Shown here: positions 1 to 64,000 of the stretch, piece by piece
Layout: each line of letters opens with the position of its first letter
Numbering within the stretch: position 1 is the stretch's first letter
DNA from: Flexibacter flexilis DSM 6793
Lineage (GTDB): Bacteria; Bacteroidota; Bacteroidia; Cytophagales; Flexibacteraceae
Length of the DNA stretch: 64,000 bases
Assembly (NCBI RefSeq): GCF_900112255.1
Contig: NZ_FOLE01000001.1
Location: 496,001-560,000 of the forward strand
Reading direction: 5' to 3'
Position numbers and translations under genes: made by a program
Notes under the pieces: model-generated
What the model was told of the DNA's origin: nothing
Seen by the model: only the letters and a program-made list of their open reading frames with translations
The model's database searches: none

Positions 1-38
1 GTCTTTTTTGTTTCAAACTATTTTATTCAGTACACAAA

Positions 39-422
39 ATGAGCAAAACCATCATTAACAGCAGCAAAGCCCCTGCTCCAATCGGGCCGTATAGCCAAGC
101 CGTAGCCGCCGCAGGTATGTTATTTATTTCGGGGCAAATCGCTATCAATCAGGCCACTGGCCAACTCGTAAGCGAAAGCATCGAGGCCGAAACAGAACAA
201 GTAATGCAAAACCTACAACACATTTTGCAAGAGGCAGGCATAGACTTTAGTAAAGTGCTGAAGTGTTCTATTTTCGTGAAAGACTTAGGCAATTTTGCAC
301 GCATCAACGAAGTATATGGCCGCTATTTTCAGGCCGAAGCCGCGCCCGCACGCGAAACCGTAGAGGTAAGCCGTTTACCTAAAGATGTGAATGTTGAAAT
401 TTCGTGTATAGCTTTGTTATGA
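39..422 (+). CDS. ridA: RidA family enamine/imine deaminase
   Basis: Members of the RidA (YjgF/YER057c/UK114) family hydrolyse reactive 2-aminoacrylate and related enamines released by PLP enzymes, protecting the cytoplasm. The 127 residues match the usual length of the family. The N-terminal APAPIGPYSQAV segment, the FISGQIAI strand and the C-terminal ARETVEVSRLPKDVNVEI segment with the conserved arginine are all present. The stop codon overlaps the ATG of the next gene (ATGA at 419-422), so the two genes are very probably translated together, although RidA and folate synthesis have no obvious functional link. The upstream 38 bases are too short to judge the promoter. Confidence 0.95.
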   Translation: MSKTIINSSKAPAPIGPYSQAVAAAGMLFISGQIAINQATGQLVSESIEAETEQVMQNLQHILQEAGIDFSKVLKCSIFVKDLGNFARINEVYGRYFQAEAAPARETVEVSRLPKDVNVEISCIALL

Positions 423-772
423 GTGATATAATCGAACTGGAAGGGTTAGAGTTTTTTGCCTATCACGGTTTTTATGACGAGGAGCAAAAGCTCGGTAACC
501 GATACAGTATAGATATTCGGGTAGAAGTGAATTTGCAAAAAGCCGCTAAATCGGACGCGCTGGCCGACACAGTGAGTTACGAACAACTTTACAAAATTGC
601 GGCCTCCGCCATGCGTGAGCCTGCCCGCCTGCTCGAAACGGTAGCCCAACGCATTATTGAGGCCATTTATGCGCAATATCCGCATATTGTGGCTTGTGCC
701 GTAAGTGTGAGCAAACACAATCCGCCGCTGGGTGGTGTGTGCGCTAAGGCACGCGTTACGCTATGCCGTTAG
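419..772 (+). CDS. folB: Dihydroneopterin aldolase
   Basis: FolB converts 7,8-dihydroneopterin to 6-hydroxymethyl-7,8-dihydropterin and glycolaldehyde in folate synthesis. The chosen ATG gives 117 residues starting MSDIIELEGLEFFAYHGFYDEE, which carries the family hallmark FAYHG...EE...G. The conserved Glu-Lys area (AVSVSKHNPPLGG) near the C-terminus is also seen. A slightly longer reading frame from 404 exists but would run deeper into ridA; the ATGA overlap at 419 is the more natural start. No other folate genes lie nearby. Confidence 0.93.
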   Translation: MSDIIELEGLEFFAYHGFYDEEQKLGNRYSIDIRVEVNLQKAAKSDALADTVSYEQLYKIAASAMREPARLLETVAQRIIEAIYAQYPHIVACAVSVSKHNPPLGGVCAKARVTLCR

Positions 773-875
773 GTATCTTTTAAGCCAAACCTTATAGCGT
801 TCCGAAAACCAATAAGGTTTGGTTTATACAAATTCAATATTTTGTAAACCAGCTCTTTAGCGTTTTATTTGTTTT

Positions 876-1589
876 ATGAAAAAAATTCTTTTGGCCGAAG
901 ATGACCCCAACTTGGGGCAGATTTTACAAGAATATCTCACCGTCAAAGGCTTTGAGGCCGTATTGTGCAGAGATGGTGAAATTGCTTTGCAGGCTTTTGC
1001 CAAACAGCAGCCTTTCGACTTGTGTATTTTGGATGTGATGATGCCCAAAAAAGATGGATTCACGCTGTGCGCCGACATTCGCAAAATCAATGCAACGATT
1101 CCCGTTATTTTCCTGACGGCGCGTTCGCAAAGTAAAGATGCGATTGAGGGTTTTCAGGCTGGCGCAGACGATTATGTAGCCAAGCCTTTCAGTATGGAAG
1201 AATTACTTTTGCGTATCAATGCCATTTTGCGGCGCAGTACGTCGGCAGTAGGCAACGGACAAGAAAACAAAACTACTAATGAAAATCAGTTTATTATAGG
1301 AAGTATGGCCTTTGATTATCAGACACAAACGCTCAAAAGCCAAACGCAAACCCATAAACTCACGTCTAAGGAAGCCGAGTTGCTCAAATTGCTTTGTCAA
1401 AACCAGAATCAGACCTTAGAACGCGGCACGGCACTCAAGCACATTTGGCACGACGACAGCTACTACAATGCCCGCAGCATGGATGTTTATATTACCAAAC
1501 TCCGCAAATATCTGCGCGACGACACGAATGTAGAAATTGTAAACGTACATGGCACTGGATTTAAACTGCTCGTTACCAATACAATATAA
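876..1589 (+). CDS. OmpR/PhoB-type response regulator, RprY-like
   Basis: A 237-residue DNA-binding response regulator. The receiver domain (about 1-120) has the acidic pair AEDD at 7-10, the phosphoacceptor Asp53 in CILDVMMP, and the switch Thr and Lys in FLTAR and AKPFS. The C-terminal winged helix (about 140-235) has LTSKEAELLKLL and the recognition region ARSMDVYITKLRKYL. It resembles Bacteroidota RprY-type regulators. No histidine kinase gene adjoins it in the window, so its partner is unknown. It is preceded by about 100 bp with an AATAAGGTTTGG stretch, where no clean promoter was seen. Confidence 0.9.
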   Translation: MKKILLAEDDPNLGQILQEYLTVKGFEAVLCRDGEIALQAFAKQQPFDLCILDVMMPKKDGFTLCADIRKINATIPVIFLTARSQSKDAIEGFQAGADDYVAKPFSMEELLLRINAILRRSTSAVGNGQENKTTNENQFIIGSMAFDYQTQTLKSQTQTHKLTSKEAELLKLLCQNQNQTLERGTALKHIWHDDSYYNARSMDVYITKLRKYLRDDTNVEIVNVHGTGFKLLVTNTI

Positions 1590-1615
1590 TTTTATTGAAT
1601 AAAAAATGATTTCTT

Positions 1616-1685
1616 TTTGCAATAATGTTGCAAAAATCAAATGCAGGGTTTTATATTTGCAACATTATTGCAAATATAAAACCCT
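1616..1685. promoter_or_regulatory. Double palindromic operator, Zur/Fur-like, over the promoter of the lipoprotein gene
   Basis: A 19-bp palindrome TTTGCAATAATGTTGCAAA lies at 1616-1634 and its exact reverse complement lies at 1656-1674. The second copy is the core of a perfect 41-bp inverted repeat (arms 1645-1662 and 1668-1685, loop CATTA). A Bacteroidota -7 element TATATTTG (1652-1659) is inside the second palindrome, and a GTTG at 1627-1630 can serve as the -33 element. A repressor bound here would cover both promoter elements. The 7-5-7 architecture TTGCAA-N5-TTGCAA is like Fur-superfamily sites, in particular Zur. That identity is inferred. Confidence 0.7.
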
Positions 1686-1692
1686 AACAAAG

Positions 1693-2238
1693 ATGCGTAC
1701 TTATTCTAAATGGATGTTGTTGGCTGTAGTGGCTGGCAGTTTGGCGGCTTGTAACAAAGATGACGAAGACGACCACCAAGACGAAAACGAATTGATTACG
1801 ACCGTAAAAATCACCCTCAAAAACAACCAAAATGCCGCCGATAGTAGTGTTGCTATCTGGAAAGATTTGGACGGAGAAGGTGGCCAAAATCCTGTAATTG
1901 ACACCCTCAAACTCAAGGCCAATACAGTGTATGTAGGTAAAATTCAGCTATTGGACGAGTCAAAAAATCCAGTAGATAACATCACGGAAGAAGTGGCGGA
2001 AGAAGCCGTAGAGCATTTGTTTGTGTACAAACCTTCGGCTGGTTTGGGGCTTAGCATTGAGCGCACGGACAAAGACAAAAATAATTTGCCTATCGGTATT
2101 GCTACGAAATTCACAAGCACTGCGGCGGCAACAGGCAATTTAGAAATTATCCTCCGACATCAACCTGGCACAAAAGACGGTACAGAAACGCCTGGCTCTT
2201 CGGACGTGGACGTATTTTTCCCTACCAAGGTTCAATAA
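1693..2238 (+). CDS. Small secreted lipoprotein under a metal-type operator
   Basis: The ATG at 1693 gives 181 residues with a lipoprotein signal (positive MRTYSK, hydrophobic LLAVVAGSLAAC, lipobox LAAC). The mature N-terminus is rich in Asp, Glu and one His (NKDDEDDHQDENE), a possible metal-binding tail. The remainder is predicted beta-rich and ends in DVDVFFPTKVQ. It resembles the Bacteroidota lipoproteins loosely named type 1 periplasmic-binding-fold superfamily, often found with TonB receptors; none is present here. The start at 1693 lies 8 bases after the operator palindrome, which supports it over an upstream in-frame ATG at 1606 that would place the operator inside the coding region. 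Role in zinc or other metal acquisition is an inference from the operator. Confidence 0.75.
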   Translation: MRTYSKWMLLAVVAGSLAACNKDDEDDHQDENELITTVKITLKNNQNAADSSVAIWKDLDGEGGQNPVIDTLKLKANTVYVGKIQLLDESKNPVDNITEEVAEEAVEHLFVYKPSAGLGLSIERTDKDKNNLPIGIATKFTSTAAATGNLEIILRHQPGTKDGTETPGSSDVDVFFPTKVQ

Positions 2239-2249
2239 AAAAACAAAAC

Positions 2250-2298
2250 AAAATCGGCACATTTTCAGGCGTTTATAGCTCAAAAATGTGCCGATTTT
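2250..2298. terminator. Bidirectional terminator between convergent genes
   Basis: Perfect 16-bp arms AAAATCGGCACATTTT (2250-2265) and AAAATGTGCCGATTTT (2283-2298) enclose a 17-base loop. A/T runs on both sides allow it to work for the lipoprotein gene (+) and the M48 protease gene (-). Confidence 0.85.
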
Positions 2299-2323
2299 TG
2301 CTTTTAAATATTTTCGTCAGAAC

Positions 2324-3124
2324 TTATGGCAACGCGTTGCGCAACTTTGTGAAGTTGTCGGAAGATGCCGTTCTGTTTATGCAACCTTGTTTGTCGGCTG
2401 CGGTATTGATGGCCGAAACGCGGTTGTCGGGGTTAGGGTGCGTGCTCAAAAAGGCTGGAGTAGAACCTGATTGGCCACTAGCAATCAATTTTTCAAAAAA
2501 GCCCGCAGCACCGTTGCAAGGATATTGCGTAGCCGAAAGGTAAGTAACCGAATAAGCGTCGGCTTCTGTTTCATGTGCGCGGCTGTTTTGCAGGCTTTTG
2601 AGGTTAAGAGCCATTTGGGTAATAAGGCTTGAGTCTTTGCCCAAAATCGCCTGAACTACAAAGTTATAGCCGTATTGTTGGGTCATGGAGCGCGAGGTAT
2701 GACGGCGATCTGCATGCGCGATTTCGTGGCCAAGTACGCCAGCAAGTTGCGCCTCTGTATCCAAATATTTAATCAACCCTGTATAAACATAGATGTAACC
2801 TCCAGGCGTACAGAAGGCATTTAGTGTATTGTCGTCCTGAATGATTTTTACTTGCCATGCAAACTCATCGCGGTAGGTAAGTTTGCCAGAGTTTAGTACT
2901 CTGTCGATAATGGCACGTAAGTTAGTGTAAGCCACCGTATTCGATTCTGGCAATAATGGATATTGTGTTGGGTTGGCAGCGATTTCGGCACTTACTTGTA
3001 CGCCCAACTGCTTGTCTTCATCTACAGAAAGCAAATTAAGGTTACCATTTTTATCACAAGACGCTAATGATAAAGAAAAAGCCATAGCAAGCCCAAAAGC
3101 GAGTTGGAAAACTGTTTTTTTCAT
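2324..3124 (-). CDS. M48 family zinc metalloprotease, lipoprotein
   Basis: A 266-residue periplasmic peptidase with a lipoprotein signal ending in SLASC (Cys23). The zinc-binding HEIAH motif is at 133-137 and the third-ligand glutamate is supplied by the SRAHETEADA segment near 181-190, the layout of the Ste24/HtpX/BepA-like M48 class. Family members degrade or refold misfolded envelope proteins. The length is typical of single-domain M48 lipoproteins without TPR repeats. It is monocistronic, convergent with the lipoprotein gene and separated from it by a strong terminator. Confidence 0.9.
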   Translation of the reverse strand: MKKTVFQLAFGLAMAFSLSLASCDKNGNLNLLSVDEDKQLGVQVSAEIAANPTQYPLLPESNTVAYTNLRAIIDRVLNSGKLTYRDEFAWQVKIIQDDNTLNAFCTPGGYIYVYTGLIKYLDTEAQLAGVLGHEIAHADRRHTSRSMTQQYGYNFVVQAILGKDSSLITQMALNLKSLQNSRAHETEADAYSVTYLSATQYPCNGAAGFFEKLIASGQSGSTPAFLSTHPNPDNRVSAINTAADKQGCINRTASSDNFTKLRNALP

Positions 3125-3611
3125 GCTGATATGTGGTTAATAAAAAATTAAAAACATTTAAATAATAGCGCAAGGTAGGTTAAAAACCTCTAAATAAGCA
3201 AATATCTATCCATCAAACAATACCAAAGAGCTATGTAAGTTTTTGGGGTATAGCTATTCAAAAAGGTTGGGGTATGTATGCAATTTAAGCACTATGTAAA
3301 CGTTTGAACTTATAATAAATATTACATTTCGCTGCAAAAAGGCAGTTGCACAAAATATAATTATTGATATTGGCTAAAAATATTTATCAAATTTTGTTTG
3401 GTATATCAGAATACTATCTCTATTTTTAAGCCACAATTGCCATTTATCTCTATTTTATATGGTTAATACAAAATAATAACGTATAAAATATGGATTACTG
3501 TATTTCTGCAAAAGAAACATAGCCACTTAAATACCATTGCTTATCATAGAGCCCCATAAATTATTATTGTATAAAAATTATTCCTACAAAAAAATATCGT
3601 AAGCAAAGACA
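3125..3611. other. 487-bp AT-rich divergent intergenic region
   Basis: This gap lies between divergently transcribed M48 protease and Lrp genes and must hold both promoters. It is very A+T rich with no open frame of interest. A 12-bp TGTAAACGTTTG at 3295-3306 is noted; the same 12-mer recurs at 27528-27539. No RNA gene or riboswitch was recognised. Confidence 0.6.
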
Positions 3612-4085
3612 ATGAGCACTCCTTTCAAGTTCGACCAGATAGACCGCAAAATCTTGGACATTCTTCAAGCGAACGCCAAAATTACCAATGCACAACTTTC
3701 TAAAGAAATTGGCCTTTCACCAGCCCCTACGCTGGAGCGCGTGAAAAAATTGGAACAAGCTGGTGTTATCAAAAGCTATCACGCCGTACTAAATCCGCAA
3801 GAAATAGGCTTGGGCGTAAGCACTTTTATTCAAGTTACATTGCTTGGTCATCGCAAAGAGTATATCAATTCTTTTGTGGGACGTATCAACGAAATCCCAG
3901 AAGTGGTTGAGTGCCACCACGTTACGGGACAAGGTGATTTCTTACTTAAAGTAGTAGCCGCAGACATCACTAGTTACCAAAATTTGATTTTGGACGTGAT
4001 TAGCGAAATTCCCGAAATTGACAATTTACAGTCTATCGTGATTCTTTCTACGTTCAAGGATAGTAAAGTAATGCCTATTCCTTAA
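3612..4085 (+). CDS. Lrp/AsnC family transcriptional regulator
   Basis: A 157-residue regulator. The N-terminal winged helix-turn-helix (about 7-60) reads FDQIDRKILDILQANAKITN followed by the AQLSKEIGLSPAPTLERVKK recognition part. The C-terminal ligand-binding RAM domain (about 70-150) contains the VVECHHVTGQGDFLLKVVA segment expected to form the effector site. Such proteins act as octamers that sense amino acids. It is transcribed in the same direction as the TauE-like gene 113 bp downstream, which might be a target, but nothing in the sequence proves it. Confidence 0.9.
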   Translation: MSTPFKFDQIDRKILDILQANAKITNAQLSKEIGLSPAPTLERVKKLEQAGVIKSYHAVLNPQEIGLGVSTFIQVTLLGHRKEYINSFVGRINEIPEVVECHHVTGQGDFLLKVVAADITSYQNLILDVISEIPEIDNLQSIVILSTFKDSKVMPIP

Positions 4086-4198
4086 TCCAAAGATTTAGGA
4101 TTATACTGATATTTACGCCCAATGTAACTAAAGTTACGGTATCGTGCCATAGAATTAAGCATCTTTGCATAAGCATTCTATACACCAGATACTAACTT

Positions 4199-5008
4199 AT
4201 GGCTACATTGGGTTTATTTTTGGCCGTTTTGGTCGGCATTTCTTTAGGACTAATTGGGAGCGGCGGCTCTATTCTTACCGTCCCGATTTTGGTTTATATA
4301 GTGGGCATCGAACCCGTAGTAGCTACTGCATATTCGCTTTTTATTGTGGGCTCTACGGCACTGGTCGGCGGCTTGCAAAACGCCCGACAAGGCAAAGTAG
4401 ATTTCAAGACAGCCATTATTTTTGGCATTCCGTCTATCGTATCTATCTATTTCATAAGGCTTTATGTAATGCCTCTTATTCCGCAAGAGCTGTTGCACAT
4501 TGGGCATTTCGCCCTGAGCAAAAACATGGGCTTGATGGTCTTTTTTGCCTTTTTTATGATGCTTGCTTCTACTTTTATGATTCGCCCCAGCAAGCAAACG
4601 CCCGACGAAAATAGCCAAGTAAACATTACGCCTAAAGATTATCCATTCATTTTGTTGCGTGGCTTAGGCGTAGGCACGTTGGCGGGTTTGGTGGGTGCAG
4701 GTGGTGGCTTTCTCATTATTCCAGCCCTCGTACTTTTGGCCAAAATGCCCATGAAACGCGCCATAGGCACTTCACTTTTTATTATTGCGGCACAATCACT
4801 TTTAGGATTTTTGGGAGATTTGCAGCGCAACCCCGACATTCAGTGGCCTTTGCTGTTGGGCTTTTCGGCGGCATCGGTGAGCGGTATTTTTGTAGGAAAT
4901 TATTTGGGCAAATTCATTTCGGGCGCAAAACTCAAAACAAGTTTTGGCTGGTTCGTGCTGGTGATGGGTTTGTACATTGTTTCGCGCGAAATTATCGGGC
5001 AACTGTAA
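4199..5008 (+). CDS. TauE/SafE family membrane transporter
   Basis: A 269-residue polytopic membrane protein with two repeated halves. Each half opens with a glycine-rich helix, LIGSGGSILTVPILV near 20 and GLVGAGGGFLIIPALV near 165, the signature of the sulfite/organosulfonate exporter TauE/SafE (DUF81) family. About eight membrane segments can be seen. The substrate cannot be told from sequence; sulfite or sulfoacetate are typical. An inverted repeat GTAACTAAAGTTAC at 4124-4137 lies in the upstream gap and could be an operator. Its 3' end overlaps the convergent T9SS cargo gene by 17 bp. Confidence 0.88.
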   Translation: MATLGLFLAVLVGISLGLIGSGGSILTVPILVYIVGIEPVVATAYSLFIVGSTALVGGLQNARQGKVDFKTAIIFGIPSIVSIYFIRLYVMPLIPQELLHIGHFALSKNMGLMVFFAFFMMLASTFMIRPSKQTPDENSQVNITPKDYPFILLRGLGVGTLAGLVGAGGGFLIIPALVLLAKMPMKRAIGTSLFIIAAQSLLGFLGDLQRNPDIQWPLLLGFSAASVSGIFVGNYLGKFISGAKLKTSFGWFVLVMGLYIVSREIIGQL

Positions 5009-6959
5009 GCGTTTGGCGGAAGGTTTCTTTGTGTCCCGTTTGGTCTGTGATGTCCATGCGCAACACATACACGCCTGCGGTTACATCTGTACCGTTGCTG
5101 GTGCCGTCCCATGCGTCGCGGAAATTATCAGCCCTGAAAACAAGCTGTCCCCATTGATTAAAAATCTGTAAATCAACTTTTTCTGCAAAATAACCATAGA
5201 CCCGAAACGCATCATTTGTACCGTCTTGGTTGGGCGAAAATGCTTCAGGAATCCAAATTTTAAGACGTTGTTTGAGCGTTCCGATATTGGAATAAACAGG
5301 CGTACTGTCTGGCAACAACACGCGTACGCGGTAGCGCAAAAGTTGGTGCAATGTGTCCAGTGTATTGTCTTGAAACGAATTTGTACTTGGGTTAAAATCT
5401 TGCAAACTAACAACTTGCCCATTTTCGTCGAGCCATTCGAGGCGGTAGCCAGTGGCGGCAGGCGTGCCAGCATAAGCCGACCATTGCAACATTTTTTGGC
5501 CTTTTTGCTCAAAAGCACTCAAATAAACGGGGCAAATACTGGCCGATTCGTCCGAGACATTGCCGCAAGAATCTGTGTAACTGATGGTGTAGCAATATTT
5601 TTTATCCGCAGCAATTACATTTGGCATTTGTTTGCTCGTATCGTTAGCTGCAACCAAAAAGGTTGTACTGTTGTCTCCGTCGTGCTGCACAATGTTGTAT
5701 TGGGCAATAGAAATACTTGGTTTTTGCCAAGAAACTAAAATCTTGTTATCCTCCGAAACACTGGCCGTTACGTGCGTAAGGGCTGCGGGTTTGGTATTAA
5801 AAAAGGCTGTTACACATTTGTTACCTTCGGTAGAAATAGTAATGTTATCGTTGTTAAGGCCGTTTTTGTGGGTGAGCGTGGTGCGTAGGCTGTAGCAATA
5901 TTGCTTGCCGCATTTGATGTTGGTGTCGGTGTATTGGTTGGTGAGTGCGCTGTTAAAAGTGCCGACATTTTGGCCGTCGCGGAAAAGTTCGTAGCTCTGC
6001 AAGGCTGCGTTAGGCGTGTAAGTTGGCCACTCAATGATATTTTGACCACTCAAAGACTGTACATCCAGCGGCGAGTTACACATTTCGGTACTGTTCAGGA
6101 TGTTGCCGCACACATCAAAGGCCTGAACCATAAGGCAATACGGTACGGTGGTGGCATCCGAAGTATTCGGAACATTGGCCGTAATAATGCCCGATGCGCT
6201 GCTAATGGTATCGGCAAAAGTATAAACCGACGCATTTTGTTTTTTGACCAAAAAACGATATTGCAGAAACGGACGCGCATCAAAACGAACCGTAAGCCCT
6301 GCAGCTTTGGTGGCGGTCATGCTCATTACTTCTGGCTTGATAAGCGACTGGAAAACAGTCATTTGTTGCTGAATTTCTACCCCGCAATCCGAGGGCGGAA
6401 TCATGCCGCGCACGGCTACCGTATAAGTGTTGGGCGAAGCGTAAGTATAAAGTATGGTCGTGTCTGCTCCTTTAAAATTAATAATTTTGGGTGCGGAAGC
6501 GTCGCCAAAATTCAGGTAATAACGCTTATAACGTTGGCCGTCCAGATGCACCGACAAAACATTGTTATTGCAGCCTTGTAACGTGTATTCGGGAGCTGGC
6601 GGCAGAATAACAACTACTATTTTTTTGCGTTGTTGTGCTGTGCCTTTGTTGATGTCTTGCACGACCGTGTACGTGCCCGCCGTGCTGTACGAAAACGTGT
6701 AAGGGTTGCGCCTGTCCACACTCACGAAGTCGGTGGGTTGGAGATTGTAATGAATGTTATAGGAAATATTGATGTCTGTTACTTGGGTCGTATCAAAGCA
6801 ATCGTCGAGGCTGAGGCTTTGCCCGATGCACACGGTTACTGTGTCCATATTCTGACTTGCACCTTTAAAATAAAAGCAAGCCAAGTTTTGGGCAGCAAGA
6901 CCATTGATTAAAAATAAAAATACGACTACGCCTAATAATAACTTTGTTTTTAACATCAT
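4992..6959 (-). CDS. T9SS type B sorting domain surface protein with PKD/Fn3-like repeats
   Basis: A 655-residue secreted protein. The signal peptide (KTKLLLGVVVFLFLINGLAAQ) is followed by PKD-like modules (for example YTFSYSTAGTYTVVQDI and ILYTYASPNTYTVAVRG) and fibronectin type III-like modules. The last 90 residues, from IWIPEAFSPNQDGTNDAF, form the gliding-motility-associated C-terminal (type B) sorting domain, with IFNQWGQLVFR and GVYVLRMDITD. The protein should be exported by Sec, then moved over the outer membrane by the T9SS. No catalytic domain was recognised; adhesion is a guess. The start could be the first or second of two adjacent Met codons. Confidence 0.88.
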   Translation of the reverse strand: MMLKTKLLLGVVVFLFLINGLAAQNLACFYFKGASQNMDTVTVCIGQSLSLDDCFDTTQVTDINISYNIHYNLQPTDFVSVDRRNPYTFSYSTAGTYTVVQDINKGTAQQRKKIVVVILPPAPEYTLQGCNNNVLSVHLDGQRYKRYYLNFGDASAPKIINFKGADTTILYTYASPNTYTVAVRGMIPPSDCGVEIQQQMTVFQSLIKPEVMSMTATKAAGLTVRFDARPFLQYRFLVKKQNASVYTFADTISSASGIITANVPNTSDATTVPYCLMVQAFDVCGNILNSTEMCNSPLDVQSLSGQNIIEWPTYTPNAALQSYELFRDGQNVGTFNSALTNQYTDTNIKCGKQYCYSLRTTLTHKNGLNNDNITISTEGNKCVTAFFNTKPAALTHVTASVSEDNKILVSWQKPSISIAQYNIVQHDGDNSTTFLVAANDTSKQMPNVIAADKKYCYTISYTDSCGNVSDESASICPVYLSAFEQKGQKMLQWSAYAGTPAATGYRLEWLDENGQVVSLQDFNPSTNSFQDNTLDTLHQLLRYRVRVLLPDSTPVYSNIGTLKQRLKIWIPEAFSPNQDGTNDAFRVYGYFAEKVDLQIFNQWGQLVFRADNFRDAWDGTSNGTDVTAGVYVLRMDITDQTGHKETFRQTLTVAR

Positions 6960-7140
6960 ATATAAAATTCAAAAAACACCCCCAAACGATGGTGTTTCAT
7001 TACCAAACCAGTAAAGATTGATTCAAACATACAAAGTTTTAGAAACACACGGAGCAAAAGTTAATGTTTCTGCCCAAAAATATCAAATAAGTCCAAGAGC
7101 CTCCCTCCTATTTGCCAAAACACACACATACGCGCCTACA

Positions 7141-7172
7141 TTTGGGAAAATATCAGCGTAATTATATATTTG
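7141..7172 (+). promoter_or_regulatory. Bacteroidota-type promoter of iaaA
   Basis: TTTG (7141-7144), a 20-bp spacer and TATATTTG (7165-7172) match the -33/-7 consensus TTTG-N19/20-TAnnTTTG. It leaves a leader of roughly 35 bases before the ATG at 7216. Confidence 0.75.
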
Positions 7173-7215
7173 TTTAACGTTAATAACTCTTTTTTATTCT
7201 CAAAATAGCGCATTA

Positions 7216-8172
7216 ATGATAAAACTTGCGATTCATGGAGGAGCTGGCACTATCCTCAAATCCCAAATGACTGCCGAAAAAGAACAAGCCTATCGCGAGG
7301 CTTTGGCCGCATCATTGCAAGCGGGATATGCCGTCCTGAAAAGTGGAGGCACAAGCCTTCAGGCCGTAGAAGCGGCAGTGGTAAGTCTAGAAGATTCGCC
7401 ACTGTTCAACGCAGGAAAAGGGGCTGTTTTCACCCACGACAAAACCCATGAGTTAGATGCGGCTATTATGGAAGGGCTTACGCATCGTGCGGGAGCTGTG
7501 GCAGGTGTTTCCAATATCAAAAACCCAATTGTGGCGGCACATCGCGTCATGACGCATTCCGAACACGTACTTTTGATGGGAAAAGGTGCAGAAGCATTTG
7601 CCCAAATCCAAAATTTGGATATTGTAGAACCATCGTATTTTGATACGGATTTTCGTTTGCAGCAGCTCATGGCCATTATTGACAGCGAAAAAGCCATTTT
7701 AGACCACGACGGTGCGCAAGAAAACCAGAATAGCGCACAAGAAAACGGAGAGAAGAAATTCGGAACAGTTGGGGCGGTGGCTTTGGACCAATACGGCAAT
7801 TTGGTGGCAGCTACTTCTACAGGCGGTATGACTAATAAACGTTATGGACGTGTAGGCGATACGCCCATCATTGGGGCTGGCACTTACGCCGACAACGCGA
7901 CTTGCGCCGTTTCGGCCACTGGGCACGGAGAATTTTTTATACGCTATGCCGTTGCGTACGACATTGTGGCACTGATGCGTTATCAAAATTTGTCGGTGCA
8001 GGAGGCGGCCACACAAGTAATTCAGAAGCTGGCTACCATTGAGCCAGACACAGGCGGCGTGATTGCCATCGACCGGCACGGAAACGTAGCTTTTCCATTC
8101 AATACCGAAGGAATGTACCGCGGTTACATCGGCGAAGACGGCGTGGCGCATACAGGTATTTATGGTGAATAG
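7216..8172 (+). CDS. iaaA: Isoaspartyl peptidase / L-asparaginase (Ntn hydrolase)
   Basis: A 318-residue plant-type asparaginase. The precursor cleaves itself before the threonine in KFGTVGAVALDQYGN, which then acts as the N-terminal nucleophile of the beta subunit. The opening MIKLAIHGGAGTI, the substrate-loop STGGMTNKRYGRVGDTPIIGAG and the ATGHGEFFIRYAVA segment are all intact. There is no signal peptide, so it acts in the cytoplasm, removing isoaspartyl dipeptides and hydrolysing asparagine. It stands alone with its own promoter and converges on a peroxidase gene. Confidence 0.93.
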   Translation: MIKLAIHGGAGTILKSQMTAEKEQAYREALAASLQAGYAVLKSGGTSLQAVEAAVVSLEDSPLFNAGKGAVFTHDKTHELDAAIMEGLTHRAGAVAGVSNIKNPIVAAHRVMTHSEHVLLMGKGAEAFAQIQNLDIVEPSYFDTDFRLQQLMAIIDSEKAILDHDGAQENQNSAQENGEKKFGTVGAVALDQYGNLVAATSTGGMTNKRYGRVGDTPIIGAGTYADNATCAVSATGHGEFFIRYAVAYDIVALMRYQNLSVQEAATQVIQKLATIEPDTGGVIAIDRHGNVAFPFNTEGMYRGYIGEDGVAHTGIYGE

Positions 8173-8200
8173 AAATAAAAAGTAAATACACACATTTTGT

Positions 8201-8230
8201 AGTAGATACGCACAGTTATGCGTATCTACT
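8201..8230. repeat. Interspersed palindrome, copy 1 (convergent gap)
   Basis: Perfect 12-bp arms AGTAGATACGCA (8201-8212) and TGCGTATCTACT (8219-8230) enclose loop CAGTTA. It lies between the ends of iaaA (+) and a dihaem peroxidase gene (-). Near-identical copies at 15827-15854 and 23761-23788 lie in the same kind of place, so it may serve as a bidirectional terminator or be a mobile REP-like element. Confidence 0.85.
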
Positions 8231-8239
8231 CATAATTGA

Positions 8240-9196
8240 TTAATTTTTCTTTTTGTCGAAACGGTGGTCGGTCAGGGCACGCAAGAAATTTTCCAAATCA
8301 ACTTTTTCTTGTTCGTTGAGACCAATCGGACGAATTAGCGTGTCGCGGTTGATAGCGTGCGCCATCGTGGCCATCGGATTGTCGTAATAATCAATTACTT
8401 GGCGCAATGTTTTAAAACTTCCATCGTGCATATAAGGCGCAGTTACGGCAATATTGCGCAAACCTGGTACTTTGAATTTACCCAAATCGGCACTGTCGCG
8501 CGTGATGTCAAAACGGCCTGCATCAGTGAGTTTTTTCCCATCGTACAAACCAATGTTACGGAACTCATCGCCTGTAAAATCTGGGCTGAAATGGCAGTCA
8601 AAACACTTGGTGCGGCTGCTCATAAACAGTTCGCGGCCACGAATTGCGGACTTACTCATGCCCTTGCCTGTCTCGGACATATATTCATCAAAAGGCGTGT
8701 TAGAAGTTTCGAGTGTGGACTCGTAAGCGGCGATAGCGTCCGAAATATTGTCGGCAGTTGGTTTTTGATGATAAATTTTTTCAAACCAACGCACATACTC
8801 GCGGCGTTTGTTGAGACGCACCACCACTTCCGACATTGGCACATTCATTTCCAAGCCGTCTTCTATCGGAAAATGTACTTGGTCGGCGAGTGTTTTGGCT
8901 CGGCCATCGTAGAAAAAAGCACTACGCGCCGCCATATTCATCACCGAAGGGGCATTGCGTTTGCCGCGTTTGCCCGCTACGCCAAGGCTCAATGCCGCAG
9001 TATCAGCAAAAGCAAATTCGGGAATGTGGCAAGAGGCGCAATTTTGCGTATTATCTAAAGATAGTGCTTTTTCAAAAAAAAGTTTTTCGCCCAATTCGGC
9101 AGCCGTTTTGGGGTCTTTGGAGTTGCTATCAAAATTAAAAAACAAGGTCGAAGCCGCCACTAAAGCCGCTCCCATCAAAATTTTTTTATGAAACAT
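8240..9196 (-). CDS. MauG/cytochrome c peroxidase family dihaem protein
   Basis: A 318-residue secreted dihaem c-type cytochrome. An N-terminal hydrophobic segment (ILMGAALVAASTLFF) serves as export signal or anchor. Two haem-binding CxxCH motifs are at 53-57 (CASCH) and 198-202 (CFDCH), and the family segment KFKVPGLRNIAVTAPYMHDGSF is near the C-terminus. Such proteins reduce hydrogen peroxide in the periplasm, or in MauG-type relatives carry out oxidations. A paralogue of the same family sits at 23819-24886. Each of the two is next to a copy of the same palindrome. Confidence 0.9.
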   Translation of the reverse strand: MFHKKILMGAALVAASTLFFNFDSNSKDPKTAAELGEKLFFEKALSLDNTQNCASCHIPEFAFADTAALSLGVAGKRGKRNAPSVMNMAARSAFFYDGRAKTLADQVHFPIEDGLEMNVPMSEVVVRLNKRREYVRWFEKIYHQKPTADNISDAIAAYESTLETSNTPFDEYMSETGKGMSKSAIRGRELFMSSRTKCFDCHFSPDFTGDEFRNIGLYDGKKLTDAGRFDITRDSADLGKFKVPGLRNIAVTAPYMHDGSFKTLRQVIDYYDNPMATMAHAINRDTLIRPIGLNEQEKVDLENFLRALTDHRFDKKKN

Positions 9197-9302
9197 TCGT
9201 AATTGTTAAGTTTTGTTATTGGGATTTTACAGATAATGTAGGTTATACTAAATGATTATATTCTGATGATTGCAACGCGCAAATATACTGATTTAGAATT
9301 AA

Positions 9303-10589
9303 TTATTTAGCTCCCATCGGGATTACGATCGTATCGCCAAGCAGCAATTTGGGTTTGTGCTTGCCGTTGGCGCGCATCACGAGACTGCGATCTATCGAAT
9401 ACAACTTTTCAATGGTATCCATGATTTGCCCCGATTCGATGACATGAATGGCGCGTACAGGAACGTTTATTTTCGTTTTGGCAGGAATGGAATCAAAATA
9501 AACATGGTTGTTGAACCTGACTATCAAATCTTTGGCCACATTGTAGCGATGCGCCAAACCTTCCAAGCTGTCGTTTGCGTTGGCCGTATGTTTGAAAAAC
9601 AAATATTGCTCACCCACAACGCTGGTTTGGGTGTCGGGTTGCAGTACCACAGGCGGCACTTCGGTTTGTATAATCTCGGCGTTGCTAATGGTGGTTTCTT
9701 GCGGCAAACGTTCGGCGGGGAGGTCTGTTTTGTCTGTCATATTTTGCAAATAACCCAACACGGCCATAAGCGTAGCTAAAACGCCTAACAACAACAAAGA
9801 CCAAAGCCATTTTCGCGGACGTGTACGGACGATTGCCGTACCCTCTTCAGTAGCGTAAGACCATTGCCAGCCAATGAGTTGTACAGAAATATTGTCTGTC
9901 CCTCCTGCTTTGTTTGCTTCGCTAATCAGTTGCTTGGCTTTGCTTGAAAGTGATTCGGGTTTTTGTAATAATAGCGAAATTTGTGCATCCGAAAGCATTC
10001 CCGTAAGGCCATCAGAACACAACAAAAGCACATCCAAATCCTCGAATGCAAGCGGCTGATAACATACATCCGCCGTAAACTCTTTGATACCCAGAGCTTT
10101 GGTTATTTCGTTGTTGCGCGGGTGATAATCGGCTTCTACCTGCGTGAGTACGCCCATGTCGGCGAGTGTCTGCACCAACGAATGGTCTTTGGTAACGCGT
10201 TCCAACTGTCCGTTGCGAAAATGATACAAACGGCTGTCGCCTACGTGTGCATAATACACTTCTTGGCCTTTGAGCAAAGCTACTACGCACGTTGTACCCA
10301 TATTTTGCAGGGAAGTATCTTGTGCGGCTTTGTCCAAAATGGCCTGATTGGCTTGTTCTAAGGCTTCTTTGAGCCACGAGTACGGCGTTCCTGCCTCTAA
10401 AGTTTCCGTAAAAAAATGCCCCACTGCTTCCACCGCCAAGCGTGCGGCCAATGCGCCTCCTGCGTGACCGCCCATACCGTCGCATAAGACAAATACAACC
10501 CCGTTGGGTGTGTCGAAACAACCCAAAAAGTCTTCGTTGTATTGTCGTACCCGACCCGTATCAGTAGCAAATCCGTAGGAGAATGACAT
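9303..10589 (-). CDS. PP2C-type Ser/Thr phosphatase with membrane segment and LysM-like domain
   Basis: A 428-residue membrane phosphatase. The PPM/PP2C domain (1-245) has all metal-site motifs: RQYNED (15-20), VLCDGMGGHAGG (34-45), HVGDSRLY (115-122), LCSDGLTG (190-197) and DNISV (232-236). One membrane helix (261-280) follows, then an extracytoplasmic part whose last 110 residues look like one or two LysM-type modules (DSLEGLAHRYNVAKDLIVRF and IMDTIEKLYSIDRSLVMRAN). It probably reverses phosphorylation by Ser/Thr kinases in response to the cell wall. The only such kinase in the window is at 17938-19326, not linked to it. Confidence 0.9.
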   Translation of the reverse strand: MSFSYGFATDTGRVRQYNEDFLGCFDTPNGVVFVLCDGMGGHAGGALAARLAVEAVGHFFTETLEAGTPYSWLKEALEQANQAILDKAAQDTSLQNMGTTCVVALLKGQEVYYAHVGDSRLYHFRNGQLERVTKDHSLVQTLADMGVLTQVEADYHPRNNEITKALGIKEFTADVCYQPLAFEDLDVLLLCSDGLTGMLSDAQISLLLQKPESLSSKAKQLISEANKAGGTDNISVQLIGWQWSYATEEGTAIVRTRPRKWLWSLLLLGVLATLMAVLGYLQNMTDKTDLPAERLPQETTISNAEIIQTEVPPVVLQPDTQTSVVGEQYLFFKHTANANDSLEGLAHRYNVAKDLIVRFNNHVYFDSIPAKTKINVPVRAIHVIESGQIMDTIEKLYSIDRSLVMRANGKHKPKLLLGDTIVIPMGAK

Positions 10590-10609
10590 AATGAATACAA
10601 TTGTTCTAA

Positions 10610-10640
10610 CAAATATATAAAATCAGATTACACACACAAA
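10610..10640 (-). promoter_or_regulatory. Promoter of the PP2C phosphatase gene
   Basis: Read on the minus strand, TTTG (10640-10637), a 19-bp spacer and TATATTTG (10617-10610) match the Bacteroidota consensus. The start codon at 10589 follows after about 20 bases. Confidence 0.7.
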
Positions 10641-10860
10641 CGCTGCATTTGCTGTATTTGATATATACGTCTTAGAAACCTTAAATCTCAAATCCAACTC
10701 ACTGTCTTTATTATCCCAATTAAGCGATTTTTGTACCTATAATTTAACTTTTTTTAACATTTAAAGGAAAAATATAGCGTGATATTAGTCGTTTGTAAGT
10801 CAGTTATTTAACAACTAACTGTTTTTACTTTTTTCAATCTAAAACACAAATAATAATAAC

Positions 10861-11874
10861 ATGAAAGACCGCAGAAACTTCCTCCGCACCACAGGCCTTT
10901 TGAGCTTTGCCTCGCTTGTGCCTTTTGGCAAAACGTTTGCTTCGGACAAAAACACCGACGAAACAGAAGTAAATACTTGTGTGCTGATTCCGACCGAAAC
11001 AGCAGGCCCTTTTCCGCTGGATTTGACCGCTAACACTACTTATTTCCGCCAAAGCATCAACGAAACCAAAACAGGCGTTCCGCTGAATGTCAAAATAAAA
11101 ATATTGGGCTTAAATAATTGTGCGCCAATGCAAAACGTGCGCGTCAATATTTGGCATTGCGACAAAGACGGTTTGTATTCGGGCTATAGCCAAACCAATA
11201 ACCCTGGGCAGGCTGGCCTGACGTATTGCAGAGGCTACCAGATGACGGACGCAAACGGTGTGGTTGAGTTTCAGACGATTTTCCCAGGTTGGTATAGTGG
11301 TCGCATCTGCCATATTCATTTTCAGGTGTATGTGAGTTCGTCGTATGCGGCTATTTCGCAAATGACTTTCGATGTGGCCACCAAAAACGCCATTTATGCG
11401 GCTAATTCCGCACTTTACACCAAAGGCGCAGACCCCATGACGCTGGCTTCCGACAATATTTTTTCCGATGGCTACGCTTACCAAATGGCAACACTTACGG
11501 CCAACAGCAGCACTGGCGGCTACGATGCTTATATCGAAGCAACTGTACAAGGCACTGGCACGGTTACGGGCAATTTGGAAAAAGAAAATGCCAAACAATT
11601 TAGTTTGGGGCAAAATTACCCTAATCCTTATACCGAACAGACCATTATTCCACTGACACTCCGATACGATTCGGACGTGCGCGTAGATTTGTGGGATTTG
11701 TCGGGCAGAAAAGTAGCCAGTCTTTCGCGCGAAGGTTTGGCCGCAGGCGACCAATCTATTACACTTAATATGAGTGAATTAGGTGTTGCGCCTGCTACTT
11801 ATGCGTATCAGATAGAAGTCAAAAATGCAAATGGAGTTTATAAAGATTGCAAACTAATGACAGCGGCTCGCTAA
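10861..11874 (+). CDS. Intradiol ring-cleavage dioxygenase-like protein with Tat signal and T9SS sorting domain
   Basis: 337 residues. The N-terminus DRRNFLRTTGLLSFASLV is a twin-arginine signal. Residues 40-230 match the intradiol dioxygenase fold: TAGPFPLD (48-54), WHCDKDGLYSGY (98-109), GWYSGRICHIHF (143-154). The expected ferric-iron ligands Tyr109 or Tyr106, Tyr145, His151 and His153 are present. The last 90 residues, from LGQNYPNPYTEQTIIPL, are a T9SS type A sorting domain ending GVYKDCKLMTAAR. The protein should fold with its metal in the cytoplasm, cross by Tat and then go to the cell surface by T9SS. Its substrate is unknown; related secreted proteins act on protocatechuate-like aromatics. 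Confidence 0.9.
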   Translation: MKDRRNFLRTTGLLSFASLVPFGKTFASDKNTDETEVNTCVLIPTETAGPFPLDLTANTTYFRQSINETKTGVPLNVKIKILGLNNCAPMQNVRVNIWHCDKDGLYSGYSQTNNPGQAGLTYCRGYQMTDANGVVEFQTIFPGWYSGRICHIHFQVYVSSSYAAISQMTFDVATKNAIYAANSALYTKGADPMTLASDNIFSDGYAYQMATLTANSSTGGYDAYIEATVQGTGTVTGNLEKENAKQFSLGQNYPNPYTEQTIIPLTLRYDSDVRVDLWDLSGRKVASLSREGLAAGDQSITLNMSELGVAPATYAYQIEVKNANGVYKDCKLMTAAR

Positions 11875-11902
11875 TTTAATTTTACATTTATTGCCACTCT
11901 GA

Positions 11903-11926
11903 AGAGACCTTTGGGTCTCTTTTTTT
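11903..11926 (+). terminator. Rho-independent terminator after the dioxygenase gene
   Basis: Stem AGAGACC (11903-11909) with GGTCTCT (11914-11920), loop TTTG, followed by a run of T. Confidence 0.85.
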
Positions 11927-11969
11927 GTTAGTGGCCTGTAGCGTAATAAAAGATTTGGGACAAAACCCC

Positions 11970-11977
11970 TAACTTTG
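11970..11977 (+). promoter_or_regulatory. Probable -7 element of miaB
   Basis: TAACTTTG matches TAnnTTTG and stands 33 bp before the ATG. The 10-mer CTAACTTTGC recurs before def (39919-39928). No good -33 element is visible at the expected distance, so the promoter is only partly supported. Confidence 0.5.
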
Positions 11978-12010
11978 CAGTTCTAATCAATTGACAATCT
12001 CATTTTCTTG

Positions 12011-13441
12011 ATGGAAAACATTATTAAAGACCTCGACATCATCAGCCCAGAGCAAGATGCTTCTTGCGAGGCCGCCCCGCGCATTAGTGTGGAGAGCAAC
12101 ACAGGCAAAGCCCGCAAATTATATATAGAAAGTTATGGCTGTCAGATGAATTTCTCTGATAGCGAAATAGTTACGTCTATTCTTCACGAAAATGGCTTCG
12201 ATACGACTGCCGACTTGGAGAGTGCCGACCTGATTTTGCTGAACACTTGCGCCATTCGCGAAAATGCCGAACAAAAAGTAAGACATCGTCTCAAACATTT
12301 GGTAGGCCAGAAAAAACGCAAACCAGCCCTAATGATTGGCGTGTTGGGTTGTATGGCTGAGCGTCTGAAAACCAAATTGTTAGAAGAAGAAAAAATCGTG
12401 GATATGGTCGTGGGGCCAGATGCTTACCGCGATTTGCCAAAACTTATCAGCGAAGCCGACGAAGGGCAAAAAGCCGTAAACGTGTTTTTGTCCAGAGAAG
12501 AAACCTATGCCGACATTACGCCTGTGCGCCTGAACAGCAACGGTGTTTCGGCTTTTATTTCGATTATGCGCGGTTGCGACAATATGTGTAGCTTCTGCGT
12601 TGTGCCGTTTACACGTGGCCGCGAACGCAGCCGCGACGCGCACTCTATCGTAGCTGAAGCCCAAGATCTTTTTGATAAAGGCTATCGCGAAGTAACGCTT
12701 TTGGGACAAAACGTGGACAGCTACAAATGGGAAAGTGAAGATAAATCTGAAAAAGTAAATTTTGCTCAATTGCTTGAACGCGTAGCACTTGTACACCCAG
12801 ATTTGCGCGTTCGCTTTAGTACTTCGCACCCCAAAGACATTACCGACGAGGTACTTTACACCATGAAAAAGTACGAAAATATTTGCAATTACATTCACTT
12901 GCCAGCGCAAAGCGGCAACTCGCGTGTGTTGGAAATAATGAATCGTACTTACGACCGCGAATGGTACATGGACAAAATTCGTTCGATTCGTAACATTTTG
13001 GGCGAAGATTGTGGCATTTCGAGCGATATGATTGCGGGTTTTTGTACTGAAACAGAAGAGGAGCACCGCGATACGTTGTCGTTGATGGAATTTGTGAAAT
13101 ATGACTACGCGTATATGTTCGCCTATTCGGAACGCCCAGCCACGCCAGCCGCCAAAAAATACACCGACGACATTCCTGAAGACGTGAAAAAACGCCGCCT
13201 CAACGAAATCATCGAATTGCAAAATCTTCATTCGCGCGAGCGCAACAAACGTCACGTAGGCAAAGTACATCGCATTTTGATAGAAGGCACTTCGCGCCGC
13301 TCAGAAAATGACCTTTGTGGCCGCAACTCCGAAAACGTAATGGCGGTGTTTCCGCGTGGCAACTACCAAAAAGGCCAATACGTGAACGTGATGGTAACCG
13401 ACTCTACGGGCGGGACGCTTATCGGTCATATTGTAGAATAA
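12011..13441 (+). CDS. miaB: tRNA-2-methylthio-N6-dimethylallyladenosine synthase
   Basis: MiaB adds a methylthio group to i6A37 of tRNAs that read UNN codons, using two iron-sulfur clusters and SAM. From the ATG at 12011 the protein has 476 residues. The N-terminal UPF0004 domain starts [15 protein letters not shown] and uses further cysteines in [11 protein letters not shown] and GVLGCMAE. The radical-SAM motif is CDNMCSFC within [21 protein letters not shown]-terminal TRAM domain ends [14 protein letters not shown] three bases earlier is possible but less likely. The N-terminal 40 residues are an extension typical of Bacteroidota MiaB. Confidence 0.95.
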
Positions 13442-13452
13442 TTTAACTTCCC

Positions 13453-13507
13453 AAAAGGCAGGCAAGTGGCTCATTACGTGCCAGTTGCTTGCCTTTTATT
13501 TTTTTGT
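13453..13507 (+). terminator. Terminator after miaB
   Basis: An imperfect 18-bp stem, AAAAGGCAGGCAAGTGGC (13453-13470) with GCCAGTTGCTTGCCTTTT (13480-13497), is followed by a T-rich tract. Confidence 0.75.
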
Positions 13508-13544
13508 TTAAATAAATTTTAAAAGATAAAACACTGCTATTATT

Positions 13545-13874
13545 ATGTTTGATATGATGAAAATGATGGGTAAATTGAAAGAAGCCCAAGAAAAAATGCG
13601 CGTGGTGCAAGAAGAATTGGCCAAACTTACGCACACCGCCGAAGCGGGTGCAGGCATGGTAAAAGCCACCGTAAACGGCAAACGCCAAGTGCTCAAAATC
13701 GAGATTGACGAGGATTTGTGTAAGCCCGAAGACCGCCAAACGATTCAGGATTTGACCGTTGCGGCCATCAACAAAGCCCTTGCCGACATGGACGAGAAAA
13801 TTAAACAAGAAATGATGAAAAGTACAGAAGGTTTGTTGCCTAACATTCCAGGGTTTGACCTTTCTAATATGTAG
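13545..13874 (+). CDS. ybaB: YbaB/EbfC family nucleoid-associated protein
   Basis: A 109-residue DNA-binding protein that forms dimers and coats DNA. It opens MFDMMKMMGKLKEAQEKM, then has the amphipathic helix and central strands VKATVNGKRQVLKIEIDEDL, as in the family. In many bacteria ybaB lies between dnaX and recR; here it sits between miaB and recQ, keeping a DNA-metabolism neighbour. The recQ frame begins 45 bp downstream, so the two may be co-transcribed. Confidence 0.9.
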   Translation: MFDMMKMMGKLKEAQEKMRVVQEELAKLTHTAEAGAGMVKATVNGKRQVLKIEIDEDLCKPEDRQTIQDLTVAAINKALADMDEKIKQEMMKSTEGLLPNIPGFDLSNM

Positions 13875-13919
13875 TTTTATCAATAAAAATCTGACCACCT
13901 ATTCCCCCCAAAAAACACC

Positions 13920-15830
13920 TTGGATTCTGCACACATACACGCCATTCTGAAACAATATTGGGGCTACAATCAATTTCGTAGCCTTCAGGAAGATATTATT
14001 TTGTCGGTGCTGAGTGGCCACGATACGTTGGCACTGTTGCCGACGGGTGGCGGCAAATCCATTTGTTTTCAAGTGCCTGCGATGGCTCTGGAGGGGATTT
14101 GTATTGTTATTTCGCCGCTCATCGCCCTGATGAAAGACCAAGTGGAGCAGTTGCGCAAACGCGGTATTTCGGCTATTGCGGTGGATTCGGGCATGAATCG
14201 CCGCGAAATTGATGTGGCTCTGGACAATTGCGTGTACGGAAATATCAAGTTTTTGTACCTCTCGCCCGAACGCCTCCAAACGGATTTGTTGTTGGCGCGT
14301 GTTCCCAAAATGAAAGTTGGATTGTTGGCCATCGATGAGGCGCATTGTATTTCGCAATGGGGCTACGATTTTAGACCACCATATTTGCAAATCGCTGAAT
14401 TTCGGACACTTATCCCCAATGTACCCATTATTGCGCTGACGGCTACGGCCACGCCGCAAGTAAAACAAGATATTCAGGACAAACTAAATTTTAAGCCACA
14501 GGCACAAGTTTTTCAGAAAAGTTTTTCGCGAGCTAATTTATCTTATTCTGCTTTTTTGGAAGAAGATAAAAACAAAAGGCTGTTACAAATCCTGCGAAGT
14601 GTGCAAGGAACGGCAGTGGTGTATGTCCGAAATCGCAAAAAAACACAAGAATTAGCCACGTTTTTGTACAGAAATGGCATTAGTGCGGACTTTTATCATG
14701 CAGGTTTGGACACGGCCACGCGCAACCGCAAGCAAGACGATTGGATTGCCAACCGTATCCGTGTGATAGTGGCTACCAACGCTTTTGGTATGGGCATAGA
14801 CAAGCCCGACGTGCGCGTAGTGGTGCATACGGATTTGCCCGACAGCTTGGAAGCCTATTATCAGGAAGCAGGCCGCGCGGGGCGTGATGAGCAAAAAGCC
14901 TACGCCGTTGCGCTGTATCAGCAAGCCGACATCGACGAACTTTTTCGCAAAATTGAACTGGCCTATCCGCCTGCCGAACTGCTGCGCCGTGTGTATCAGT
15001 CTTTGGCCAACTATTACAAAATAGCAGTTGGGAGCAATGTTGGCGTAAGCTATGATTTTGATTTAGAAGATTTTATAAAAACATTTCAATTGCCGCCGCT
15101 GACCACATACAACGCCCTGAAGCGTTTGGAGGCTGTCGGGTATTTGCAACTCAGCGAGGCGTATTACTCACCTTCGCGCCTAATGGTGATTCTGGACAAC
15201 TCGGAACTTTACCAATTTCAGGTAAGCAATCCGCGTTCGGATATGCTCATCAAAGCGATTTTGCGAATGTATGGCGGGGAAGTTTTTATGAATTATGTGC
15301 GCGTGAATGAGTTGCAAATCGCCAAAGTGTTGGCCGTGCAGCCCACGCAAATCGTGCAACAATTGGAGTATTTGCAAAAAATGGGTGTGCTGTACTATGA
15401 GCAACAGCGCGACAAACCACAAATTACTTTTTTGGCCGAACGCTTCGACGCTGCTACGCTTCCTTTGCCGATGCAGCAAATGGCCGAACGCAAAAATCAG
15501 GATTTACAAAAAGCGCAATCTGTAGCCGATTACGTGCGACATCCCACGCGCTGCCGCACGGCTATTTTGTTAGAATATTTTGGGGAAATTGCCGAAAAAG
15601 ATTGCGGGGTTTGTGATAATTGCCTGAAAAAGAAAAAGTTGGAAAAGGAAAATGATTTGCCCGAACAACTCACACAATTACTTACACAAATGCAGCCTTG
15701 CACGCCCGAAAAGCTCACCGAAAAGCTGCCAAGCAATCGCCAGCCACAAGCTATTACGCTGTTGCGCCAATGGCTCGACGAAGGTAAAGTAACGCGCCAA
15801 CCCGACGGGCTTTTAATATTGAATCAGTAG
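13920..15830 (+). CDS. recQ: ATP-dependent DNA helicase RecQ
   Basis: RecQ unwinds DNA 3' to 5' in recombination and fork repair. The 636 residues hold Walker A PTGGGKS (41-47), DEAH (139-142) with the aromatic-rich loop after it, and the QEAGRAGRD motif VI. An RQC zinc site uses Cys545, Cys562, Cys565 and Cys568 (CGVCDNC). The last 70 residues look like a winged helix and do not resemble the usual HRDC domain. The start is TTG: the conserved LKQYWGYNQFRSLQ begins at residue 10, an in-frame stop lies at 13884-13886, and no ATG or GTG lies between them. The stop codon is inside the first arm of an interspersed palindrome. Confidence 0.93.
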   Translation: MDSAHIHAILKQYWGYNQFRSLQEDIILSVLSGHDTLALLPTGGGKSICFQVPAMALEGICIVISPLIALMKDQVEQLRKRGISAIAVDSGMNRREIDVALDNCVYGNIKFLYLSPERLQTDLLLARVPKMKVGLLAIDEAHCISQWGYDFRPPYLQIAEFRTLIPNVPIIALTATATPQVKQDIQDKLNFKPQAQVFQKSFSRANLSYSAFLEEDKNKRLLQILRSVQGTAVVYVRNRKKTQELATFLYRNGISADFYHAGLDTATRNRKQDDWIANRIRVIVATNAFGMGIDKPDVRVVVHTDLPDSLEAYYQEAGRAGRDEQKAYAVALYQQADIDELFRKIELAYPPAELLRRVYQSLANYYKIAVGSNVGVSYDFDLEDFIKTFQLPPLTTYNALKRLEAVGYLQLSEAYYSPSRLMVILDNSELYQFQVSNPRSDMLIKAILRMYGGEVFMNYVRVNELQIAKVLAVQPTQIVQQLEYLQKMGVLYYEQQRDKPQITFLAERFDAATLPLPMQQMAERKNQDLQKAQSVADYVRHPTRCRTAILLEYFGEIAEKDCGVCDNCLKKKKLEKENDLPEQLTQLLTQMQPCTPEKLTEKLPSNRQPQAITLLRQWLDEGKVTRQPDGLLILNQ

Positions 15831-15854
15831 ATACGCACAGCAGTGCGTATCTAC
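15827..15854. repeat. Interspersed palindrome, copy 2 (convergent gap)
   Basis: Arms GTAGATACGCAC (15827-15838) and GTGCGTATCTAC (15843-15854) enclose loop AGCA. It overlaps the recQ stop codon and lies between recQ (+) and a flavin oxidoreductase gene (-), which end 38 bp apart. Confidence 0.85.
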
Positions 15855-15868
15855 AATTAAAATTCATG

Positions 15869-16813
15869 TTATCCCAAAAGTTCGGCTCGGCGACGTTGGT
15901 AACCGTCCCAAAGTTCGCGAACGAGTTGGGCGGCTGGCTTGATGTCCTGAATCATGGCCGAAACTTGCCCAATTTCCAACTCGCCTTCGTTCATTTCTCC
16001 TTCAAAAATACCGCGTTTGGCGCGGCGCGAACCCAGTAATGCGGCCAATTCCTCCGCATTTGCGCCATTATTTTCGGCTACGCGCACGGCATCGGCAAAC
16101 TCATTTTTGAGCAACCGTACAGGCGTTAATTTTTTGAGCATCAGGGAAGTATCACCTTCTTTGGCTGCTATAATTGCTTGTTTGAAATGCTCGTGTGCGG
16201 AAGATTCGGCACTGGCTGCAAACAAACTGCCTACTTGCACACCGTCTGCGCCTAAAGCCATTGCCGCGAGCATGGCTCTGCCATCGCCAATACCGCCAGC
16301 GGCAATAAGTGGCAATGTTACGGCATCGCGTATCATTGGGATAAGACAAAGTGTGGTGGTTTCTTCGCGTCCGTTGTGGCCGCCTGCCTCAAAACCTTCG
16401 GCAACAATAGCATTTACGCCCGCTTGTTGGGCTTTGAGTGCAAATTTGGTGTTGGCAATTACGTGCACGACCGTAATGCCTTTGTCTTGCAAAAAACTCG
16501 TCCAAGTGGCGGGGTTGCCTGCCGACGTAAACACGATTTTCACGCCTTCTTCCACAATGATTTGCATGAGTTTTTCGATGTCGGGGTAGAGTAAGGGCAC
16601 GTTTACACCGAAAGGCTTTTGAGTGGCTGCTTTGCATTGGCGAATGTGCTCGCGCAGCACTTCAGGGTACATAGAGCCAGCCCCAATCAGGCCTAAGCCA
16701 CCCGCCTCACTTACGGCAGCGGCAAGCCGCCAACCGCTACACCAAATCATGCCACCTTGTACGATAGGATACTCAATATCAAAGAGTTTACTAATTACGT
16801 TTTGGTTTTCCAT
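15869..16813 (-). CDS. Nitronate monooxygenase / FabK-like flavoprotein
   Basis: A 314-residue TIM-barrel FMN enzyme of the 2-nitropropane dioxygenase family. Visible features are YPIVQGGMIWCSGWRLAAAV at the N-terminus, the phosphate-binding LIAAGGIGDGRAM near 178 and the GADGVQVGSLFAASAESSAHEHF segment. The second motif EGFEAGGHNGREE carries the catalytic-region histidine. Relatives oxidise toxic alkyl nitronates; FabK relatives reduce enoyl-ACP. With no fatty-acid genes nearby the former is the safer reading. It is monocistronic. Confidence 0.85.
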   Translation of the reverse strand: MENQNVISKLFDIEYPIVQGGMIWCSGWRLAAAVSEAGGLGLIGAGSMYPEVLREHIRQCKAATQKPFGVNVPLLYPDIEKLMQIIVEEGVKIVFTSAGNPATWTSFLQDKGITVVHVIANTKFALKAQQAGVNAIVAEGFEAGGHNGREETTTLCLIPMIRDAVTLPLIAAGGIGDGRAMLAAMALGADGVQVGSLFAASAESSAHEHFKQAIIAAKEGDTSLMLKKLTPVRLLKNEFADAVRVAENNGANAEELAALLGSRRAKRGIFEGEMNEGELEIGQVSAMIQDIKPAAQLVRELWDGYQRRRAELLG

Positions 16814-16993
16814 AGTTTAGAAAATGTATATTAATTATTGGGCAAAGTAGTGTAAAGTTTATAAAATATCCCAAAGCATTTTGAAAACAATTCATACTTT
16901 TTGTATCGCAAAAACGTTACTTTAAGATTTTTTCTGAATAATTATTTAACTTCGCAACCTGATAGTTTTAATAATTTTTAGGAAAAGCAACGC

Positions 16994-17866
16994 ATGGCTA
17001 AATTTGTTTCGGGAGAAGAACAACTCAAATGGCTCTACGATATTCTATGGAATGCCAAGAAAACGTTGCTCATTGTTACTCCACATCTGAAACTTGACGA
17101 ATACTATAAACGCCTATTAAACAAGCATTTATACAACCCTAATATCCATATTATCGTTGTATTTGGTAAAGGTGATACCGACAAAGCAAACCTTATTCGC
17201 AACGACATTGAATTTTTTAAGAAATTCCCGAACGTGAGTTTGGTGTATTGCCAAGAGCTGCGTTCGCGCTACTATGCCAACGAACTCAAAGGTTTGGTTA
17301 CGTCTTTGAATCTGTATGAAAATCTGTATAAGATCAACTTAGATTTTGGGGTAGCCGACGAAACGCCCGACAGCAACCGCATCGTTCGCAATGAATACGA
17401 TACGCAAGCGTGGGATTTTTGTTCGCAATTGGCGCAAGCCAACGATGCTGTTTTTGTGAAACGTCCCAGCTACGAACGTAAATTATATGCTTCGCTTTTT
17501 GGTAAAAATTATGTGCGTTCGGAGGTGCTTTTGGACTTGACCACTGGCGCAGTGGAGAATATTGTACAAATCAAGAATGAAAAACGCCGTTTAAGCGATT
17601 TCCCCGAAACTATCGAGTTGAGTCCGCGCGTGGTAACATATCAGGGCAAAAATGAAAATAGTTTGCTGGAAGGCGACAACATCAAGCAAGGTTATTGTAT
17701 TCGCACGGGCAAACATATTCCTTTTAATCCCAAACGCCCCATGACCGACGACTCCTACGACACGTGGGCATTTTTTATGGATTATGATTATCCCGAAAAA
17801 TATTGTCATCGCACGGGCAAGCCTTCTTACGGCAAAACCTCTATGCGAAATCCTATCTTGTATTGA
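16994..17866 (+). CDS. PLD-like protein with paired C-x2-TGK zinc-knuckle tail, function unknown
   Basis: 290 residues, probably cytoplasmic. The first 150 residues resemble the phospholipase D-like fold (WNAKKTLLIVTPHLKLD, then NIHIIVVFGKGD and FPNVSLVYCQELRSRYYAN), but no canonical HxKx4D motif is found, so catalysis is doubtful. The C-terminus has two related segments, YCIRTGKHIPFNPKRPM and YCHRTGKPSYGKTSM, each with one Cys and a TGK, bridged by YDTWAFFMDYDYPE; together they could form a small metal-binding module. The architecture is known from other Bacteroidota without a tested role. It stands 71 bp before a membrane Ser/Thr kinase gene in the same direction, so a link is possible. Confidence 0.65.
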   Translation: MAKFVSGEEQLKWLYDILWNAKKTLLIVTPHLKLDEYYKRLLNKHLYNPNIHIIVVFGKGDTDKANLIRNDIEFFKKFPNVSLVYCQELRSRYYANELKGLVTSLNLYENLYKINLDFGVADETPDSNRIVRNEYDTQAWDFCSQLAQANDAVFVKRPSYERKLYASLFGKNYVRSEVLLDLTTGAVENIVQIKNEKRRLSDFPETIELSPRVVTYQGKNENSLLEGDNIKQGYCIRTGKHIPFNPKRPMTDDSYDTWAFFMDYDYPEKYCHRTGKPSYGKTSMRNPILY

Positions 17867-17937
17867 TTTTTAACGAAAATATTTCTTATTTTATAGAAAT
17901 TTTTCAAACATAAAATCTCAGCGCAAAGACCAAACCT

Positions 17938-19326
17938 ATGATAGGCAGCCAAATAGCACATTACCGCATCGACAAACTACTCGGAGAAGGTGGTATGGGT
18001 GGCGTGTATTTGGCCGAAGACCTCAAGCACAAACGCAAAGTTGCTATAAAGGCCTTATTTTCGCATTTGGCTATGCAACAGACTGTACGAGAGCGTTTTA
18101 GATACGAGGCCAGCACGATGGCGCAACTCTATCATCCCAACATCGTGCAGTTGCTGGATTTTATTGATGAAAATGGTTTGTATTTGGTGATGGAATATGT
18201 GGAAGGCATTGAGCTGGATCGCTACATCATTACCCAAAACAAACATTTGCCTTGGCCCGAAGCCGTCGAAATGCTCATGCAAATACTTGACGCACTGAGC
18301 TACGCGCATAGACGCGGCGTAATTCATCGCGACCTAAAGCCTTCCAATCTGATGATAGACAAAACGGGACGGGTCAAAGTATTGGATTTTGGCGTAGCCA
18401 AAATTTTAGATCAAACCAACTCGCCTTCGCTCACGCGCACGGGCACTAAAATTGGCACTATTTTGTACATGAGTCCCGAACAGGTGAAAGGCCTGCCCGT
18501 GGACGCACGCGCCGACATTTATTCGCTGGGTGTTACGCTGTTTCAGATGCTGACGGGGCGTTGCCCGTATGATTTGGCGTTGGAAAACGAATTTGATATT
18601 TCCCTGAAAATCGTCAATGAACCGTTACCACGTCTGAGCGCGTATTACACGGACATTCCGTCTGAATTACAGCGAATTATAGACAAAGCAACAGCCAAAA
18701 GCCCGCAAAATCGTTACCAAGATTGTTATGAATTTGCCGAAGCCTTGCACGGCTTGCAGCAGCTTTACAAAGAAGTGGAATGGCAACCCGTAACTATCGA
18801 GCCGCCCGCCGACAACGTTGAAGATAAGCCGTTTGATTGGAATGTTTTTTGGGAAGAAAAGAAATATTATTTAGTTTCAGTCTTTATTTTGTTGCTGGCC
18901 GTTACGTTTGTTTGGTTGGAAAATACCACGATTCACAAACAAATTTTTAGAAAACACCACACCGAAACCGAGCTTAAAGCCCGTGTGTACGACTATTACA
19001 AAAATCTGGAAACACATGATTTTGATAAAGTGAAGACTTTTTATGCTCCTCAAATAGAGCAGTATTTTAACAGTAACAATCAAAATCAACAACAAATTAA
19101 AGACCTTTCGGAACGTTATTGGGAGAAAACGCCCAAAGAAGACCACGCCATCGCATGGGAAACTTTTAAAGCGAAAGAAGACGAAAACGGCAATTATACG
19201 GTACGTTTTACGTTGTCGTACCACTACAGGCGCAACGGCCAAAAGAAATGGCAAGTCGTAACGGCCAAAACACAAATAAAACTCAACAACGACCTGAAAA
19301 TTTACGCCATTACAGGTTCTAACTAA
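17938..19326 (+). CDS. Membrane Ser/Thr protein kinase (Hanks type)
   Basis: 462 residues. The kinase domain (9-270) has the glycine loop LGEGGMGGVYLAED (15-28), Lys38 of VAIK, HRDLKPSNLM (130-139), the DFG motif starting at Asp150, and the APE-region equivalent YMSPEQ. One membrane helix (310-327) leads to a 130-residue outer domain containing ELKARVYDYYKNLETHDFDK, which looks NTF2/SnoaL-like and may sense a ligand. Signals could pass from envelope to cytoplasm. The FtsX-like permease gene begins 16 bp downstream, so the two genes are probably in one operon. A PP2C phosphatase at 9303-10589 is the only candidate opponent in the window. Confidence 0.92.
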   Translation: MIGSQIAHYRIDKLLGEGGMGGVYLAEDLKHKRKVAIKALFSHLAMQQTVRERFRYEASTMAQLYHPNIVQLLDFIDENGLYLVMEYVEGIELDRYIITQNKHLPWPEAVEMLMQILDALSYAHRRGVIHRDLKPSNLMIDKTGRVKVLDFGVAKILDQTNSPSLTRTGTKIGTILYMSPEQVKGLPVDARADIYSLGVTLFQMLTGRCPYDLALENEFDISLKIVNEPLPRLSAYYTDIPSELQRIIDKATAKSPQNRYQDCYEFAEALHGLQQLYKEVEWQPVTIEPPADNVEDKPFDWNVFWEEKKYYLVSVFILLLAVTFVWLENTTIHKQIFRKHHTETELKARVYDYYKNLETHDFDKVKTFYAPQIEQYFNSNNQNQQQIKDLSERYWEKTPKEDHAIAWETFKAKEDENGNYTVRFTLSYHYRRNGQKKWQVVTAKTQIKLNNDLKIYAITGSN

Positions 19327-19341
19327 TTTTATAAAAAACTG

Positions 19342-20529
19342 ATGCATTGGCTCTTAACAAAAATTATTTGGCAAAATAAAAGCAAATGGCAACTGTTTTT
19401 GGCGGCTGCGGGCTTTGTCGCAGGGCTGGTGATTATGCTGGTAGCCGTACAAATTTACTGGGACATAGAAGCTGCTTTGCAACCTCAAAAAAACAAATCT
19501 GGGCGCGATTTTTTGATTTTGAATAAAGAAATTGGGCTGGCCAATACGCTCAAACTTGCCAGTAGCCAATTTACTCAAAATGAAATAGATAGCCTTAAAA
19601 ACCAGCCGTTTGTAACCAAAATCGGACTTTTTACTTCCAATCAATTTGAGTCGTATTTGGAGGCCAGTTCCCTGATTCCGTTCAAAACCAATTTGTTTTT
19701 CGAGGCCGTCCCCGACGATTTTCTGGACGTAGTGCCCTCGCAGTGGGTATGGGACGAACACAGCGATTTTGTCCCGATTATGATGTCGCAGGATTTTATT
19801 AATCTCTATAATTTTGGTTACGCGCCCTCGCAAGGCTTGCCGCAAATCCCCAAAGAATCTGTAACATTGCTGCCACTTACCTTGCGCATTGCGGGCAAAG
19901 GCGGAGAGCGTGTCTATGATGCGCAAATTGTGGGTTTTAGCGACCGTATCTCGTCAGTGCTTGTGCCTGAGCGTTTTATGGTGTGGGCAAACGAACATAT
20001 TGGCCAAAGTACAGGCCAACAACCTTCGCGCCTGATCGTGGAAACGCCCAATGCTTCGGATGCGGCGGTAGCTGATTACCTGAAAAAACATGGCTATGTA
20101 ACCAACCAAGACAAACTCCGCGCCAGCCAAACCAACGGCGTTTTGCGTGTAATTATGAGTCTTGTTGGGCTGTTGGGCGCATTTTTTATCGCGCTTTCGG
20201 TGGTTATTTTCCTGATGAATTTTAGGCTAATTATCGCCGAAGCCAAAGAAGAAATTCGGTTGCTGTTGCAACTGGGCTATAAGGTAAAAACATTATCTTT
20301 TAATATGTTGTTGTATTTTTCAGTAGGTTTGCTGGTGGCTTCGGGTTCAGCTATGGTTATTTTTACGAAGCTCATTGCAAGCCTACACGCCTTTGTGAGT
20401 GCCAACGGCTTGCCTATTACGACGGACATTAACAGCACCGTTTGGACGTTGGCCGCCGTGTTGGTAGCTGGCTGCTGGGCGGTAAGTAGTTTGTCTGTGT
20501 GGCGGTTGTTGCGTGTGGCAGCCCAGTAA
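19342..20529 (+). CDS. FtsX/MacB-like ABC transporter permease without adjacent ATPase
   Basis: 395 residues with the plan of FtsX-type permeases: one N-terminal membrane helix (about 18-40), a large extracytoplasmic domain (40-265), and three C-terminal helices (about 268-292, 315-338, 368-390), the first followed by a short cytoplasmic loop EAKEEIRLLLQLGYKVKTLS that normally touches the ATPase. No ABC ATPase gene lies near it. It follows the Ser/Thr kinase gene by 16 bp, and a LytTR regulator gene starts 41 bp after it. It may work with a remote ATPase in lipoprotein or peptidoglycan control; this is inference. Confidence 0.75.
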   Translation: MHWLLTKIIWQNKSKWQLFLAAAGFVAGLVIMLVAVQIYWDIEAALQPQKNKSGRDFLILNKEIGLANTLKLASSQFTQNEIDSLKNQPFVTKIGLFTSNQFESYLEASSLIPFKTNLFFEAVPDDFLDVVPSQWVWDEHSDFVPIMMSQDFINLYNFGYAPSQGLPQIPKESVTLLPLTLRIAGKGGERVYDAQIVGFSDRISSVLVPERFMVWANEHIGQSTGQQPSRLIVETPNASDAAVADYLKKHGYVTNQDKLRASQTNGVLRVIMSLVGLLGAFFIALSVVIFLMNFRLIIAEAKEEIRLLLQLGYKVKTLSFNMLLYFSVGLLVASGSAMVIFTKLIASLHAFVSANGLPITTDINSTVWTLAAVLVAGCWAVSSLSVWRLLRVAAQ

Positions 20530-20570
20530 TTTTTATTTTTTATCTTTCAACTTTTGATACGCTGGAGTAT

Positions 20571-21263
20571 ATGAATTGCATGATTATAGACGATGAGCAG
20601 ATGTCGCGGCTTGCCCTAAAAATGCTTATCGAACAAACTAATTTTTTGCATTTACATTATGAATTCGAAAGTCCCGTGCAAGCTATTGCGCATTTGGGCG
20701 AAGTGGATTTGATTTTTTTAGATGTAGAAATGCCACAGATGACAGGTTTGCAATTCCTTGAAAATGTGGATATTGCCCCACAAATTATCCTGACGACTTC
20801 CAAACCAGAATATGCCGTCAATGCGTTTGAACACAGTGTTACGGATTATTTGGTGAAACCTTTGGAGTATCCACGTTTTTTGAAGGCCGTACTCAAAGCC
20901 CAACAAAATTATAAGGCTTCGATGGCTGGTGCCATTCCTTACAACACGACTTCCGATTCTATTTTTATCCGCACGGATGCGCGTATTGTCAAGATTTCGT
21001 TGAGTCAGATTACCTACATCGAGGCGTTGGCCGACTATGTAACCTTGCACGTGGGCGACGAACGTTATATCATTCACGCCACCATGAAGGCACTGGAAAA
21101 GAAATTGCCTGCCTCTGAATTTGTGCGAGTGCATCGGTCTTTTATCGTCAATATCAACAAAATAACGGCTATTGAGGATTTTAACATTGCCATTGGTAAG
21201 CGAGTTATACCGATTGGTGCGTCGTATAAAGATGCTTTTTTGAAGAAAATTAATTTTTTATAG
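20571..21263 (+). CDS. LytTR-family response regulator
   Basis: 230 residues from the ATG at 20571, which follows a GGAG sequence by four bases; the longer frame from 20499 would overlap the upstream gene. The receiver domain has IIDDEQ at 5-10 and Asp51 in FLDVEMPQMTG. The LytTR DNA-binding domain (about 135-230) reads ARIVKISLSQITYIEALADY, followed by the LEKKLPASEFVRVHRSFIVN segment. Such regulators usually work with LytS/YpdA-type histidine kinases, but none adjoins; the Ser/Thr kinase two genes upstream is the nearest signalling protein. Confidence 0.92.
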   Translation: MNCMIIDDEQMSRLALKMLIEQTNFLHLHYEFESPVQAIAHLGEVDLIFLDVEMPQMTGLQFLENVDIAPQIILTTSKPEYAVNAFEHSVTDYLVKPLEYPRFLKAVLKAQQNYKASMAGAIPYNTTSDSIFIRTDARIVKISLSQITYIEALADYVTLHVGDERYIIHATMKALEKKLPASEFVRVHRSFIVNINKITAIEDFNIAIGKRVIPIGASYKDAFLKKINFL

Positions 21264-21382
21264 CAATAACATCAGTGCTTTTGCGGAAAAATAGCCATTG
21301 GCTGCCGTTTATCCGCACGCCCAACCGTTTGCCTACTCTGGCAGGCTGTCCACTTGCAATATTATCAGGAATAACTACATTT

Positions 21383-21418
21383 GTAAAGGAGTGATGCTCA
21401 AAATCACTCCTTTTGTAC
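21383..21418 (+). terminator. Terminator after the LytTR regulator
   Basis: Stem AAAGGAGTGAT (21385-21395) with ATCACTCCTTT (21403-21413), loop GCTCAAA, followed by TTGTACGTTTTTTG. Confidence 0.75.
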
Positions 21419-21449
21419 GTTTTTTGTAGTATTTTATAAAACAAAAATT

Positions 21450-21920
21450 ATGCTCGACTGGATTTTAATCATATCGTTGCTGGGCATTGGCTTGCTGCTT
21501 TTGCTGGTCGAATTGTTTTTTATCCCTGGAACTACGGTGGTTGGTTTCGCGGGGTTTGGTTGTATCACGGCGGGGTTGTACTTTGCTTTTCGCGATTTTG
21601 GCACCCAAACGGGCGGTTGGTTGCTGCTTTTTACGACGGTGCTCGGCGGCCTCATCACGTTTTGGGGGCTTCGTAGCGATGCTTGGAAACGGTTTGCCCT
21701 CCGCAAGCAACTCACCGAAAAAGTAAATACGCACGCCGAACGCACTTTGTACATTGGTGCGGTGGGCAAGGCTATTTCGATGTTGCGCCCTGCGGGGAAT
21801 GCCGAATTTGATGGCGAAATATTTGAAGTACACACCATTGGCGAAATGCTTCAGGTGGGTTCTTTGGTCAAGGTCATCAAAATTGAACATTATAAAATAA
21901 TTGTAGAACCATCTAATTAA
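21450..21920 (+). CDS. NfeD-like membrane protein
   Basis: 156 residues: about three membrane helices (1-75), starting WILIISLLGIGLLLLLVELF, then a C-terminal OB-fold segment (about 100-155, GKAISMLRPAGNAEFDGEIF and LVKVIKIEHYKIIVEP). Short NfeD proteins are usually encoded just before flotillin-like proteins and help organise membrane microdomains. Here the FloA gene begins 12 bp downstream, which strongly supports both calls. Confidence 0.9.
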   Translation: MLDWILIISLLGIGLLLLLVELFFIPGTTVVGFAGFGCITAGLYFAFRDFGTQTGGWLLLFTTVLGGLITFWGLRSDAWKRFALRKQLTEKVNTHAERTLYIGAVGKAISMLRPAGNAEFDGEIFEVHTIGEMLQVGSLVKVIKIEHYKIIVEPSN

Positions 21921-21932
21921 CCCAATTTACAC

Positions 21933-22913
21933 ATGGAATTTTTAGTTTTCTTTTTCGGAGGAATTATCCTCTTCTTCATTTTTTTGTATTTTATCCCTGT
22001 AAATCTTTGGATTACGGCAATGTTTTCGGGCGTAAGTGTTGGCTTGTTCGACTTGGTTTTTATGCGCATTCGTAAAGTGCCGCCAAGTCTGATTGTGCAG
22101 TCGCTCATTACGTCCACCAAAGCAGGTCTTAATATTTCGGCTGCCGAACTGGAAACGCACTATTTGGCAGGCGGCCACGTGCAATCGGTTATCAAGGCCC
22201 TTATTTCTGCCGACAAAGCCAATATCAATTTGTCGTTTAAGCAAGCGGCAGCCATTGACTTGGCGGGTCGTGACGTGTTCGAGGCCGTGCAAATCTCTGT
22301 AAATCCGCGTGTTATCAATACGCCAAACGTGGCAGCTGTGGCGCAAGACGGTATTCAGTTAGTAACCAAAGCACGCGTAACGGTTCGCGTAAACATTGCG
22401 CAGTTGGTGGGCGGTGCTGGTGAAGAAACCATTTTGGCGCGTGTGGGCGAAGGTATCGTTACGTCGATTGGCTCGTCGCAATCGCACAAAGAAGTGTTAG
22501 AAAATCCTGACAAAATATCTAAACTCGTGTTACACAAGGGTTTGGACGCTGGTACGGCTTATGAAATTCTTTCTATTGACATTGCCGATATCGACGTAGG
22601 GGCAAACATTGGGGCAAAATTGCAAATCGACCAAGCCAACGCCGATTTGAAAGTAGCCGAAGCCAAAGCCGAAGAACGCCGCGCGATGGCCGTAGCCATG
22701 GAACAAGAAATGAAAGCCAAAACGCAAGAAGCTCGTTCGCGCGTGATAGAAGCCGAAGCCGAAGTTCCTAAAGCGTTGGCCGAAGCCTTCCGCAGTGGCA
22801 ATTTGGGCATTATGGATTATTATCGTATGCAAAATATGCAAGCAGATACGCAAATGCGTGAGTCTATCGCCAACGGTGGTTCAGATTCGCCTTCGCCTTC
22901 TCCAAAACAATAA
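21933..22913 (+). CDS. floA: Flotillin-like protein FloA
   Basis: A 326-residue membrane scaffold protein of the UPF0365/FloA family. N-terminal hydrophobic segments (to about 50) anchor it. The SPFH-like part holds [19 protein letters not shown] and [21 protein letters not shown] helical tail rich in Ala, Glu and Lys ([20 protein letters not shown]) mediates oligomerisation. It gathers proteins in lipid-raft-like domains. It forms an operon with NfeD and is closed by a strong terminator. Confidence 0.95.
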
Positions 22914-22932
22914 TTGTTCGCGCAGCCACAAC

Positions 22933-22974
22933 CAAAACGCCGTAAAGTTTAAATGCTTTACGGCGTTTTGCTTT
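22933..22974 (+). terminator. Terminator after floA
   Basis: Perfect 15-bp arms CAAAACGCCGTAAAG (22933-22947) and CTTTACGGCGTTTTG (22956-22970), followed by CTTTTC. Confidence 0.85.
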
Positions 22975-23012
22975 TCAGTGATTTAATTTGTTTTTGATAA
23001 AATAAAAGAACC

Positions 23013-23648
23013 ATGAATCAATACGACGAAACATTCCAGACTTGGAACAAAATAGCCAAACTCTACGAATCCAAATTTATGCACATGGACTTGTACAATC
23101 AGACGTATGATTTTTTCTGCGAAAATATCCCAAACAACAATGCCCATATTTTGGAATTGGGTTGTGGGCCAGGCAATATCACGCGCTATTTGCTTTCTCA
23201 AAAACCCAATTGGCAGATATTGGGTACGGACATTGCCCCAAACATGGTGGCTTTGGCGCAGGCCAATAATCCTACGGCGCGGTTTGAGGTGCGAGATTGT
23301 CGCCAAATCAGTGATTTGCCGCAGCCGTTTGATGGCATTGTGGCGGGATTTTGCTTGCCGTATTTGTCCGAAACGGAAGCCGAAAAGTTTGTAGCTGATG
23401 CTTGCAAACTGCTAAAGCCGCAAGGTGTTTTGTACGTGAGTTTTGTGGGTGGCAAGGCCGAACTTTCGGGGTTTAAGACCAACGGCGAAGGTGACCGCGT
23501 ATATTTTTATTACCACGACACGCAGCAAATCAGCCTGTTTTTGGAAAAATATGGTTTTGAAATGCTACAACGTTTTGCCATCAATTATCCACTAAAAGAC
23601 CAAAACACAGAAATTCACGACGTTTGGGTTTGCCGATTGAAAAAATAG
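23013..23648 (+). CDS. Class I SAM-dependent methyltransferase
   Basis: A 211-residue Rossmann-type methyltransferase. Motif I ILELGCGPGNITRYL (about 47-61) binds SAM, the acidic motif II residue is in ILGTDIAPNMV, and the DCRQISDLPQPFDGIVAGFC segment gives motifs III and IV. The substrate cannot be read from the sequence. It has no signal peptide and stands alone, convergent with a dihaem peroxidase gene across a repeat-filled gap. Confidence 0.85.
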   Translation: MNQYDETFQTWNKIAKLYESKFMHMDLYNQTYDFFCENIPNNNAHILELGCGPGNITRYLLSQKPNWQILGTDIAPNMVALAQANNPTARFEVRDCRQISDLPQPFDGIVAGFCLPYLSETEAEKFVADACKLLKPQGVLYVSFVGGKAELSGFKTNGEGDRVYFYYHDTQQISLFLEKYGFEMLQRFAINYPLKDQNTEIHDVWVCRLKK

Positions 23649-23679
23649 TACTCGAACCGATTTATTTTAGCAAAAAATA

Positions 23680-23756
23680 AAGCCTTTAGGCTTGGCATCT
23701 TTGTAGTAAATAACATTTTAGCATTTCCTACAAACGCCGTCGGCGTGTCATCTTTG
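23680..23756. repeat. Two REP-like elements (GGCGTGGCATCTTTGTAG type)
   Basis: AAGCCTTTAGGCTTGGCATC with trailing TTTGTAG (23680-23706) and ACGCCGTCGGCGTGTCATCT (from 23734) share a small hairpin (GCC/GGC) followed by the tail TGGCATCTTTG. Related copies are at 25024-25042 and in the 45.3-45.6 kb array, with an inverted copy at 45251-45270. Confidence 0.75.
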
Positions 23757-23760
23757 AATA

Positions 23761-23805
23761 GTAGATACGCACAGCAGTGCGTATCTACCAAATGCGCGTA
23801 TCTAC
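23761..23805. repeat. Interspersed palindrome, copy 3, with an extra half site
   Basis: Arms GTAGATACGCAC (23761-23772) and GTGCGTATCTAC (23777-23788), loop AGCA, identical to copy 2. A further half arm GCGCGTATCTAC follows at 23794-23805. It lies between a methyltransferase gene (+) and a peroxidase gene (-). Confidence 0.85.
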
Positions 23806-23818
23806 TTGTGATACAAAA

Positions 23819-24886
23819 TTAGCTGTGTTTTAATATCGCGGGCACTTGCTTGGCCGATTCGGGCACTTCGCCCGTAAGCGAATGCAAAAATTCTACAATT
23901 GACTTGGCTTTTTCGTCGCTCAACTCTTTGTTAAGCTGCAATTTGGCCATAATTTTTACGGCTTCTTCCAAGTTGCGCACGCTGCCATCATGGAAATACG
24001 GATAAGTTTTGCCGACATTGCGCAACGATGGCACTTTGAACATATCTTTGTCGGCCTCGGCTTTGGTTACTTCTTTGCGGCCTTCGTCTTTGGTTTTGAA
24101 GTTGGCAATGCTGTGATAATCAGCAAAAACACCGAATTTTTGCAACATCGTTCCGCCCAAATTCGCCCCACTGTGGCAACTCGTACAACCTGTTTCCATG
24201 AAAGCGCGTAGGCCTTCGCGTTCGGGCGTGCTGAGGGCGTACATTTCGCCTCCCAAATAGCGGTCAAAAGCCGTCGGCGTTACGAGTGTGCGCTCAAATG
24301 CCCCAATTGCTTTTTGTATGTTTGCGTAACTAACAGGATTTTTGTCTTCGGGGAACGCCTGCGAAAAAAGCGGCTGATATTCTTTGATGCCTTTTAGTTT
24401 TTTAACCAAAAAATCTTGGTTGGGAATGGCCATTTCTACGGGATTGAGAATCGGCATACCTGCTTGCTCTTCTACATCTTTGGCTCTGCCGTCCCAAAAC
24501 TGAATCGAATGAAAGGCCGCATTCAGGACGGTTGGCGAGTTGCGCGTCCCGAATTTGCCCGCATCGCCTTTGGAAGTTGGCAGCGTGTCCACGCCAAAAG
24601 TGGCCAGATTGTGGCACGAATTGCAACTATTATTGCCCGTTTTGCTTAGGCGCGTGTCGTAGTAAAGCACTTGTCCCAACTCGACTTTTGCGGGCGTAAT
24701 GGGGTTTTCGGGATTGTCGGCGGTGGCGGCCAACGGCTGAAAATTACTTTGTGCATCTTTGAGAAGCTGTTTGTCTGCTTCCAAGCTGCTGGGTTGTGCG
24801 GCGGCTTGGCCAGACTTTTTGGAGTCGGGCATACAAGAGGCCATAACTACCACTAATACAATAAATTGTAGTGTTATTTTTTTCAT
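23819..24886 (-). CDS. MauG/cytochrome c peroxidase family dihaem lipoprotein
   Basis: 355 residues with a lipoprotein signal (LQFIVLVVVMASC, Cys18). Two CxxCH haem motifs are at 88-92 (CNSCH) and 234-238 (CTSCH); conserved family blocks LGQVLYYDTRLSKTG, FGTRNSPTVLNAAF, FWDGRAKDVEEQA and MFKVPSLRNVGKTYPYFHDG are present. As an envelope-anchored peroxidase it would detoxify hydrogen peroxide with electrons from periplasmic cytochromes. It is a distant paralogue of the protein at 8240-9196, which has no lipobox. Confidence 0.92.
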   Translation of the reverse strand: MKKITLQFIVLVVVMASCMPDSKKSGQAAAQPSSLEADKQLLKDAQSNFQPLAATADNPENPITPAKVELGQVLYYDTRLSKTGNNSCNSCHNLATFGVDTLPTSKGDAGKFGTRNSPTVLNAAFHSIQFWDGRAKDVEEQAGMPILNPVEMAIPNQDFLVKKLKGIKEYQPLFSQAFPEDKNPVSYANIQKAIGAFERTLVTPTAFDRYLGGEMYALSTPEREGLRAFMETGCTSCHSGANLGGTMLQKFGVFADYHSIANFKTKDEGRKEVTKAEADKDMFKVPSLRNVGKTYPYFHDGSVRNLEEAVKIMAKLQLNKELSDEKAKSIVEFLHSLTGEVPESAKQVPAILKHS

Positions 24887-25066
24887 AAAACTGGGTTGAA
24901 GTTTGTGAATGATAAAGAATACGCTATTTTAACTTTTTTTAGTTTTTGTTCAAAATAGTAAAAACAAAATGTGTGCTTTTTTGAACAAAATATTTGGGGT
25001 AAAAGCCTTTAAATGAACTTCAAATGCCGTCGGCGTGACCTTTAATTTATAATTGACTATAAATCA

Positions 25067-26032
25067 ATGAATTTTAGAACTACTTTTAATATTCCGCCTG
25101 CCGATTTTCCGATTCAATACGCGGGCTCGTTGGTAAGTTTGGGTTCGTGTTTTGCCGACCTGATGGGGCAGCGACTCTCCAACGCCAAATTTGATATGTT
25201 GGCCAACCCGTTCGGGACGATTTTCAATCCTATTTCTTTGTTCGGGTTGCTGCAAGCCGACGCACATTTTTTTGAGCCGTATTTTGTCGAGCATCAAGGC
25301 ATTTGGTACAACTATCAGGCACATTCGCAATGCGCCGCCACCAGCCGCGAAGCGTTGGCGCAAGACCTTGGGGCGCGTACCGAAATGCTCCAGCGTTATT
25401 TGCAAAAGTCTAATTATCTGATTATTACACTCGGTACGGCTTGGGTGTACGAACTGACGGCACAAGCCCAAACCGTTGCGAATTGCCACAAACAACCTAC
25501 CAAAACATTCGGAAAACGGCTGCTGGGTGTGGAAGAAATCGAAGGGGCTTTTGTGCAGTGTTATGATTTTTTGCAAAAAATAAATCCTTCTTTGAATATC
25601 ATCCTGACAGTGAGTCCCGTCCGACATCTGAAAGATACGTTGCCGCTCAATGCCGTGAGCAAATCGGTGTTGCGGCTGGCCAGTCATTATATTTCCGAAA
25701 AACATAAAAAAGTAAGTTATTTTCCTGTCTATGAGTTACTTACGGATGATTTGCGGGACTATCGTTTTTACGCGCCCGACATGATACACCCTTCCGAAGT
25801 GGCCGAAAATTATATTTGGGAACAATTTACGCAAACCTATTGCCGCCCCGAAACCATGACGCTTATGCAGCAATGGCACGAAATTCGGCGCGATTTGGCG
25901 CATCGGCCATTTTTGCCTGAGTCGGCAGCGCATCAGGCTTTTTTGCAAAAACTTTTACAGAAATTAGAGCGAATAGCAGCGCATTTGCCCGTAAAAGAAG
26001 AAATGGAGCAAGTGCGCCGCCAATTGATTTAA
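25067..26032 (+). CDS. GSCFA domain protein
   Basis: 321 residues with the family motif LGSCFADLMGQRL near 26-38 and the blocks IITLGTAWVYEL and ILTVSPVRHLKD; the layout recalls SGNH/GDSL hydrolases, with the Ser of GSCF as possible nucleophile and DMIHPSEVAENYIWE as the Asp-x-x-His equivalent. The biochemical role is unproven; relatives are common in Bacteroidota. There is no signal peptide. The CHASE2 protein gene starts 42 bp downstream. Confidence 0.85.
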   Translation: MNFRTTFNIPPADFPIQYAGSLVSLGSCFADLMGQRLSNAKFDMLANPFGTIFNPISLFGLLQADAHFFEPYFVEHQGIWYNYQAHSQCAATSREALAQDLGARTEMLQRYLQKSNYLIITLGTAWVYELTAQAQTVANCHKQPTKTFGKRLLGVEEIEGAFVQCYDFLQKINPSLNIILTVSPVRHLKDTLPLNAVSKSVLRLASHYISEKHKKVSYFPVYELLTDDLRDYRFYAPDMIHPSEVAENYIWEQFTQTYCRPETMTLMQQWHEIRRDLAHRPFLPESAAHQAFLQKLLQKLERIAAHLPVKEEMEQVRRQLI

Positions 26033-26074
26033 CCAAAAAATATTGTATTTTTCAGGCAACTTCTTCGTGTTTTT

Positions 26075-27283
26075 ATGAAACGTACTTACTGGACTGATAC
26101 CATTTTTTGCACGCTTTTTGTATTCGTATTTTTGGGAATAACCTATTGGTTTACAGGGATTTTTGACGTACTAAAGCCGCTTTCGCAAGCCCTGAAAGAC
26201 TTCGAAATGACCGACCTGATTTACGCGCGACGTGTGGCGGCAGACGGCAGCACTTACAATCTGCAAGACGACCACGCCGCCGCCGATACCAACATTGTGT
26301 TGGTCAATATCGGCACGCTCAACCGCGAAGGCATCGCCGCAGAAGTGGAAGTAATCAATGCTCAAAAGCCGCGCCTTATCGCCATAGATACCGTGTTCGA
26401 GCAAGCAACTACGCCGCAAGCCGACAGCCTTTTGGCTGCTTCGTTGGCGCAAGTGGAGCATTTGGTTTTGGGCGTAAATGTCTATCAATCGCGCCTTACC
26501 GAAAAAGATTCGTTGGGTAGTTATTACGCGCCACTGTACGCCAACGCCAAAAAAGCCGCGCTGGGTTTTGCCTCTGGTGCTCGCAATAAAGTAACACGCG
26601 ACTTTTATCCAGCCCGACACGTTGGCGACAGCCTGATTCCGTCTTTTGCGGCGCAAATGGCCAAAATCGCCTATCCGCACGCTTACGAGCATTTGCAGGA
26701 GCGCAACAACACCAAAGAGCGCATCAATTACAGACGAACGGATTTGCAGTACATCACGCTTGACGTACAAGATATTTTTAATCCAGAACTGGCCGTTAAT
26801 CTGAAAGATAAAGTCGTGATTTTGGGCTACATGGGGCAGCAACTCGGCACGCAGTCGTGGGAAGTGAAATACTACACACCGCTCAACGAAAAGTACATCG
26901 GCAAAACTGCTCCCGATATGTTTGAGGCGGCCATACACGCCAATACGTTGTCTATGATTAAAGACAGCGATTATCTTAATCAAATGCCGCAGTGGTTGTG
27001 TGTGCTACTGGGAATTGCACTTTGTTTGCTCAATGTTAGGCTGTTTCTGTGGGTCAATCAATGGTTCTCGAGGTGGTACGATGCCATAACAAAGCTGTTA
27101 CAGTTTGTTGAAATAGCTCTATTACTATACATTGTGCTGTTAGTTTTTTCGCATTTTCATTACAAAATAGACCTAACTTTAGGACTTACAGCCCTCCTCT
27201 TTGCAGGAGACTTACTGGAAGTATATACTTCTGTTGTAAAAAATTTAGCTTTGTTATTAAAAACAAAAATACCAAGAATCTAA
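26075..27283 (+). CDS. CHASE2 domain membrane protein
   Basis: 402 residues. An N-terminal membrane helix (about 9-30) precedes an extracytoplasmic CHASE2-type sensor (about 60-295) with typical blocks IVLVNIGTLNREGIAAEVEV, RLIAIDTVFEQ, KDKVVILGYMGQ and PDMFEAAIHANTLSMI. Two or three C-terminal membrane segments follow (from QWLCVLLGIALCLLNVRLFL). In other bacteria CHASE2 is fused to cyclases or kinases; here nothing catalytic follows the membrane part, so it must sense or scaffold without its own output. Codon use becomes more A+T rich towards the end. Confidence 0.82.
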   Translation: MKRTYWTDTIFCTLFVFVFLGITYWFTGIFDVLKPLSQALKDFEMTDLIYARRVAADGSTYNLQDDHAAADTNIVLVNIGTLNREGIAAEVEVINAQKPRLIAIDTVFEQATTPQADSLLAASLAQVEHLVLGVNVYQSRLTEKDSLGSYYAPLYANAKKAALGFASGARNKVTRDFYPARHVGDSLIPSFAAQMAKIAYPHAYEHLQERNNTKERINYRRTDLQYITLDVQDIFNPELAVNLKDKVVILGYMGQQLGTQSWEVKYYTPLNEKYIGKTAPDMFEAAIHANTLSMIKDSDYLNQMPQWLCVLLGIALCLLNVRLFLWVNQWFSRWYDAITKLLQFVEIALLLYIVLLVFSHFHYKIDLTLGLTALLFAGDLLEVYTSVVKNLALLLKTKIPRI

Positions 27284-27668
27284 AATTATATTTTATTTTT
27301 TTTCAATAATACGATATAGTATTTGTAAATAACATTGTAAAAATTTCATTTGAGATATAATATATAACAATGATTTCGCACGCGAGAATACCGCGTACGC
27401 AACGATTTTTTTTAACTCTACCATACTAAAACACTCAATACGCACGGGTGTAATATTTTGACTTGATATAGATTTTTTGGTATTCGTTGCTCTGCGATAT
27501 TTGGACTTAACAAATTTCGTATAGAAATGTAAACGTTTGCGGCGTTTTTTTTAACCTGCCACATATCTTAATAATTAGCATTTTTTCTTTTTTGTCTCAA
27601 TCAGTTATCACCCGCTGGCAAAGCTAATTTTGATAGTTTTTCTAGCATAAAATCACACATTAAATCTT
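27284..27668. other. 385-bp AT-rich intergenic region
   Basis: The gap before the sensor group is strongly A+T rich. No ORF, RNA gene or clear terminator was found. It has the second copy of TGTAAACGTTTG (27528-27539). The promoter of the downstream gene must lie here but no full consensus match was seen. Confidence 0.5.
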
Positions 27669-29294
27669 ATGATTCCCACTGCTACTTACGAACAAGAGCC
27701 CGTTGCGGCTAATGGTCAAAACCCTTCGATGAAACAAAAAAGTTTGGAAGATCGTCTTTGGATGGACTCGACACTGAGCCGCTTCGATGAGGTTTTGCGT
27801 ATCAATTATGATAAAACAATCGAGGTTTTTACGGATTTGGTGGTAGCGGAAACCTGCGAAATCGTGGGAGCTATTTCGGGGTCATTTTTTGTAGTGGACG
27901 AACAACGTAACATTATTTTGGCGACGGCTGGATTTGGTTGTACGCCCGAAACGATGGCCAAAACGCAATTCAAAATTGGAGAAGGTATTGTAGGACAGGT
28001 AGTTAAATCGAAAGCTACGCGCTATATCGAAAATGTCCCCGCGCAATCGGTGTTGGTGGCCAGTTCGTTAGGAAGCATCAGCGCGGCCTCGTTGATTTGT
28101 TTGCCGCTGATTTTTAATGAAAAAGTATATGGCGTAATTGAGTTGATTAGCCTGCGACCATTAGAAAATAAATTCCAAGATTTTTTGGAGCGTTTGTGCA
28201 AAAACATTGCTTCTACGCTGCAAAGTATCCAAAACAATATGCGCACACGCGAATTGCTTATTCAGCTACAAGAAGAAGCTTCGCAGCGTGCCGCACAAGA
28301 AGAAGAATTGCGCCAAAACTTAGAAGAACTGGAAGCGACGCAAGAGCAAATGCAACGCCAACAATCAGAACTTCAGCTACTTAAAGAAAATCTAGAAAGA
28401 GAAGTTGCCGACCAAACCGCCGAGCTTAAAAACTTGATGCAACGCTTTGATTTGGCGGCCAGCACCACCACCGAAGGCCTTTGGGACATTATGATTCCCA
28501 GCAACATGGAGGTAGATGGCACTACGCCGTTTTGGTGTTCGGATACGATGCGCAAAATGTTGGGCTATGCCAACGAACAAGAATTTCCAGGATTGTTACA
28601 AAATTGGATAGACCTTTATCACCCAGAAGATACGGCTGCGGTAGAAAAGGCATTTTTAGACCATTTGTTTGACGTAACGGGCAAATACAAATATGATATT
28701 GAATGCCGTTTACGCCTAAAAGATGGTAGTTATCAATGGTTTAGAGCGGTAGGAAATACGTTGCGCGACCCGCAAGGCCGCCCGATTCGCGTGGCTGGTT
28801 CTTTGATTAATGTTCAAGCACAAAAAGATATTGACAAACTTCACCATGAGCTGGTAGCCGAAAAACAACGCATCGAGCTGATGGCGCAGACGCTGGAAAA
28901 AGTATTGGTATCGTTGCCAGACGGTTTGTTTACTTCGGACATGGACGGCAACATCGATCGTTTCAATGACGCGACACTTCATCTAATCGCAGCAAATCCT
29001 GACCACAAACCCGAAAACGCGAAAGATTTTCTTAAAATGATGCGTTTGGAGAGGCTTAACAACCACCAACGCTACCGCCAAAAATTATTCTGCTTGGATG
29101 GTTCAACCAAATTGGTAGAACTCGTGACCAACTCTTTCGAGATTGGCGACAAAAAACAAAGAGTGTTTTATATGCGCGACATCACCGACGCGGTGCGCAA
29201 AGAACAAGACCTTATCAATACGTTGGAGCAGTTGGAAGAAGCCAAATCGAATTTGGAGCAAGCCAGCACCAGCAATCGTAAATTAAAAAACTAA
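27669..29294 (+). CDS. GAF-PAS-PAS sensor protein without output domain
   Basis: 541 cytoplasmic residues. The GAF domain (about 45-190) reads SFFVVDEQRNIILATAGFGC and LICLPLIFNEKVYGVIELIS. A long coiled coil follows (about 195-260, rich in Gln and Glu). The first PAS (about 262-385) has a clear PAC end (RLKDGSYQWFRAVGNTLRDP) and a second PAS (about 400-510) ends VFYMRDITDAVRKEQDL, then a short coil. There is no histidine kinase, cyclase or phosphatase domain. It probably passes its signal by protein contact, perhaps to the proteins encoded downstream (V4R-like and SpoIIE-type). Confidence 0.85.
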   Translation: MIPTATYEQEPVAANGQNPSMKQKSLEDRLWMDSTLSRFDEVLRINYDKTIEVFTDLVVAETCEIVGAISGSFFVVDEQRNIILATAGFGCTPETMAKTQFKIGEGIVGQVVKSKATRYIENVPAQSVLVASSLGSISAASLICLPLIFNEKVYGVIELISLRPLENKFQDFLERLCKNIASTLQSIQNNMRTRELLIQLQEEASQRAAQEEELRQNLEELEATQEQMQRQQSELQLLKENLEREVADQTAELKNLMQRFDLAASTTTEGLWDIMIPSNMEVDGTTPFWCSDTMRKMLGYANEQEFPGLLQNWIDLYHPEDTAAVEKAFLDHLFDVTGKYKYDIECRLRLKDGSYQWFRAVGNTLRDPQGRPIRVAGSLINVQAQKDIDKLHHELVAEKQRIELMAQTLEKVLVSLPDGLFTSDMDGNIDRFNDATLHLIAANPDHKPENAKDFLKMMRLERLNNHQRYRQKLFCLDGSTKLVELVTNSFEIGDKKQRVFYMRDITDAVRKEQDLINTLEQLEEAKSNLEQASTSNRKLKN

Positions 29295-29321
29295 TTGTAT
29301 CACAGACACACCGTTAAAGCT

Positions 29322-29846
29322 ATGGTAGAAATACAAGGCAAATTTTTTACGCTCATCGGAATGCTAATGAGCAACAAACCAGAGCATTTGGAAAAAGCGA
29401 ATGCTTATTTGGAAAGTGAAATAGGGCTTACACACTTGGAACTTGACCCCGAAGATTTTTATGATATTACGGTATGGGTTCGTTATCTGGAAATTTATCA
29501 GGAGTCGTTGGGTGGCAATAAAGCAGAGGTAGCCAAATCCGTAGGAAAACGCATTTATCCGACGGTAAAAAGAACTTCAGGTTTTCCTCCACACCTCAAA
29601 ACACCTTTAGATTTTATTCTTTTTGAAGCAGAAGGCTTTAAAGGCGCACATTTAGGCGATAATATCAAGCAGCGTACTTTCCTCAAAAAAGAAGAAGGCT
29701 TGGTGGAAGTAGTGGCGACACCGCCTTGTGTTGGTTATCCTGAAGGCTTAATAGAAGGCGTTTATTTGGGGATTATGGAACTATGCGGCATCAAAAACGG
29801 TAAAGTTTCGCTTATTGGAGCAGATACTTTCCGAGTGGAATGGTAA
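29322..29846 (+). CDS. Small V4R/HNOB-like ligand-binding protein (tentative)
   Basis: 174 residues from the ATG at 29322. A TTG at 29295 immediately follows the stop of the sensor gene and would add nine residues; ATG is preferred. The fold is not certain. The run YDITVWVRYLEIYQESLG and the C-terminal block TPPCVGYPEGLIEGVYLGIM followed by LCGIKNGKVSLIGADTFRVEW are reminiscent of V4R or haem-NO-binding domains, which share a small-molecule-binding fold. Cys residues in TPPC and MELCG could bind a ligand. It is translationally close to the GAF-PAS-PAS gene, so it likely serves the same pathway. Confidence 0.5.
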   Translation: MVEIQGKFFTLIGMLMSNKPEHLEKANAYLESEIGLTHLELDPEDFYDITVWVRYLEIYQESLGGNKAEVAKSVGKRIYPTVKRTSGFPPHLKTPLDFILFEAEGFKGAHLGDNIKQRTFLKKEEGLVEVVATPPCVGYPEGLIEGVYLGIMELCGIKNGKVSLIGADTFRVEW

Positions 29847-29889
29847 GCCTCCCTTTCTTTTTTCATCTTTCAGCAATTATTTTTTTGAC

Positions 29890-29933
29890 CAAAAGACATT
29901 GGCTTTATTTCTCAATAAAGCCAATGTCTTTTG
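29890..29933. terminator. Perfect 20-bp hairpin between two signalling genes
   Basis: Arms 29890-29909 and 29914-29933 are exact reverse complements (start CAAAAGACATTGG), loop TCTC. It begins 44 bp after the V4R-like gene and ends 20 bp before the next ATG. It has only a short T run, so it may be a terminator, an RNA stabiliser or a processing site. Confidence 0.65.
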
Positions 29934-29952
29934 AAAATCTTTCCTCCAGCGT

Positions 29953-31716
29953 ATGATACAAGAATTACCCAAACACGAAGAATTGCAAGTATTTCTAAAT
30001 CAGCAAAATAAGGCTGTTCAAAATACTCATCAAACAACAAATCATTGGCAAACCAAATTGCTGCACGCCCTCAAAGGCGAAGGCGATACGGATTTGCATC
30101 AATGGGCTGAGCCTATTTTGGAACTTTTGGCGCAAAAACTGAGTGCTTTGCAGGCTACCTTGTATTTTTTTGATGAAGAAGAACAAAAACTAAAATTAGC
30201 GGCTTGGTACAGCCCAATTTATCCCGATAACATTCCGCAAACCGTAGAACTTGGACACGGAACAGTTGGCCGCGCCGCCAAAACACACAAAACAGTTCGC
30301 ACCAACCTGAAAGGCTTTTCTTCTTTTTCGGCTACGACCGAATTTCAGCCCGATTGGTTGCTTACCGTGCCGCTCATGAACAATTACAAATTGGCGGGTG
30401 TGTTTGAATGTACGGCTTTCGACCACGAAGCAAACCATATTGCACAACAAGAATTTGATGGGGCTTTGCCTTTTGTGGCTTCTGCGTTGCATTCTATTCT
30501 GAAAGAAAAACAGTTGCTCCGAAGTCTTGCACAGCTCCGCGACGAACGCGAACATTTGCAAACATTGGCTTCGGTAGGCACGGAAGGCGTGGCATTTATT
30601 GATAATTTCCGCGTCATTGACCACAATTACGCTTTTAGCCAAATGTTTGGTTTTGAAAATGACGAGTTGGAAGGAATGCACTTGGCCGAGTTGCTAAAAG
30701 ACAATATTTTTTCGCAAGTAAATTTTTCGGAAGAAGCCTTTGCCGAAACGGAAGCACGCCGCCAAGACGGAAGCATTTTTGTGGTAGAAATGCAATTGCG
30801 TAAAGTGTTGCGCCAACGCCGCCAAATGATGGTGCTTACCTTGCGCGACATTAGCAAACGCAAAGCTGCCGAAATACAATTGGCTGATAGCCAGCAAAAA
30901 TTACAGGCTGCCGAGCAAGTAATTACGCTTACCAAAGAAGTAGAAGAGAAAAATAAAAAGATTACGGCCAGTATCAATTATGCCAAAAATATACAAGATG
31001 CGCTGTTGCCGAAGCAATCCGAAATGGCGCAACAGTTAGCCGAATATTTTATTTTTTATCAATGTAAAGACGTGGTGAGCGGCGATTTTTATTGGCATCA
31101 CGCCGCAGGCAATAACACTTGCTATTTGGCGGCTGTGGACTGCACTGGGCACGGCGTACCAGGCGCGTTTATGTCTTTCGTGGGTTATACGCATCTCAAT
31201 TCAGTGGTAAAACATCAGGGTTTTAACCAACCCGAAGCCATTTTAAAACAACTTGACCAAGAAGTTGTAAAAACATTGCGCCAAAACGAAAACAAAAACT
31301 CACGCGATGGCATGGACGTTGGTTTGATAAAATTGCAACTCGATACGCGCGAATGGTCTTTTGCGGGAGCGCATCGCCCAATGGTGATGTACAGCAATGG
31401 CCGAATCACAGAAACCAAAGGAAGCAAATGCGCCATTGGCGGCTGCCAAGGCACAAAACATACCAAAGAAATTGGGGCAACGGCTGGCCAATGGAAATCA
31501 GGCGATATGTGTTATTTGTTCTCGGACGGATACGCCGACCAATTTAACCTGAAAGGGGAAAAATTTATGGCCAAACGCCTCAAGCAATTGTTTCAAGAAA
31601 TCGGGCATTTGCCTGCCAATGAGCAACATAACATCCTTAAGTCGCAGTTTGAAGAATGGAAATTTGGCTCTTCGCAAATGGATGACGTATTGATTATTGG
31701 GGTTCGTTTGCCCTAA
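29953..31716 (+). CDS. GAF-PAS-SpoIIE (PP2C-like) phosphatase
   Basis: 587 residues. A GAF-like domain (about 45-185) and a PAS domain (about 205-310, ending MMVLTLRDISKRKAAEIQ) are followed by a coiled coil and a SpoIIE/RsbU phosphatase domain (about 345-585). The last has ASINYAKNIQDALLP, the metal Asp in KDVVSGDFYWH, AAVDCTGHGVPGAFMSFVG and LFSDGYADQ. Such enzymes dephosphorylate anti-anti-sigma-like STAS proteins. No STAS or RsbW-type gene adjoins. It lies in the same direction as the GAF-PAS-PAS and V4R-like genes, behind a strong hairpin. Confidence 0.92.
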   Translation: MIQELPKHEELQVFLNQQNKAVQNTHQTTNHWQTKLLHALKGEGDTDLHQWAEPILELLAQKLSALQATLYFFDEEEQKLKLAAWYSPIYPDNIPQTVELGHGTVGRAAKTHKTVRTNLKGFSSFSATTEFQPDWLLTVPLMNNYKLAGVFECTAFDHEANHIAQQEFDGALPFVASALHSILKEKQLLRSLAQLRDEREHLQTLASVGTEGVAFIDNFRVIDHNYAFSQMFGFENDELEGMHLAELLKDNIFSQVNFSEEAFAETEARRQDGSIFVVEMQLRKVLRQRRQMMVLTLRDISKRKAAEIQLADSQQKLQAAEQVITLTKEVEEKNKKITASINYAKNIQDALLPKQSEMAQQLAEYFIFYQCKDVVSGDFYWHHAAGNNTCYLAAVDCTGHGVPGAFMSFVGYTHLNSVVKHQGFNQPEAILKQLDQEVVKTLRQNENKNSRDGMDVGLIKLQLDTREWSFAGAHRPMVMYSNGRITETKGSKCAIGGCQGTKHTKEIGATAGQWKSGDMCYLFSDGYADQFNLKGEKFMAKRLKQLFQEIGHLPANEQHNILKSQFEEWKFGSSQMDDVLIIGVRLP

Positions 31717-31902
31717 TTTTAAGGCGATTTGCTATCAGAAGTTGTTTTTTTCGGTTAAAATGCTGTGTGGTTTATACCAAACATTTGTACTTTCGTGCTG
31801 AAAGCCTTCGTTAATGCTAAAAGGTTGGTTATTTTTCTGAAAAAACGCCGCTTTTTTTGTATTATTCGGATTACTCTGACAACTTCTGATAGTAAATATC
31901 GT

Positions 31903-33165
31903 ATGATTTGGAAATTACGTCCAGTTATTTTTTTCTTGGGTTTGGGGCTGCTGCTGGGAGCTTGCCAAACCTATTCGAGCCTAAATACCGTTAATTTAGA
32001 ATATCGCTACGATGCCAATATGCCCGTTTCCGTACAGCAGGCCGTACTGGACGCTGGCGCGAACGTTCGCTTGTATTTGGCCATAGATGCCAAGAAAATA
32101 TTGCCCAATGCACCCGCCCAAAGCCTTTTGGATTATTATGGTTTTACGGGAAATCTTAGCCCCAGTTATAAAAGCAAATACATCATCAGGCACGATACTT
32201 TAGTTCCTCAGCAAATTTTTAGAGATAAAAAAGGCATATTTTACGCGGTGTTTAATATTGAAAAAGCACAAAATTTACCTTTTGGAGTCATTGCCTTAGA
32301 TATTTACGAACGTGGCACAGACCGCAGTTATGTCATGGACATTCCGCTGGATTTTGAACCAGCCAATCCCATTGCCAACAAATATTTGCTTTTCAGAAAT
32401 GGAAGTACCATTCCTTTGATGCAAAACTATTTTGCTCCCCGCGATACGGTGAGTATCAGAAGTTTATTGGCCAAAAATAAAACACTCTTTATCAAACATT
32501 ATTCGGAAGAAACCTTTTCAGCTTCGTTGCCGCCGATGAGTGTCAATTCTACCATTACCAACAAAAAATCTTTAAAACTTTTAGGTCGTTTTCAGATAAA
32601 CACCGACAGGCTACTACAATTCTCCGAATCAGGTCTTTATTTTGTACAAGAAGATACTACTTCTAACGATGGTTTTTCGTTTGTGGTACAAGAAAATAAA
32701 TTTCCGCGTGTAACAATCCCTCAAGAGTTGGTCAACCCGTTGGTGTACATCACCACCCGCGAGGAACGCAATAAATTGAGCAATTCCCCCAAGCAAAAAG
32801 AAACGCTTGACCAATTCTGGTTGGACGTTGGCGGCAACCGCGACCACGCTCGCAACGTAATCCGTAACTTTTATGAGAACGTGGAAGAAGCCAACCGCCT
32901 GTTTACCAGCTTCGAACAAGGTTGGAAAACAGACAGAGGCATGGTATATATTATTTTTGGTAAACCCGACCGTTTGTTACGCTTCGACGACCACGAAGAA
33001 TGGTACTACGACCGCAACCTCAATGACTCAGGCCTGATGTTTGCCTTTTTCAAACGCCCGACCATTTTTACACCTGAAAACTACGAGCTGATGCGTTCGG
33101 GCGACTATTCGCACGCATGGTTCGGGACGGTGGAGCAATGGCGCAAAGGCGTGCTCCGACATTAA
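31903..33165 (+). CDS. GWxTD domain lipoprotein
   Basis: 420 residues from the ATG at 31903, which gives a clean lipoprotein signal (FFLGLGLLLGAC); an upstream ATG at 31765 would add 46 residues without a signal and is rejected. The C-terminal GWxTD domain has FEQGWKTDRGMVYIIFGKPD, then EEWYYDRNLNDSGLMFAFFK. The family is widespread in Bacteroidota and of unknown function, in the periplasm or outer membrane. The next gene begins 39 bp downstream. Confidence 0.9.
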   Translation: MIWKLRPVIFFLGLGLLLGACQTYSSLNTVNLEYRYDANMPVSVQQAVLDAGANVRLYLAIDAKKILPNAPAQSLLDYYGFTGNLSPSYKSKYIIRHDTLVPQQIFRDKKGIFYAVFNIEKAQNLPFGVIALDIYERGTDRSYVMDIPLDFEPANPIANKYLLFRNGSTIPLMQNYFAPRDTVSIRSLLAKNKTLFIKHYSEETFSASLPPMSVNSTITNKKSLKLLGRFQINTDRLLQFSESGLYFVQEDTTSNDGFSFVVQENKFPRVTIPQELVNPLVYITTREERNKLSNSPKQKETLDQFWLDVGGNRDHARNVIRNFYENVEEANRLFTSFEQGWKTDRGMVYIIFGKPDRLLRFDDHEEWYYDRNLNDSGLMFAFFKRPTIFTPENYELMRSGDYSHAWFGTVEQWRKGVLRH

Positions 33166-33204
33166 AATTAGCACACTACACAACTTTCTGATAATTAAGT
33201 TTTT

Positions 33205-34809
33205 ATGGCAAAAACAAACAAACAAGAAACAACTCCGCCACCTGTTAGCACAGCAACGGCATTACCCAACAAAGATATTTTTCAGGTAAACAAACTCACG
33301 CTGGCATTGCTTACGCTTGCTTCGGGGCTTTTTTACGCCTACTATTCTACGCGTTCCGATGGTTTTTATCAGCAAGACGAGGCGGGGCATTTTATTTCGA
33401 TGCTGGATTTTTGGCACGTGCCAAGCTCCATTCTTTCCAATTGGGCAAAACCCGGTTACAAACTCATTTACGTTTTGCCTGCGTTGTTGGGCAAAAATGC
33501 CGTGATGTTACTTAACTGTTTTTTTGCGGCCATGTCGGGTTGGTTGGCCTACAAAATCGCCGAGAAATTGGGTAGCTGCAAACCGCTTTTAGCCTTCATT
33601 CTGTTGGTAACACAGCCGCTTTGGGTGGCTCTTTCTTTCCGAAATTATTCCGAAATTCCGTCGGCGTTTTTGTTGGCATTGGCTGTTTACTTGCACCTTT
33701 TGGACAAACGTTGGTTGGCGGCTTTGGTCGCTTCGTATATCTGTACCATTCGCCAAGAATTTATCCCGATTCTGGGGCTTTATGGCTTGTATGCGCTGTA
33801 TCGCAAAGATTGGTTGGTGGTGGCGATGCTCACGGTGTTTCCGTTGCTGCAAAACCTGTGGGGCGGTATGCTCAACAACGACCCTTTGTATTTGCTGCAT
33901 CAAATATTGGGAAATTCTGAAGGCATACAAGACGCATACCCGCGTCAGGGTTTCGACCACTATTGGCGCACTTCTATTGTCGTGTTTGGGGCTGGGGCAA
34001 TTGCTTTGTTGGTGGCCTACATCGGCACGCAAATTTTACAACGCAAACAACCTGTGTATCTGGTGCTTGCGCCTGTGTTATTGTATGTGCTGGTAAACAG
34101 TGTTTTTAACTGGCAAGCGGTTCATATTGGCCCTTCTACGGGCGGCAACTTGCGTTATATGTTGTTTATTTCGCCGCTCGTGGCTGTGCTTGGCGCGTTG
34201 GCCGTAGATGAATACGAACAAATGCCCGACCGTTGGCGCATTGCGTATTTTTTAGTGCCTTTGGCGATTGTGGTGGCTTTGTACCTGAATCACAAACATA
34301 ATTATGTGCTTTTGCAGGAAGAAAGCGACCCCAAACCGTTGATGGGCGTGATGTTGGCGGCTGTGGTGTTGTTGTTGCCGATGTCGGCGATGATCAAAAC
34401 GGCGGTTTTTGGTTTGGTGTTTTTGTTTAATGTGTATATCAATAGCAGCCCCATGAAAATGTCTGACGAAGACCGCACTTGCCGCGAGGTGGCCAACTGG
34501 TACAAACAAAATCAAGCACAGTTTAAAAATAAGTTACTGTATGTCAATCACGTGATGTTTTTTTATTTCTTAGAAAAAACCCGTGCCGACCTTACGCCCG
34601 AACCCAAAGCCATTAGCAGTGAAGCCGATATGCAGGCCGCGCCGAAAGGAAGTTTTGTGTTTTGGGATTCGCATTACGGTTTCCGACCCAACCTCAAACG
34701 CGGTGTAAACATTGATTACTTCCTCAACAAACCCGCCGAATATACGCCGTTGCAGCAGTTTATTACGCCACAGCAAAATTTTGGTTTTGTCATTTTGGAG
34801 AAAAAATAA
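33205..34809 (+). CDS. GT-C-like polytopic glycosyltransferase
   Basis: 534 residues with roughly ten membrane helices. After the first helix (LALLTLASGLFYAYYS) a loop carries QQDEAGH, an acidic motif of the kind GT-C enzymes use with polyprenyl-phosphate sugars. A C-terminal soluble part (about 430-534) includes DRTCREVANWYKQNQ. The donor and acceptor cannot be told. It is co-directional with the GWxTD gene 39 bp upstream and closed by a strong terminator. Mannosyltransferase-like is the nearest description. Confidence 0.65.
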   Translation: MAKTNKQETTPPPVSTATALPNKDIFQVNKLTLALLTLASGLFYAYYSTRSDGFYQQDEAGHFISMLDFWHVPSSILSNWAKPGYKLIYVLPALLGKNAVMLLNCFFAAMSGWLAYKIAEKLGSCKPLLAFILLVTQPLWVALSFRNYSEIPSAFLLALAVYLHLLDKRWLAALVASYICTIRQEFIPILGLYGLYALYRKDWLVVAMLTVFPLLQNLWGGMLNNDPLYLLHQILGNSEGIQDAYPRQGFDHYWRTSIVVFGAGAIALLVAYIGTQILQRKQPVYLVLAPVLLYVLVNSVFNWQAVHIGPSTGGNLRYMLFISPLVAVLGALAVDEYEQMPDRWRIAYFLVPLAIVVALYLNHKHNYVLLQEESDPKPLMGVMLAAVVLLLPMSAMIKTAVFGLVFLFNVYINSSPMKMSDEDRTCREVANWYKQNQAQFKNKLLYVNHVMFFYFLEKTRADLTPEPKAISSEADMQAAPKGSFVFWDSHYGFRPNLKRGVNIDYFLNKPAEYTPLQQFITPQQNFGFVILEKK

Positions 34810-34813
34810 AAAA

Positions 34814-34857
34814 GTCGGGCGTGTGGCATGTTTTTGCGGCACGCCCGACAACCTTTT
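34814..34857 (+). terminator. Terminator after the GT-C-like gene
   Basis: Perfect 10-bp arms GTCGGGCGTG (34814-34823) and CACGCCCGAC (34840-34849), followed by AACCTTTTTAA. Confidence 0.85.
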
Positions 34858-34924
34858 TAAGCAAAATTTGGTTTTCAGATACAGAAACTAATATCTTTTT
34901 GCTAAAATTAAATTTGGTGGCGAT

Positions 34925-35524
34925 ATGGAAATAATGCGCAGCACGAAATATGCCCGCCGCGACCCTTACGTAACAATGCTTTGGATTGGGGTGTTAGGTA
35001 GTGCCATTATCTTTGGGATGATTACGTTTATGTATGGAGTGCTCAAGCACAAGCAGCATTGGCAGGCCATTGCGCTGCCGCCGTCGTTTTGGTTGAGTAC
35101 GTTTGTGATTATGGCCAGTAGCCTGACGCTGCACAAAGCCAATGCCGCCATCAGGCAAGAAAATTATGCACTATACAAAAATCAAATTGGCGCAACATTG
35201 GTCTTGGGCATTGTTTTTGTTGTTACGCAGCTTTGGGGCTGGCAACAGCTTGTAGAGCAGGGAATTGTGTTGAGTGGCGCGGTAGCGGGTTCGTTTGTGT
35301 ATGTGCTTTCGGGGCTGCACATTGCGCACTTGGTGCTGGGTGTTGGCGTGTTGGCGTGGGCGTATTGGGATGCACGCAAAAATGTGGCTTATATTGATGG
35401 TTTTATTCAATACCTAAATCCTGTGAAGCGGGCACGCCTGAAATTAGTGTCGATTTATTGGCATTTTGTGGACATTGTTTGGCTGTATTTGTTTGTGTTT
35501 TTTTTGTTGCAACGTTTATTATAA
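34925..35524 (+). CDS. Cytochrome c oxidase subunit III-like protein
   Basis: 199 residues with five membrane helices and the subunit III features WLSTFVIMASSLTLHKAN, YVLSGLHIAHLVLGVGVLAW and the final KLVSIYWHFVDIVWLYLFVF. In oxidases this subunit helps proton uptake stability and assembly. Subunits I, II and IV are not in the window, so it is an orphan here. The NlpC gene follows 13 bp later. Confidence 0.88.
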   Translation: MEIMRSTKYARRDPYVTMLWIGVLGSAIIFGMITFMYGVLKHKQHWQAIALPPSFWLSTFVIMASSLTLHKANAAIRQENYALYKNQIGATLVLGIVFVVTQLWGWQQLVEQGIVLSGAVAGSFVYVLSGLHIAHLVLGVGVLAWAYWDARKNVAYIDGFIQYLNPVKRARLKLVSIYWHFVDIVWLYLFVFFLLQRLL

Positions 35525-35537
35525 AAATCAGAAAACC

Positions 35538-36107
35538 ATGCGTAACATTACGAAACTATTGTATTTTTTAATGCTTACAGCATTGTTGTTAGACCTTTCG
35601 GCGTGCCGTTCCAAAAAGCGAGCATTACGCCGAAAAGCCAAACTAAAAACGACGACCACCACCACGAAAACCACCAATCAAAACAGTAGCAGCAACGCGC
35701 AATTTTTGACCAAAAAAGAAATTGAAAGTGTGATAAAAGCAGCCAAATCGTATTTGGGAACGCCCTACAAATACGGTGGCACTACGCGGCTGGGAATGGA
35801 TTGTTCGGGACTGATGCACACGTCTTTTAAGGCCATCAATAAATCTGTGCCGCGCCGTGCACAAGACCAAAGCACGATGGGCAAAGAAGTGAAAATCAAA
35901 GAAATAGAAATTGGTGATTGGGTTTTCTTTACCGACACGCGATTGGGTAAAGGCATTACGCACGTAGGCATTGTTACGGAAATTAAAGACATTCGCAGTC
36001 AAATCAAATTTATTCATTCGTCCACGAAATTGGGCGTGGTGGAAAATAATTTGTATTCGGAATATTATATAAAAACCTTTGTAAAAGCGGTGCGTCCATG
36101 TATCTAA
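35538..36107 (+). CDS. NlpC/P60 cysteine peptidase, lipoprotein
   Basis: 189 residues from the ATG at 35538, with lipoprotein signal LMLTALLLDLSAC (Cys23) and a basic, Thr-rich linker. The NlpC/P60 domain (about 60-189) has YGGTTRLGMDCSGLMHTSF with catalytic Cys89, His142 in ITHVGIV and a third polar residue at about His160. It should cut the stem peptides of peptidoglycan. The longer frame from 35466 would overlap the oxidase gene. Its 3' end overlaps the next gene by 10 bp. Confidence 0.92.
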   Translation: MRNITKLLYFLMLTALLLDLSACRSKKRALRRKAKLKTTTTTTKTTNQNSSSNAQFLTKKEIESVIKAAKSYLGTPYKYGGTTRLGMDCSGLMHTSFKAINKSVPRRAQDQSTMGKEVKIKEIEIGDWVFFTDTRLGKGITHVGIVTEIKDIRSQIKFIHSSTKLGVVENNLYSEYYIKTFVKAVRPCI

Positions 36108-36736
36108 AACGATTTTTTATTTTTTTTATCTTTCTTAAAATCAGCGTTTTAAATGTTTTTGGGCAACATAATTTGACGCAAGAACGCTACGCCGACGGCG
36201 CACTCAAGGCGCAAGGCCGCTACACTGCCCAGCACGAACGCGACAGCCTTTGGGCGTTTTTTTATCCAGACGGAAAAACCAGTGCTTTACTTCCGTACAA
36301 AAACGGAATGCTGCACGGAACAGCCCGTTTTTATGATTTTGGCGGCCAGTTGCAGGCCGTAGAATTTTGGCAAAACGACATACAACAGGATTCGGCGTGG
36401 TATTACGAAAATGGCGTTTTGCACAAATGCGGCAAACTCAAAGATGGCGTGTATGATGGCCAATGGCATTTTTATAATGCTCAAAAACAGTTAGTTAGGC
36501 AAGGAAATTATGTAAAAGGCTTGCCCGATGGCCAATGGACTTTTTGGGACGATAACGGCACGCTTTGGCAAAAAGGCCAGTTTCGGGAAGGAAAAGAACA
36601 GGGCTGGTGGCAATTTTTTTCGGAAAAAGGATTGCTCCAACACGAGGGCAATTATGAAGACGGAAAAGCCGTAGGAAAATGGAAGTATTATAACAAAAAA
36701 GGAAAATTTTGGAAAGAAGACTTGCCGCAGCAGTAG
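36098..36736 (+). CDS. Secreted MORN/YwqK-type repeat protein
   Basis: 212 residues with a signal peptide (FIFFIFLKISVLNVFG). The rest is built of about seven repeats of 23 residues of the kind GxWxFYxxxGxLxxxGxY, for example KDGVYDGQWHFYNAQKQLVR and VKGLPDGQWTFWDDNGTLWQ. This is the MORN-like or YwqK pattern seen in many secreted Bacteroidota proteins, whose role is mostly unknown. It overlaps the NlpC gene (ATG at 36098, upstream stop at 36105-36107), so the two are translationally coupled. Confidence 0.85.
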   Translation: MYLKRFFIFFIFLKISVLNVFGQHNLTQERYADGALKAQGRYTAQHERDSLWAFFYPDGKTSALLPYKNGMLHGTARFYDFGGQLQAVEFWQNDIQQDSAWYYENGVLHKCGKLKDGVYDGQWHFYNAQKQLVRQGNYVKGLPDGQWTFWDDNGTLWQKGQFREGKEQGWWQFFSEKGLLQHEGNYEDGKAVGKWKYYNKKGKFWKEDLPQQ

Positions 36737-36781
36737 CATTTACGTTTAATTGTTCGTTGATCAATTATATCCAAACATTTG

Positions 36782-36812
36782 TTTGTTTTTCCCGCCAAGT
36801 TTAATATTTTTG
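36782..36812 (+). promoter_or_regulatory. Promoter of the Spy-like gene
   Basis: TTTG (36782-36785), a 19-bp spacer and TATTTTTG (36805-36812) match the Bacteroidota consensus; the ATG follows at 36889 after a leader of about 70 bases. Confidence 0.65.
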
Positions 36813-36888
36813 ATTGAGTTTAAACCTTTTGGGCGATGGCTCATCTAAGAAGAAAAATATATTTTTAACCAACAACAATTTAAAAACG

Positions 36889-37311
36889 ATGAAAAAATTT
36901 TTGTTATTGAGCTTTGCTGCTCTCATGTTCGTGTTCAGTGTGAACGCTCAAAACGCTGGCAAAACAAAACGCACTGCTGCAGAACGCGCAGAAGCCCTCA
37001 CTAAACGTATGACAACCCAGTTAAGCTTGGACGCTGCTCAACAAGAGCGCATAAAAGTGATTAATCAACAAACTGCTCAAAAAATTGATGCAGCACGCGC
37101 CGAACTAAAAGGTAAAGAAAATGCTGCTGCTCGCGCTGAAAAAGTAAAATCGGTGGAAGCTGAACGCGAAACGCTTTTCAAACAAGTATTGAAGGAAGAG
37201 CAGTTCAACAAATATGTAGAAATGCGCAAAAAAGCGATGAGCAAAATGGGTAAAAAAGGAAAAAAAGCTGCCGTTACAGAAGCTGCTGCCCTTGACGAAG
37301 TAGAAGAGTAA
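36889..37311 (+). CDS. Spy/CpxP-like helical periplasmic protein
   Basis: 140 residues with signal peptide KKFLLLSFAALMFVFSVNAQ. The mature part is highly charged and helical, with the LTxxQ-like pattern LSLDAAQQERIKVINQQ near 55 and RETLFKQVLKEEQFNKYVEM near 105, matching small Spy-like or DUF4890-type proteins, some of which are ATP-independent chaperones. The C-terminus is acidic (LDEVEE). The start at 36889 is preferred to 36814, which lacks a signal peptide. It has its own promoter and terminator. Confidence 0.8.
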   Translation: MKKFLLLSFAALMFVFSVNAQNAGKTKRTAAERAEALTKRMTTQLSLDAAQQERIKVINQQTAQKIDAARAELKGKENAAARAEKVKSVEAERETLFKQVLKEEQFNKYVEMRKKAMSKMGKKGKKAAVTEAAALDEVEE

Positions 37312-37330
37312 TTTCTTTATGAGATAAAAA

Positions 37331-37368
37331 AAAGCCCGATGCATATTGTTGCATCGGGCTTTTTTTTA
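37331..37368 (+). terminator. Terminator after the Spy-like gene
   Basis: Perfect 13-bp arms AAAGCCCGATGCA (37331-37343) and TGCATCGGGCTTT (37350-37362), followed by a T run. Confidence 0.9.
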
Positions 37369-37463
37369 TAAACAATGAGGTATGCCCATAAAAGAAAAAG
37401 GCCTGACCAAACTGGCCAAGCATTTTGAACAACCATTAAACCTAAAACTATGAAAACAAAAAC

Positions 37464-37546
37464 CTGCGGCCATGTCATCGTACCGCAGCTTTTTTACAAA
37501 AGCCTCCAAACAGCTTAGTGGTGTGCGTTTGAAGGCTTTGTAAAAA
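37464..37546. terminator. Two hairpins downstream of the DEAD-box helicase gene
   Basis: CTGCGG (37464-37469) pairs with CCGCAG (37483-37488); read on the minus strand it is followed by GTTTTTGTTTT. A second imperfect stem pairs 37496-37511 with 37527-37541. Together they probably end the minus-strand helicase transcript. Confidence 0.65.
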
Positions 37547-37574
37547 ATAAAAATCTATTTGAATAACAATTTAA

Positions 37575-39299
37575 TTATTTGGCAATTTCAATGTTAATTT
37601 TCTTGCCTTTGATTTGGTTGTTATCCATTACAGAAAGTACCTGTTGCACAGAGGCTTGTGGTATTTCTACAAATGAGAATTTATCGAAAATATCAATGTT
37701 GCCGATCGTGTTGCCAGGGATATTTGCTTCGCCTGCAATCGCTCCAACAATATCACCAGGGCGAATGTTCGACTGGCGACCAATATTGATGAACAAACGC
37801 ACCATATTTTCGCCAGAGTATTGGCTACGTCCGCCGCGCTCGCGACCACCACGGTCACCACCACGCTCGAAACGGCCACCTTCTCTATCGCCACGCTCAC
37901 GGCCACGGCTTTCGAAACGTCCGCCACGGTCTCCGCGTCTGTCGTCTCTGTCGCCACGCTCGTAACGTGAAGTTCTTTCTTCTGGTTTGAACATGTCATC
38001 TGAAATTTCCAACGTGCCCATGTTCATTTTGATAAGCGCACCGATAATGTCGCGTGTTTCAAAACCATCAAATACCAATTGGTCGATGATCGCTTGGTAA
38101 TCTGCAAAACCGCCAGCGTTTACTTCCGCTTTCACTTTTTCAGTGAAACGACCCTGACGACCCGCCACGATTTCTTGCGCTGTTGGGATAGTGCCTTTTG
38201 TAATATCTACTTTCGTAAAGCGTTGAATATCACGCAAACGAGGAATATCTTTGTAAGTTACGAACGTAAAGGCGCGACCTGTTTTGCCTGCACGACCCGT
38301 ACGGCCAATGCGGTGAACGTAATTTTCGTCGTCCATTGGCAAATCGTAGTTGAATACCGCTTCTACGCTGTCCACGTCAATACCACGAGCCGCTACGTCT
38401 GTAGCAACCAATATAGTAGTATGACCGCTACGGAATTTTGTCATTACGGCATTACGGCTTTGTTGGCGCATATCGCCGTGCAAACCTTCTGCCGCAAAAC
38501 CTTTGGCGTTTAGTTCGTCCACCAACTCATCTACCATTTTCTTAGTATTACAGAAAACAAGCATGAGTTTGATGTCATAAAATTCTACCAAACGAGTAAA
38601 TGCTTCTACTTTTTGGCGACCTTTTACTTCATAATAAAGTTGCTCAATGTTCGGTGTCGTAAGTTCATTCTTAGCGATTTTCACCAAAACTGGCTCTTTT
38701 TGATAACGCTTGGTAAGCGTCATGATTTCTTTAGACATCGTAGCCGAGAAGAAAACAGTTTGACGTTCTTCAGGCATACGGCTCAAAATCATTTCGATGT
38801 CTTCACGGAAACCCATGTCAAGCATTTCGTCTGCTTCGTCAAGGATAACCATTTTCACATTTTCCAAACGCAGTGTATGGCGTTCGATGTGGTCAATTAC
38901 GCGACCTGGCGTACCCACTACAATCTGAACACCGTGTTTCAACGCTTTGATTTGGCGTTCGATAGACTCACCACCATAAATGGCCGCGATGCGAATATCA
39001 GAATTGTATTTGGCTAATTTTTTAAATTCTTCAGATACCTGAACAGCCAACTCACGCGTTGGGCAAAGTACTAAAGTTTGTACCGAACGGTCTAACGGGT
39101 CGATACTTTCGACGGCAGGAATACCAAAAGCAGCCGTTTTGCCTGTACCTGTTTGGGCTTGGCCGATAAGATCGTGGCCATTAAGCAAGTAAGGAATTGC
39201 TTCTGATTGAATAGGTGATGCTTCTGTGAAGCCCATATCGGCTATAGCTTTTTGCACGGAGGCCGAAAGAGGCAACTCTTCAAATTTTAACTTTTGCAT
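37575..39299 (-). CDS. deaD: DEAD-box RNA helicase with RG-rich linker and DbpA-type RNA-binding domain
   Basis: 574 residues. The helicase core has the Q motif (ASPIQSEAIP), Walker A AQTGTGKT (48-55), LDEADEMLDMGF near 155 and motif VI HRIGRTGRAGKTG. A linker of about 60 residues rich in Arg, Gly, Asp and Glu (about 435-500, for example RGDRDDRRGDRGGRFESRG) leads to a C-terminal DbpA-like RNA-binding fold (MVRLFINIGRQSNIRPGDIV). It should unwind structured RNA, as in ribosome assembly and cold adaptation. A leader of about 300 bases with a possible small ORF lies before the gene. Confidence 0.95.
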   Translation of the reverse strand: MQKLKFEELPLSASVQKAIADMGFTEASPIQSEAIPYLLNGHDLIGQAQTGTGKTAAFGIPAVESIDPLDRSVQTLVLCPTRELAVQVSEEFKKLAKYNSDIRIAAIYGGESIERQIKALKHGVQIVVGTPGRVIDHIERHTLRLENVKMVILDEADEMLDMGFREDIEMILSRMPEERQTVFFSATMSKEIMTLTKRYQKEPVLVKIAKNELTTPNIEQLYYEVKGRQKVEAFTRLVEFYDIKLMLVFCNTKKMVDELVDELNAKGFAAEGLHGDMRQQSRNAVMTKFRSGHTTILVATDVAARGIDVDSVEAVFNYDLPMDDENYVHRIGRTGRAGKTGRAFTFVTYKDIPRLRDIQRFTKVDITKGTIPTAQEIVAGRQGRFTEKVKAEVNAGGFADYQAIIDQLVFDGFETRDIIGALIKMNMGTLEISDDMFKPEERTSRYERGDRDDRRGDRGGRFESRGRERGDREGGRFERGGDRGGRERGGRSQYSGENMVRLFINIGRQSNIRPGDIVGAIAGEANIPGNTIGNIDIFDKFSFVEIPQASVQQVLSVMDNNQIKGKKINIEIAK

Positions 39300-39597
39300 T
39301 GAATTTTTTGGAATTAATAAAAATCGGGTTAATCTTTTGAAATGAGGCGGCTAAGTTGATGTTCTAAATACGCCTGATTTTCTAAACCCAAACAAAGCCA
39401 AAGGCGAGACTTACAATAGCAATAGCACAACATAAACAAGCATTGGCAACAACCATATTCCTCTTTTGCCGTTTGATTGTCCGATACCTTATGGAAGGAA
39501 GGACTGCACCGAAATACCCAAAAACGGTTAGGAGGGCGAACCTCAGGCACTTCTCTGTTTCAAGAAGTTTTCTAATTAATACTGGGATTAAAAAATC
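39300..39597 (-). promoter_or_regulatory. Long 5' leader of the DEAD-box helicase mRNA
   Basis: The promoter at 39603-39634 implies a transcript start near 39597, leaving nearly 300 untranslated bases. Inside, a 24-codon frame (39456 to 39382) encodes the hydrophobic peptide MVVANACLCCAIAIVSLAFG..., with AGAGGA two bases before its ATG. Long leaders are typical for cold-shock helicase mRNAs. Its regulatory role is inferred. Confidence 0.5.
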
Positions 39598-39602
39598 TGA
39601 TG

Positions 39603-39634
39603 CAAACCTACACTTATTTTTTTTCTTAAACAAA
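39603..39634 (-). promoter_or_regulatory. Promoter of the DEAD-box helicase gene
   Basis: On the minus strand TTTG (39634-39631), a 20-bp spacer and TAGGTTTG (39610-39603) fit the Bacteroidota consensus closely. Confidence 0.72.
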
Positions 39635-39639
39635 TAAGA

Positions 39640-39919
39640 TGCAAAATTTTAGTTTATTTCTGTGCGCTACGATATAATTTTTACAGAGAAAATATTTGCA
39701 AATACAGTATTTTACCAAATAATATTTTTATTTTATACTATTTTACTTTTTTAAATAAAGTCCAAATATGCTTGCTTATCGTTTGCATAATTTTCCGAAA
39801 GATTTTCGTTATTAATTTCTTATTTTTTAATTCCAGTAAATGTTTTTTGTTTTTCAGGAAAAATGCTTGTATTTTTCAGGGTTAAATCAAAAACAATTAC
39901 AAATCACACGGAGTTTTGC
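39640..39919. other. AT-rich divergent spacer between helicase and def promoters
   Basis: About 280 bp between the two promoters is very A+T rich. No ORF, RNA gene or convincing operator is seen. Confidence 0.5.
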
Positions 39920-39927
39920 TAACTTTG
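39920..39927 (+). promoter_or_regulatory. Probable -7 element of def
   Basis: TAACTTTG fits TAnnTTTG and shares CTAACTTTGC with the miaB upstream region. The -33 element is not evident. Leader about 70 bases. Confidence 0.5.
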
Positions 39928-40002
39928 CGCCTTAAAACCTAATGGCTCGGCCATTTCGTTTCTTAATTTGTAATTACGCATTATTATTCAATAGAAACTT
40001 CA

Positions 40003-40554
40003 ATGATTTATCCAATAGTAGCCTACGGAGATACCGTCCTCAAGAAAAAGGCAAGTCCTGTAACCCAAGGAGAACTTGATGTAAAAAAATTGGCCGAAGA
40101 TATGTTCGAAACCATGTACGAAGCCAATGGCGTAGGCCTTGCCGCTCCCCAAATAGGGAAAAGTATCCGATTTTTTGTGGTGGATGCCGAGCCAATGGAC
40201 GAAGAAAAGCTCGTAGGTTTCAAAAAAGTATTTATTAACGCCACCATTTTAGAAGAAAGCGGCGAAGAGTGGGCTTACCAAGAAGGCTGCCTCAGCATTC
40301 CAGGTGTGCGCGAAGAAGTTACCCGCAAATCGGTTATCAAAATTCATTATTGGGACGAAAATTGGGTGGAACATACCGACGTGTTTGATGGCCTTGCCGC
40401 ACGCGTAATCCAACACGAATACGACCACATCGAAGGCGTTTTGTTTACGGATTATCTTAGCCCTTTTAAAAAACGAATCCTGAAAGGCAAACTAACAGGC
40501 ATTAGCCGAGGCGTAGCGCGTGCCGATTATCGTATGCGTTTTCCTGCCAAATAA
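40003..40554 (+). CDS. def: Peptide deformylase
   Basis: Removes the formyl group from the initiator methionine of new proteins. The 183 residues contain the three motifs: GVGLAAPQIG (43-52), EGCLSIPG (94-101, metal ligand Cys96) and QHEYDH (137-142, His138, His142 and catalytic Glu139). Length and spacing match type I enzymes. No fmt gene follows, unlike many bacteria; instead a terminator and a DUF3822 gene follow. Confidence 0.96.
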   Translation: MIYPIVAYGDTVLKKKASPVTQGELDVKKLAEDMFETMYEANGVGLAAPQIGKSIRFFVVDAEPMDEEKLVGFKKVFINATILEESGEEWAYQEGCLSIPGVREEVTRKSVIKIHYWDENWVEHTDVFDGLAARVIQHEYDHIEGVLFTDYLSPFKKRILKGKLTGISRGVARADYRMRFPAK

Positions 40555-40566
40555 ATTTTATTGAGT

Positions 40567-40606
40567 ACAACTGCTTTGCTTGCTGAAGTGTAAGCAGTTG
40601 TTTTTT
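40567..40606 (+). terminator. Terminator after def
   Basis: Perfect 10-bp arms ACAACTGCTT (40567-40576) and AAGCAGTTGT (40592-40601), followed by TTTTT. Confidence 0.85.
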
Positions 40607-40632
40607 CGAACGCACGTTCTAACTGATTGATT

Positions 40633-41526
40633 ATGAACAGCACCCTATCTACCAACTATCATCTGACACAAAAAGTAAAAGATGAACAGTTCGACATTGA
40701 CCGCATTAGCTACTACCACCTGTCTCTACAAGTGGGCACTACTCGTATGCGGTTTTGCATCCACGACTTGCAAAAAAATCGCTGTCTTTGGCTAGAAGAC
40801 TATACGTTAGCTCCGCAAGAAAGTGCCGAAATGCAACTGCCACAGGTGCAAGCTATTTTTGAAAGTCACCATATTTTACAGGCAGGGTTTTGGAAGGAAA
40901 TTTCGATTTCGTTTCTTAATCGTAAATTTTCTTTGATTCCTGCTTCGCTGTTTCAGGACGACCATCTTGCCGCCTATTTGCGCCCCATCGCGTCGGTGGA
41001 CAGCAACACCGAACAAATCTTGCATTTCAAACATATCGGTGCAGATATTACCAATGTATTTCCTGCGCCCTATGCTTATACACAATGGTTTAAAGCCAAA
41101 TACCCAAACAAAACCTTGCGTTTGGTACACAATACTAGTGCACTCATCGAAGCGGCTTTGCGCAACTCCGAGCCTGCCAGCAACACCAAGAAAATGTTTT
41201 TGTGTATCGAAGAGTCGCACGTGAGTATTTTGGTGACGCGTGGTAAAGTGTTGGAATTCTGCAACGTGTTCCCGTACAGCAACGATGCCGACTTTATTTA
41301 CTTTGTGATGTTTGTGATGGATGAGTTGAAAATGAATCCAGATTCGGACATGGTTATTTTGTGGGGAGAGCTTATGCCCAACTCACCGATATACGAAAAA
41401 CTATACCGCTACATCCGTAACGTACAGTTTGGCAATCGTCCGAGTATGTTGTCGTTCGGGTATCAGTTTGATGAGCAACTTGACCATCGCTACTACGATT
41501 TGTTTTGCGTGCATCTTTGCAAATAA
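40633..41526 (+). CDS. DUF3822 family protein
   Basis: 297 residues from the ATG at 40633 (a TTG two codons earlier is possible). Matches the Bacteroidota DUF3822 family, which has an actin/RNase H-like fold: YHLSLQVGTTRMRFCIHDLQ, the LRLVHNTSALIEAAL segment, MFLCIEESHVSILVTRGKVL and VILWGELMPNSPIYEKLYRY. The function is not known; in relatives the gene often precedes rsmD, which is not the case here. It is cytoplasmic and converges with kdpE. Confidence 0.8.
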   Translation: MNSTLSTNYHLTQKVKDEQFDIDRISYYHLSLQVGTTRMRFCIHDLQKNRCLWLEDYTLAPQESAEMQLPQVQAIFESHHILQAGFWKEISISFLNRKFSLIPASLFQDDHLAAYLRPIASVDSNTEQILHFKHIGADITNVFPAPYAYTQWFKAKYPNKTLRLVHNTSALIEAALRNSEPASNTKKMFLCIEESHVSILVTRGKVLEFCNVFPYSNDADFIYFVMFVMDELKMNPDSDMVILWGELMPNSPIYEKLYRYIRNVQFGNRPSMLSFGYQFDEQLDHRYYDLFCVHLCK

Positions 41527-41548
41527 TATTCTTTTATTCCCTAATAAA

Positions 41549-41590
41549 AAAAACCTCTGTAACAATCGCTTACGGAGGTTTTTCTTTTTT
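41549..41590. terminator. Terminator between convergent DUF3822 and kdpE genes
   Basis: Stem AACCTCTGTAA pairs with TTACGGAGGTT (one G-U pair), with A and T runs on the two sides, so it can serve both strands. Confidence 0.8.
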
Positions 41591-41605
41591 CACTAAATCA
41601 AAAAG

Positions 41606-42289
41606 CTATTGGCCGAAGCGGTAACCAATGCCCGATTCGGTATTCAAAAATACAGGTTTGGTGGGGTTGTCTTCTATCTTTTTGCGCAATTGGGCGACGA
41701 AAACCCGTAAATATTGCGTCTGGTCGGTGTAATGCAAACCCCAAATTTGTTTGAGAATAAACTGATGTGTCAGGACGCGCCCCGCGTTTTGTGCCAGCAG
41801 AGCCAACAAGGAATATTCGGTGGTGGTAAGCTTTATAATTTCGTTGTTTTTGCGGACAGTGTGCGCCTGCAAATCAATACTTAAATTACCGAAAGTAAGT
41901 TGCTGCGGTAATACTTGCGGTGTGCTTTGTCGCATGGCCAAGCGCACACGTGCCAACAGCTCGCCCGTGCGGAAAGGTTTGGTTAGGTAGTCGTTTGCCC
42001 CCGAATCTAAGGCCTGAATAATTTCGTCTTCCTGCGTGCGTGCCGAAAGAATAATGATAGGTTGTTGGGTAAACTCGCGGAGCTTTTGTAGTACGACTTT
42101 TCCGTCGGTATCGGGCAATTGCAAATCCAAAATGATGAGTGCGGGTTGCCATTGTGCGGCCATTTGTAAACCCTGTTTGCCATCGGCGGCTTCGTGGACG
42201 ATGTAGTCGTTTGCTTCTAAGGTGATTTGTAATAGTCGCCTGATTTGGGGTTCGTCGTCGATGACCAGAATTGCGTTTGATGGTTGCAT
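41606..42289 (-). CDS. kdpE: KdpE response regulator
   Basis: 227 residues. The receiver has IDDEP at 10-14, phosphoacceptor Asp55 in IILDLQLPD and Lys in YLTKPFRTGEL. The C-terminal winged helix reads IKLTTTEYSLLALLAQNAGRVLTH followed by YLRVFVAQLRKKIEDNP, as in KdpE. It should activate kdpFABC when KdpD senses low potassium. It lies 181 bp downstream of kdpD, in a gap with 42-bp repeats, rather than overlapping as in E. coli. Confidence 0.92.
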   Translation of the reverse strand: MQPSNAILVIDDEPQIRRLLQITLEANDYIVHEAADGKQGLQMAAQWQPALIILDLQLPDTDGKVVLQKLREFTQQPIIILSARTQEDEIIQALDSGANDYLTKPFRTGELLARVRLAMRQSTPQVLPQQLTFGNLSIDLQAHTVRKNNEIIKLTTTEYSLLALLAQNAGRVLTHQFILKQIWGLHYTDQTQYLRVFVAQLRKKIEDNPTKPVFLNTESGIGYRFGQ

Positions 42290-42339
42290 TTTTAATCAAG
42301 TTCTTTTTATAAAGGCAAAGATTAGAAAAATATATTAGC

Positions 42340-42390
42340 GATAGATACACACACAGCAGGTTAAGGATACGAAACACCGTGCGTATTTAC
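42340..42390. repeat. Degenerate relative of the interspersed palindrome (weak)
   Basis: ATAGATACACACACAGCAGG at 42340 and GTGCGTATTTAC at 42379 resemble the two arms of the palindromes at 8201, 15827 and 23761 but are separated by extra bases and carry several changes. It may be a decayed copy. Confidence 0.35.
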
Positions 42391-42401
42391 GTGGAGGTTG
42401 G

Positions 42402-42474
42402 ATATTCCTGAATCGGGGAACGATATTCCTACATCAGCATACTATATTCCTGAATCGGGGAACAATATTCCTAC
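42402..42474. repeat. Direct repeat ATATTCCTGAATCGGGGAAC, two units 42 bp apart
   Basis: ATATTCCTGAATCGGGGAAC starts at 42402 and 42444, each followed by one variable base and ATATTCCTAC. The core ATATTCCT therefore occurs four times. The last copy overlaps the kdpD stop codon (42471-42473). It stands between kdpD and kdpE. Function unknown; a protein-binding array or a remnant of local duplication are both possible. Confidence 0.75.
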
Positions 42475-45146
42475 CAATGCACGTCTTGGGGGTTGAGTGC
42501 CTCGCAAGGAATCGTAACCGTAAAGACCGCGCCGCCTTCGGGACGATTGGCAACGGCCACCGTACCGCCTTGCGCTTGGGTTAGGCCTTTTACAATCGAC
42601 AAGCCCAGTCCCACGCCGCCCGCTTGCGCGGTTTTGCCCCGATAAAAGCTATCAAACAACAAACGCAGTTCTTCTTTGGTAAAACCTTTGCCCGCGTCGG
42701 CAACTTTCACCACAAAATTTTGATGCTCATACCCAAAACTCAAGTCAATGGCCGCGCCCTGCGGCGTGTATTGGGTGGCATTGAGCAATAAATTATGGAC
42801 GATATTTTCCGTTAGGCCAAAATCTATCTTGACCAAAGGCATGGCGGCGGGCAGTATCATTTGAAAATGAAATTGCGCGAGTTGTTTTTGCAAATTGGTA
42901 GTCAGGGCATTGGCCAAGTCCTGCACGTCGCACCAGTCGGGGTGTGGGCGCAAATGCCCCGACTCGATGCGCGACATATTGAGCAAGTTTTCTACCAACC
43001 GATTGAGACGCAAAGACGCGGTATTGATTTCGTTTTCGAGTTGGGTCTTGTCGTCGGGGGAACAATTTTGCGACAAAAGCAAGTCGGACGCGCCCATAAT
43101 GGTGGCAATCGGGATACGCAATTCGTGAGAAATGGAATTGAACAAAGTCCTGTACAGTTTGTCGGATTCGGCCAGCAAATAGGTTTGTTTGGCCAAATTG
43201 CGGAGGTATTCGCGTTCGTATTTGCCCGAAATGAGGGAAAGAAAAGCCTCCCAAAATTGTTCGTCGGCTTGTGTAAAGTTTTTGTTATGCGCCACGGCCA
43301 ACACGCCCATATTTTGGGAGTCGCCAGTGAGCGGATAAAACGTGTAGCGTGTGGCGGGCAGCGTATCCGTCCAACGTCCAGCGCGTGCGTTATTCCTAAA
43401 GACCCAATCAATGATGCTTTCTTCCTTGTCGGTAAAGAAAAGTTGGGGCTTGAAATAGGTTTGTTTTTCGAGCTTGTCAGCTTCGTTTTTGATAAAAACA
43501 GCCACGTCCGCACCAAAATACTGCTTGGTGTTGGAGGCCACTTGTTGGGTAATCTCCTCGATGCTTTGCAGGCTGGCCAATCGGCGCGTAATCTGGTACA
43601 AGGCATGGGTTTGCTCCTCGCGTGCGCGGGTTTTCTTTTCCTGTCGGCGAATGCGGGAAGTAAGAATGCCGTTGAGCAAGGCAATGACAAAAAACATGAC
43701 CAACATGAGAATATCTTCCACCCTGCCAATGTGAAACGTATGAATCGGCGGAATAAAAAAGTAGTCCCAAATCAGAGCGTAAAGCACCGCCGCCAACAAA
43801 ATGGCCGTTGTTCCGAAAAACAACGAGAAAATAGAAATCACGAACAGGAAAACATAGGAAACGACCTCGTAGCCCAGATAATCGCTAAAGGCGTTGCAAA
43901 TCACCGCCGAGACCACTACCAAAAACGTAACGAGCAAGTAATCTACCACCGAAGAAGTAAAAACAGGTACGAAACTTTTAGAAGATGGCGGCGTGGCGGT
44001 ATTTTCTGCTCCAATCACATATACATCTATGTTGCCGCTATGCCTCAACAGTTGGTTGATAAATGTCTTTTGTCGCCAACGTTGTGACAGCGAACCCACC
44101 GACGAAGTGCGTACTAATACGTGTGTGATGTTTTCTTTTTGGGCAAAATCCAAGACGGTTTGCCAACGGCTATCGTTGGTAATGGTGCGGCAAGGGATTT
44201 CTAATTGCTTGGCCAGTTTGAAGTTGGCGGAAAGTTGTTGTTGCTCTTGGGGTGAAGGTTTGGTAAGGGTTTCGACATAAATGGCCTGTGCAGTTGCGCC
44301 AATGGAATAAGCCAGCGTCTTGGCGGAACGCAACAAAAAAGTAGATTGAGGCGTGGCATCAATGACAATCAGAAACCTAAAAGCCGATTTCCACGTCGCC
44401 TTGATGCGTTTGTATTGCATGTAGGCGTTGAGCTGCTTGTCCACGCGGTCGGCCACGATGCGCAAGGCCATTTCGCGCAGTGCGGTAATGTTGCCTTGTC
44501 GGAAAAAGTTTTCGCGGGCGTGTCTGGCGCGTTCTGTGCCGTAAATTTTTCCTTCGGCCAATCGCTCCAGCAGTTCGGCGGTGGTTAGGTCAATTACTTC
44601 GACTTCGTCGGCATTTTCGAAAATGCTATCGGGCAGGGTTTCGCGGACAATAATGCCCGTAATCTGCGCCACCGTCTCGGCGCGACTTTCCAAATGCTGT
44701 ACGTTGAGGGTCGTGTAAACGTTGATGCCATTGTCCAAAAGCTCCAAAACGTCCTGATAACGTTTGGCGTGTCGGGCTTCTGGGGCGTTGGTATGCGCCA
44801 ACTCGTCCACCAACACGATTTGGGGTTTTCGCTGAATAATAGCATCCAAGTCCATTTCTTCTACCAAAATATTATTGCGATAATATTTTTTGCGTGCCAC
44901 AGTGGGCAAGCCCACGGCCATTTGTGCGGTCTGGGTTCTGTTGTGCGTTTCCACATAGCCCACCACCACGTCTGCGCCTTTTTTGAGTTCGGCGTGTGCG
45001 GCCTCCAACATGGCGCAGGTTTTGCCTACTCCCGCGCACATTCCAAAAAAAATCTTGAGCTTTCCGCGTTTGCTTTGGGCTTGCTCTTGCTTGAGTGCCT
45101 CTAACAACTCATCAGGATTGGGGCGATTTTCGGTCGGGTTATTCAT
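42471..45146 (-). CDS. kdpD: KdpD potassium/turgor sensor histidine kinase
   Basis: 891 residues. The KdpD N-terminal domain (about 25-235) has the Walker A-like GMCAGVGKT and LVDELAHTNAPEARHAKRYQ. A USP-like domain follows (about 250-370), then four membrane helices (about 390-500), a GAF-type domain and the kinase core with SISHELRIPIA (phosphohistidine at about 668) and GVGLGLSIVKGLTQAQGG. This is the full classical architecture. It is separated from kdpC by a repeat array where other Bacteroidota often carry a porin gene. Confidence 0.96.
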   Translation of the reverse strand: MNNPTENRPNPDELLEALKQEQAQSKRGKLKIFFGMCAGVGKTCAMLEAAHAELKKGADVVVGYVETHNRTQTAQMAVGLPTVARKKYYRNNILVEEMDLDAIIQRKPQIVLVDELAHTNAPEARHAKRYQDVLELLDNGINVYTTLNVQHLESRAETVAQITGIIVRETLPDSIFENADEVEVIDLTTAELLERLAEGKIYGTERARHARENFFRQGNITALREMALRIVADRVDKQLNAYMQYKRIKATWKSAFRFLIVIDATPQSTFLLRSAKTLAYSIGATAQAIYVETLTKPSPQEQQQLSANFKLAKQLEIPCRTITNDSRWQTVLDFAQKENITHVLVRTSSVGSLSQRWRQKTFINQLLRHSGNIDVYVIGAENTATPPSSKSFVPVFTSSVVDYLLVTFLVVVSAVICNAFSDYLGYEVVSYVFLFVISIFSLFFGTTAILLAAVLYALIWDYFFIPPIHTFHIGRVEDILMLVMFFVIALLNGILTSRIRRQEKKTRAREEQTHALYQITRRLASLQSIEEITQQVASNTKQYFGADVAVFIKNEADKLEKQTYFKPQLFFTDKEESIIDWVFRNNARAGRWTDTLPATRYTFYPLTGDSQNMGVLAVAHNKNFTQADEQFWEAFLSLISGKYEREYLRNLAKQTYLLAESDKLYRTLFNSISHELRIPIATIMGASDLLLSQNCSPDDKTQLENEINTASLRLNRLVENLLNMSRIESGHLRPHPDWCDVQDLANALTTNLQKQLAQFHFQMILPAAMPLVKIDFGLTENIVHNLLLNATQYTPQGAAIDLSFGYEHQNFVVKVADAGKGFTKEELRLLFDSFYRGKTAQAGGVGLGLSIVKGLTQAQGGTVAVANRPEGGAVFTVTIPCEALNPQDVHW

Positions 45147-45250
45147 AGCGATTTACGCCTTACAGGTTGTACAATTGGTAAAAAGTTACTGATATTTTTC
45201 TCGGAAAATTAGAGACAAACCACACATTAGCCTACAAAGCAAATAAAAAG

Positions 45251-45590
45251 ATGCCACGCCTACGGCGTTAGAAATATAACAAGCGTACATTACAGCTACA
45301 AAGATTTTAATCCTAACGGATTTAGCGCATTAGCATCACAAAGACTTTTTAGACTTGGTATCTTTGTAGCAAGAAATTCTTGTAGGATAAAAACGCCTTT
45401 AGGCGTGGCATCTTAAATATATCACGGATTTAGCACATCAACATCATAAAGCCTTTTAGGCGTGGTATCTTTGTAGCAAGAAATTCTTGTAGGATAAAAA
45501 CGCCTTTAGGCGTGGCATCTTAAATATATCACGGATTTAGCGCATCAACATCACAAAGCCTTTTTAGGCTTGGCATCTTTTTTATTCGCC
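45251..45590. repeat. 107-bp tandem array of REP-like elements between kdpC and kdpD
   Basis: Two full units and partial ends (about 45312-45590) repeat with a period of 107 bp. Each unit carries TATCTTTGTAGCAAGAAATT, the hairpin-forming AACGCCTTTAGGCGTGGCAT and ATATATCACGGATTTAGC. An inverted relative (GATGCCACGCCTACGGCGTT) lies at 45251-45270. The 457-bp gap (45147-45603) holds no ORF. Array copies match the elements at 23680-23756. Confidence 0.85.
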
Positions 45591-45603
45591 TTACAATTCC
45601 TGT

Positions 45604-46179
45604 CTATTTAATTTTATCGACGGCCAAATTAAGCAAAAGAACATTGACGGTTGGTTCTCCGAAAATACCCAATTGTCGGCCTTTCGTGTTTTCATTCACT
45701 GCCTTCAAAAGCTGCTGGCGTTGGGTGGTGGTGAAATGGCGTGCATTGGCCACTTTGTCCACCTGCAACAACGCCGCTTGCGGGCTAATGTGCGGGTCTA
45801 AACCGCTGGCCGAAGCAAAAAGCATTTCGGCGGGAACGCTTTGGCGCAAGGTATCAATACCGTTTTGTGCTGCAAAATGTTGCTTGCGTTGCACGAAAGC
45901 TTGTTGCAGTTTGGCGTTGGTCAGCCCCCAGTTAGAGCCACCCGAAGGCAAAGGATTGTAGCCAATGGCCGACGGACGCGGCGAAAAATAAATACTCGTG
46001 TCCGTTGGTTGCCCCATTAGCTCACTGCCTACCAGTTTGTTATGTTCGTAAATCAGGCTACCGTTGGCTTGTTTGTGAAATACGGTTTGTCCTACCGCCC
46101 AAACCAACAAGGGATATACAATGCCTGTGAGCAGCGTAAACACACCCAAAATTTTGAGAGAAACAACAATATTTTTCAT
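45604..46179 (-). CDS. kdpC: Potassium-transporting ATPase subunit C
   Basis: 191 residues. One N-terminal membrane helix (LKILGVFTLLTGIVYPLLVWAVG) and an outer domain with ELMGQPTDTSIYFSPRPSA, the family block SGLDPHISPQAALLQVDKVA and LGIFGEPTVNVLLLNLAVD. KdpC is required for the KdpFABC complex to pump K+. It starts 12 bp after kdpB. Confidence 0.95.
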   Translation of the reverse strand: MKNIVVSLKILGVFTLLTGIVYPLLVWAVGQTVFHKQANGSLIYEHNKLVGSELMGQPTDTSIYFSPRPSAIGYNPLPSGGSNWGLTNAKLQQAFVQRKQHFAAQNGIDTLRQSVPAEMLFASASGLDPHISPQAALLQVDKVANARHFTTTQRQQLLKAVNENTKGRQLGIFGEPTVNVLLLNLAVDKIK

Positions 46180-46191
46180 AGAAATTGATGA

Positions 46192-48270
46192 TTAGAAATT
46201 GATGATAAGGTCTATAATTTTGATACCCACGAAAGGCGTAACCAGTCCACCCAAACCGAAAATCAGCAGGTTGCGCAGCAATGCTTCGGAAGCTGACACA
46301 GGCTTGTAAGCCACGCCTTTGAGTGCAATCGGGATAAGCAACACAATGATAATCGCATTGAAAATAATGGCACTGAGAATGGCACTTTCGGGCGAACCCA
46401 AGTGCATGATATTGAGCGCGGAAAGCATTCCCACGCCGTTGGCTTTGGCGTACAGGGCAACGGAAATAGCGGGGATAATGGCGAAATATTTGGCCACATC
46501 ATTGGCGATACTAAACGTAGTGAGTGCGCCTCTGGTCATCAGCAACTGTTTGCCGACTTCTACTACTTCGATGAGCTTGGTGGGGTTGCTGTCCAAATCT
46601 ATCATGTTGCCAGCTTCGCGGGCGGCTTGCGTACCAGAATTCATGGCGATACCGACATCGGCTTGGGCAAGGGCGGGCGCGTCGTTAGTCCCGTCGCCAA
46701 TCATGCCGACTAAACGGCCATTGGCTTGCTCGTCGCGGATGCGTTGCAATTTGTCTTCGGGTTTGGCCTCGGCCATAAAATCATCTACACCAGCTTCGGC
46801 GGCAATGGCGGCGGCTGTAAGCGGATTGTCGCCCGTAATCATGACGGTACGAATCCCCATTTGGCGCAATTCTGCAAAACGCTGTTTGATACCGCCTTTC
46901 ACTACGTCTTTGAGATGCACCACGCCCAACACTTTGTTGCCTTGCGCCACTACCAAAGGCGTTGCGCCTTGTTGTGCCAATTGCAGAACGGCGGCGTTCA
47001 CACTTTCGGGATATTGACCGCCAAGTCCTTGCACGAGTTGGCGAATGGCATCGGCTGCGCCTTTGCGGATAGAAATCGTTTCGTTTTTTTCATTCAAAAA
47101 ATCCACGCCACTCATGCGCGTTTGCGCCGTGAATGGCACGAAAGTAAGGTTCATTTCTTGCACTTCGCGGCTGCGGATATTGAATTTTTCTTTCGCTAAT
47201 ACCACAATAGAACGGCCTTCGGGCGTTTCGTCGGAAAGTGAGGCAAGTTGCGCGGCGTTGGCCAACTCTTCCACCATAACGCCGTCGGCAGGCACAAAAT
47301 TAGTGGCCATGCGGTTGCCCAGTGTGATAGTTCCTGTTTTGTCGAGCAAAAGCACGTCCACGTCGCCCGCCGCTTCGATGGCGCGGCCACTGGTAGCAAT
47401 TACGTTTCTTTGCAAAAGTCTGTCCATGCCACTAATGCCAATGGCACTGAGCAGCCCGCCGATGGTCGTCGGGATTAGGCACACCAACAACGAAATCAGG
47501 ACAGGAATCGACAAGTTTTGGTCGGCAGCCAAGCCCGACGCTTCGAGACTGTAGCCAAAGAATGCGGGCAACGTGGCCACCGTCAGCAGAAACACCAGCG
47601 ACAAACCCGCCAACAAAATGGAAAGTGCAATTTCGTTGGGTGTTTTTTGGCGTTGTGCGCCTTCTACAAGCGAAATCATGCGGTCTATAAACGTGTTGCC
47701 TTGTTCGGCTGTAATGCGAATAACAATGCGGTCGCTAATTACTTTTGTGCCACCCGTTACCGCCGAGCGGTCGCCGCCACTTTCGCGCACCACTGGCGCA
47801 GACTCACCCGTAATGGCCGACTCGTCCACACTGGCAATGCCTTCTATCACCTCGCCATCCGACGGAATCACATCGCCCGTCTGACAAACTACCACATCGC
47901 CTTTTTTCAGGTCGGTGGCGGGCACTTCTATACGCGCCGTGCCTACGAGTTTGAAGGCTTTGGCTTGGGTTCGGCCACTGCGCAAGCTGTTGGCTTGTGC
48001 TTTGCCGCGCCCTTCGGCGACAGCTTCCGAAAAGTTGGCAAAAAGTACCGTTACCCATAGCCAAAAAGTTATTTGCAAATCAAAAGACGAGAGTTTGCCT
48101 TGTGCGATTTGAATAAAAACCAATACCGTCGTGAGCACAGCTCCCACCGCCACCAAAAAAATGACAGGGTTTTTGATGAGCGTTACGGGATTTAATTTGA
48201 TAAAACTATCTTTAAGGGCTTGGCCAACAAGTTCTTTGTTAAACAAACCTACCTTTGATTTTGTAGCCAT
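46192..48270 (-). CDS. kdpB: Potassium-transporting ATPase ATP-binding subunit
   Basis: A 692-residue P-type ATPase. The phosphorylated Asp is in [16 protein letters not shown] (about 304-319), the hinge and P-domain are in [20 protein letters not shown], and TGESAPV marks the actuator domain. It hydrolyses ATP to drive K+ taken up by KdpA. The complete sequence has the expected length of the family. It starts 18 bp after kdpA. Confidence 0.97.
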
Positions 48271-48288
48271 TTTCTGGAGAAAAAAGAA

Positions 48289-49977
48289 TTAGAAAAGAAT
48301 ACCGTTGGAAAGAAGAAAGTGCTCGACAATAGCCGAAAGCGACAGGACAGGGAAAAATGTTAGCCCCCCGACGATGAGTATTACCCCGATGAGCAAGGCC
48401 ACAAACAGACCGTTGTCGGTGCGGAAAGTGCCCGAAGAAAACGGCGTTGCTTTTTTGGCGGCTAAACTTCCCGCCACCGCCAAAAGCGGCACGATAATTC
48501 CAAAACGGCCTATGAGCATTCCCAAACCAAGCGTAAGGTTATAAAAAACCGTGTTGGCGTTGAGTCCTGCAAACGCGCTGCCGTTGTTGCCTGCCGCCGA
48601 GGTGTAAGCGTACAGAATTTCGGACAAACCGTGTGCGCCTGCATTGTTGAGACTGGACAATCCCATTTGAGACACAGCAGCCCACGCCCCAAAAATCAGA
48701 ATAACGGTACTGGGTGCGAGAATGGCCACTATCGCCATTTTTACTTCAAAGGCTTCTATTTTTTTGCCTAAATATTCGGGACTTCTGCCCACCATCAGGC
48801 CAGCGATAAAAACCGTCAGGATTACGAAAACTAACATTCCGTACAGCCCCGCACCTACGCCACCAAAAATCACTTCGCCCAACATCATGTTTACCATCGC
48901 GACCATACCAGCCAACGGCGATAAACTGTCGTGCATGGCGTTTACGCTACCGTTAGAGGCGGCAGTCGTAACGGTTTCCCACAAAATACTGTTGGTAATG
49001 CCAAAGCGTGTTTCTTTCCCTTCCATCAATGCCGTATGGCCAAATACAGGATTAGCGGCGTATTCCGCACAAAGCGCGATACTCAAACCCACCACCAAAA
49101 GCACCATCATGGCACTGAAAAGCACCCAACCTTGTTTGAGCGAACCCACCATTTTACCATAGGTGTACGTGAGTGCCGCAGGAATGAGCAGAATGGCTAA
49201 CATTTGTAAAAAATTGCTCAAAGGCGTGGGGTTCTCGAAAGGATGTGCGCCGTTGGCATTGAAAAAGCCGCCGCCGTTGGTGCCCAGTTGCTTAATGGCA
49301 ATTTGGGACGCAGCCAAACCCATCGGAATTTGTTGGGCTTCTTGTTGTAACGTCGTGGCCGTTTGGTACGGTTGCAAGCTCTGTACAACGCCCTGACTTA
49401 TCAAAAACAAAGCAAAAACTACGGACAAAGGCAGCAAAATATAAACGGTCGTTTTGGTGAGGTCTGCCCAAAAGTTGCCGATGTGCGGCGTTTGTTTGCG
49501 AGCCAAACCGCGCGTAAGAGCCAGCAAGACACTTACACCAGTGGCAGCACTCACAAAATTTTGTACGGTAAGCCCCAAGGCTTGCGTGGCGTAGCTCATG
49601 GTGGTTTCGCCTGCGTAGCCTTGCCAGTTGGTGTTGGTTACGAAGCTAATGGCAGTGTTTAGGGCAGAATGCCACGAAACGCCCGCCAAACCTTCGGGAT
49701 TGAGCGGCAAAAATGCCTGCAACATTTGCAACAAAAACACAACGACCAAACCGACGGCATTAAAAGCCAACAAGCTAAACGTATAAGTTTTCCAGTCTTG
49801 TTCGTGCAGCGGCGCACCCGACAGGCGATAAATAAGGCGTTCGAGCCAGCCCAGCGGCTTGGACAACACGTGCGGTTTGCCCATAAAAACATTGGCCATA
49901 AAGCCACCCAAAAGCGGCGCGGATGCGGTCAGAATGGCCAGAAACAAAATGATTTGGATAATATCTAATGCGGTCAT
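48289..49977 (-). CDS. kdpA: Potassium-transporting ATPase K+-binding subunit
   Basis: 562 residues with about ten membrane helices. Four P-loop-like filter segments are seen, for example ISFVTNTNWQGYAGETTMSY, KQLGTNGGGFFNANGAHPFE, TTAASNGSVNAMHDSLSPLA and SAAGNNGSAFAGL. KdpA is related to Trk-type channels and selects K+. It is the first large gene of the operon, 14 bp after kdpF. Confidence 0.97.
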   Translation of the reverse strand: MTALDIIQIILFLAILTASAPLLGGFMANVFMGKPHVLSKPLGWLERLIYRLSGAPLHEQDWKTYTFSLLAFNAVGLVVVFLLQMLQAFLPLNPEGLAGVSWHSALNTAISFVTNTNWQGYAGETTMSYATQALGLTVQNFVSAATGVSVLLALTRGLARKQTPHIGNFWADLTKTTVYILLPLSVVFALFLISQGVVQSLQPYQTATTLQQEAQQIPMGLAASQIAIKQLGTNGGGFFNANGAHPFENPTPLSNFLQMLAILLIPAALTYTYGKMVGSLKQGWVLFSAMMVLLVVGLSIALCAEYAANPVFGHTALMEGKETRFGITNSILWETVTTAASNGSVNAMHDSLSPLAGMVAMVNMMLGEVIFGGVGAGLYGMLVFVILTVFIAGLMVGRSPEYLGKKIEAFEVKMAIVAILAPSTVILIFGAWAAVSQMGLSSLNNAGAHGLSEILYAYTSAAGNNGSAFAGLNANTVFYNLTLGLGMLIGRFGIIVPLLAVAGSLAAKKATPFSSGTFRTDNGLFVALLIGVILIVGGLTFFPVLSLSAIVEHFLLSNGILF

Positions 49978-49991
49978 GGCAAAGAAATGTT

Positions 49992-50114
49992 TTAGAATTT
50001 TTCGGGTTTAATCAAGACATAGACGAGGTACACAAAGGCCATTAAAGCAATCACAGCCCCAATGCCATAGGCCAGCACAGAAGCCGACGCAGACAAAATC
50101 AGTAACATTTTCAT
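49992..50114 (-). CDS. kdpF: KdpF small membrane subunit (40 aa)
   Basis: A short frame upstream of kdpA encodes MKMLLILSASASVLAYGIG followed by a single membrane helix and the C-terminus YLVYVLIKPEKF, the hallmark ending of KdpF. KdpF stabilises the KdpFABC complex. The stop codon is 14 bp before the kdpA ATG. A Bacteroidota -7 element TACCTTTG lies on the minus strand at 50156-50149, 35 bp before the start, which would make this gene the first in the operon. Confidence 0.9.
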   Translation of the reverse strand: MKMLLILSASASVLAYGIGAVIALMAFVYLVYVLIKPEKF

Positions 50115-50326
50115 AAAATTTGCATTGAACTTTCGTTAGATGATGGCGCAAAGGTATAGGCGCGGCCATAAGCAAATTATAAGGATTCGGGAAGGGAGTA
50201 TAAAGATTTTATAAAGAAAATAAACGACTGAATGACAGACGAATATAGGTAATTTTGGGGAGAATACGGGATTGCCCAAAGCTTTCCCTTATTTTTGTGG
50301 TCTTGTTTTGTTATCAATCTAACAAT

Positions 50327-51268
50327 ATGCTTGCCGCCTCCACTCCCGCGCGTTATGCGCAACTGATTAAGCAAAAAGCCGCCGAACTGGGTTTTGATTT
50401 TTGTGGAATTTCCAAAGCTGAATTTTTGGAAGAAGAAGCCCCGCGCCTCGAAAACTGGCTCAATGCCCAAATGCACGGACAAATGCACTACATGGCGGGG
50501 CATTTCGACAAACGCCTTGATCCGCGCCTACTCGTGGACGGCGCAAAGTCGGTCGTGAGCCTGATGCTCAATTATTTTCCCGCCAAAGATTTGGCACAAC
50601 CCGACAACTACAAAATTTCAAAATACGCCTATGGCACTGATTATCACTTTGTTATAAAAGACAAACTAAATTTGCTGCTCCAGCACTTACAAACCGAAAT
50701 TGGGGAGGTAAATGGCCGTGCTTTCGTGGATTCGGCTCCCGTGATGGACAAGGCTTGGGCGGCGCGTAGCGGCTTGGGTTGGGTCGGAAAAAACAGTAAT
50801 CTCATTCACAAAAAAGCGGGTAGTTTCTTTTTCATCGCCGAACTCATCCTTGATTTGGAACTGGAAACCGACGGCCCCGTCAAGGATTATTGCGGCACGT
50901 GTACGCGCTGCCTCGACGCGTGCCCCACGCAGGCCATCGTTGCGCCGTATCAGGTGGACGGCAGCCGCTGCATTTCGTATTTTACCATTGAGCTGAAAGA
51001 ACAAATTCCTGCCAGCATGAAAGGCCAGTTTGAGGATTGGGCGTTTGGTTGCGATGTATGCCAAGACGTGTGCCCTTGGAACCGATTTTCACGACCGCAC
51101 CGCACGCCAGCGTTTGGCCCTTCGCCCGAACTGGAACATTTCACGCGCCGCGACTGGGAGGAAATTACGCAAGAGACTTTCTCGAAAATCTTTAGCAAAT
51201 CAGCCGTAAAGCGTACCAAACTCGCGGGTTTGCAACGGAATATCCAATTTCTCAAAAATGACGAATAA
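50327..51268 (+). CDS. queG: Epoxyqueuosine reductase
   Basis: 313 residues from the ATG at 50327. QueG reduces epoxyqueuosine to queuosine in tRNA using cobalamin and two [4Fe-4S] clusters. The ferredoxin motifs are [16 protein letters not shown] and [13 protein letters not shown], and the substrate/cobalamin region contains [19 protein letters not shown] followed by [11 protein letters not shown]. The longer frame from 50255 has no similarity before residue 25. It diverges from kdpF; other queuosine genes are not in the window. Confidence 0.95.
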
Positions 51269-51613
51269 AGCCCGACCTTATTCGTGTAGTATTTGGCTTT
51301 GGCGTAGCAATGTTTTGGGCGAAAATCGTAGCGTATTGGCTCAAATTCGTAGCCTGAATCGAAAAGCATTGCTTTAGGCAAAGTAATATATTTTTTGCTT
51401 TTAAATAGATAGAATTTGAAAAGACAAAAATACATAAAAAACTAATAATCAACGACTTGTTTTTAAGAAAATGACATAAAAAAACTGTTCGATAATAACA
51501 TTCTGTTAGACGATAAAATAAAAACATTGGTCGAAATTCTGTATTAGGCGGCGAGCCAGTAGGGTATCTTGCATTCAACAAAATCAATATCCAACTCTAT
51601 ACTTAATACAAAC
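51269..51613. other. 345-bp intergenic region before the T9SS paralogue pair
   Basis: No ORF with family features, RNA gene or strong hairpin. TATCTTGC at 51565-51572 is a possible weak -7 element for the downstream gene. Confidence 0.5.
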
Positions 51614-53047
51614 ATGAAACCACTTAATCACCTCCTTGGGGTATCTATTTTCACCCTATTTTCGGCTACTGTCGCTTTTGGTCAAGGTAATATTGTTGTA
51701 GCCTCCTCCCCCGCCGCATCGCCTCTCAACCCCGACGGCAATACGTGGGCAAGTACTTGTAATTGCACGTTCACGACCAACGACGACGGCACGGTTTCCG
51801 AAATCCCCTTCAATCGTATTTATCAGTCGGCAGCCGAACCAAGCGGCGACCTTGCGGGCGGCGGCGCGTGCGGTACGACCGACATCGTGGACAATCCGAG
51901 CACAGGCCGCGACGCAAGTTATGTCTATTACAGCGACCCAAACGGCGTACCGAACTCAGGCGACGAATACGTGATTTATCGGCTCAGGGTGGCCAAAGAC
52001 CCTGGCAATGCCAATTTTGGGTTTAGTGTACTGATAGATTCTGATGGCCTTATGGGACGTTTAGACCCTAATTATATTTCAGGCAACCCAGGGTTTGAAC
52101 GCGAAATAAGGGTCGTAAATGGCGGCGCGAGCAAAGGCGTTTATGTGGACAATGTGGACGGCAGAACCACAGGCCTAAATCTTAAATTTTATACACTTAC
52201 CAGCCATACGCAGCGCGTAAAAAGCTTATACACGGATGCCGCCTGCAATGTATCCAATGTTATTTTCTATGATTTTTATGTAATGCTTTCTGACTTAGGT
52301 CTTGCAGCTACTGCCCCGATTCGTTTGGTAACGGCCACTTCCGTCAACGGCTCTACGGCACTTTCGGCGGGAGCTTCCGACATCGGCGGCGTGAACGATA
52401 ACCTCATGAACACTTACGGCGGCTCAGCTACGGCCAACATGGATTCGATGTTCACGACATTAGTCAAAACACAACCTGCCGTAACCTTCGGAACATTGCC
52501 TGTAAGTTTACTTTATTTCAAAGCCCAAACACAAAAAAATCAGACACAACTCGTTTGGGCGACAGCCTCTGAGCAGAACAACGATTATTTTAGCATAGAA
52601 AAAAGCGAAAACGGCAAGGATTTTACGGCCATCGGTACGGTACACGGCGCAGGCAACAGCCAAAAAATGTTGAACTATCAATACACTGACCATACGCCAC
52701 TGTATCAGAAAACCTATTATCGCCTCAAGCAAGTAGATTTTGATGGTGCATCGAAATATTCGCCAATAGCCGTAATCGCCAACGGAAAAGACCTGACACG
52801 CAATCTGAGTGTTACGGTGAACAACAAAAATGTAGCAGATTTTGAGATTTCGGCGCAAGAAGATTTTAGCGAACTGCACATCATGGACATGTTGGGCAAA
52901 AACATCAAAGCACAACATTATTACAACAGCGAAAACGAACACTTACAAATCGTGTTGCCTGAAAATCATCGCTACAACCACAGTGTTTATATTATTTCTA
53001 TTAATACAACACAAGGCATCTATTCGCGCAAAATCCGCCTCAACTAA
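51614..53047 (+). CDS. T9SS type A secreted protein, paralogue 1
   Basis: 477 residues from the ATG at 51614 with signal peptide ending TLFSATVAFGQ. The N-terminal 280 residues have no recognised family; they contain STCNCTFTTNDDGTVSEIPF, GRDASYVYYSDPNGVPNSGD and a repeated DxDG/DNDG-like acidic theme. The middle has the common LLYFKAQTQKNQTQLVWATA Fn3-like region, and the last 80 residues (SVTVNNKNVADFEISAQEDF to IYSRKIRLN) form a T9SS type A sorting domain. It should be on the surface or released. The next gene is a close paralogue. Confidence 0.85.
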   Translation: MKPLNHLLGVSIFTLFSATVAFGQGNIVVASSPAASPLNPDGNTWASTCNCTFTTNDDGTVSEIPFNRIYQSAAEPSGDLAGGGACGTTDIVDNPSTGRDASYVYYSDPNGVPNSGDEYVIYRLRVAKDPGNANFGFSVLIDSDGLMGRLDPNYISGNPGFEREIRVVNGGASKGVYVDNVDGRTTGLNLKFYTLTSHTQRVKSLYTDAACNVSNVIFYDFYVMLSDLGLAATAPIRLVTATSVNGSTALSAGASDIGGVNDNLMNTYGGSATANMDSMFTTLVKTQPAVTFGTLPVSLLYFKAQTQKNQTQLVWATASEQNNDYFSIEKSENGKDFTAIGTVHGAGNSQKMLNYQYTDHTPLYQKTYYRLKQVDFDGASKYSPIAVIANGKDLTRNLSVTVNNKNVADFEISAQEDFSELHIMDMLGKNIKAQHYYNSENEHLQIVLPENHRYNHSVYIISINTTQGIYSRKIRLN

Positions 53048-53080
53048 CACGTTATCAACAATATAATAACACCTAACGTC

Positions 53081-53118
53081 AATCCGTAGCCACTGAAAAG
53101 GTTATGGATTTTTTTGTG
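53081..53118 (+). terminator. Terminator after T9SS paralogue 1
   Basis: AATCCGTAGCC (53081-53091) pairs with GGTTATGGATT (53100-53110), then TTTTTTTG. Nearly the same sequence follows paralogue 2. Confidence 0.85.
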
Positions 53119-53303
53119 TTTTAAGAAAACAAAGCACACTACTCTATTTCGGCAAAATCATATTACAGCTTCAAACATTTATAACATAATACTGGCCGAG
53201 TGGTAACGGTCATTCGCCGAATATAAATTTAGGGAGTGTACAAAGGCAGTATCTTTGAATCAAATAAAACAACACTATTATAAACGCTAAAATATTACCG
53301 AAA

Positions 53304-54740
53304 ATGAAAACCCTATACGCATACACCATCTTAGCTACTGCCCTATTTTTTTCTAACAACACCTTAGCTCTGGCACAAGCAGGAAAAATATTAGTAGCGT
53401 CTTCGCCTGCTGCTTCGCCCATGAATCCCAACGGCGACACTTGGGCAACGTCTTGCGCCTGCGCCTACGCAAGCAAAGACGACGGCACAGAATCAGAAAT
53501 TCCTTTTACCAAAATATTTCAATTGACCGCCGAACCAAGTGGCGACCTTTCGGGCGGCGGCTCTTGTGGCACCACCGACATCATGGACAGCCCAAGCACG
53601 GGAGCAGATGCCAGCTACGTGTATTACAAAGACCCGAACGGCGTACCGAACTCAGGCGACGAATACGTAATTTATCGTTTGCGTGTAGGTAAAAACCCTG
53701 GTACAGCCAACTTCGGATTTAGCGTATTGATGGATACCGACGGCAAAATCGGGCGTGCTGATGCCAATTATATAGCAGGCAACCCAGGTTTTGAACGCGA
53801 AATCAGGGTCGTAAACGGAGGCGGAAGCAAAGGCGTTTATGTGGACAACATCGACGGCAGAACTTCGGGCATTAACCTAAAATCTTATTCGCTCACATCC
53901 AACACACAGCGTGTCAGTGCCTTATACACCACTTCGGGCTGCGGCACAACCGACGTAATTTTCTATGATTTTTACGTAATGCTCTCAGACATGGGCGTTT
54001 CTTCTACCGCCCCGATTCGTTTGGTAGGTGCAACTTCCGTAAATGGTTCTACGGTACTTTCGGCGGGAGCTTCGGACATTGGCGGCACAAACGACAACCT
54101 CATGTCCACGTTTGGCGGCTCGGCGGTAAGCAAACAAGATTCGATGTTCGTGCTCTTGGTAAAAGCCCAACCCGTCGTAACATTCGAAACGCTTCCCGTG
54201 AATCTGCTTTATTTCAAAGCTCAAACAAAAAGCAACCAAACACAATTGCTTTGGGCAACGGCTTCCGAGCAGAACAACGATTATTTTAGCATAGAAAAAA
54301 GCGAAAACGGCAAAGATTTTACGACTATCGGCACGGTACAAGGCGCAGGCAACAGCCAAAAAACATTGAGCTACGAATACACTGACCGCACGCCGCTGTA
54401 TCAGAAAACATATTACCGCCTCAAACAAATAGACTTTGATGGCGCATTCAAATATTCGCCAACCGTGGCTGTAGCTGCCGACAAAGACATTATCCGCAAC
54501 CTGAACGTTTCGGTAAACAACAAAAATGTAACAGATTTTGAGCTTTCGGCGGAAGAAGACTTCAGGGGTTTGCGTGTGTTGGATATGCTCGGCAGAGAAA
54601 TTAATATTGGCCAAGACTACAACAACACCGACGGGTATTTGCAAATAACATTGCCTAACGACAGCCAACAACACCCGATTTATATTCTTTCGGTGAGCAC
54701 CACACGCGGCACATATTCCCGCAAGATTCGCCTCAACTAA
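53304..54740 (+). CDS. T9SS type A secreted protein, paralogue 2
   Basis: 478 residues, aligned with paralogue 1 over the whole length without gaps of note. The signal peptide ends FFSNNTLALAQA. Strong identity is seen in SDPNGVPNSGDEYVIYRLRV-type segments and in the central and sorting domains; the first 40 residues differ most. A -7 element TATCTTTG lies at 53250-53257. The C-terminus GTYSRKIRLN ends the T9SS domain. The pair has arisen by tandem duplication that included the terminator. No catalytic motif was recognised. Confidence 0.85.
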   Translation: MKTLYAYTILATALFFSNNTLALAQAGKILVASSPAASPMNPNGDTWATSCACAYASKDDGTESEIPFTKIFQLTAEPSGDLSGGGSCGTTDIMDSPSTGADASYVYYKDPNGVPNSGDEYVIYRLRVGKNPGTANFGFSVLMDTDGKIGRADANYIAGNPGFEREIRVVNGGGSKGVYVDNIDGRTSGINLKSYSLTSNTQRVSALYTTSGCGTTDVIFYDFYVMLSDMGVSSTAPIRLVGATSVNGSTVLSAGASDIGGTNDNLMSTFGGSAVSKQDSMFVLLVKAQPVVTFETLPVNLLYFKAQTKSNQTQLLWATASEQNNDYFSIEKSENGKDFTTIGTVQGAGNSQKTLSYEYTDRTPLYQKTYYRLKQIDFDGAFKYSPTVAVAADKDIIRNLNVSVNNKNVTDFELSAEEDFRGLRVLDMLGREINIGQDYNNTDGYLQITLPNDSQQHPIYILSVSTTRGTYSRKIRLN

Positions 54741-54780
54741 CAAGATATTACCAGCTAAAAAACTACTAATACCTAACTTC

Positions 54781-54818
54781 AATCCGTAGCCCCTGAAAAG
54801 GTTACGGATTTTTTTGTT
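54781..54818 (+). terminator. Terminator after T9SS paralogue 2
   Basis: AATCCGTAGCC (54781-54791) pairs with GGTTACGGATT (54800-54810), followed by TTTTTTTG. It ends next to the thiN stop codon. Confidence 0.85.
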
Positions 54819-55457
54819 TTACCAAACCTGATACACAATCAGTCCCGCGTCGGGCGTGTGTAGTTCGATGCTGAAAGTATCGGCGGTGGCCTCGTTGAGG
54901 GTAGCTTGCCACCATGACCTAAAGCCTTGATTTTGAATCGCATATTTCAGATTTTGGGAAGAAAGGCGCGTTTGGGACGAAAGTGCGAACAACGATATTT
55001 GTTGCCCCACATACGAGCCAAACACCGAGGTTTGGGCGATGGGCGTAAAAACACCAAAGTCCGAAATCATTTGTACGCTTTGCACCAACGGCAAATATTC
55101 GAGCAGCAACGAAATGTTGCCGAGTGTGTGGTCTTCGCGCAGCCCCGTAGCTCCCGCAATGAGCAATTTGCGCCAACCTCGCGCCACACAAAACTGTACG
55201 GCTTTGGTCAGGTCGTTGGTTTCTTGGTCGGGGTTATGAAAAAGTCGGTCGTGCAAACGGGTTTTGAGCGTGTCGGAGAGGCTGTCTAAATCGCCAACGA
55301 CCCAATCGGGCATTTTGCCGATGTCCAGCAAATGGCGTGTAGCTCCATCGCAGGCCACCAGCACGGGCGCGGTGTGCAGCAGGTCTTGAATTTGTTTGCG
55401 TTGGGGAAAAAGGCCGTCGGCCAAAATTAGCGCGTCAAAAGTTGCCGTAATATTCAT
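54819..55457 (-). CDS. thiN: Thiamine pyrophosphokinase
   Basis: A 212-residue enzyme that makes thiamine diphosphate from thiamine and ATP. The N-terminal catalytic domain has LVACDGATRHLLDIGKMPDW and VVGDLDSLSD, and the NPDQETNDLTKAVQFC and AGATGLREDHTLGNISLL blocks; the C-terminal part binds thiamine. No thiamine (THI box) riboswitch is present upstream, as expected for a salvage gene. Confidence 0.92.
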   Translation of the reverse strand: MNITATFDALILADGLFPQRKQIQDLLHTAPVLVACDGATRHLLDIGKMPDWVVGDLDSLSDTLKTRLHDRLFHNPDQETNDLTKAVQFCVARGWRKLLIAGATGLREDHTLGNISLLLEYLPLVQSVQMISDFGVFTPIAQTSVFGSYVGQQISLFALSSQTRLSSQNLKYAIQNQGFRSWWQATLNEATADTFSIELHTPDAGLIVYQVW

Positions 55458-55567
55458 TTGCCATTCATTTTGGCGCGAAATTATAAGAAGTTGTTGGGTA
55501 AATGAATTATGCAGCTACTAAAATATAGATTTTGGGAGACAAAAGGACAGGTAATTAATTAACCACA

Positions 55568-55592
55568 GCACCTCCACTTTTATAGAGGTGCT
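55568..55592 (-). terminator. Possible terminator after the SIR2-TPR gene
   Basis: Arms AGCACCTC (55568-55575) and GAGGTGCT (55585-55592), 9-base loop. On the minus strand no strong T run follows, so termination is uncertain. Confidence 0.5.
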
Positions 55593-55611
55593 ATTATGTT
55601 TTCCTACTTTT

Positions 55612-57630
55612 TTATTTGAATTTATTTAAAACGCTAATAAAATCCTTATCGTACAAATAATGACTCCAATCGGTATCTTTTTCAACAAATTCAACCTTAA
55701 TTTCATTGTTTGATAGGCTCATAGCCAAGTATTTAAGCGCATTATTTTTATCGCCTCTTAAAGCATACAAACAAGAAAGATTATAAGAGCTTCCTCCATA
55801 TTCTATCGCCTTTTCATACTCTGCTATGGCCTGACCATACAAATCTTCGGCCTCTTTGTCTGATTTACTTTGACCTAAATACCATAAAGCAGTGCCCAAA
55901 TTATTAAAGGCATCATGATTGTCAGGTTTTAACGCTATCGCCTTGTCATACTTTGTGATGGACTGGCGATACAAATCTTCTGCCTCTTTGCCTGATTTAC
56001 TTTGACCTAAATACCCTAAAGCATTGCCCAAATTAATAAAAGCTTCATGATAGTCGGGTTTTAACGCTATCGCCTTTTTATAGTTTGTGATGGCCTGACG
56101 ATACAAATCTTCAGCCTCTTTGCCTGATTTACTTTTACCTAAATATGCCAAAGCAACGCCCAAATTATTAAAGGCTTCATGAAAATCAGGTTTTAACGCT
56201 ATAGCATTTTCAATCTTTGCTATGGCCTGACGATACAAATCTTTGGCCTCTTTGCCTGATTTACTTTTACCTAAATCCCCTAAAGCATTGCCCAAATTGT
56301 TAAAGGCTTCATGATTGTCAGGTTTTAACGTTATCGCATTTTCATACTTTGCTATGGCCTGACGATACAAGTCTTCGGCCTCTTTACCTGATTTGGTTTT
56401 ACCTAAATTCCCTAAAGCAGAACCCAAATTGTTAAAAGCTTCATGATAGTCAGGTTTTAACTTTATCGCCTTTTCATACTGTGTGATGGCCTGACCATAC
56501 AAGCCTTCGGCCTCTTTACCTGATTTACTTTTACCTAAATTTACTAAAGCATTGCCTAAATTATTAAAGGCTTCATGATAGTCTGGTTTTAACTTTATAG
56601 CTGATTTATATGCAGAAGAAGCATTTAAATATTCATTAGAAATACTAAATACTATACCTTTTGAGAAATACTTCAACGCTTCTATTTCCAAAAGTCTGTT
56701 TTTTTTAACAAGTTCTTCTTTAAGTGAGTGGTTACTTGGTTCAGCAAGTTTTTTTTCAGCTTCGGCAAGTTGTTCTTTGAGTTTTTTTACTTCATCAGTA
56801 TCTTCTGCTTTAGCTTTTTCTTTTATGCTAATTAGCTCATCAATAATATTATCAATTTCAGAAAACGCTTTAATTTGGATTGGCGTAACAAAATTAAGGT
56901 TACTGTCTAATGTTTGATTCGTGATAATAAAATGCTTTTGGTTGTATTCCTTTTGTAAATTTTGCACTTCTTTAAAAATATTATTGATTTGGAAATCGCC
57001 CAAGCCAACTCCAATAAAAAGAATGCTTTTATTTAAAATAATATTTTTTAATACTAATAAAGAATGCTCTGCATCTCTTTCTTTATTTTCGTATAAATTT
57101 TCATAGTTGGTAGGAAACAAAACCATAGAGTCCGCATCCTCAGAACAACCATGTAATTTGAATAATAAAACAGAATCTTTATCCTTATGAGTTGTTAATT
57201 CATAATTTTTCCCTTTATACGCTTTATTTCTTCTTAATTGTGGCACAGCTTCTTCAAATGCCGTATCATAATTTGTCGTGATAATCTTGTTAGATAATTG
57301 AAATATTTTTTTATGTATCGCTAAAGTATTTTTATCACCTAATTCAAAAAAAGTCTTAACGAAGCTATATATTTCTTTTTTGGGAAGATTTTTGTCATGC
57401 TCAATTAAGTCAAGAACTTTTATTGGTTCATATCTTTTTATTAATGGCAACAAATGCTCTACTTCATATCCCTTAATTTTCAAGTGTTCTAATATACAAG
57501 TAACTAAATTAGCCCATCCTTTTAAAGGTTTATTCTTAGTGTTTGTAAGTTCATAAGACAATCCCGCTCCTACAAATATTACTAAGTCATTGTCTAATAT
57601 AGCTTTTCTTAATTCTACTGGTATATTCAT
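55612..57630 (-). CDS. SIR2-like/TPR protein, candidate anti-phage NADase
   Basis: 672 residues. The SIR2_2-type domain (about 8-265) has FVGAGLS (19-25), TTNYDTAF (118-125, Asn120), the catalytic-type His160 in FKLHG and LFIGVGLGD (204-212). A charged coiled coil follows (about 265-315). Then six TPR-like repeats of 44 residues (352-615), each with AFNNLGNALGNLG...KSGKEAEDLYRQAI and KAIALKPD, end in an unrelated cap. Similar SIR2-TPR proteins are known or suspected to deplete NAD+ upon phage sensing. The gene is more A+T rich than its neighbours and stands alone, suggesting gain by transfer. No partner gene adjoins. Confidence 0.85.
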   Translation of the reverse strand: MNIPVELRKAILDNDLVIFVGAGLSYELTNTKNKPLKGWANLVTCILEHLKIKGYEVEHLLPLIKRYEPIKVLDLIEHDKNLPKKEIYSFVKTFFELGDKNTLAIHKKIFQLSNKIITTNYDTAFEEAVPQLRRNKAYKGKNYELTTHKDKDSVLLFKLHGCSEDADSMVLFPTNYENLYENKERDAEHSLLVLKNIILNKSILFIGVGLGDFQINNIFKEVQNLQKEYNQKHFIITNQTLDSNLNFVTPIQIKAFSEIDNIIDELISIKEKAKAEDTDEVKKLKEQLAEAEKKLAEPSNHSLKEELVKKNRLLEIEALKYFSKGIVFSISNEYLNASSAYKSAIKLKPDYHEAFNNLGNALVNLGKSKSGKEAEGLYGQAITQYEKAIKLKPDYHEAFNNLGSALGNLGKTKSGKEAEDLYRQAIAKYENAITLKPDNHEAFNNLGNALGDLGKSKSGKEAKDLYRQAIAKIENAIALKPDFHEAFNNLGVALAYLGKSKSGKEAEDLYRQAITNYKKAIALKPDYHEAFINLGNALGYLGQSKSGKEAEDLYRQSITKYDKAIALKPDNHDAFNNLGTALWYLGQSKSDKEAEDLYGQAIAEYEKAIEYGGSSYNLSCLYALRGDKNNALKYLAMSLSNNEIKVEFVEKDTDWSHYLYDKDFISVLNKFK
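55786..56577. repeat. Six 132-bp tandem repeats in the SIR2-TPR gene
   Basis: Within the reading frame, a 132-bp (44-codon) unit recurs six times, starting at codons 352, 396, 440, 484, 528 and 572. The copies are nearly identical at DNA level, for example CCTGATTTACTTTTACC-type blocks. Because 132 is divisible by three, copy number can change without a frameshift. Confidence 0.9.
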
Positions 57631-57941
57631 ATAGATTGTTTTTTAGTCTGAAATACAATGCCTATACAAACGAATCTTATTGCATTTATTATCGTTTATA
57701 CATTATTTCTGCAAAATCCAAAACCAAACAGAAAATTACAAACAATTTTATATTTTATTTCTTCGCATTTTCCGCCAATTTCAGGGTTTTACAGCTATAA
57801 GACGTTTCTCGAAAGCAAAAAAGGGTAACAAGCCCAGCACAAACACCAATTCACCAGCATTTCAATAACATTATTGTTTGTATATAAAATTTGCTTAGTT
57901 TTGATTTGGTTTATTGAAAGAAAAGCAAAAAATAGTTTGGC
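57631..57941. other. 311-bp AT-rich gap
   Basis: Between divergent SIR2-TPR and purU genes. No ORF with support, no RNA gene, no clear promoter consensus. It probably holds both promoters. Confidence 0.5.
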
Positions 57942-58775
57942 ATGAAACAGCATAGCTTAATGATAGATTGTCCAGACCACAAGGGTTTGGTTCACCATAT
58001 TACGGGGGTTCTTTTCGATTTGGGACTGAACGTAACCCAAAACGACGAGTTTGTCAGTGAAGATGGCCGCTTTTTCATGCGCACTGAGTTTGAAGGCGAA
58101 GTAAACGAAGAAATGCTCACCACCGAAATGCTCAAAGTACTGCCCGAACAAGACTCGCGTTTGCGCCTGAATCCGAAGAAAAACAAAAATATCGTTGTGT
58201 TGGCCACCAAAGAACACCATTGTTTGGCAGATTTGTTGGTGCGTTATTCCTTTGACGAACTGAATGCCAATATTTTGGCGGTGATTAGCAACTACAACCA
58301 ACTACAAAGTTTGGTGAGTCGTTTCGGGATTCCGTTTCATTACATTTCCCACGACGACCAAACCCGCGAGCAACACGAAGAAGCCATTTTTCGCGCCATC
58401 GACATTTATCAGCCCGATTATTTGGTATTGGCCAAATATATGCGCGTACTTACGCCTGCTTTCGTGAACCGCTACCAACACCGCATCATCAACATACATC
58501 ATTCGTTTTTGCCTGCTTTCGTGGGTGCCAATCCGTACAAACAAGCCTACGAACGCGGCGTAAAAATCATTGGTGCAACGGCGCATTTCGTGAACAACGA
58601 TTTGGACGAAGGGCCGATTATTGCGCAGAGTATCAAGAATATAGACCACCGTTATTCGGCGAAAGACATGGCCGTAGCGGGGCGCGACATCGAAAAAATA
58701 GTGCTTTCGCAAGCCCTGCAACTCGTTTTTCAGGACAGGGTTTTTATCAACGGCAACCGCACAATTATTTTTTAA
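57942..58775 (+). CDS. purU: Formyltetrahydrofolate deformylase
   Basis: 277 residues. An N-terminal ACT domain (SLMIDCPDHKGLVHHITGVL) is followed by the formyl-transferase fold with catalytic Asn-His-Asp: IINIHHSFLPAFVGANPYKQ, then GVKIIGATAHFVNNDLDEGP. It releases formate from 10-formyl-THF and so sets the one-carbon balance for purine synthesis. It stands alone and is followed by a hairpin. Confidence 0.95.
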   Translation: MKQHSLMIDCPDHKGLVHHITGVLFDLGLNVTQNDEFVSEDGRFFMRTEFEGEVNEEMLTTEMLKVLPEQDSRLRLNPKKNKNIVVLATKEHHCLADLLVRYSFDELNANILAVISNYNQLQSLVSRFGIPFHYISHDDQTREQHEEAIFRAIDIYQPDYLVLAKYMRVLTPAFVNRYQHRIINIHHSFLPAFVGANPYKQAYERGVKIIGATAHFVNNDLDEGPIIAQSIKNIDHRYSAKDMAVAGRDIEKIVLSQALQLVFQDRVFINGNRTIIF

Positions 58776-58798
58776 GAAATGGGTTTTGTTATTTTTAG

Positions 58799-58827
58799 AC
58801 CATATAGGTTTTAGAAACCTATGTGGT
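58799..58827 (+). terminator. Hairpin after purU
   Basis: ACCATATAGGTTT (58799-58811) pairs with AAACCTATGTGGT (58815-58827), one G-U pair, 3-base loop. A T-rich tail is weak. Confidence 0.6.
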
Positions 58828-58839
58828 TTGGCTTCAGAC

Positions 58840-58890
58840 AAAAAGCAAAAAGGCCGAAAAAAGTAGCTGATTGTTACTTTCTTCGGCCTT
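58840..58890 (-). terminator. Terminator of the tRNA-Glu transcript
   Basis: On the minus strand, AAGGCCGAAGAAAGTA (58890-58875) pairs with the complement at 58865-58850 and is followed by TTTTTGCTTTTTG. It lies 2 bases after the last tRNA. Confidence 0.8.
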
Positions 58891-58892
58891 TG

Positions 58893-58964
58893 TAGCCCGT
58901 ACGGGAATCGAACCCGTGTTTCATCCGTGAAAGGGATGCGTCCTAACCCCTAGACGAACGGGCC
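58893..58964 (-). tRNA. tRNA-Glu (UUC), copy 3 in transcription order
   Basis: A 72-base cloverleaf. Acceptor GGCCCGT pairs with ACGGGCT plus discriminator A, D arm has GTCTAGGGGTTAGGAC, the anticodon loop is CTTTCAC (anticodon TTC) and the T arm GGGTTCGATTCCC. CCA is not encoded. Confidence 0.97.
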
Positions 58965-59014
58965 TTTTTGAATTTGCTTTTAATTTTACTACCAAAATAA
59001 AAAGGTAATTTTGG

Positions 59015-59086
59015 TAGCCCGTACGGGAATCGAACCCGTGTTTCATCCGTGAAAGGGATGCGTCCTAACCCCTAGACGAACGGGCC
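59015..59086 (-). tRNA. tRNA-Glu (UUC), copy 2
   Basis: Identical to the other two copies. It begins exactly 122 bp from the neighbouring copies. Confidence 0.97.
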
Positions 59087-59136
59087 TTTTTGAATTTGCT
59101 TTTATTTTACTACCAAAACAAAAAAGTAATTTTTGG

Positions 59137-59208
59137 TAGCCCGTACGGGAATCGAACCCGTGTTTCATCCGTGAAAGGGATGCGTCCTAACCCCTAGACG
59201 AACGGGCC
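59137..59208 (-). tRNA. tRNA-Glu (UUC), copy 1 (promoter-proximal)
   Basis: Identical 72-base gene, nearest to the promoter at 59227-59257. All three copies probably come from one transcript. Spacers are 50 bp and near-identical. Confidence 0.97.
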
Positions 59209-59226
59209 TTGCTTTCAAAAGGCCTG

Positions 59227-59257
59227 CAAAAGTAGGTATATTATTTTACGATGCAAA
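59227..59257 (-). promoter_or_regulatory. Promoter of the tRNA-Glu cluster
   Basis: On the minus strand TTTG (59257-59254), a 19-bp spacer and TACTTTTG (59234-59227) match the Bacteroidota consensus; the first tRNA starts at 59208. Confidence 0.75.
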
Positions 59258-59335
59258 AAATCCCGATATTTTTTTTACTTTTTTTTCAAGAAACGAATCT
59301 AAATGCCTTGTTTTGAGTATTCTAAAAAATAATAA

Positions 59336-59366
59336 TTGTGTTATTGTAGGGAAGATTGTAAGTTTA
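59336..59366 (+). promoter_or_regulatory. Probable promoter of gapA
   Basis: TTG (59336-59338), a 20-bp spacer and TAAGTTTA (59359-59366) approximate the consensus, with one mismatch in the last base of the -7 element. Leader about 45 bases. Confidence 0.5.
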
Positions 59367-59395
59367 CAACCGATTCGTAGATTTACGTTTCTTGA

Positions 59396-60427
<1,032 letters not shown>

Positions 60428-60451
60428 TCCTTAAAGTTCAAGCGATTATTC

Positions 60452-60494
60452 ATAAAAAAAGAGGTTTACCACTACGGCGAACCTCTTTTTTTAT
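60452..60494. terminator. Terminator between convergent gapA and mltD-like genes
   Basis: ATAAAAAAAGAGGTT (60452-60466) pairs with AACCTCTTTTTTTAT (60480-60494); A and T runs let it serve both directions. Confidence 0.88.
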
Positions 60495-60513
60495 GAAGTT
60501 ATTTTTCAAAAAA

Positions 60514-61962
60514 TTAAACGCTAATAATCAATTTCTGGCCAGGTTTCAACGCCCCGCCTTTCAGGTTGTTTACGCGAATAATATCGCTTACCGAAACGCC
60601 TTCATAACGTCCCGCAATATTGGTGAGTGTGTCGCCCTGCTGCACTTTATACACACGCGCCGAGCTATACAAAATGCGTTTTTTGCCTTTCGCACCTTTG
60701 GCTTTGGCCAAAAACTGGCGCGATGATTTTGACTTTTTCCAGATAACAAGCATTTGGCCTGTCTTTACTTTTCCGTTGCGAATCACATTCCAACGCTTTA
60801 TCTCTGAGGATTTTACTCCAAATTTAGAAGCAATTTTCGCTAAATTATCTTTGCGGCAAACTGTATAAAATATCTTGCGTGAATTGGGTGTGTCTTTGCG
60901 GGAAACGGGATTAGCCGCTTGCCACGCCAACCATTGTTTGTCGGCATCGGCAGCCAATGAATCACGCAAGGCTTCAAAATGGGTTATTTTTTCGGAAGGA
61001 ATTTTGAGGGCAAATTCTGCCTGATGCGGTGTGGCATATTTACGCAAAGAAGGATTCAATAACTTAAGATGCTGTACAGAAACTTGCAACTGGTCGGCCA
61101 ACGAATCTATATGCACAAAATGGCTCAGCTGGACGGTATCGAAAGGAATGTGTACCAACGTACTATCCGCATCGGGGAAAAGACTGTGTTCTTTGGCGTA
61201 ATTCATGGTATAAACGACTGCCATAAATTGCGGCACATACGAACGCGTTTCGGCGGGCAGCTTGTCGTAAATATCCCAGAAATGATATTTGCCCGAACGT
61301 GCTTGCGCCTTGCGAATGTTGCCCGGCCCGCAATTGTAGGCGGCCAAAGCCAAATGCCAGTCGCCAAACTGATTGTACAAATAACGCAAATATTTACAAG
61401 CAGCTTCCGTGGACTTGTGAATATCCATGCGTTCATCTACAAAAATGCTTTGTTGTAAACTAAAATCGTAGCCAGTAGCGGGCATAAATTGCCACAAACC
61501 CACCGCTCCAGACCGCGACACCGCGCGAGGGTTAAGGCCAGACTCTACAATAGACAAATATTTTAGCTCATCAGGTAAACCATATTTGGCCAAACACGCC
61601 TCAAAAATCGGGAAATAATACGGCAAACGCTCCAACATGGTTTGGCTGTAATTGCGTTTGCGAACCGTGAAATAATGAATAAATCCGCCTACGGCCTTGT
61701 TGTACATCAGCGGAATTTTGGACTCAATGCAATGCAGGCGGTCGGCCAGCATTTCGCCCGTAGGAAATGGCAACAGCGGCATTTGGGCGGTAAGACTCGG
61801 AACAGAAATCGTATCTTTTTCCGTAATCGCCTCTATCACATCACCTTCGGGAACTGCCGAAAAAACAGCAGTGTCTTCTTCAACAGTGGTAGATTGTGCA
61901 TAAGAAAGACCAACGCCCAAACCCCAACAACAAACAAGCAAAAGTAGATTTCTTTTCACCAT
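60514..61962 (-). CDS. mltD: MltD-type lytic transglycosylase with LysM repeats
   Basis: 482 residues with signal peptide LLLLVCCWGLGVGLSYA. The SLT catalytic domain (about 110-235) has Glu in SIVESGLNPRAVSRSGAVGL and WQFMPATGYDF. The C-terminus has one or two LysM modules (RKDNLAKIASKFGVKSSEIK and VYKVQQGDTLTNIAGRYEGV) for binding glycan. It cuts peptidoglycan to 1,6-anhydro products. A central region near 260-345 may hold a further LysM. Confidence 0.93.
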   Translation of the reverse strand: MVKRNLLLLVCCWGLGVGLSYAQSTTVEEDTAVFSAVPEGDVIEAITEKDTISVPSLTAQMPLLPFPTGEMLADRLHCIESKIPLMYNKAVGGFIHYFTVRKRNYSQTMLERLPYYFPIFEACLAKYGLPDELKYLSIVESGLNPRAVSRSGAVGLWQFMPATGYDFSLQQSIFVDERMDIHKSTEAACKYLRYLYNQFGDWHLALAAYNCGPGNIRKAQARSGKYHFWDIYDKLPAETRSYVPQFMAVVYTMNYAKEHSLFPDADSTLVHIPFDTVQLSHFVHIDSLADQLQVSVQHLKLLNPSLRKYATPHQAEFALKIPSEKITHFEALRDSLAADADKQWLAWQAANPVSRKDTPNSRKIFYTVCRKDNLAKIASKFGVKSSEIKRWNVIRNGKVKTGQMLVIWKKSKSSRQFLAKAKGAKGKKRILYSSARVYKVQQGDTLTNIAGRYEGVSVSDIIRVNNLKGGALKPGQKLIISV

Positions 61963-62332
61963 AGCAAGCCGAAAATATCTAATCAGAACTAAACAGAAAC
62001 AAGAGAATGAATGGTAGTAGCCTTAAAATTGTGGATTTATTCTCTAAAAACCAACGAGGTAAACACATTAGTAATCTGATATTTAAGTGCATTTTGATTG
62101 ATATAAAAAAGAATTTATCCAAAAAAACACCAAATACACTACATTGCGAGTATCCACAATTCATTTTATATATAAAGCAACATACGCCAGGCTAAGCAAA
62201 GATAAGCTACTGAAAACCAAAGAAATATTCTCTACAAATTTCTTTTTACTTTCTCAATTTGATTACAAATAGTGCAAAATGCGTGGCCCAAAAACGGATT
62301 GAAAACTATGTAAGTATTTTTAGTAAGTAAAT
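61963..62332. other. 370-bp intergenic region without a recognised gene
   Basis: AT-rich sequence between the divergent-side end of mltD and the DUF7832 terminator. A spaced inverted repeat ATTGTGGAT / ATCCACAAT (near 62028 and 62152) frames a 62-codon frame with no family signal. Nothing else was seen. Confidence 0.45.
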
Positions 62333-62375
62333 AAAAAAAACCGACTGAAAGGAACTAAAAGCCATTCAATCGGTT
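62333..62375 (-). terminator. Terminator of the DUF7832-like gene
   Basis: Stem 62339-62352 with 62362-62375 (AACCGA and TCGGTT ends, two mismatches); on the minus strand it is followed by TTTTTTTTATTTAC. Confidence 0.85.
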
Positions 62376-62504
62376 CATATTTTTATGAAATAAATAACAC
62401 TATTACGATACAAAGACAGCTATTTACTGAATAGCTACTGTATGTGGATTTGAGTTGAGCAGAAAAAAGTAATGGTATCTTCTATAGGATTTTGATCTAA
62501 TTGA

Positions 62505-62957
62505 TTAAGAAATAATTTTTCTCCATTCATGATAACGTTCGGTTATTTTGCTCGATATTTTATCGAAATTTTCCCACGAATCCTTTACGTGATAGATCGT
62601 TGGGGCTTCGGCATTCACCAAAAGTGTCTCGTAATCCTTACGGAAAATCCCGCCGCCATAGTAATAGTAAGTAAACATATTACCTTCTTCCGTGAAAAGT
62701 TCGCTACCCAAGTGGCCGTCCCAAATTTCGCAAAGTACCGTACAAGTCAGTTCGCGGCGTTTGAAACGCATCATTTGTATTTCACATTCCTCCTCAAAAA
62801 ATTCGCTATACAATTCGTTCTCGATAATCCAACCCATAAACATACCGATGTGCACGTACGCTTGTTCGATGGGTAGCGAATCAGGAAAATTACCTTTGAA
62901 GTGATATTTGGCCTTATCGTAAACAACTACTTGTGGTGAGTTTTTTTCTACGCTCAT
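62505..62957 (-). CDS. DUF7832-like protein, function unknown
   Basis: 150 residues from the ATG at 62957; an upstream Met at 63083 would add 42 residues with no family pattern. Resembles a small Bacteroidota/Proteobacteria family with YDKAKYHFKGNFPDSLPIEQ, AYVHIGMFMGWIIENELYSE, FKRRELTCTVLCEIWDGHL and a WENFDKISSKITERYHEW end. It has no signal peptide. Such proteins are often found near toxin-immunity loci, but no toxin is seen here. Its terminator lies 130 bp downstream. Confidence 0.65.
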   Translation of the reverse strand: MSVEKNSPQVVVYDKAKYHFKGNFPDSLPIEQAYVHIGMFMGWIIENELYSEFFEEECEIQMMRFKRRELTCTVLCEIWDGHLGSELFTEEGNMFTYYYYGGGIFRKDYETLLVNAEAPTIYHVKDSWENFDKISSKITERYHEWRKIIS

Positions 62958-63350
62958 ATTCGTAAATGTATTTAGTTGTAAGTCCAGCAGCCTATTGGGT
63001 ATTGGTTTTGCGCCCATAATATATTGAGAAGAGAAGGGTTTAAAAATTTCTCTAAAGTTAGAGAATAGGCGAATAAATCGCAAATTCTTTACCCAATATT
63101 ACACTTACAAACATTATCCCAACAAACCAAAGCAGTCCGAAGAAGTGAGATCAAATTGCTTTTGCGTGGCTTAAAATCAGATTTATATTAAATTTTTACT
63201 TAGTTTAATAAACAAATACTTACATTAGATTCTTGCTTATGGAATAATTTATACCACCCCAAGCCTTATTTTTTGTGTCAAATAGTTGGTAATATTATTT
63301 CTTTATTTGCTATTTAACAAATATTATCGTCATTTTTCTATAAAAATTAA
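62958..63350. other. 393-bp AT-rich divergent gap
   Basis: Between the DUF7832-like gene (-) and the Nif3-family gene (+). No full promoter match or RNA gene was seen. It must hold both promoters. Confidence 0.45.
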
Positions 63351-64000
63351 ATGTATCAAATTCAGGACATCACTCGTTTCTTGGAAAGCCTCGCCCCTCT
63401 TTCGCTGCAAGAATCTTACGACAATGCAGGACTTATCGTCGGGCAACCCAACCAAACCGTCACGGGCATACTCATTTGCTTGGATTGTACCGAAGAAGTC
63501 GTGCAAGAAGCCATCAAAACAAACTGTAATCTTATTGTGGCGCACCACCCCATCGTTTTCAAGGGGTTAAAACGCTTTAACGGCAACTCGTATGTAGAAC
63601 GTACCGTGATGAAAGCCATCAAAAACGACATTGCTATTTACGCTGCACACACCAATCTGGATAATGTTTATAACGGTGTAAATCAACGTATTGCGCAACA
63701 ACTGGATTTGCAAAATACGCGCATTCTTTCACCCAAAAAACAATTACTTCGCAAACTGACCGTATTTGTGCCAGCAACACACAGCCCTGCCCTACTCGAT
63801 GCGCTACACGCTGCAGGCGCAGGTAACATCGGCAATTATTCGCATTGCAGTTTTGTAAGCGAAGGAACGGGAACGTTTTTGCCCAACGCGCAAGCCAACC
63901 CCAGCATCGGCAAAGTCAATGAACTGGAGCACGTAAGCGAACAAAAAATTGAAGTGATTTTGCCAGCCTTTGCCGAAAGTCGCGTATTGCAGGCCATGCG
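63351..64000 (+). CDS. Nif3-like dinuclear metal centre protein (partial, cut by window end)
   Basis: The frame is open from the ATG at 63351 to the last base, 216 full codons. MYQIQDITRFLESLAPLSLQ, then ESYDNAGLIVGQPNQ, the metal-binding LIVAHHPIVFKGLKRF and YAAHTNLDNVYNGVNQRIAQ match the NIF3/YbgI family of hexameric dimetal proteins (GTP cyclohydrolase I type 2-like). The ligand His residues and Asp are present. Role uncertain; YbgI has been linked to DNA-damage responses. It is listed although it has no stop in the window. Confidence 0.92.
   Translation, partial: MYQIQDITRFLESLAPLSLQESYDNAGLIVGQPNQTVTGILICLDCTEEVVQEAIKTNCNLIVAHHPIVFKGLKRFNGNSYVERTVMKAIKNDIAIYAAHTNLDNVYNGVNQRIAQQLDLQNTRILSPKKQLLRKLTVFVPATHSPALLDALHAAGAGNIGNYSHCSFVSEGTGTFLPNAQANPSIGKVNELEHVSEQKIEVILPAFAESRVLQAM

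Follow-up and report, generated by a model that had tools for sequence, protein, structure and literature searches.

Twin putative Zur boxes precede the gene of a probably surface-exposed lipoprotein in Flexibacter flexilis

Results

Organization of the locus

The window analysed here is a 64-kb stretch of DNA from Flexibacter flexilis DSM 6793. As shown in Table 1, it contains a gene for a 181-residue lipoprotein, which lies downstream of a response-regulator gene on the same strand. The region between the two genes holds two palindromes of 19 bp. The original prediction described them as exact and oppositely oriented, with the second nested in a perfect 41-bp inverted repeat, and these features were confirmed. 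Because the motif itself is palindromic, the two orientations differ only in the 5-bp core, which is TAATG in one box and CATTA in the other. Tandem boxes are also common before relatives of the lipoprotein gene, and their spacing is variable.

The consensus of the Bacteroidota −7 promoter element is TAnnTTTG. The sequence TATATTTG at positions 1652–1659 fits this consensus and is a putative −7 element. It follows, after a spacer of 18 nt, the TTGCAA at 1628–1633, which lies in the right half of box 1 and contains the TTG of the putative −33 region. At its other end, the −7 element overlaps the left half of box 2. This promoter-like pair (TTGCAA at 1628 and TATATT(TG) at 1652) is consistent with the proposal that the boxes overlap both promoter elements.

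Table 1. Features of the lipoprotein locus, with positions numbered within the 64-kb window
Feature	Position	Strand	Basis or remark
Response-regulator gene (Response_reg + Trans_reg_C)	876..1589	+	Upstream neighbour, not in the unit; ends 26 bp before box 1
Zur-type box 1, TTTGCAATAATGTTGCAAA	1616..1634		Exact match; same palindrome before zinc-type genes here and in relatives
Putative promoter	1628..1659	+	Consensus match only
41-bp inverted repeat around box 2	1645..1685		Perfect 18-bp arms, 5-nt centre
Zur-type box 2, TTTGCAACATTATTGCAAA	1656..1674		Exact reverse complement of box 1
Lipoprotein gene, 181 aa	1693..2238	+	Open reading frame; homologues; no family match; structure model
Mature N-terminus CNKDDEDD	1750..1773	+	Lipobox Cys20, then surface-export signal C-X-K-D/E-D/E
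Folded-domain stretch with possible metal ligands E100, E104, H108, D126, D128, H156, D171	1990..2208	+	Conservation; model

The lipoprotein and its family

The acidic lipoprotein gene proposed at this locus is real: its product has the lipobox LAAC with Cys20, and homologues were found in 46 of the 59 genomes searched. Eighty homologous loci belong to named Bacteroidota, mainly Hymenobacter, Dyadobacter, Chitinophaga, Spirosoma and Siphonobacter. None of 24 family members matched Pfam-A at an E value of 0.01, and no NCBIfam model gave a score over its cut-off for the lipoprotein of the window; no match to a known lipoprotein family, such as SusD or HmuY, was obtained. A comparison of the family profile with the PDB gave weak matches only, for example to the repeats of a collagen adhesin. 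In the openly accessible literature, we found no data on binding, expression or metals for this family. The family is widespread in Bacteroidota, is in neither Pfam nor NCBIfam and is undescribed.

The predicted structure is a single Ig-like β-sandwich domain (mean pLDDT 89; about 97 over residues 41–180). Its structural matches are generic Ig-like β-sandwiches (best Z 8.8; no Foldseek E value below 0.001). Because only these common sandwiches were found, we did not read a function from the fold. The fold search gave no known family, although the domain may still belong to one. Across 61 sequences, the residues C20, H108, D126, D128, G135, H156, P158, K161, G168 and D171 do not vary, and conservation is nearly complete (at least 90%) for E100 and E104. 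In the predicted β-sandwich, the possible metal ligands are in loops, in a helix or at the ends of strands. According to the strand order of the model, H108, H156, the 125–136 loop and D171 are at hairpin ends and should share one side.

The N-terminus of the mature protein was initially suspected to be a metal site on account of its Asp, Glu and His residues. However, an export signal fits this segment better. In Capnocytophaga, C-X-K-(D/E)2-X has been tested as the surface-export signal (LES) of lipoproteins, and outer-membrane lipoproteins that face the periplasm are without it (PMC5080379). The CNKDDEDD segment matches the LES pattern. At least two acidic residues occur at +2 to +6 in 67 of 81 homologues, whereas at least two His residues in the first 16 positions occur in only 8 of the 81. 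Because acidic residues are common and His is rare there, we read the tether as an export signal rather than as a metal site, and the conserved His and Asp residues are in the folded domain. The lipoprotein is probably surface-exposed, as suggested by this signal.

Occurrence of the box in the genome and in the order

We estimated chance occurrence with an order-2 model of the window. By this model, the exact form TTGCAAYNNNRTTGCAA is expected 0.01 times in 64 kb and 0.7 times in 4.25 Mb. In the genome, it was found at four places, all in promoter regions, and a control motif written backwards was found at none. Two of the four places are in the promoter region of the lipoprotein gene. The third is on contig C3, at 80 bp from the TonB receptor gene that it precedes, and the fourth is on contig C15, 59 bp before a gene for a MerC-domain protein (PF03203, 7e-19). 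Thus, the search for other TTGCAA-N5-TTGCAA sites near metal genes, which had been proposed as a check, gave sites before a TonB receptor gene and a MerC gene. In the host and 58 relatives taken together (59 genomes), TTGCAAYNNNRTTGCAA occurs at 48 places and the control at 4. The 19-bp form is present in 117 of 390 genomes of the order, and the control in 2.

Two more exact TTGCAA-N5-TTGCAA places in the genome (L003 and L004) are intragenic and without the Y/R core; these were set aside as chance. Sites with one mismatch in the genome are mostly intragenic. When up to two mismatches were allowed in the window, two sites were found versus 2.37 expected, which is uninformative; the case therefore rests on the exact matches and their genome context. 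It should be mentioned that the genome regulon scans are searches for sequence patterns only. By these counts, the boxes are not chance.

The MerC gene and an OxyR-like LysR gene of the opposite strand share the intergenic region that holds this box (L006:1501-1618). A link between zinc and oxidative stress is possible at this shared region.

The partner receptor

In 66 of 77 homologous loci, a TonB receptor gene is directly upstream of the lipoprotein gene on the same strand. In 8 of the 11 loci where it is not, the lipoprotein gene is preceded by its own box (one mismatch at most). When the receptor from a relative's operon was used as a query, one clear counterpart was found in the host, namely the box-bearing receptor of contig C3 (613 bits; the next match, 38 bits). 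Because the operon receptor finds this receptor, we conclude that the predicted receptor-lipoprotein pair is present here but split, and that each half has its own box. The original prediction placed no TonB receptor nearby. That is right for the locus; however, the receptor is encoded on another contig behind the same box, and its gene is the neighbour of the lipoprotein gene in most relatives.

The best solved relative of the receptor is ZnuD (4rdr, 4e-13), and the receptor has an N-terminal CarboxypepD_reg-like domain. Against the ZnuD equivalog model (NF038289), it scored 104.6 bits, which is far below the cut-off of 950. Therefore, we call it only ZnuD-like.

Genes preceded by boxes in relatives

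In relatives, boxes precede receptor-lipoprotein operons (L065–L074), and at seven loci they stand directly before the lipoprotein gene (L021, L023, L024, L026, L029, L030 and L032). One box precedes a cluster of zur, receptor and lipoprotein genes (L074), and another precedes a zur gene that is divergent from lipoprotein and receptor genes (L053). Other boxes are found before a ZIP gene (L044; PF02535, 1e-38), before CobW/G3E GTPase genes (L040, L180 and L183) and before MerC genes (L049, L050, L062, L076, L178 and L184); in L049, a GTPase gene follows that of MerC. The predicted gene set associated with the boxes in relatives is the content of a Zur regulon.

At the operon starts of the 77 homologous loci, a TTGCAA box with one mismatch at most was found in 27, and none of the 23 other palindromic hexamers with this composition was found at any. 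About two thirds of the homologous loci are without the box, including all those from Hymenobacter and Chitinophaga that we examined, and a search for a replacement in the operons of these two genera gave no other shared palindrome. Because these operons lack the box, Zur control is supported for only part of the lipoprotein family.

Two further kinds of neighbour were observed. In two genera, TTGCAA boxes precede genes for thioredoxin-reductase-like FAD proteins (L039:1501 and L182:2471); the latter box is in a stem with a T run behind it and may be a terminator. In two related genomes, a Zur-type box precedes the gene of a 146-residue secreted protein without a Pfam family (L041:1501 and L179:2442), and this protein is possibly a new regulon member.

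FUR-family regulators

The genome encodes two FUR proteins. One (L007) resembles Fur/PerR. The other (L008:1465-1893, PF01475) is divergent: it has 142 residues, two CxxC motifs, an HGHHHHDHVH loop and the Cys/His pattern of a metal site. Its gene, about 20 kb past the right end of the window, is the only intact Zur-like gene in the genome. Fifteen Dyadobacter loci that have receptor, lipoprotein and box also have a zur gene, just downstream and convergent, and a Dyadobacter Zur encoded next to the receptor-lipoprotein operon finds L008 at 53% identity. A second, broken Zur-like gene is present outside the window (G000:C1:151765-152075); it has in-frame stops and is 32% identical to Dyadobacter Zur. 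The host's zur and ZnuA genes are present, and in the genome scan no good box was found near them. A ZIP gene was not found in the host genome.

The Zur box predicted in Desulfovibrio is ATGCAACNNNGTTGCAT (Rodionov et al. 2004, PMC545781). It agrees with TTGCAAYNNNRTTGCAA except for the outermost base pair. Thus, the palindrome matches a Zur consensus, it recurs before zinc genes and zur, and a Zur-type FUR protein is encoded. The boxes are most likely Zur operators, and Zur control of the lipoprotein gene is strongly supported by this comparison.

Long stems around boxes

On the plus strand, no T run is present 3′ of the 41-bp repeat; the sequence there is AACAAAGATG. Therefore, the repeat does not serve the upstream gene as an intrinsic terminator. 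A scan of the minus strand gave a weak terminator-like match at the repeat. Stems with at least 10 extra base pairs were counted in two partly overlapping sets of boxes: they surround 5 of the 70 boxes of the first set and 7 of the 59 of the other, and such long-stem boxes are far above the shuffled expectation. Besides the window's own, long-stem boxes precede zinc genes at L040, L044 and L235. Others are terminator-like (L182, with a T run after the stem, and L236–L238 from Hymenobacter): they have a T run or are just past the upstream gene. We considered the long-stem boxes as one functional class, and this idea was dropped because at least one of them (L182), and probably also those of Hymenobacter, resemble terminators. 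An exact match to the motif alone can be a hairpin, which calls for caution in motif scans.

The Hymenobacter hairpins (L236:1020, L237:980 and L238:977) adjoin a methyltransferase gene. Their TTTGCAA core is kept and their outer arms differ compensatingly, as in a conserved terminator-like structure. Elsewhere in the window, two perfect inverted repeats with 20-bp arms (29890–29933 and 37324–37369) look like intrinsic terminators; the latter is flanked by A and T runs.

Discussion

We consider it likely that the product of this gene is a Zur-repressed, probably surface-exposed lipoprotein, which would bind zinc and act as a zinc-capture partner of the ZnuD-like receptor. When zinc is sufficient, zinc-bound Zur dimers would sit on both boxes, mask the −33 and −7 regions and keep transcription off. 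Upon zinc limitation, Zur would lift and the lipoprotein gene would be expressed. At the cell surface, the lipoprotein would catch zinc or a zinc carrier and pass it to the Zur-controlled, ZnuD-like TonB-dependent receptor, which is encoded elsewhere in the genome. Binding of Zur, repression by zinc and physical contact with the receptor are steps that we infer from the sequences. The core of the original prediction, a surface lipoprotein for metal capture repressed by metal, gains support from the other boxes near metal genes.

This proposal can be extended to the family. Its members may be surface zinc-capture lipoproteins that serve a ZnuD-like receptor as its lid, or substrate-binding partner, with a metal site made from H108 and H156 together with D126, D128, D171 and E100/E104. 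An undescribed Bacteroidota family of this kind would be a zinc counterpart of BtuB-BtuG. We advance this extension tentatively, giving it a little under an even prospect of being right.

Other explanations were weighed against a zinc-capture lipoprotein. It is unlikely that the lipoprotein is under zinc control and serves another substrate, for example cobalt, nickel or a metallophore complex, via the receptor. A Zur regulon can contain receptors that take up a carrier, and the scores of the receptor against heme and ZnuD models are far below the cut-offs. However, most of the other genes associated with boxes are typical zinc-homeostasis genes, and ZnuD is the best solved match of the receptor.

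We also regard as improbable a periplasmic lipoprotein that, under the same Zur operators, would buffer zinc or relay it from the receptor to ZnuA. Regulation and gene pairing fit such a protein equally, ZnuA is encoded in the genome, and the acidic, His-containing tether could hold metal. Against this idea are the match of CNKDDEDD to the tested surface-export signal (PMC5080379) and the acidic residues at the same positions in most homologues (67 of 81).

The original prediction left the regulator open between Zur and Fur. Zur is the most likely, and Fur or PerR less so, because in relatives the boxes adjoin zinc genes and the zur gene. The genome does encode a second FUR protein, the Fur/PerR-like L007, and the boxes of the FUR family are all dimer palindromes. 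Nevertheless, the box equals a predicted Zur box and is unlike the Escherichia coli Fur consensus quoted in the same report (PMC545781), so that binding of the other repressor, and a response of the lipoprotein to iron or peroxide, seems very unlikely. Least credible is the idea that the 41-bp repeat acts as a hairpin terminator, or is some other structural repeat, with incidental TTGCAA halves: some exact matches inside long, perfect terminator-like stems in relatives (L182 and L236–L238) and the minus-strand match would suit it, but the plus strand has no T run after the repeat, the 19-bp core recurs in box 1, where there is no long stem, tandem boxes precede homologous genes, and a hairpin leaves the association with zinc genes unexplained.

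The Zur-controlled zinc-capture lipoprotein proposed here gives, for some of the Cytophagales, a Zur box and a regulon that can be tested, together with a likely role for a lipoprotein family that is present in most sampled genomes of the order (46 of 59). It suggests that zinc enters via a pair of receptor and lipoprotein, as vitamin B12 does in Bacteroides. If this is true, the pairing would be a wider general principle of nutrient capture in Bacteroidota. A literature search limited to open-access papers gave neither a Bacteroidota Zur regulon nor a zinc lipoprotein of this kind, and the word Bacteroidetes is absent from the searched text of a 2018 review of Zur regulons (PMC6103462).

Several known systems resemble parts of this one. 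The Zur box of the Desulfovibrio znuABC-zur genes (PMC545781) has the same inner palindrome, TGCAAY-N3-RTTGCA, and also precedes zinc-uptake genes and zur. In contrast, the boxes described here have T and A outside (TTGCAA..TTGCAA), occur in Bacteroidota, are in tandem and precede a receptor-lipoprotein pair rather than znuABC. In Caulobacter, Zur controls outer-membrane TonB receptors for zinc (PMC4176598), which is similar; however, Caulobacter belongs to another phylum, and the searched part of that report names no lipoprotein partner. ZnuD of Neisseria (4rdr; NF038289) is, like the host receptor, a TonB-dependent receptor, in this case for zinc. The host receptor differs in that it scores below the equivalog cut-off, has the CarboxypepD_reg-like domain and is encoded by a gene that is paired with a lipoprotein gene in relatives.

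The arrangement of a receptor with a lipoprotein has two parallels in Bacteroides. The xenosiderophore system XusA-XusB of B. thetaiotaomicron, as cited in PMC12574912, similarly combines a metal-related TonB receptor with a substrate-binding lipoprotein. According to that citation, its substrate is iron-enterobactin, and the likeness considered here is one of arrangement. In BtuB-BtuG, the B12 system of Bacteroides (PMC10404256), a surface lipoprotein acts as a lid of the TonB receptor and captures the substrate. There, the substrate is B12 and the lipoprotein belongs to a different family, whereas the pair described here is predicted to be zinc-regulated and its complex is putative.
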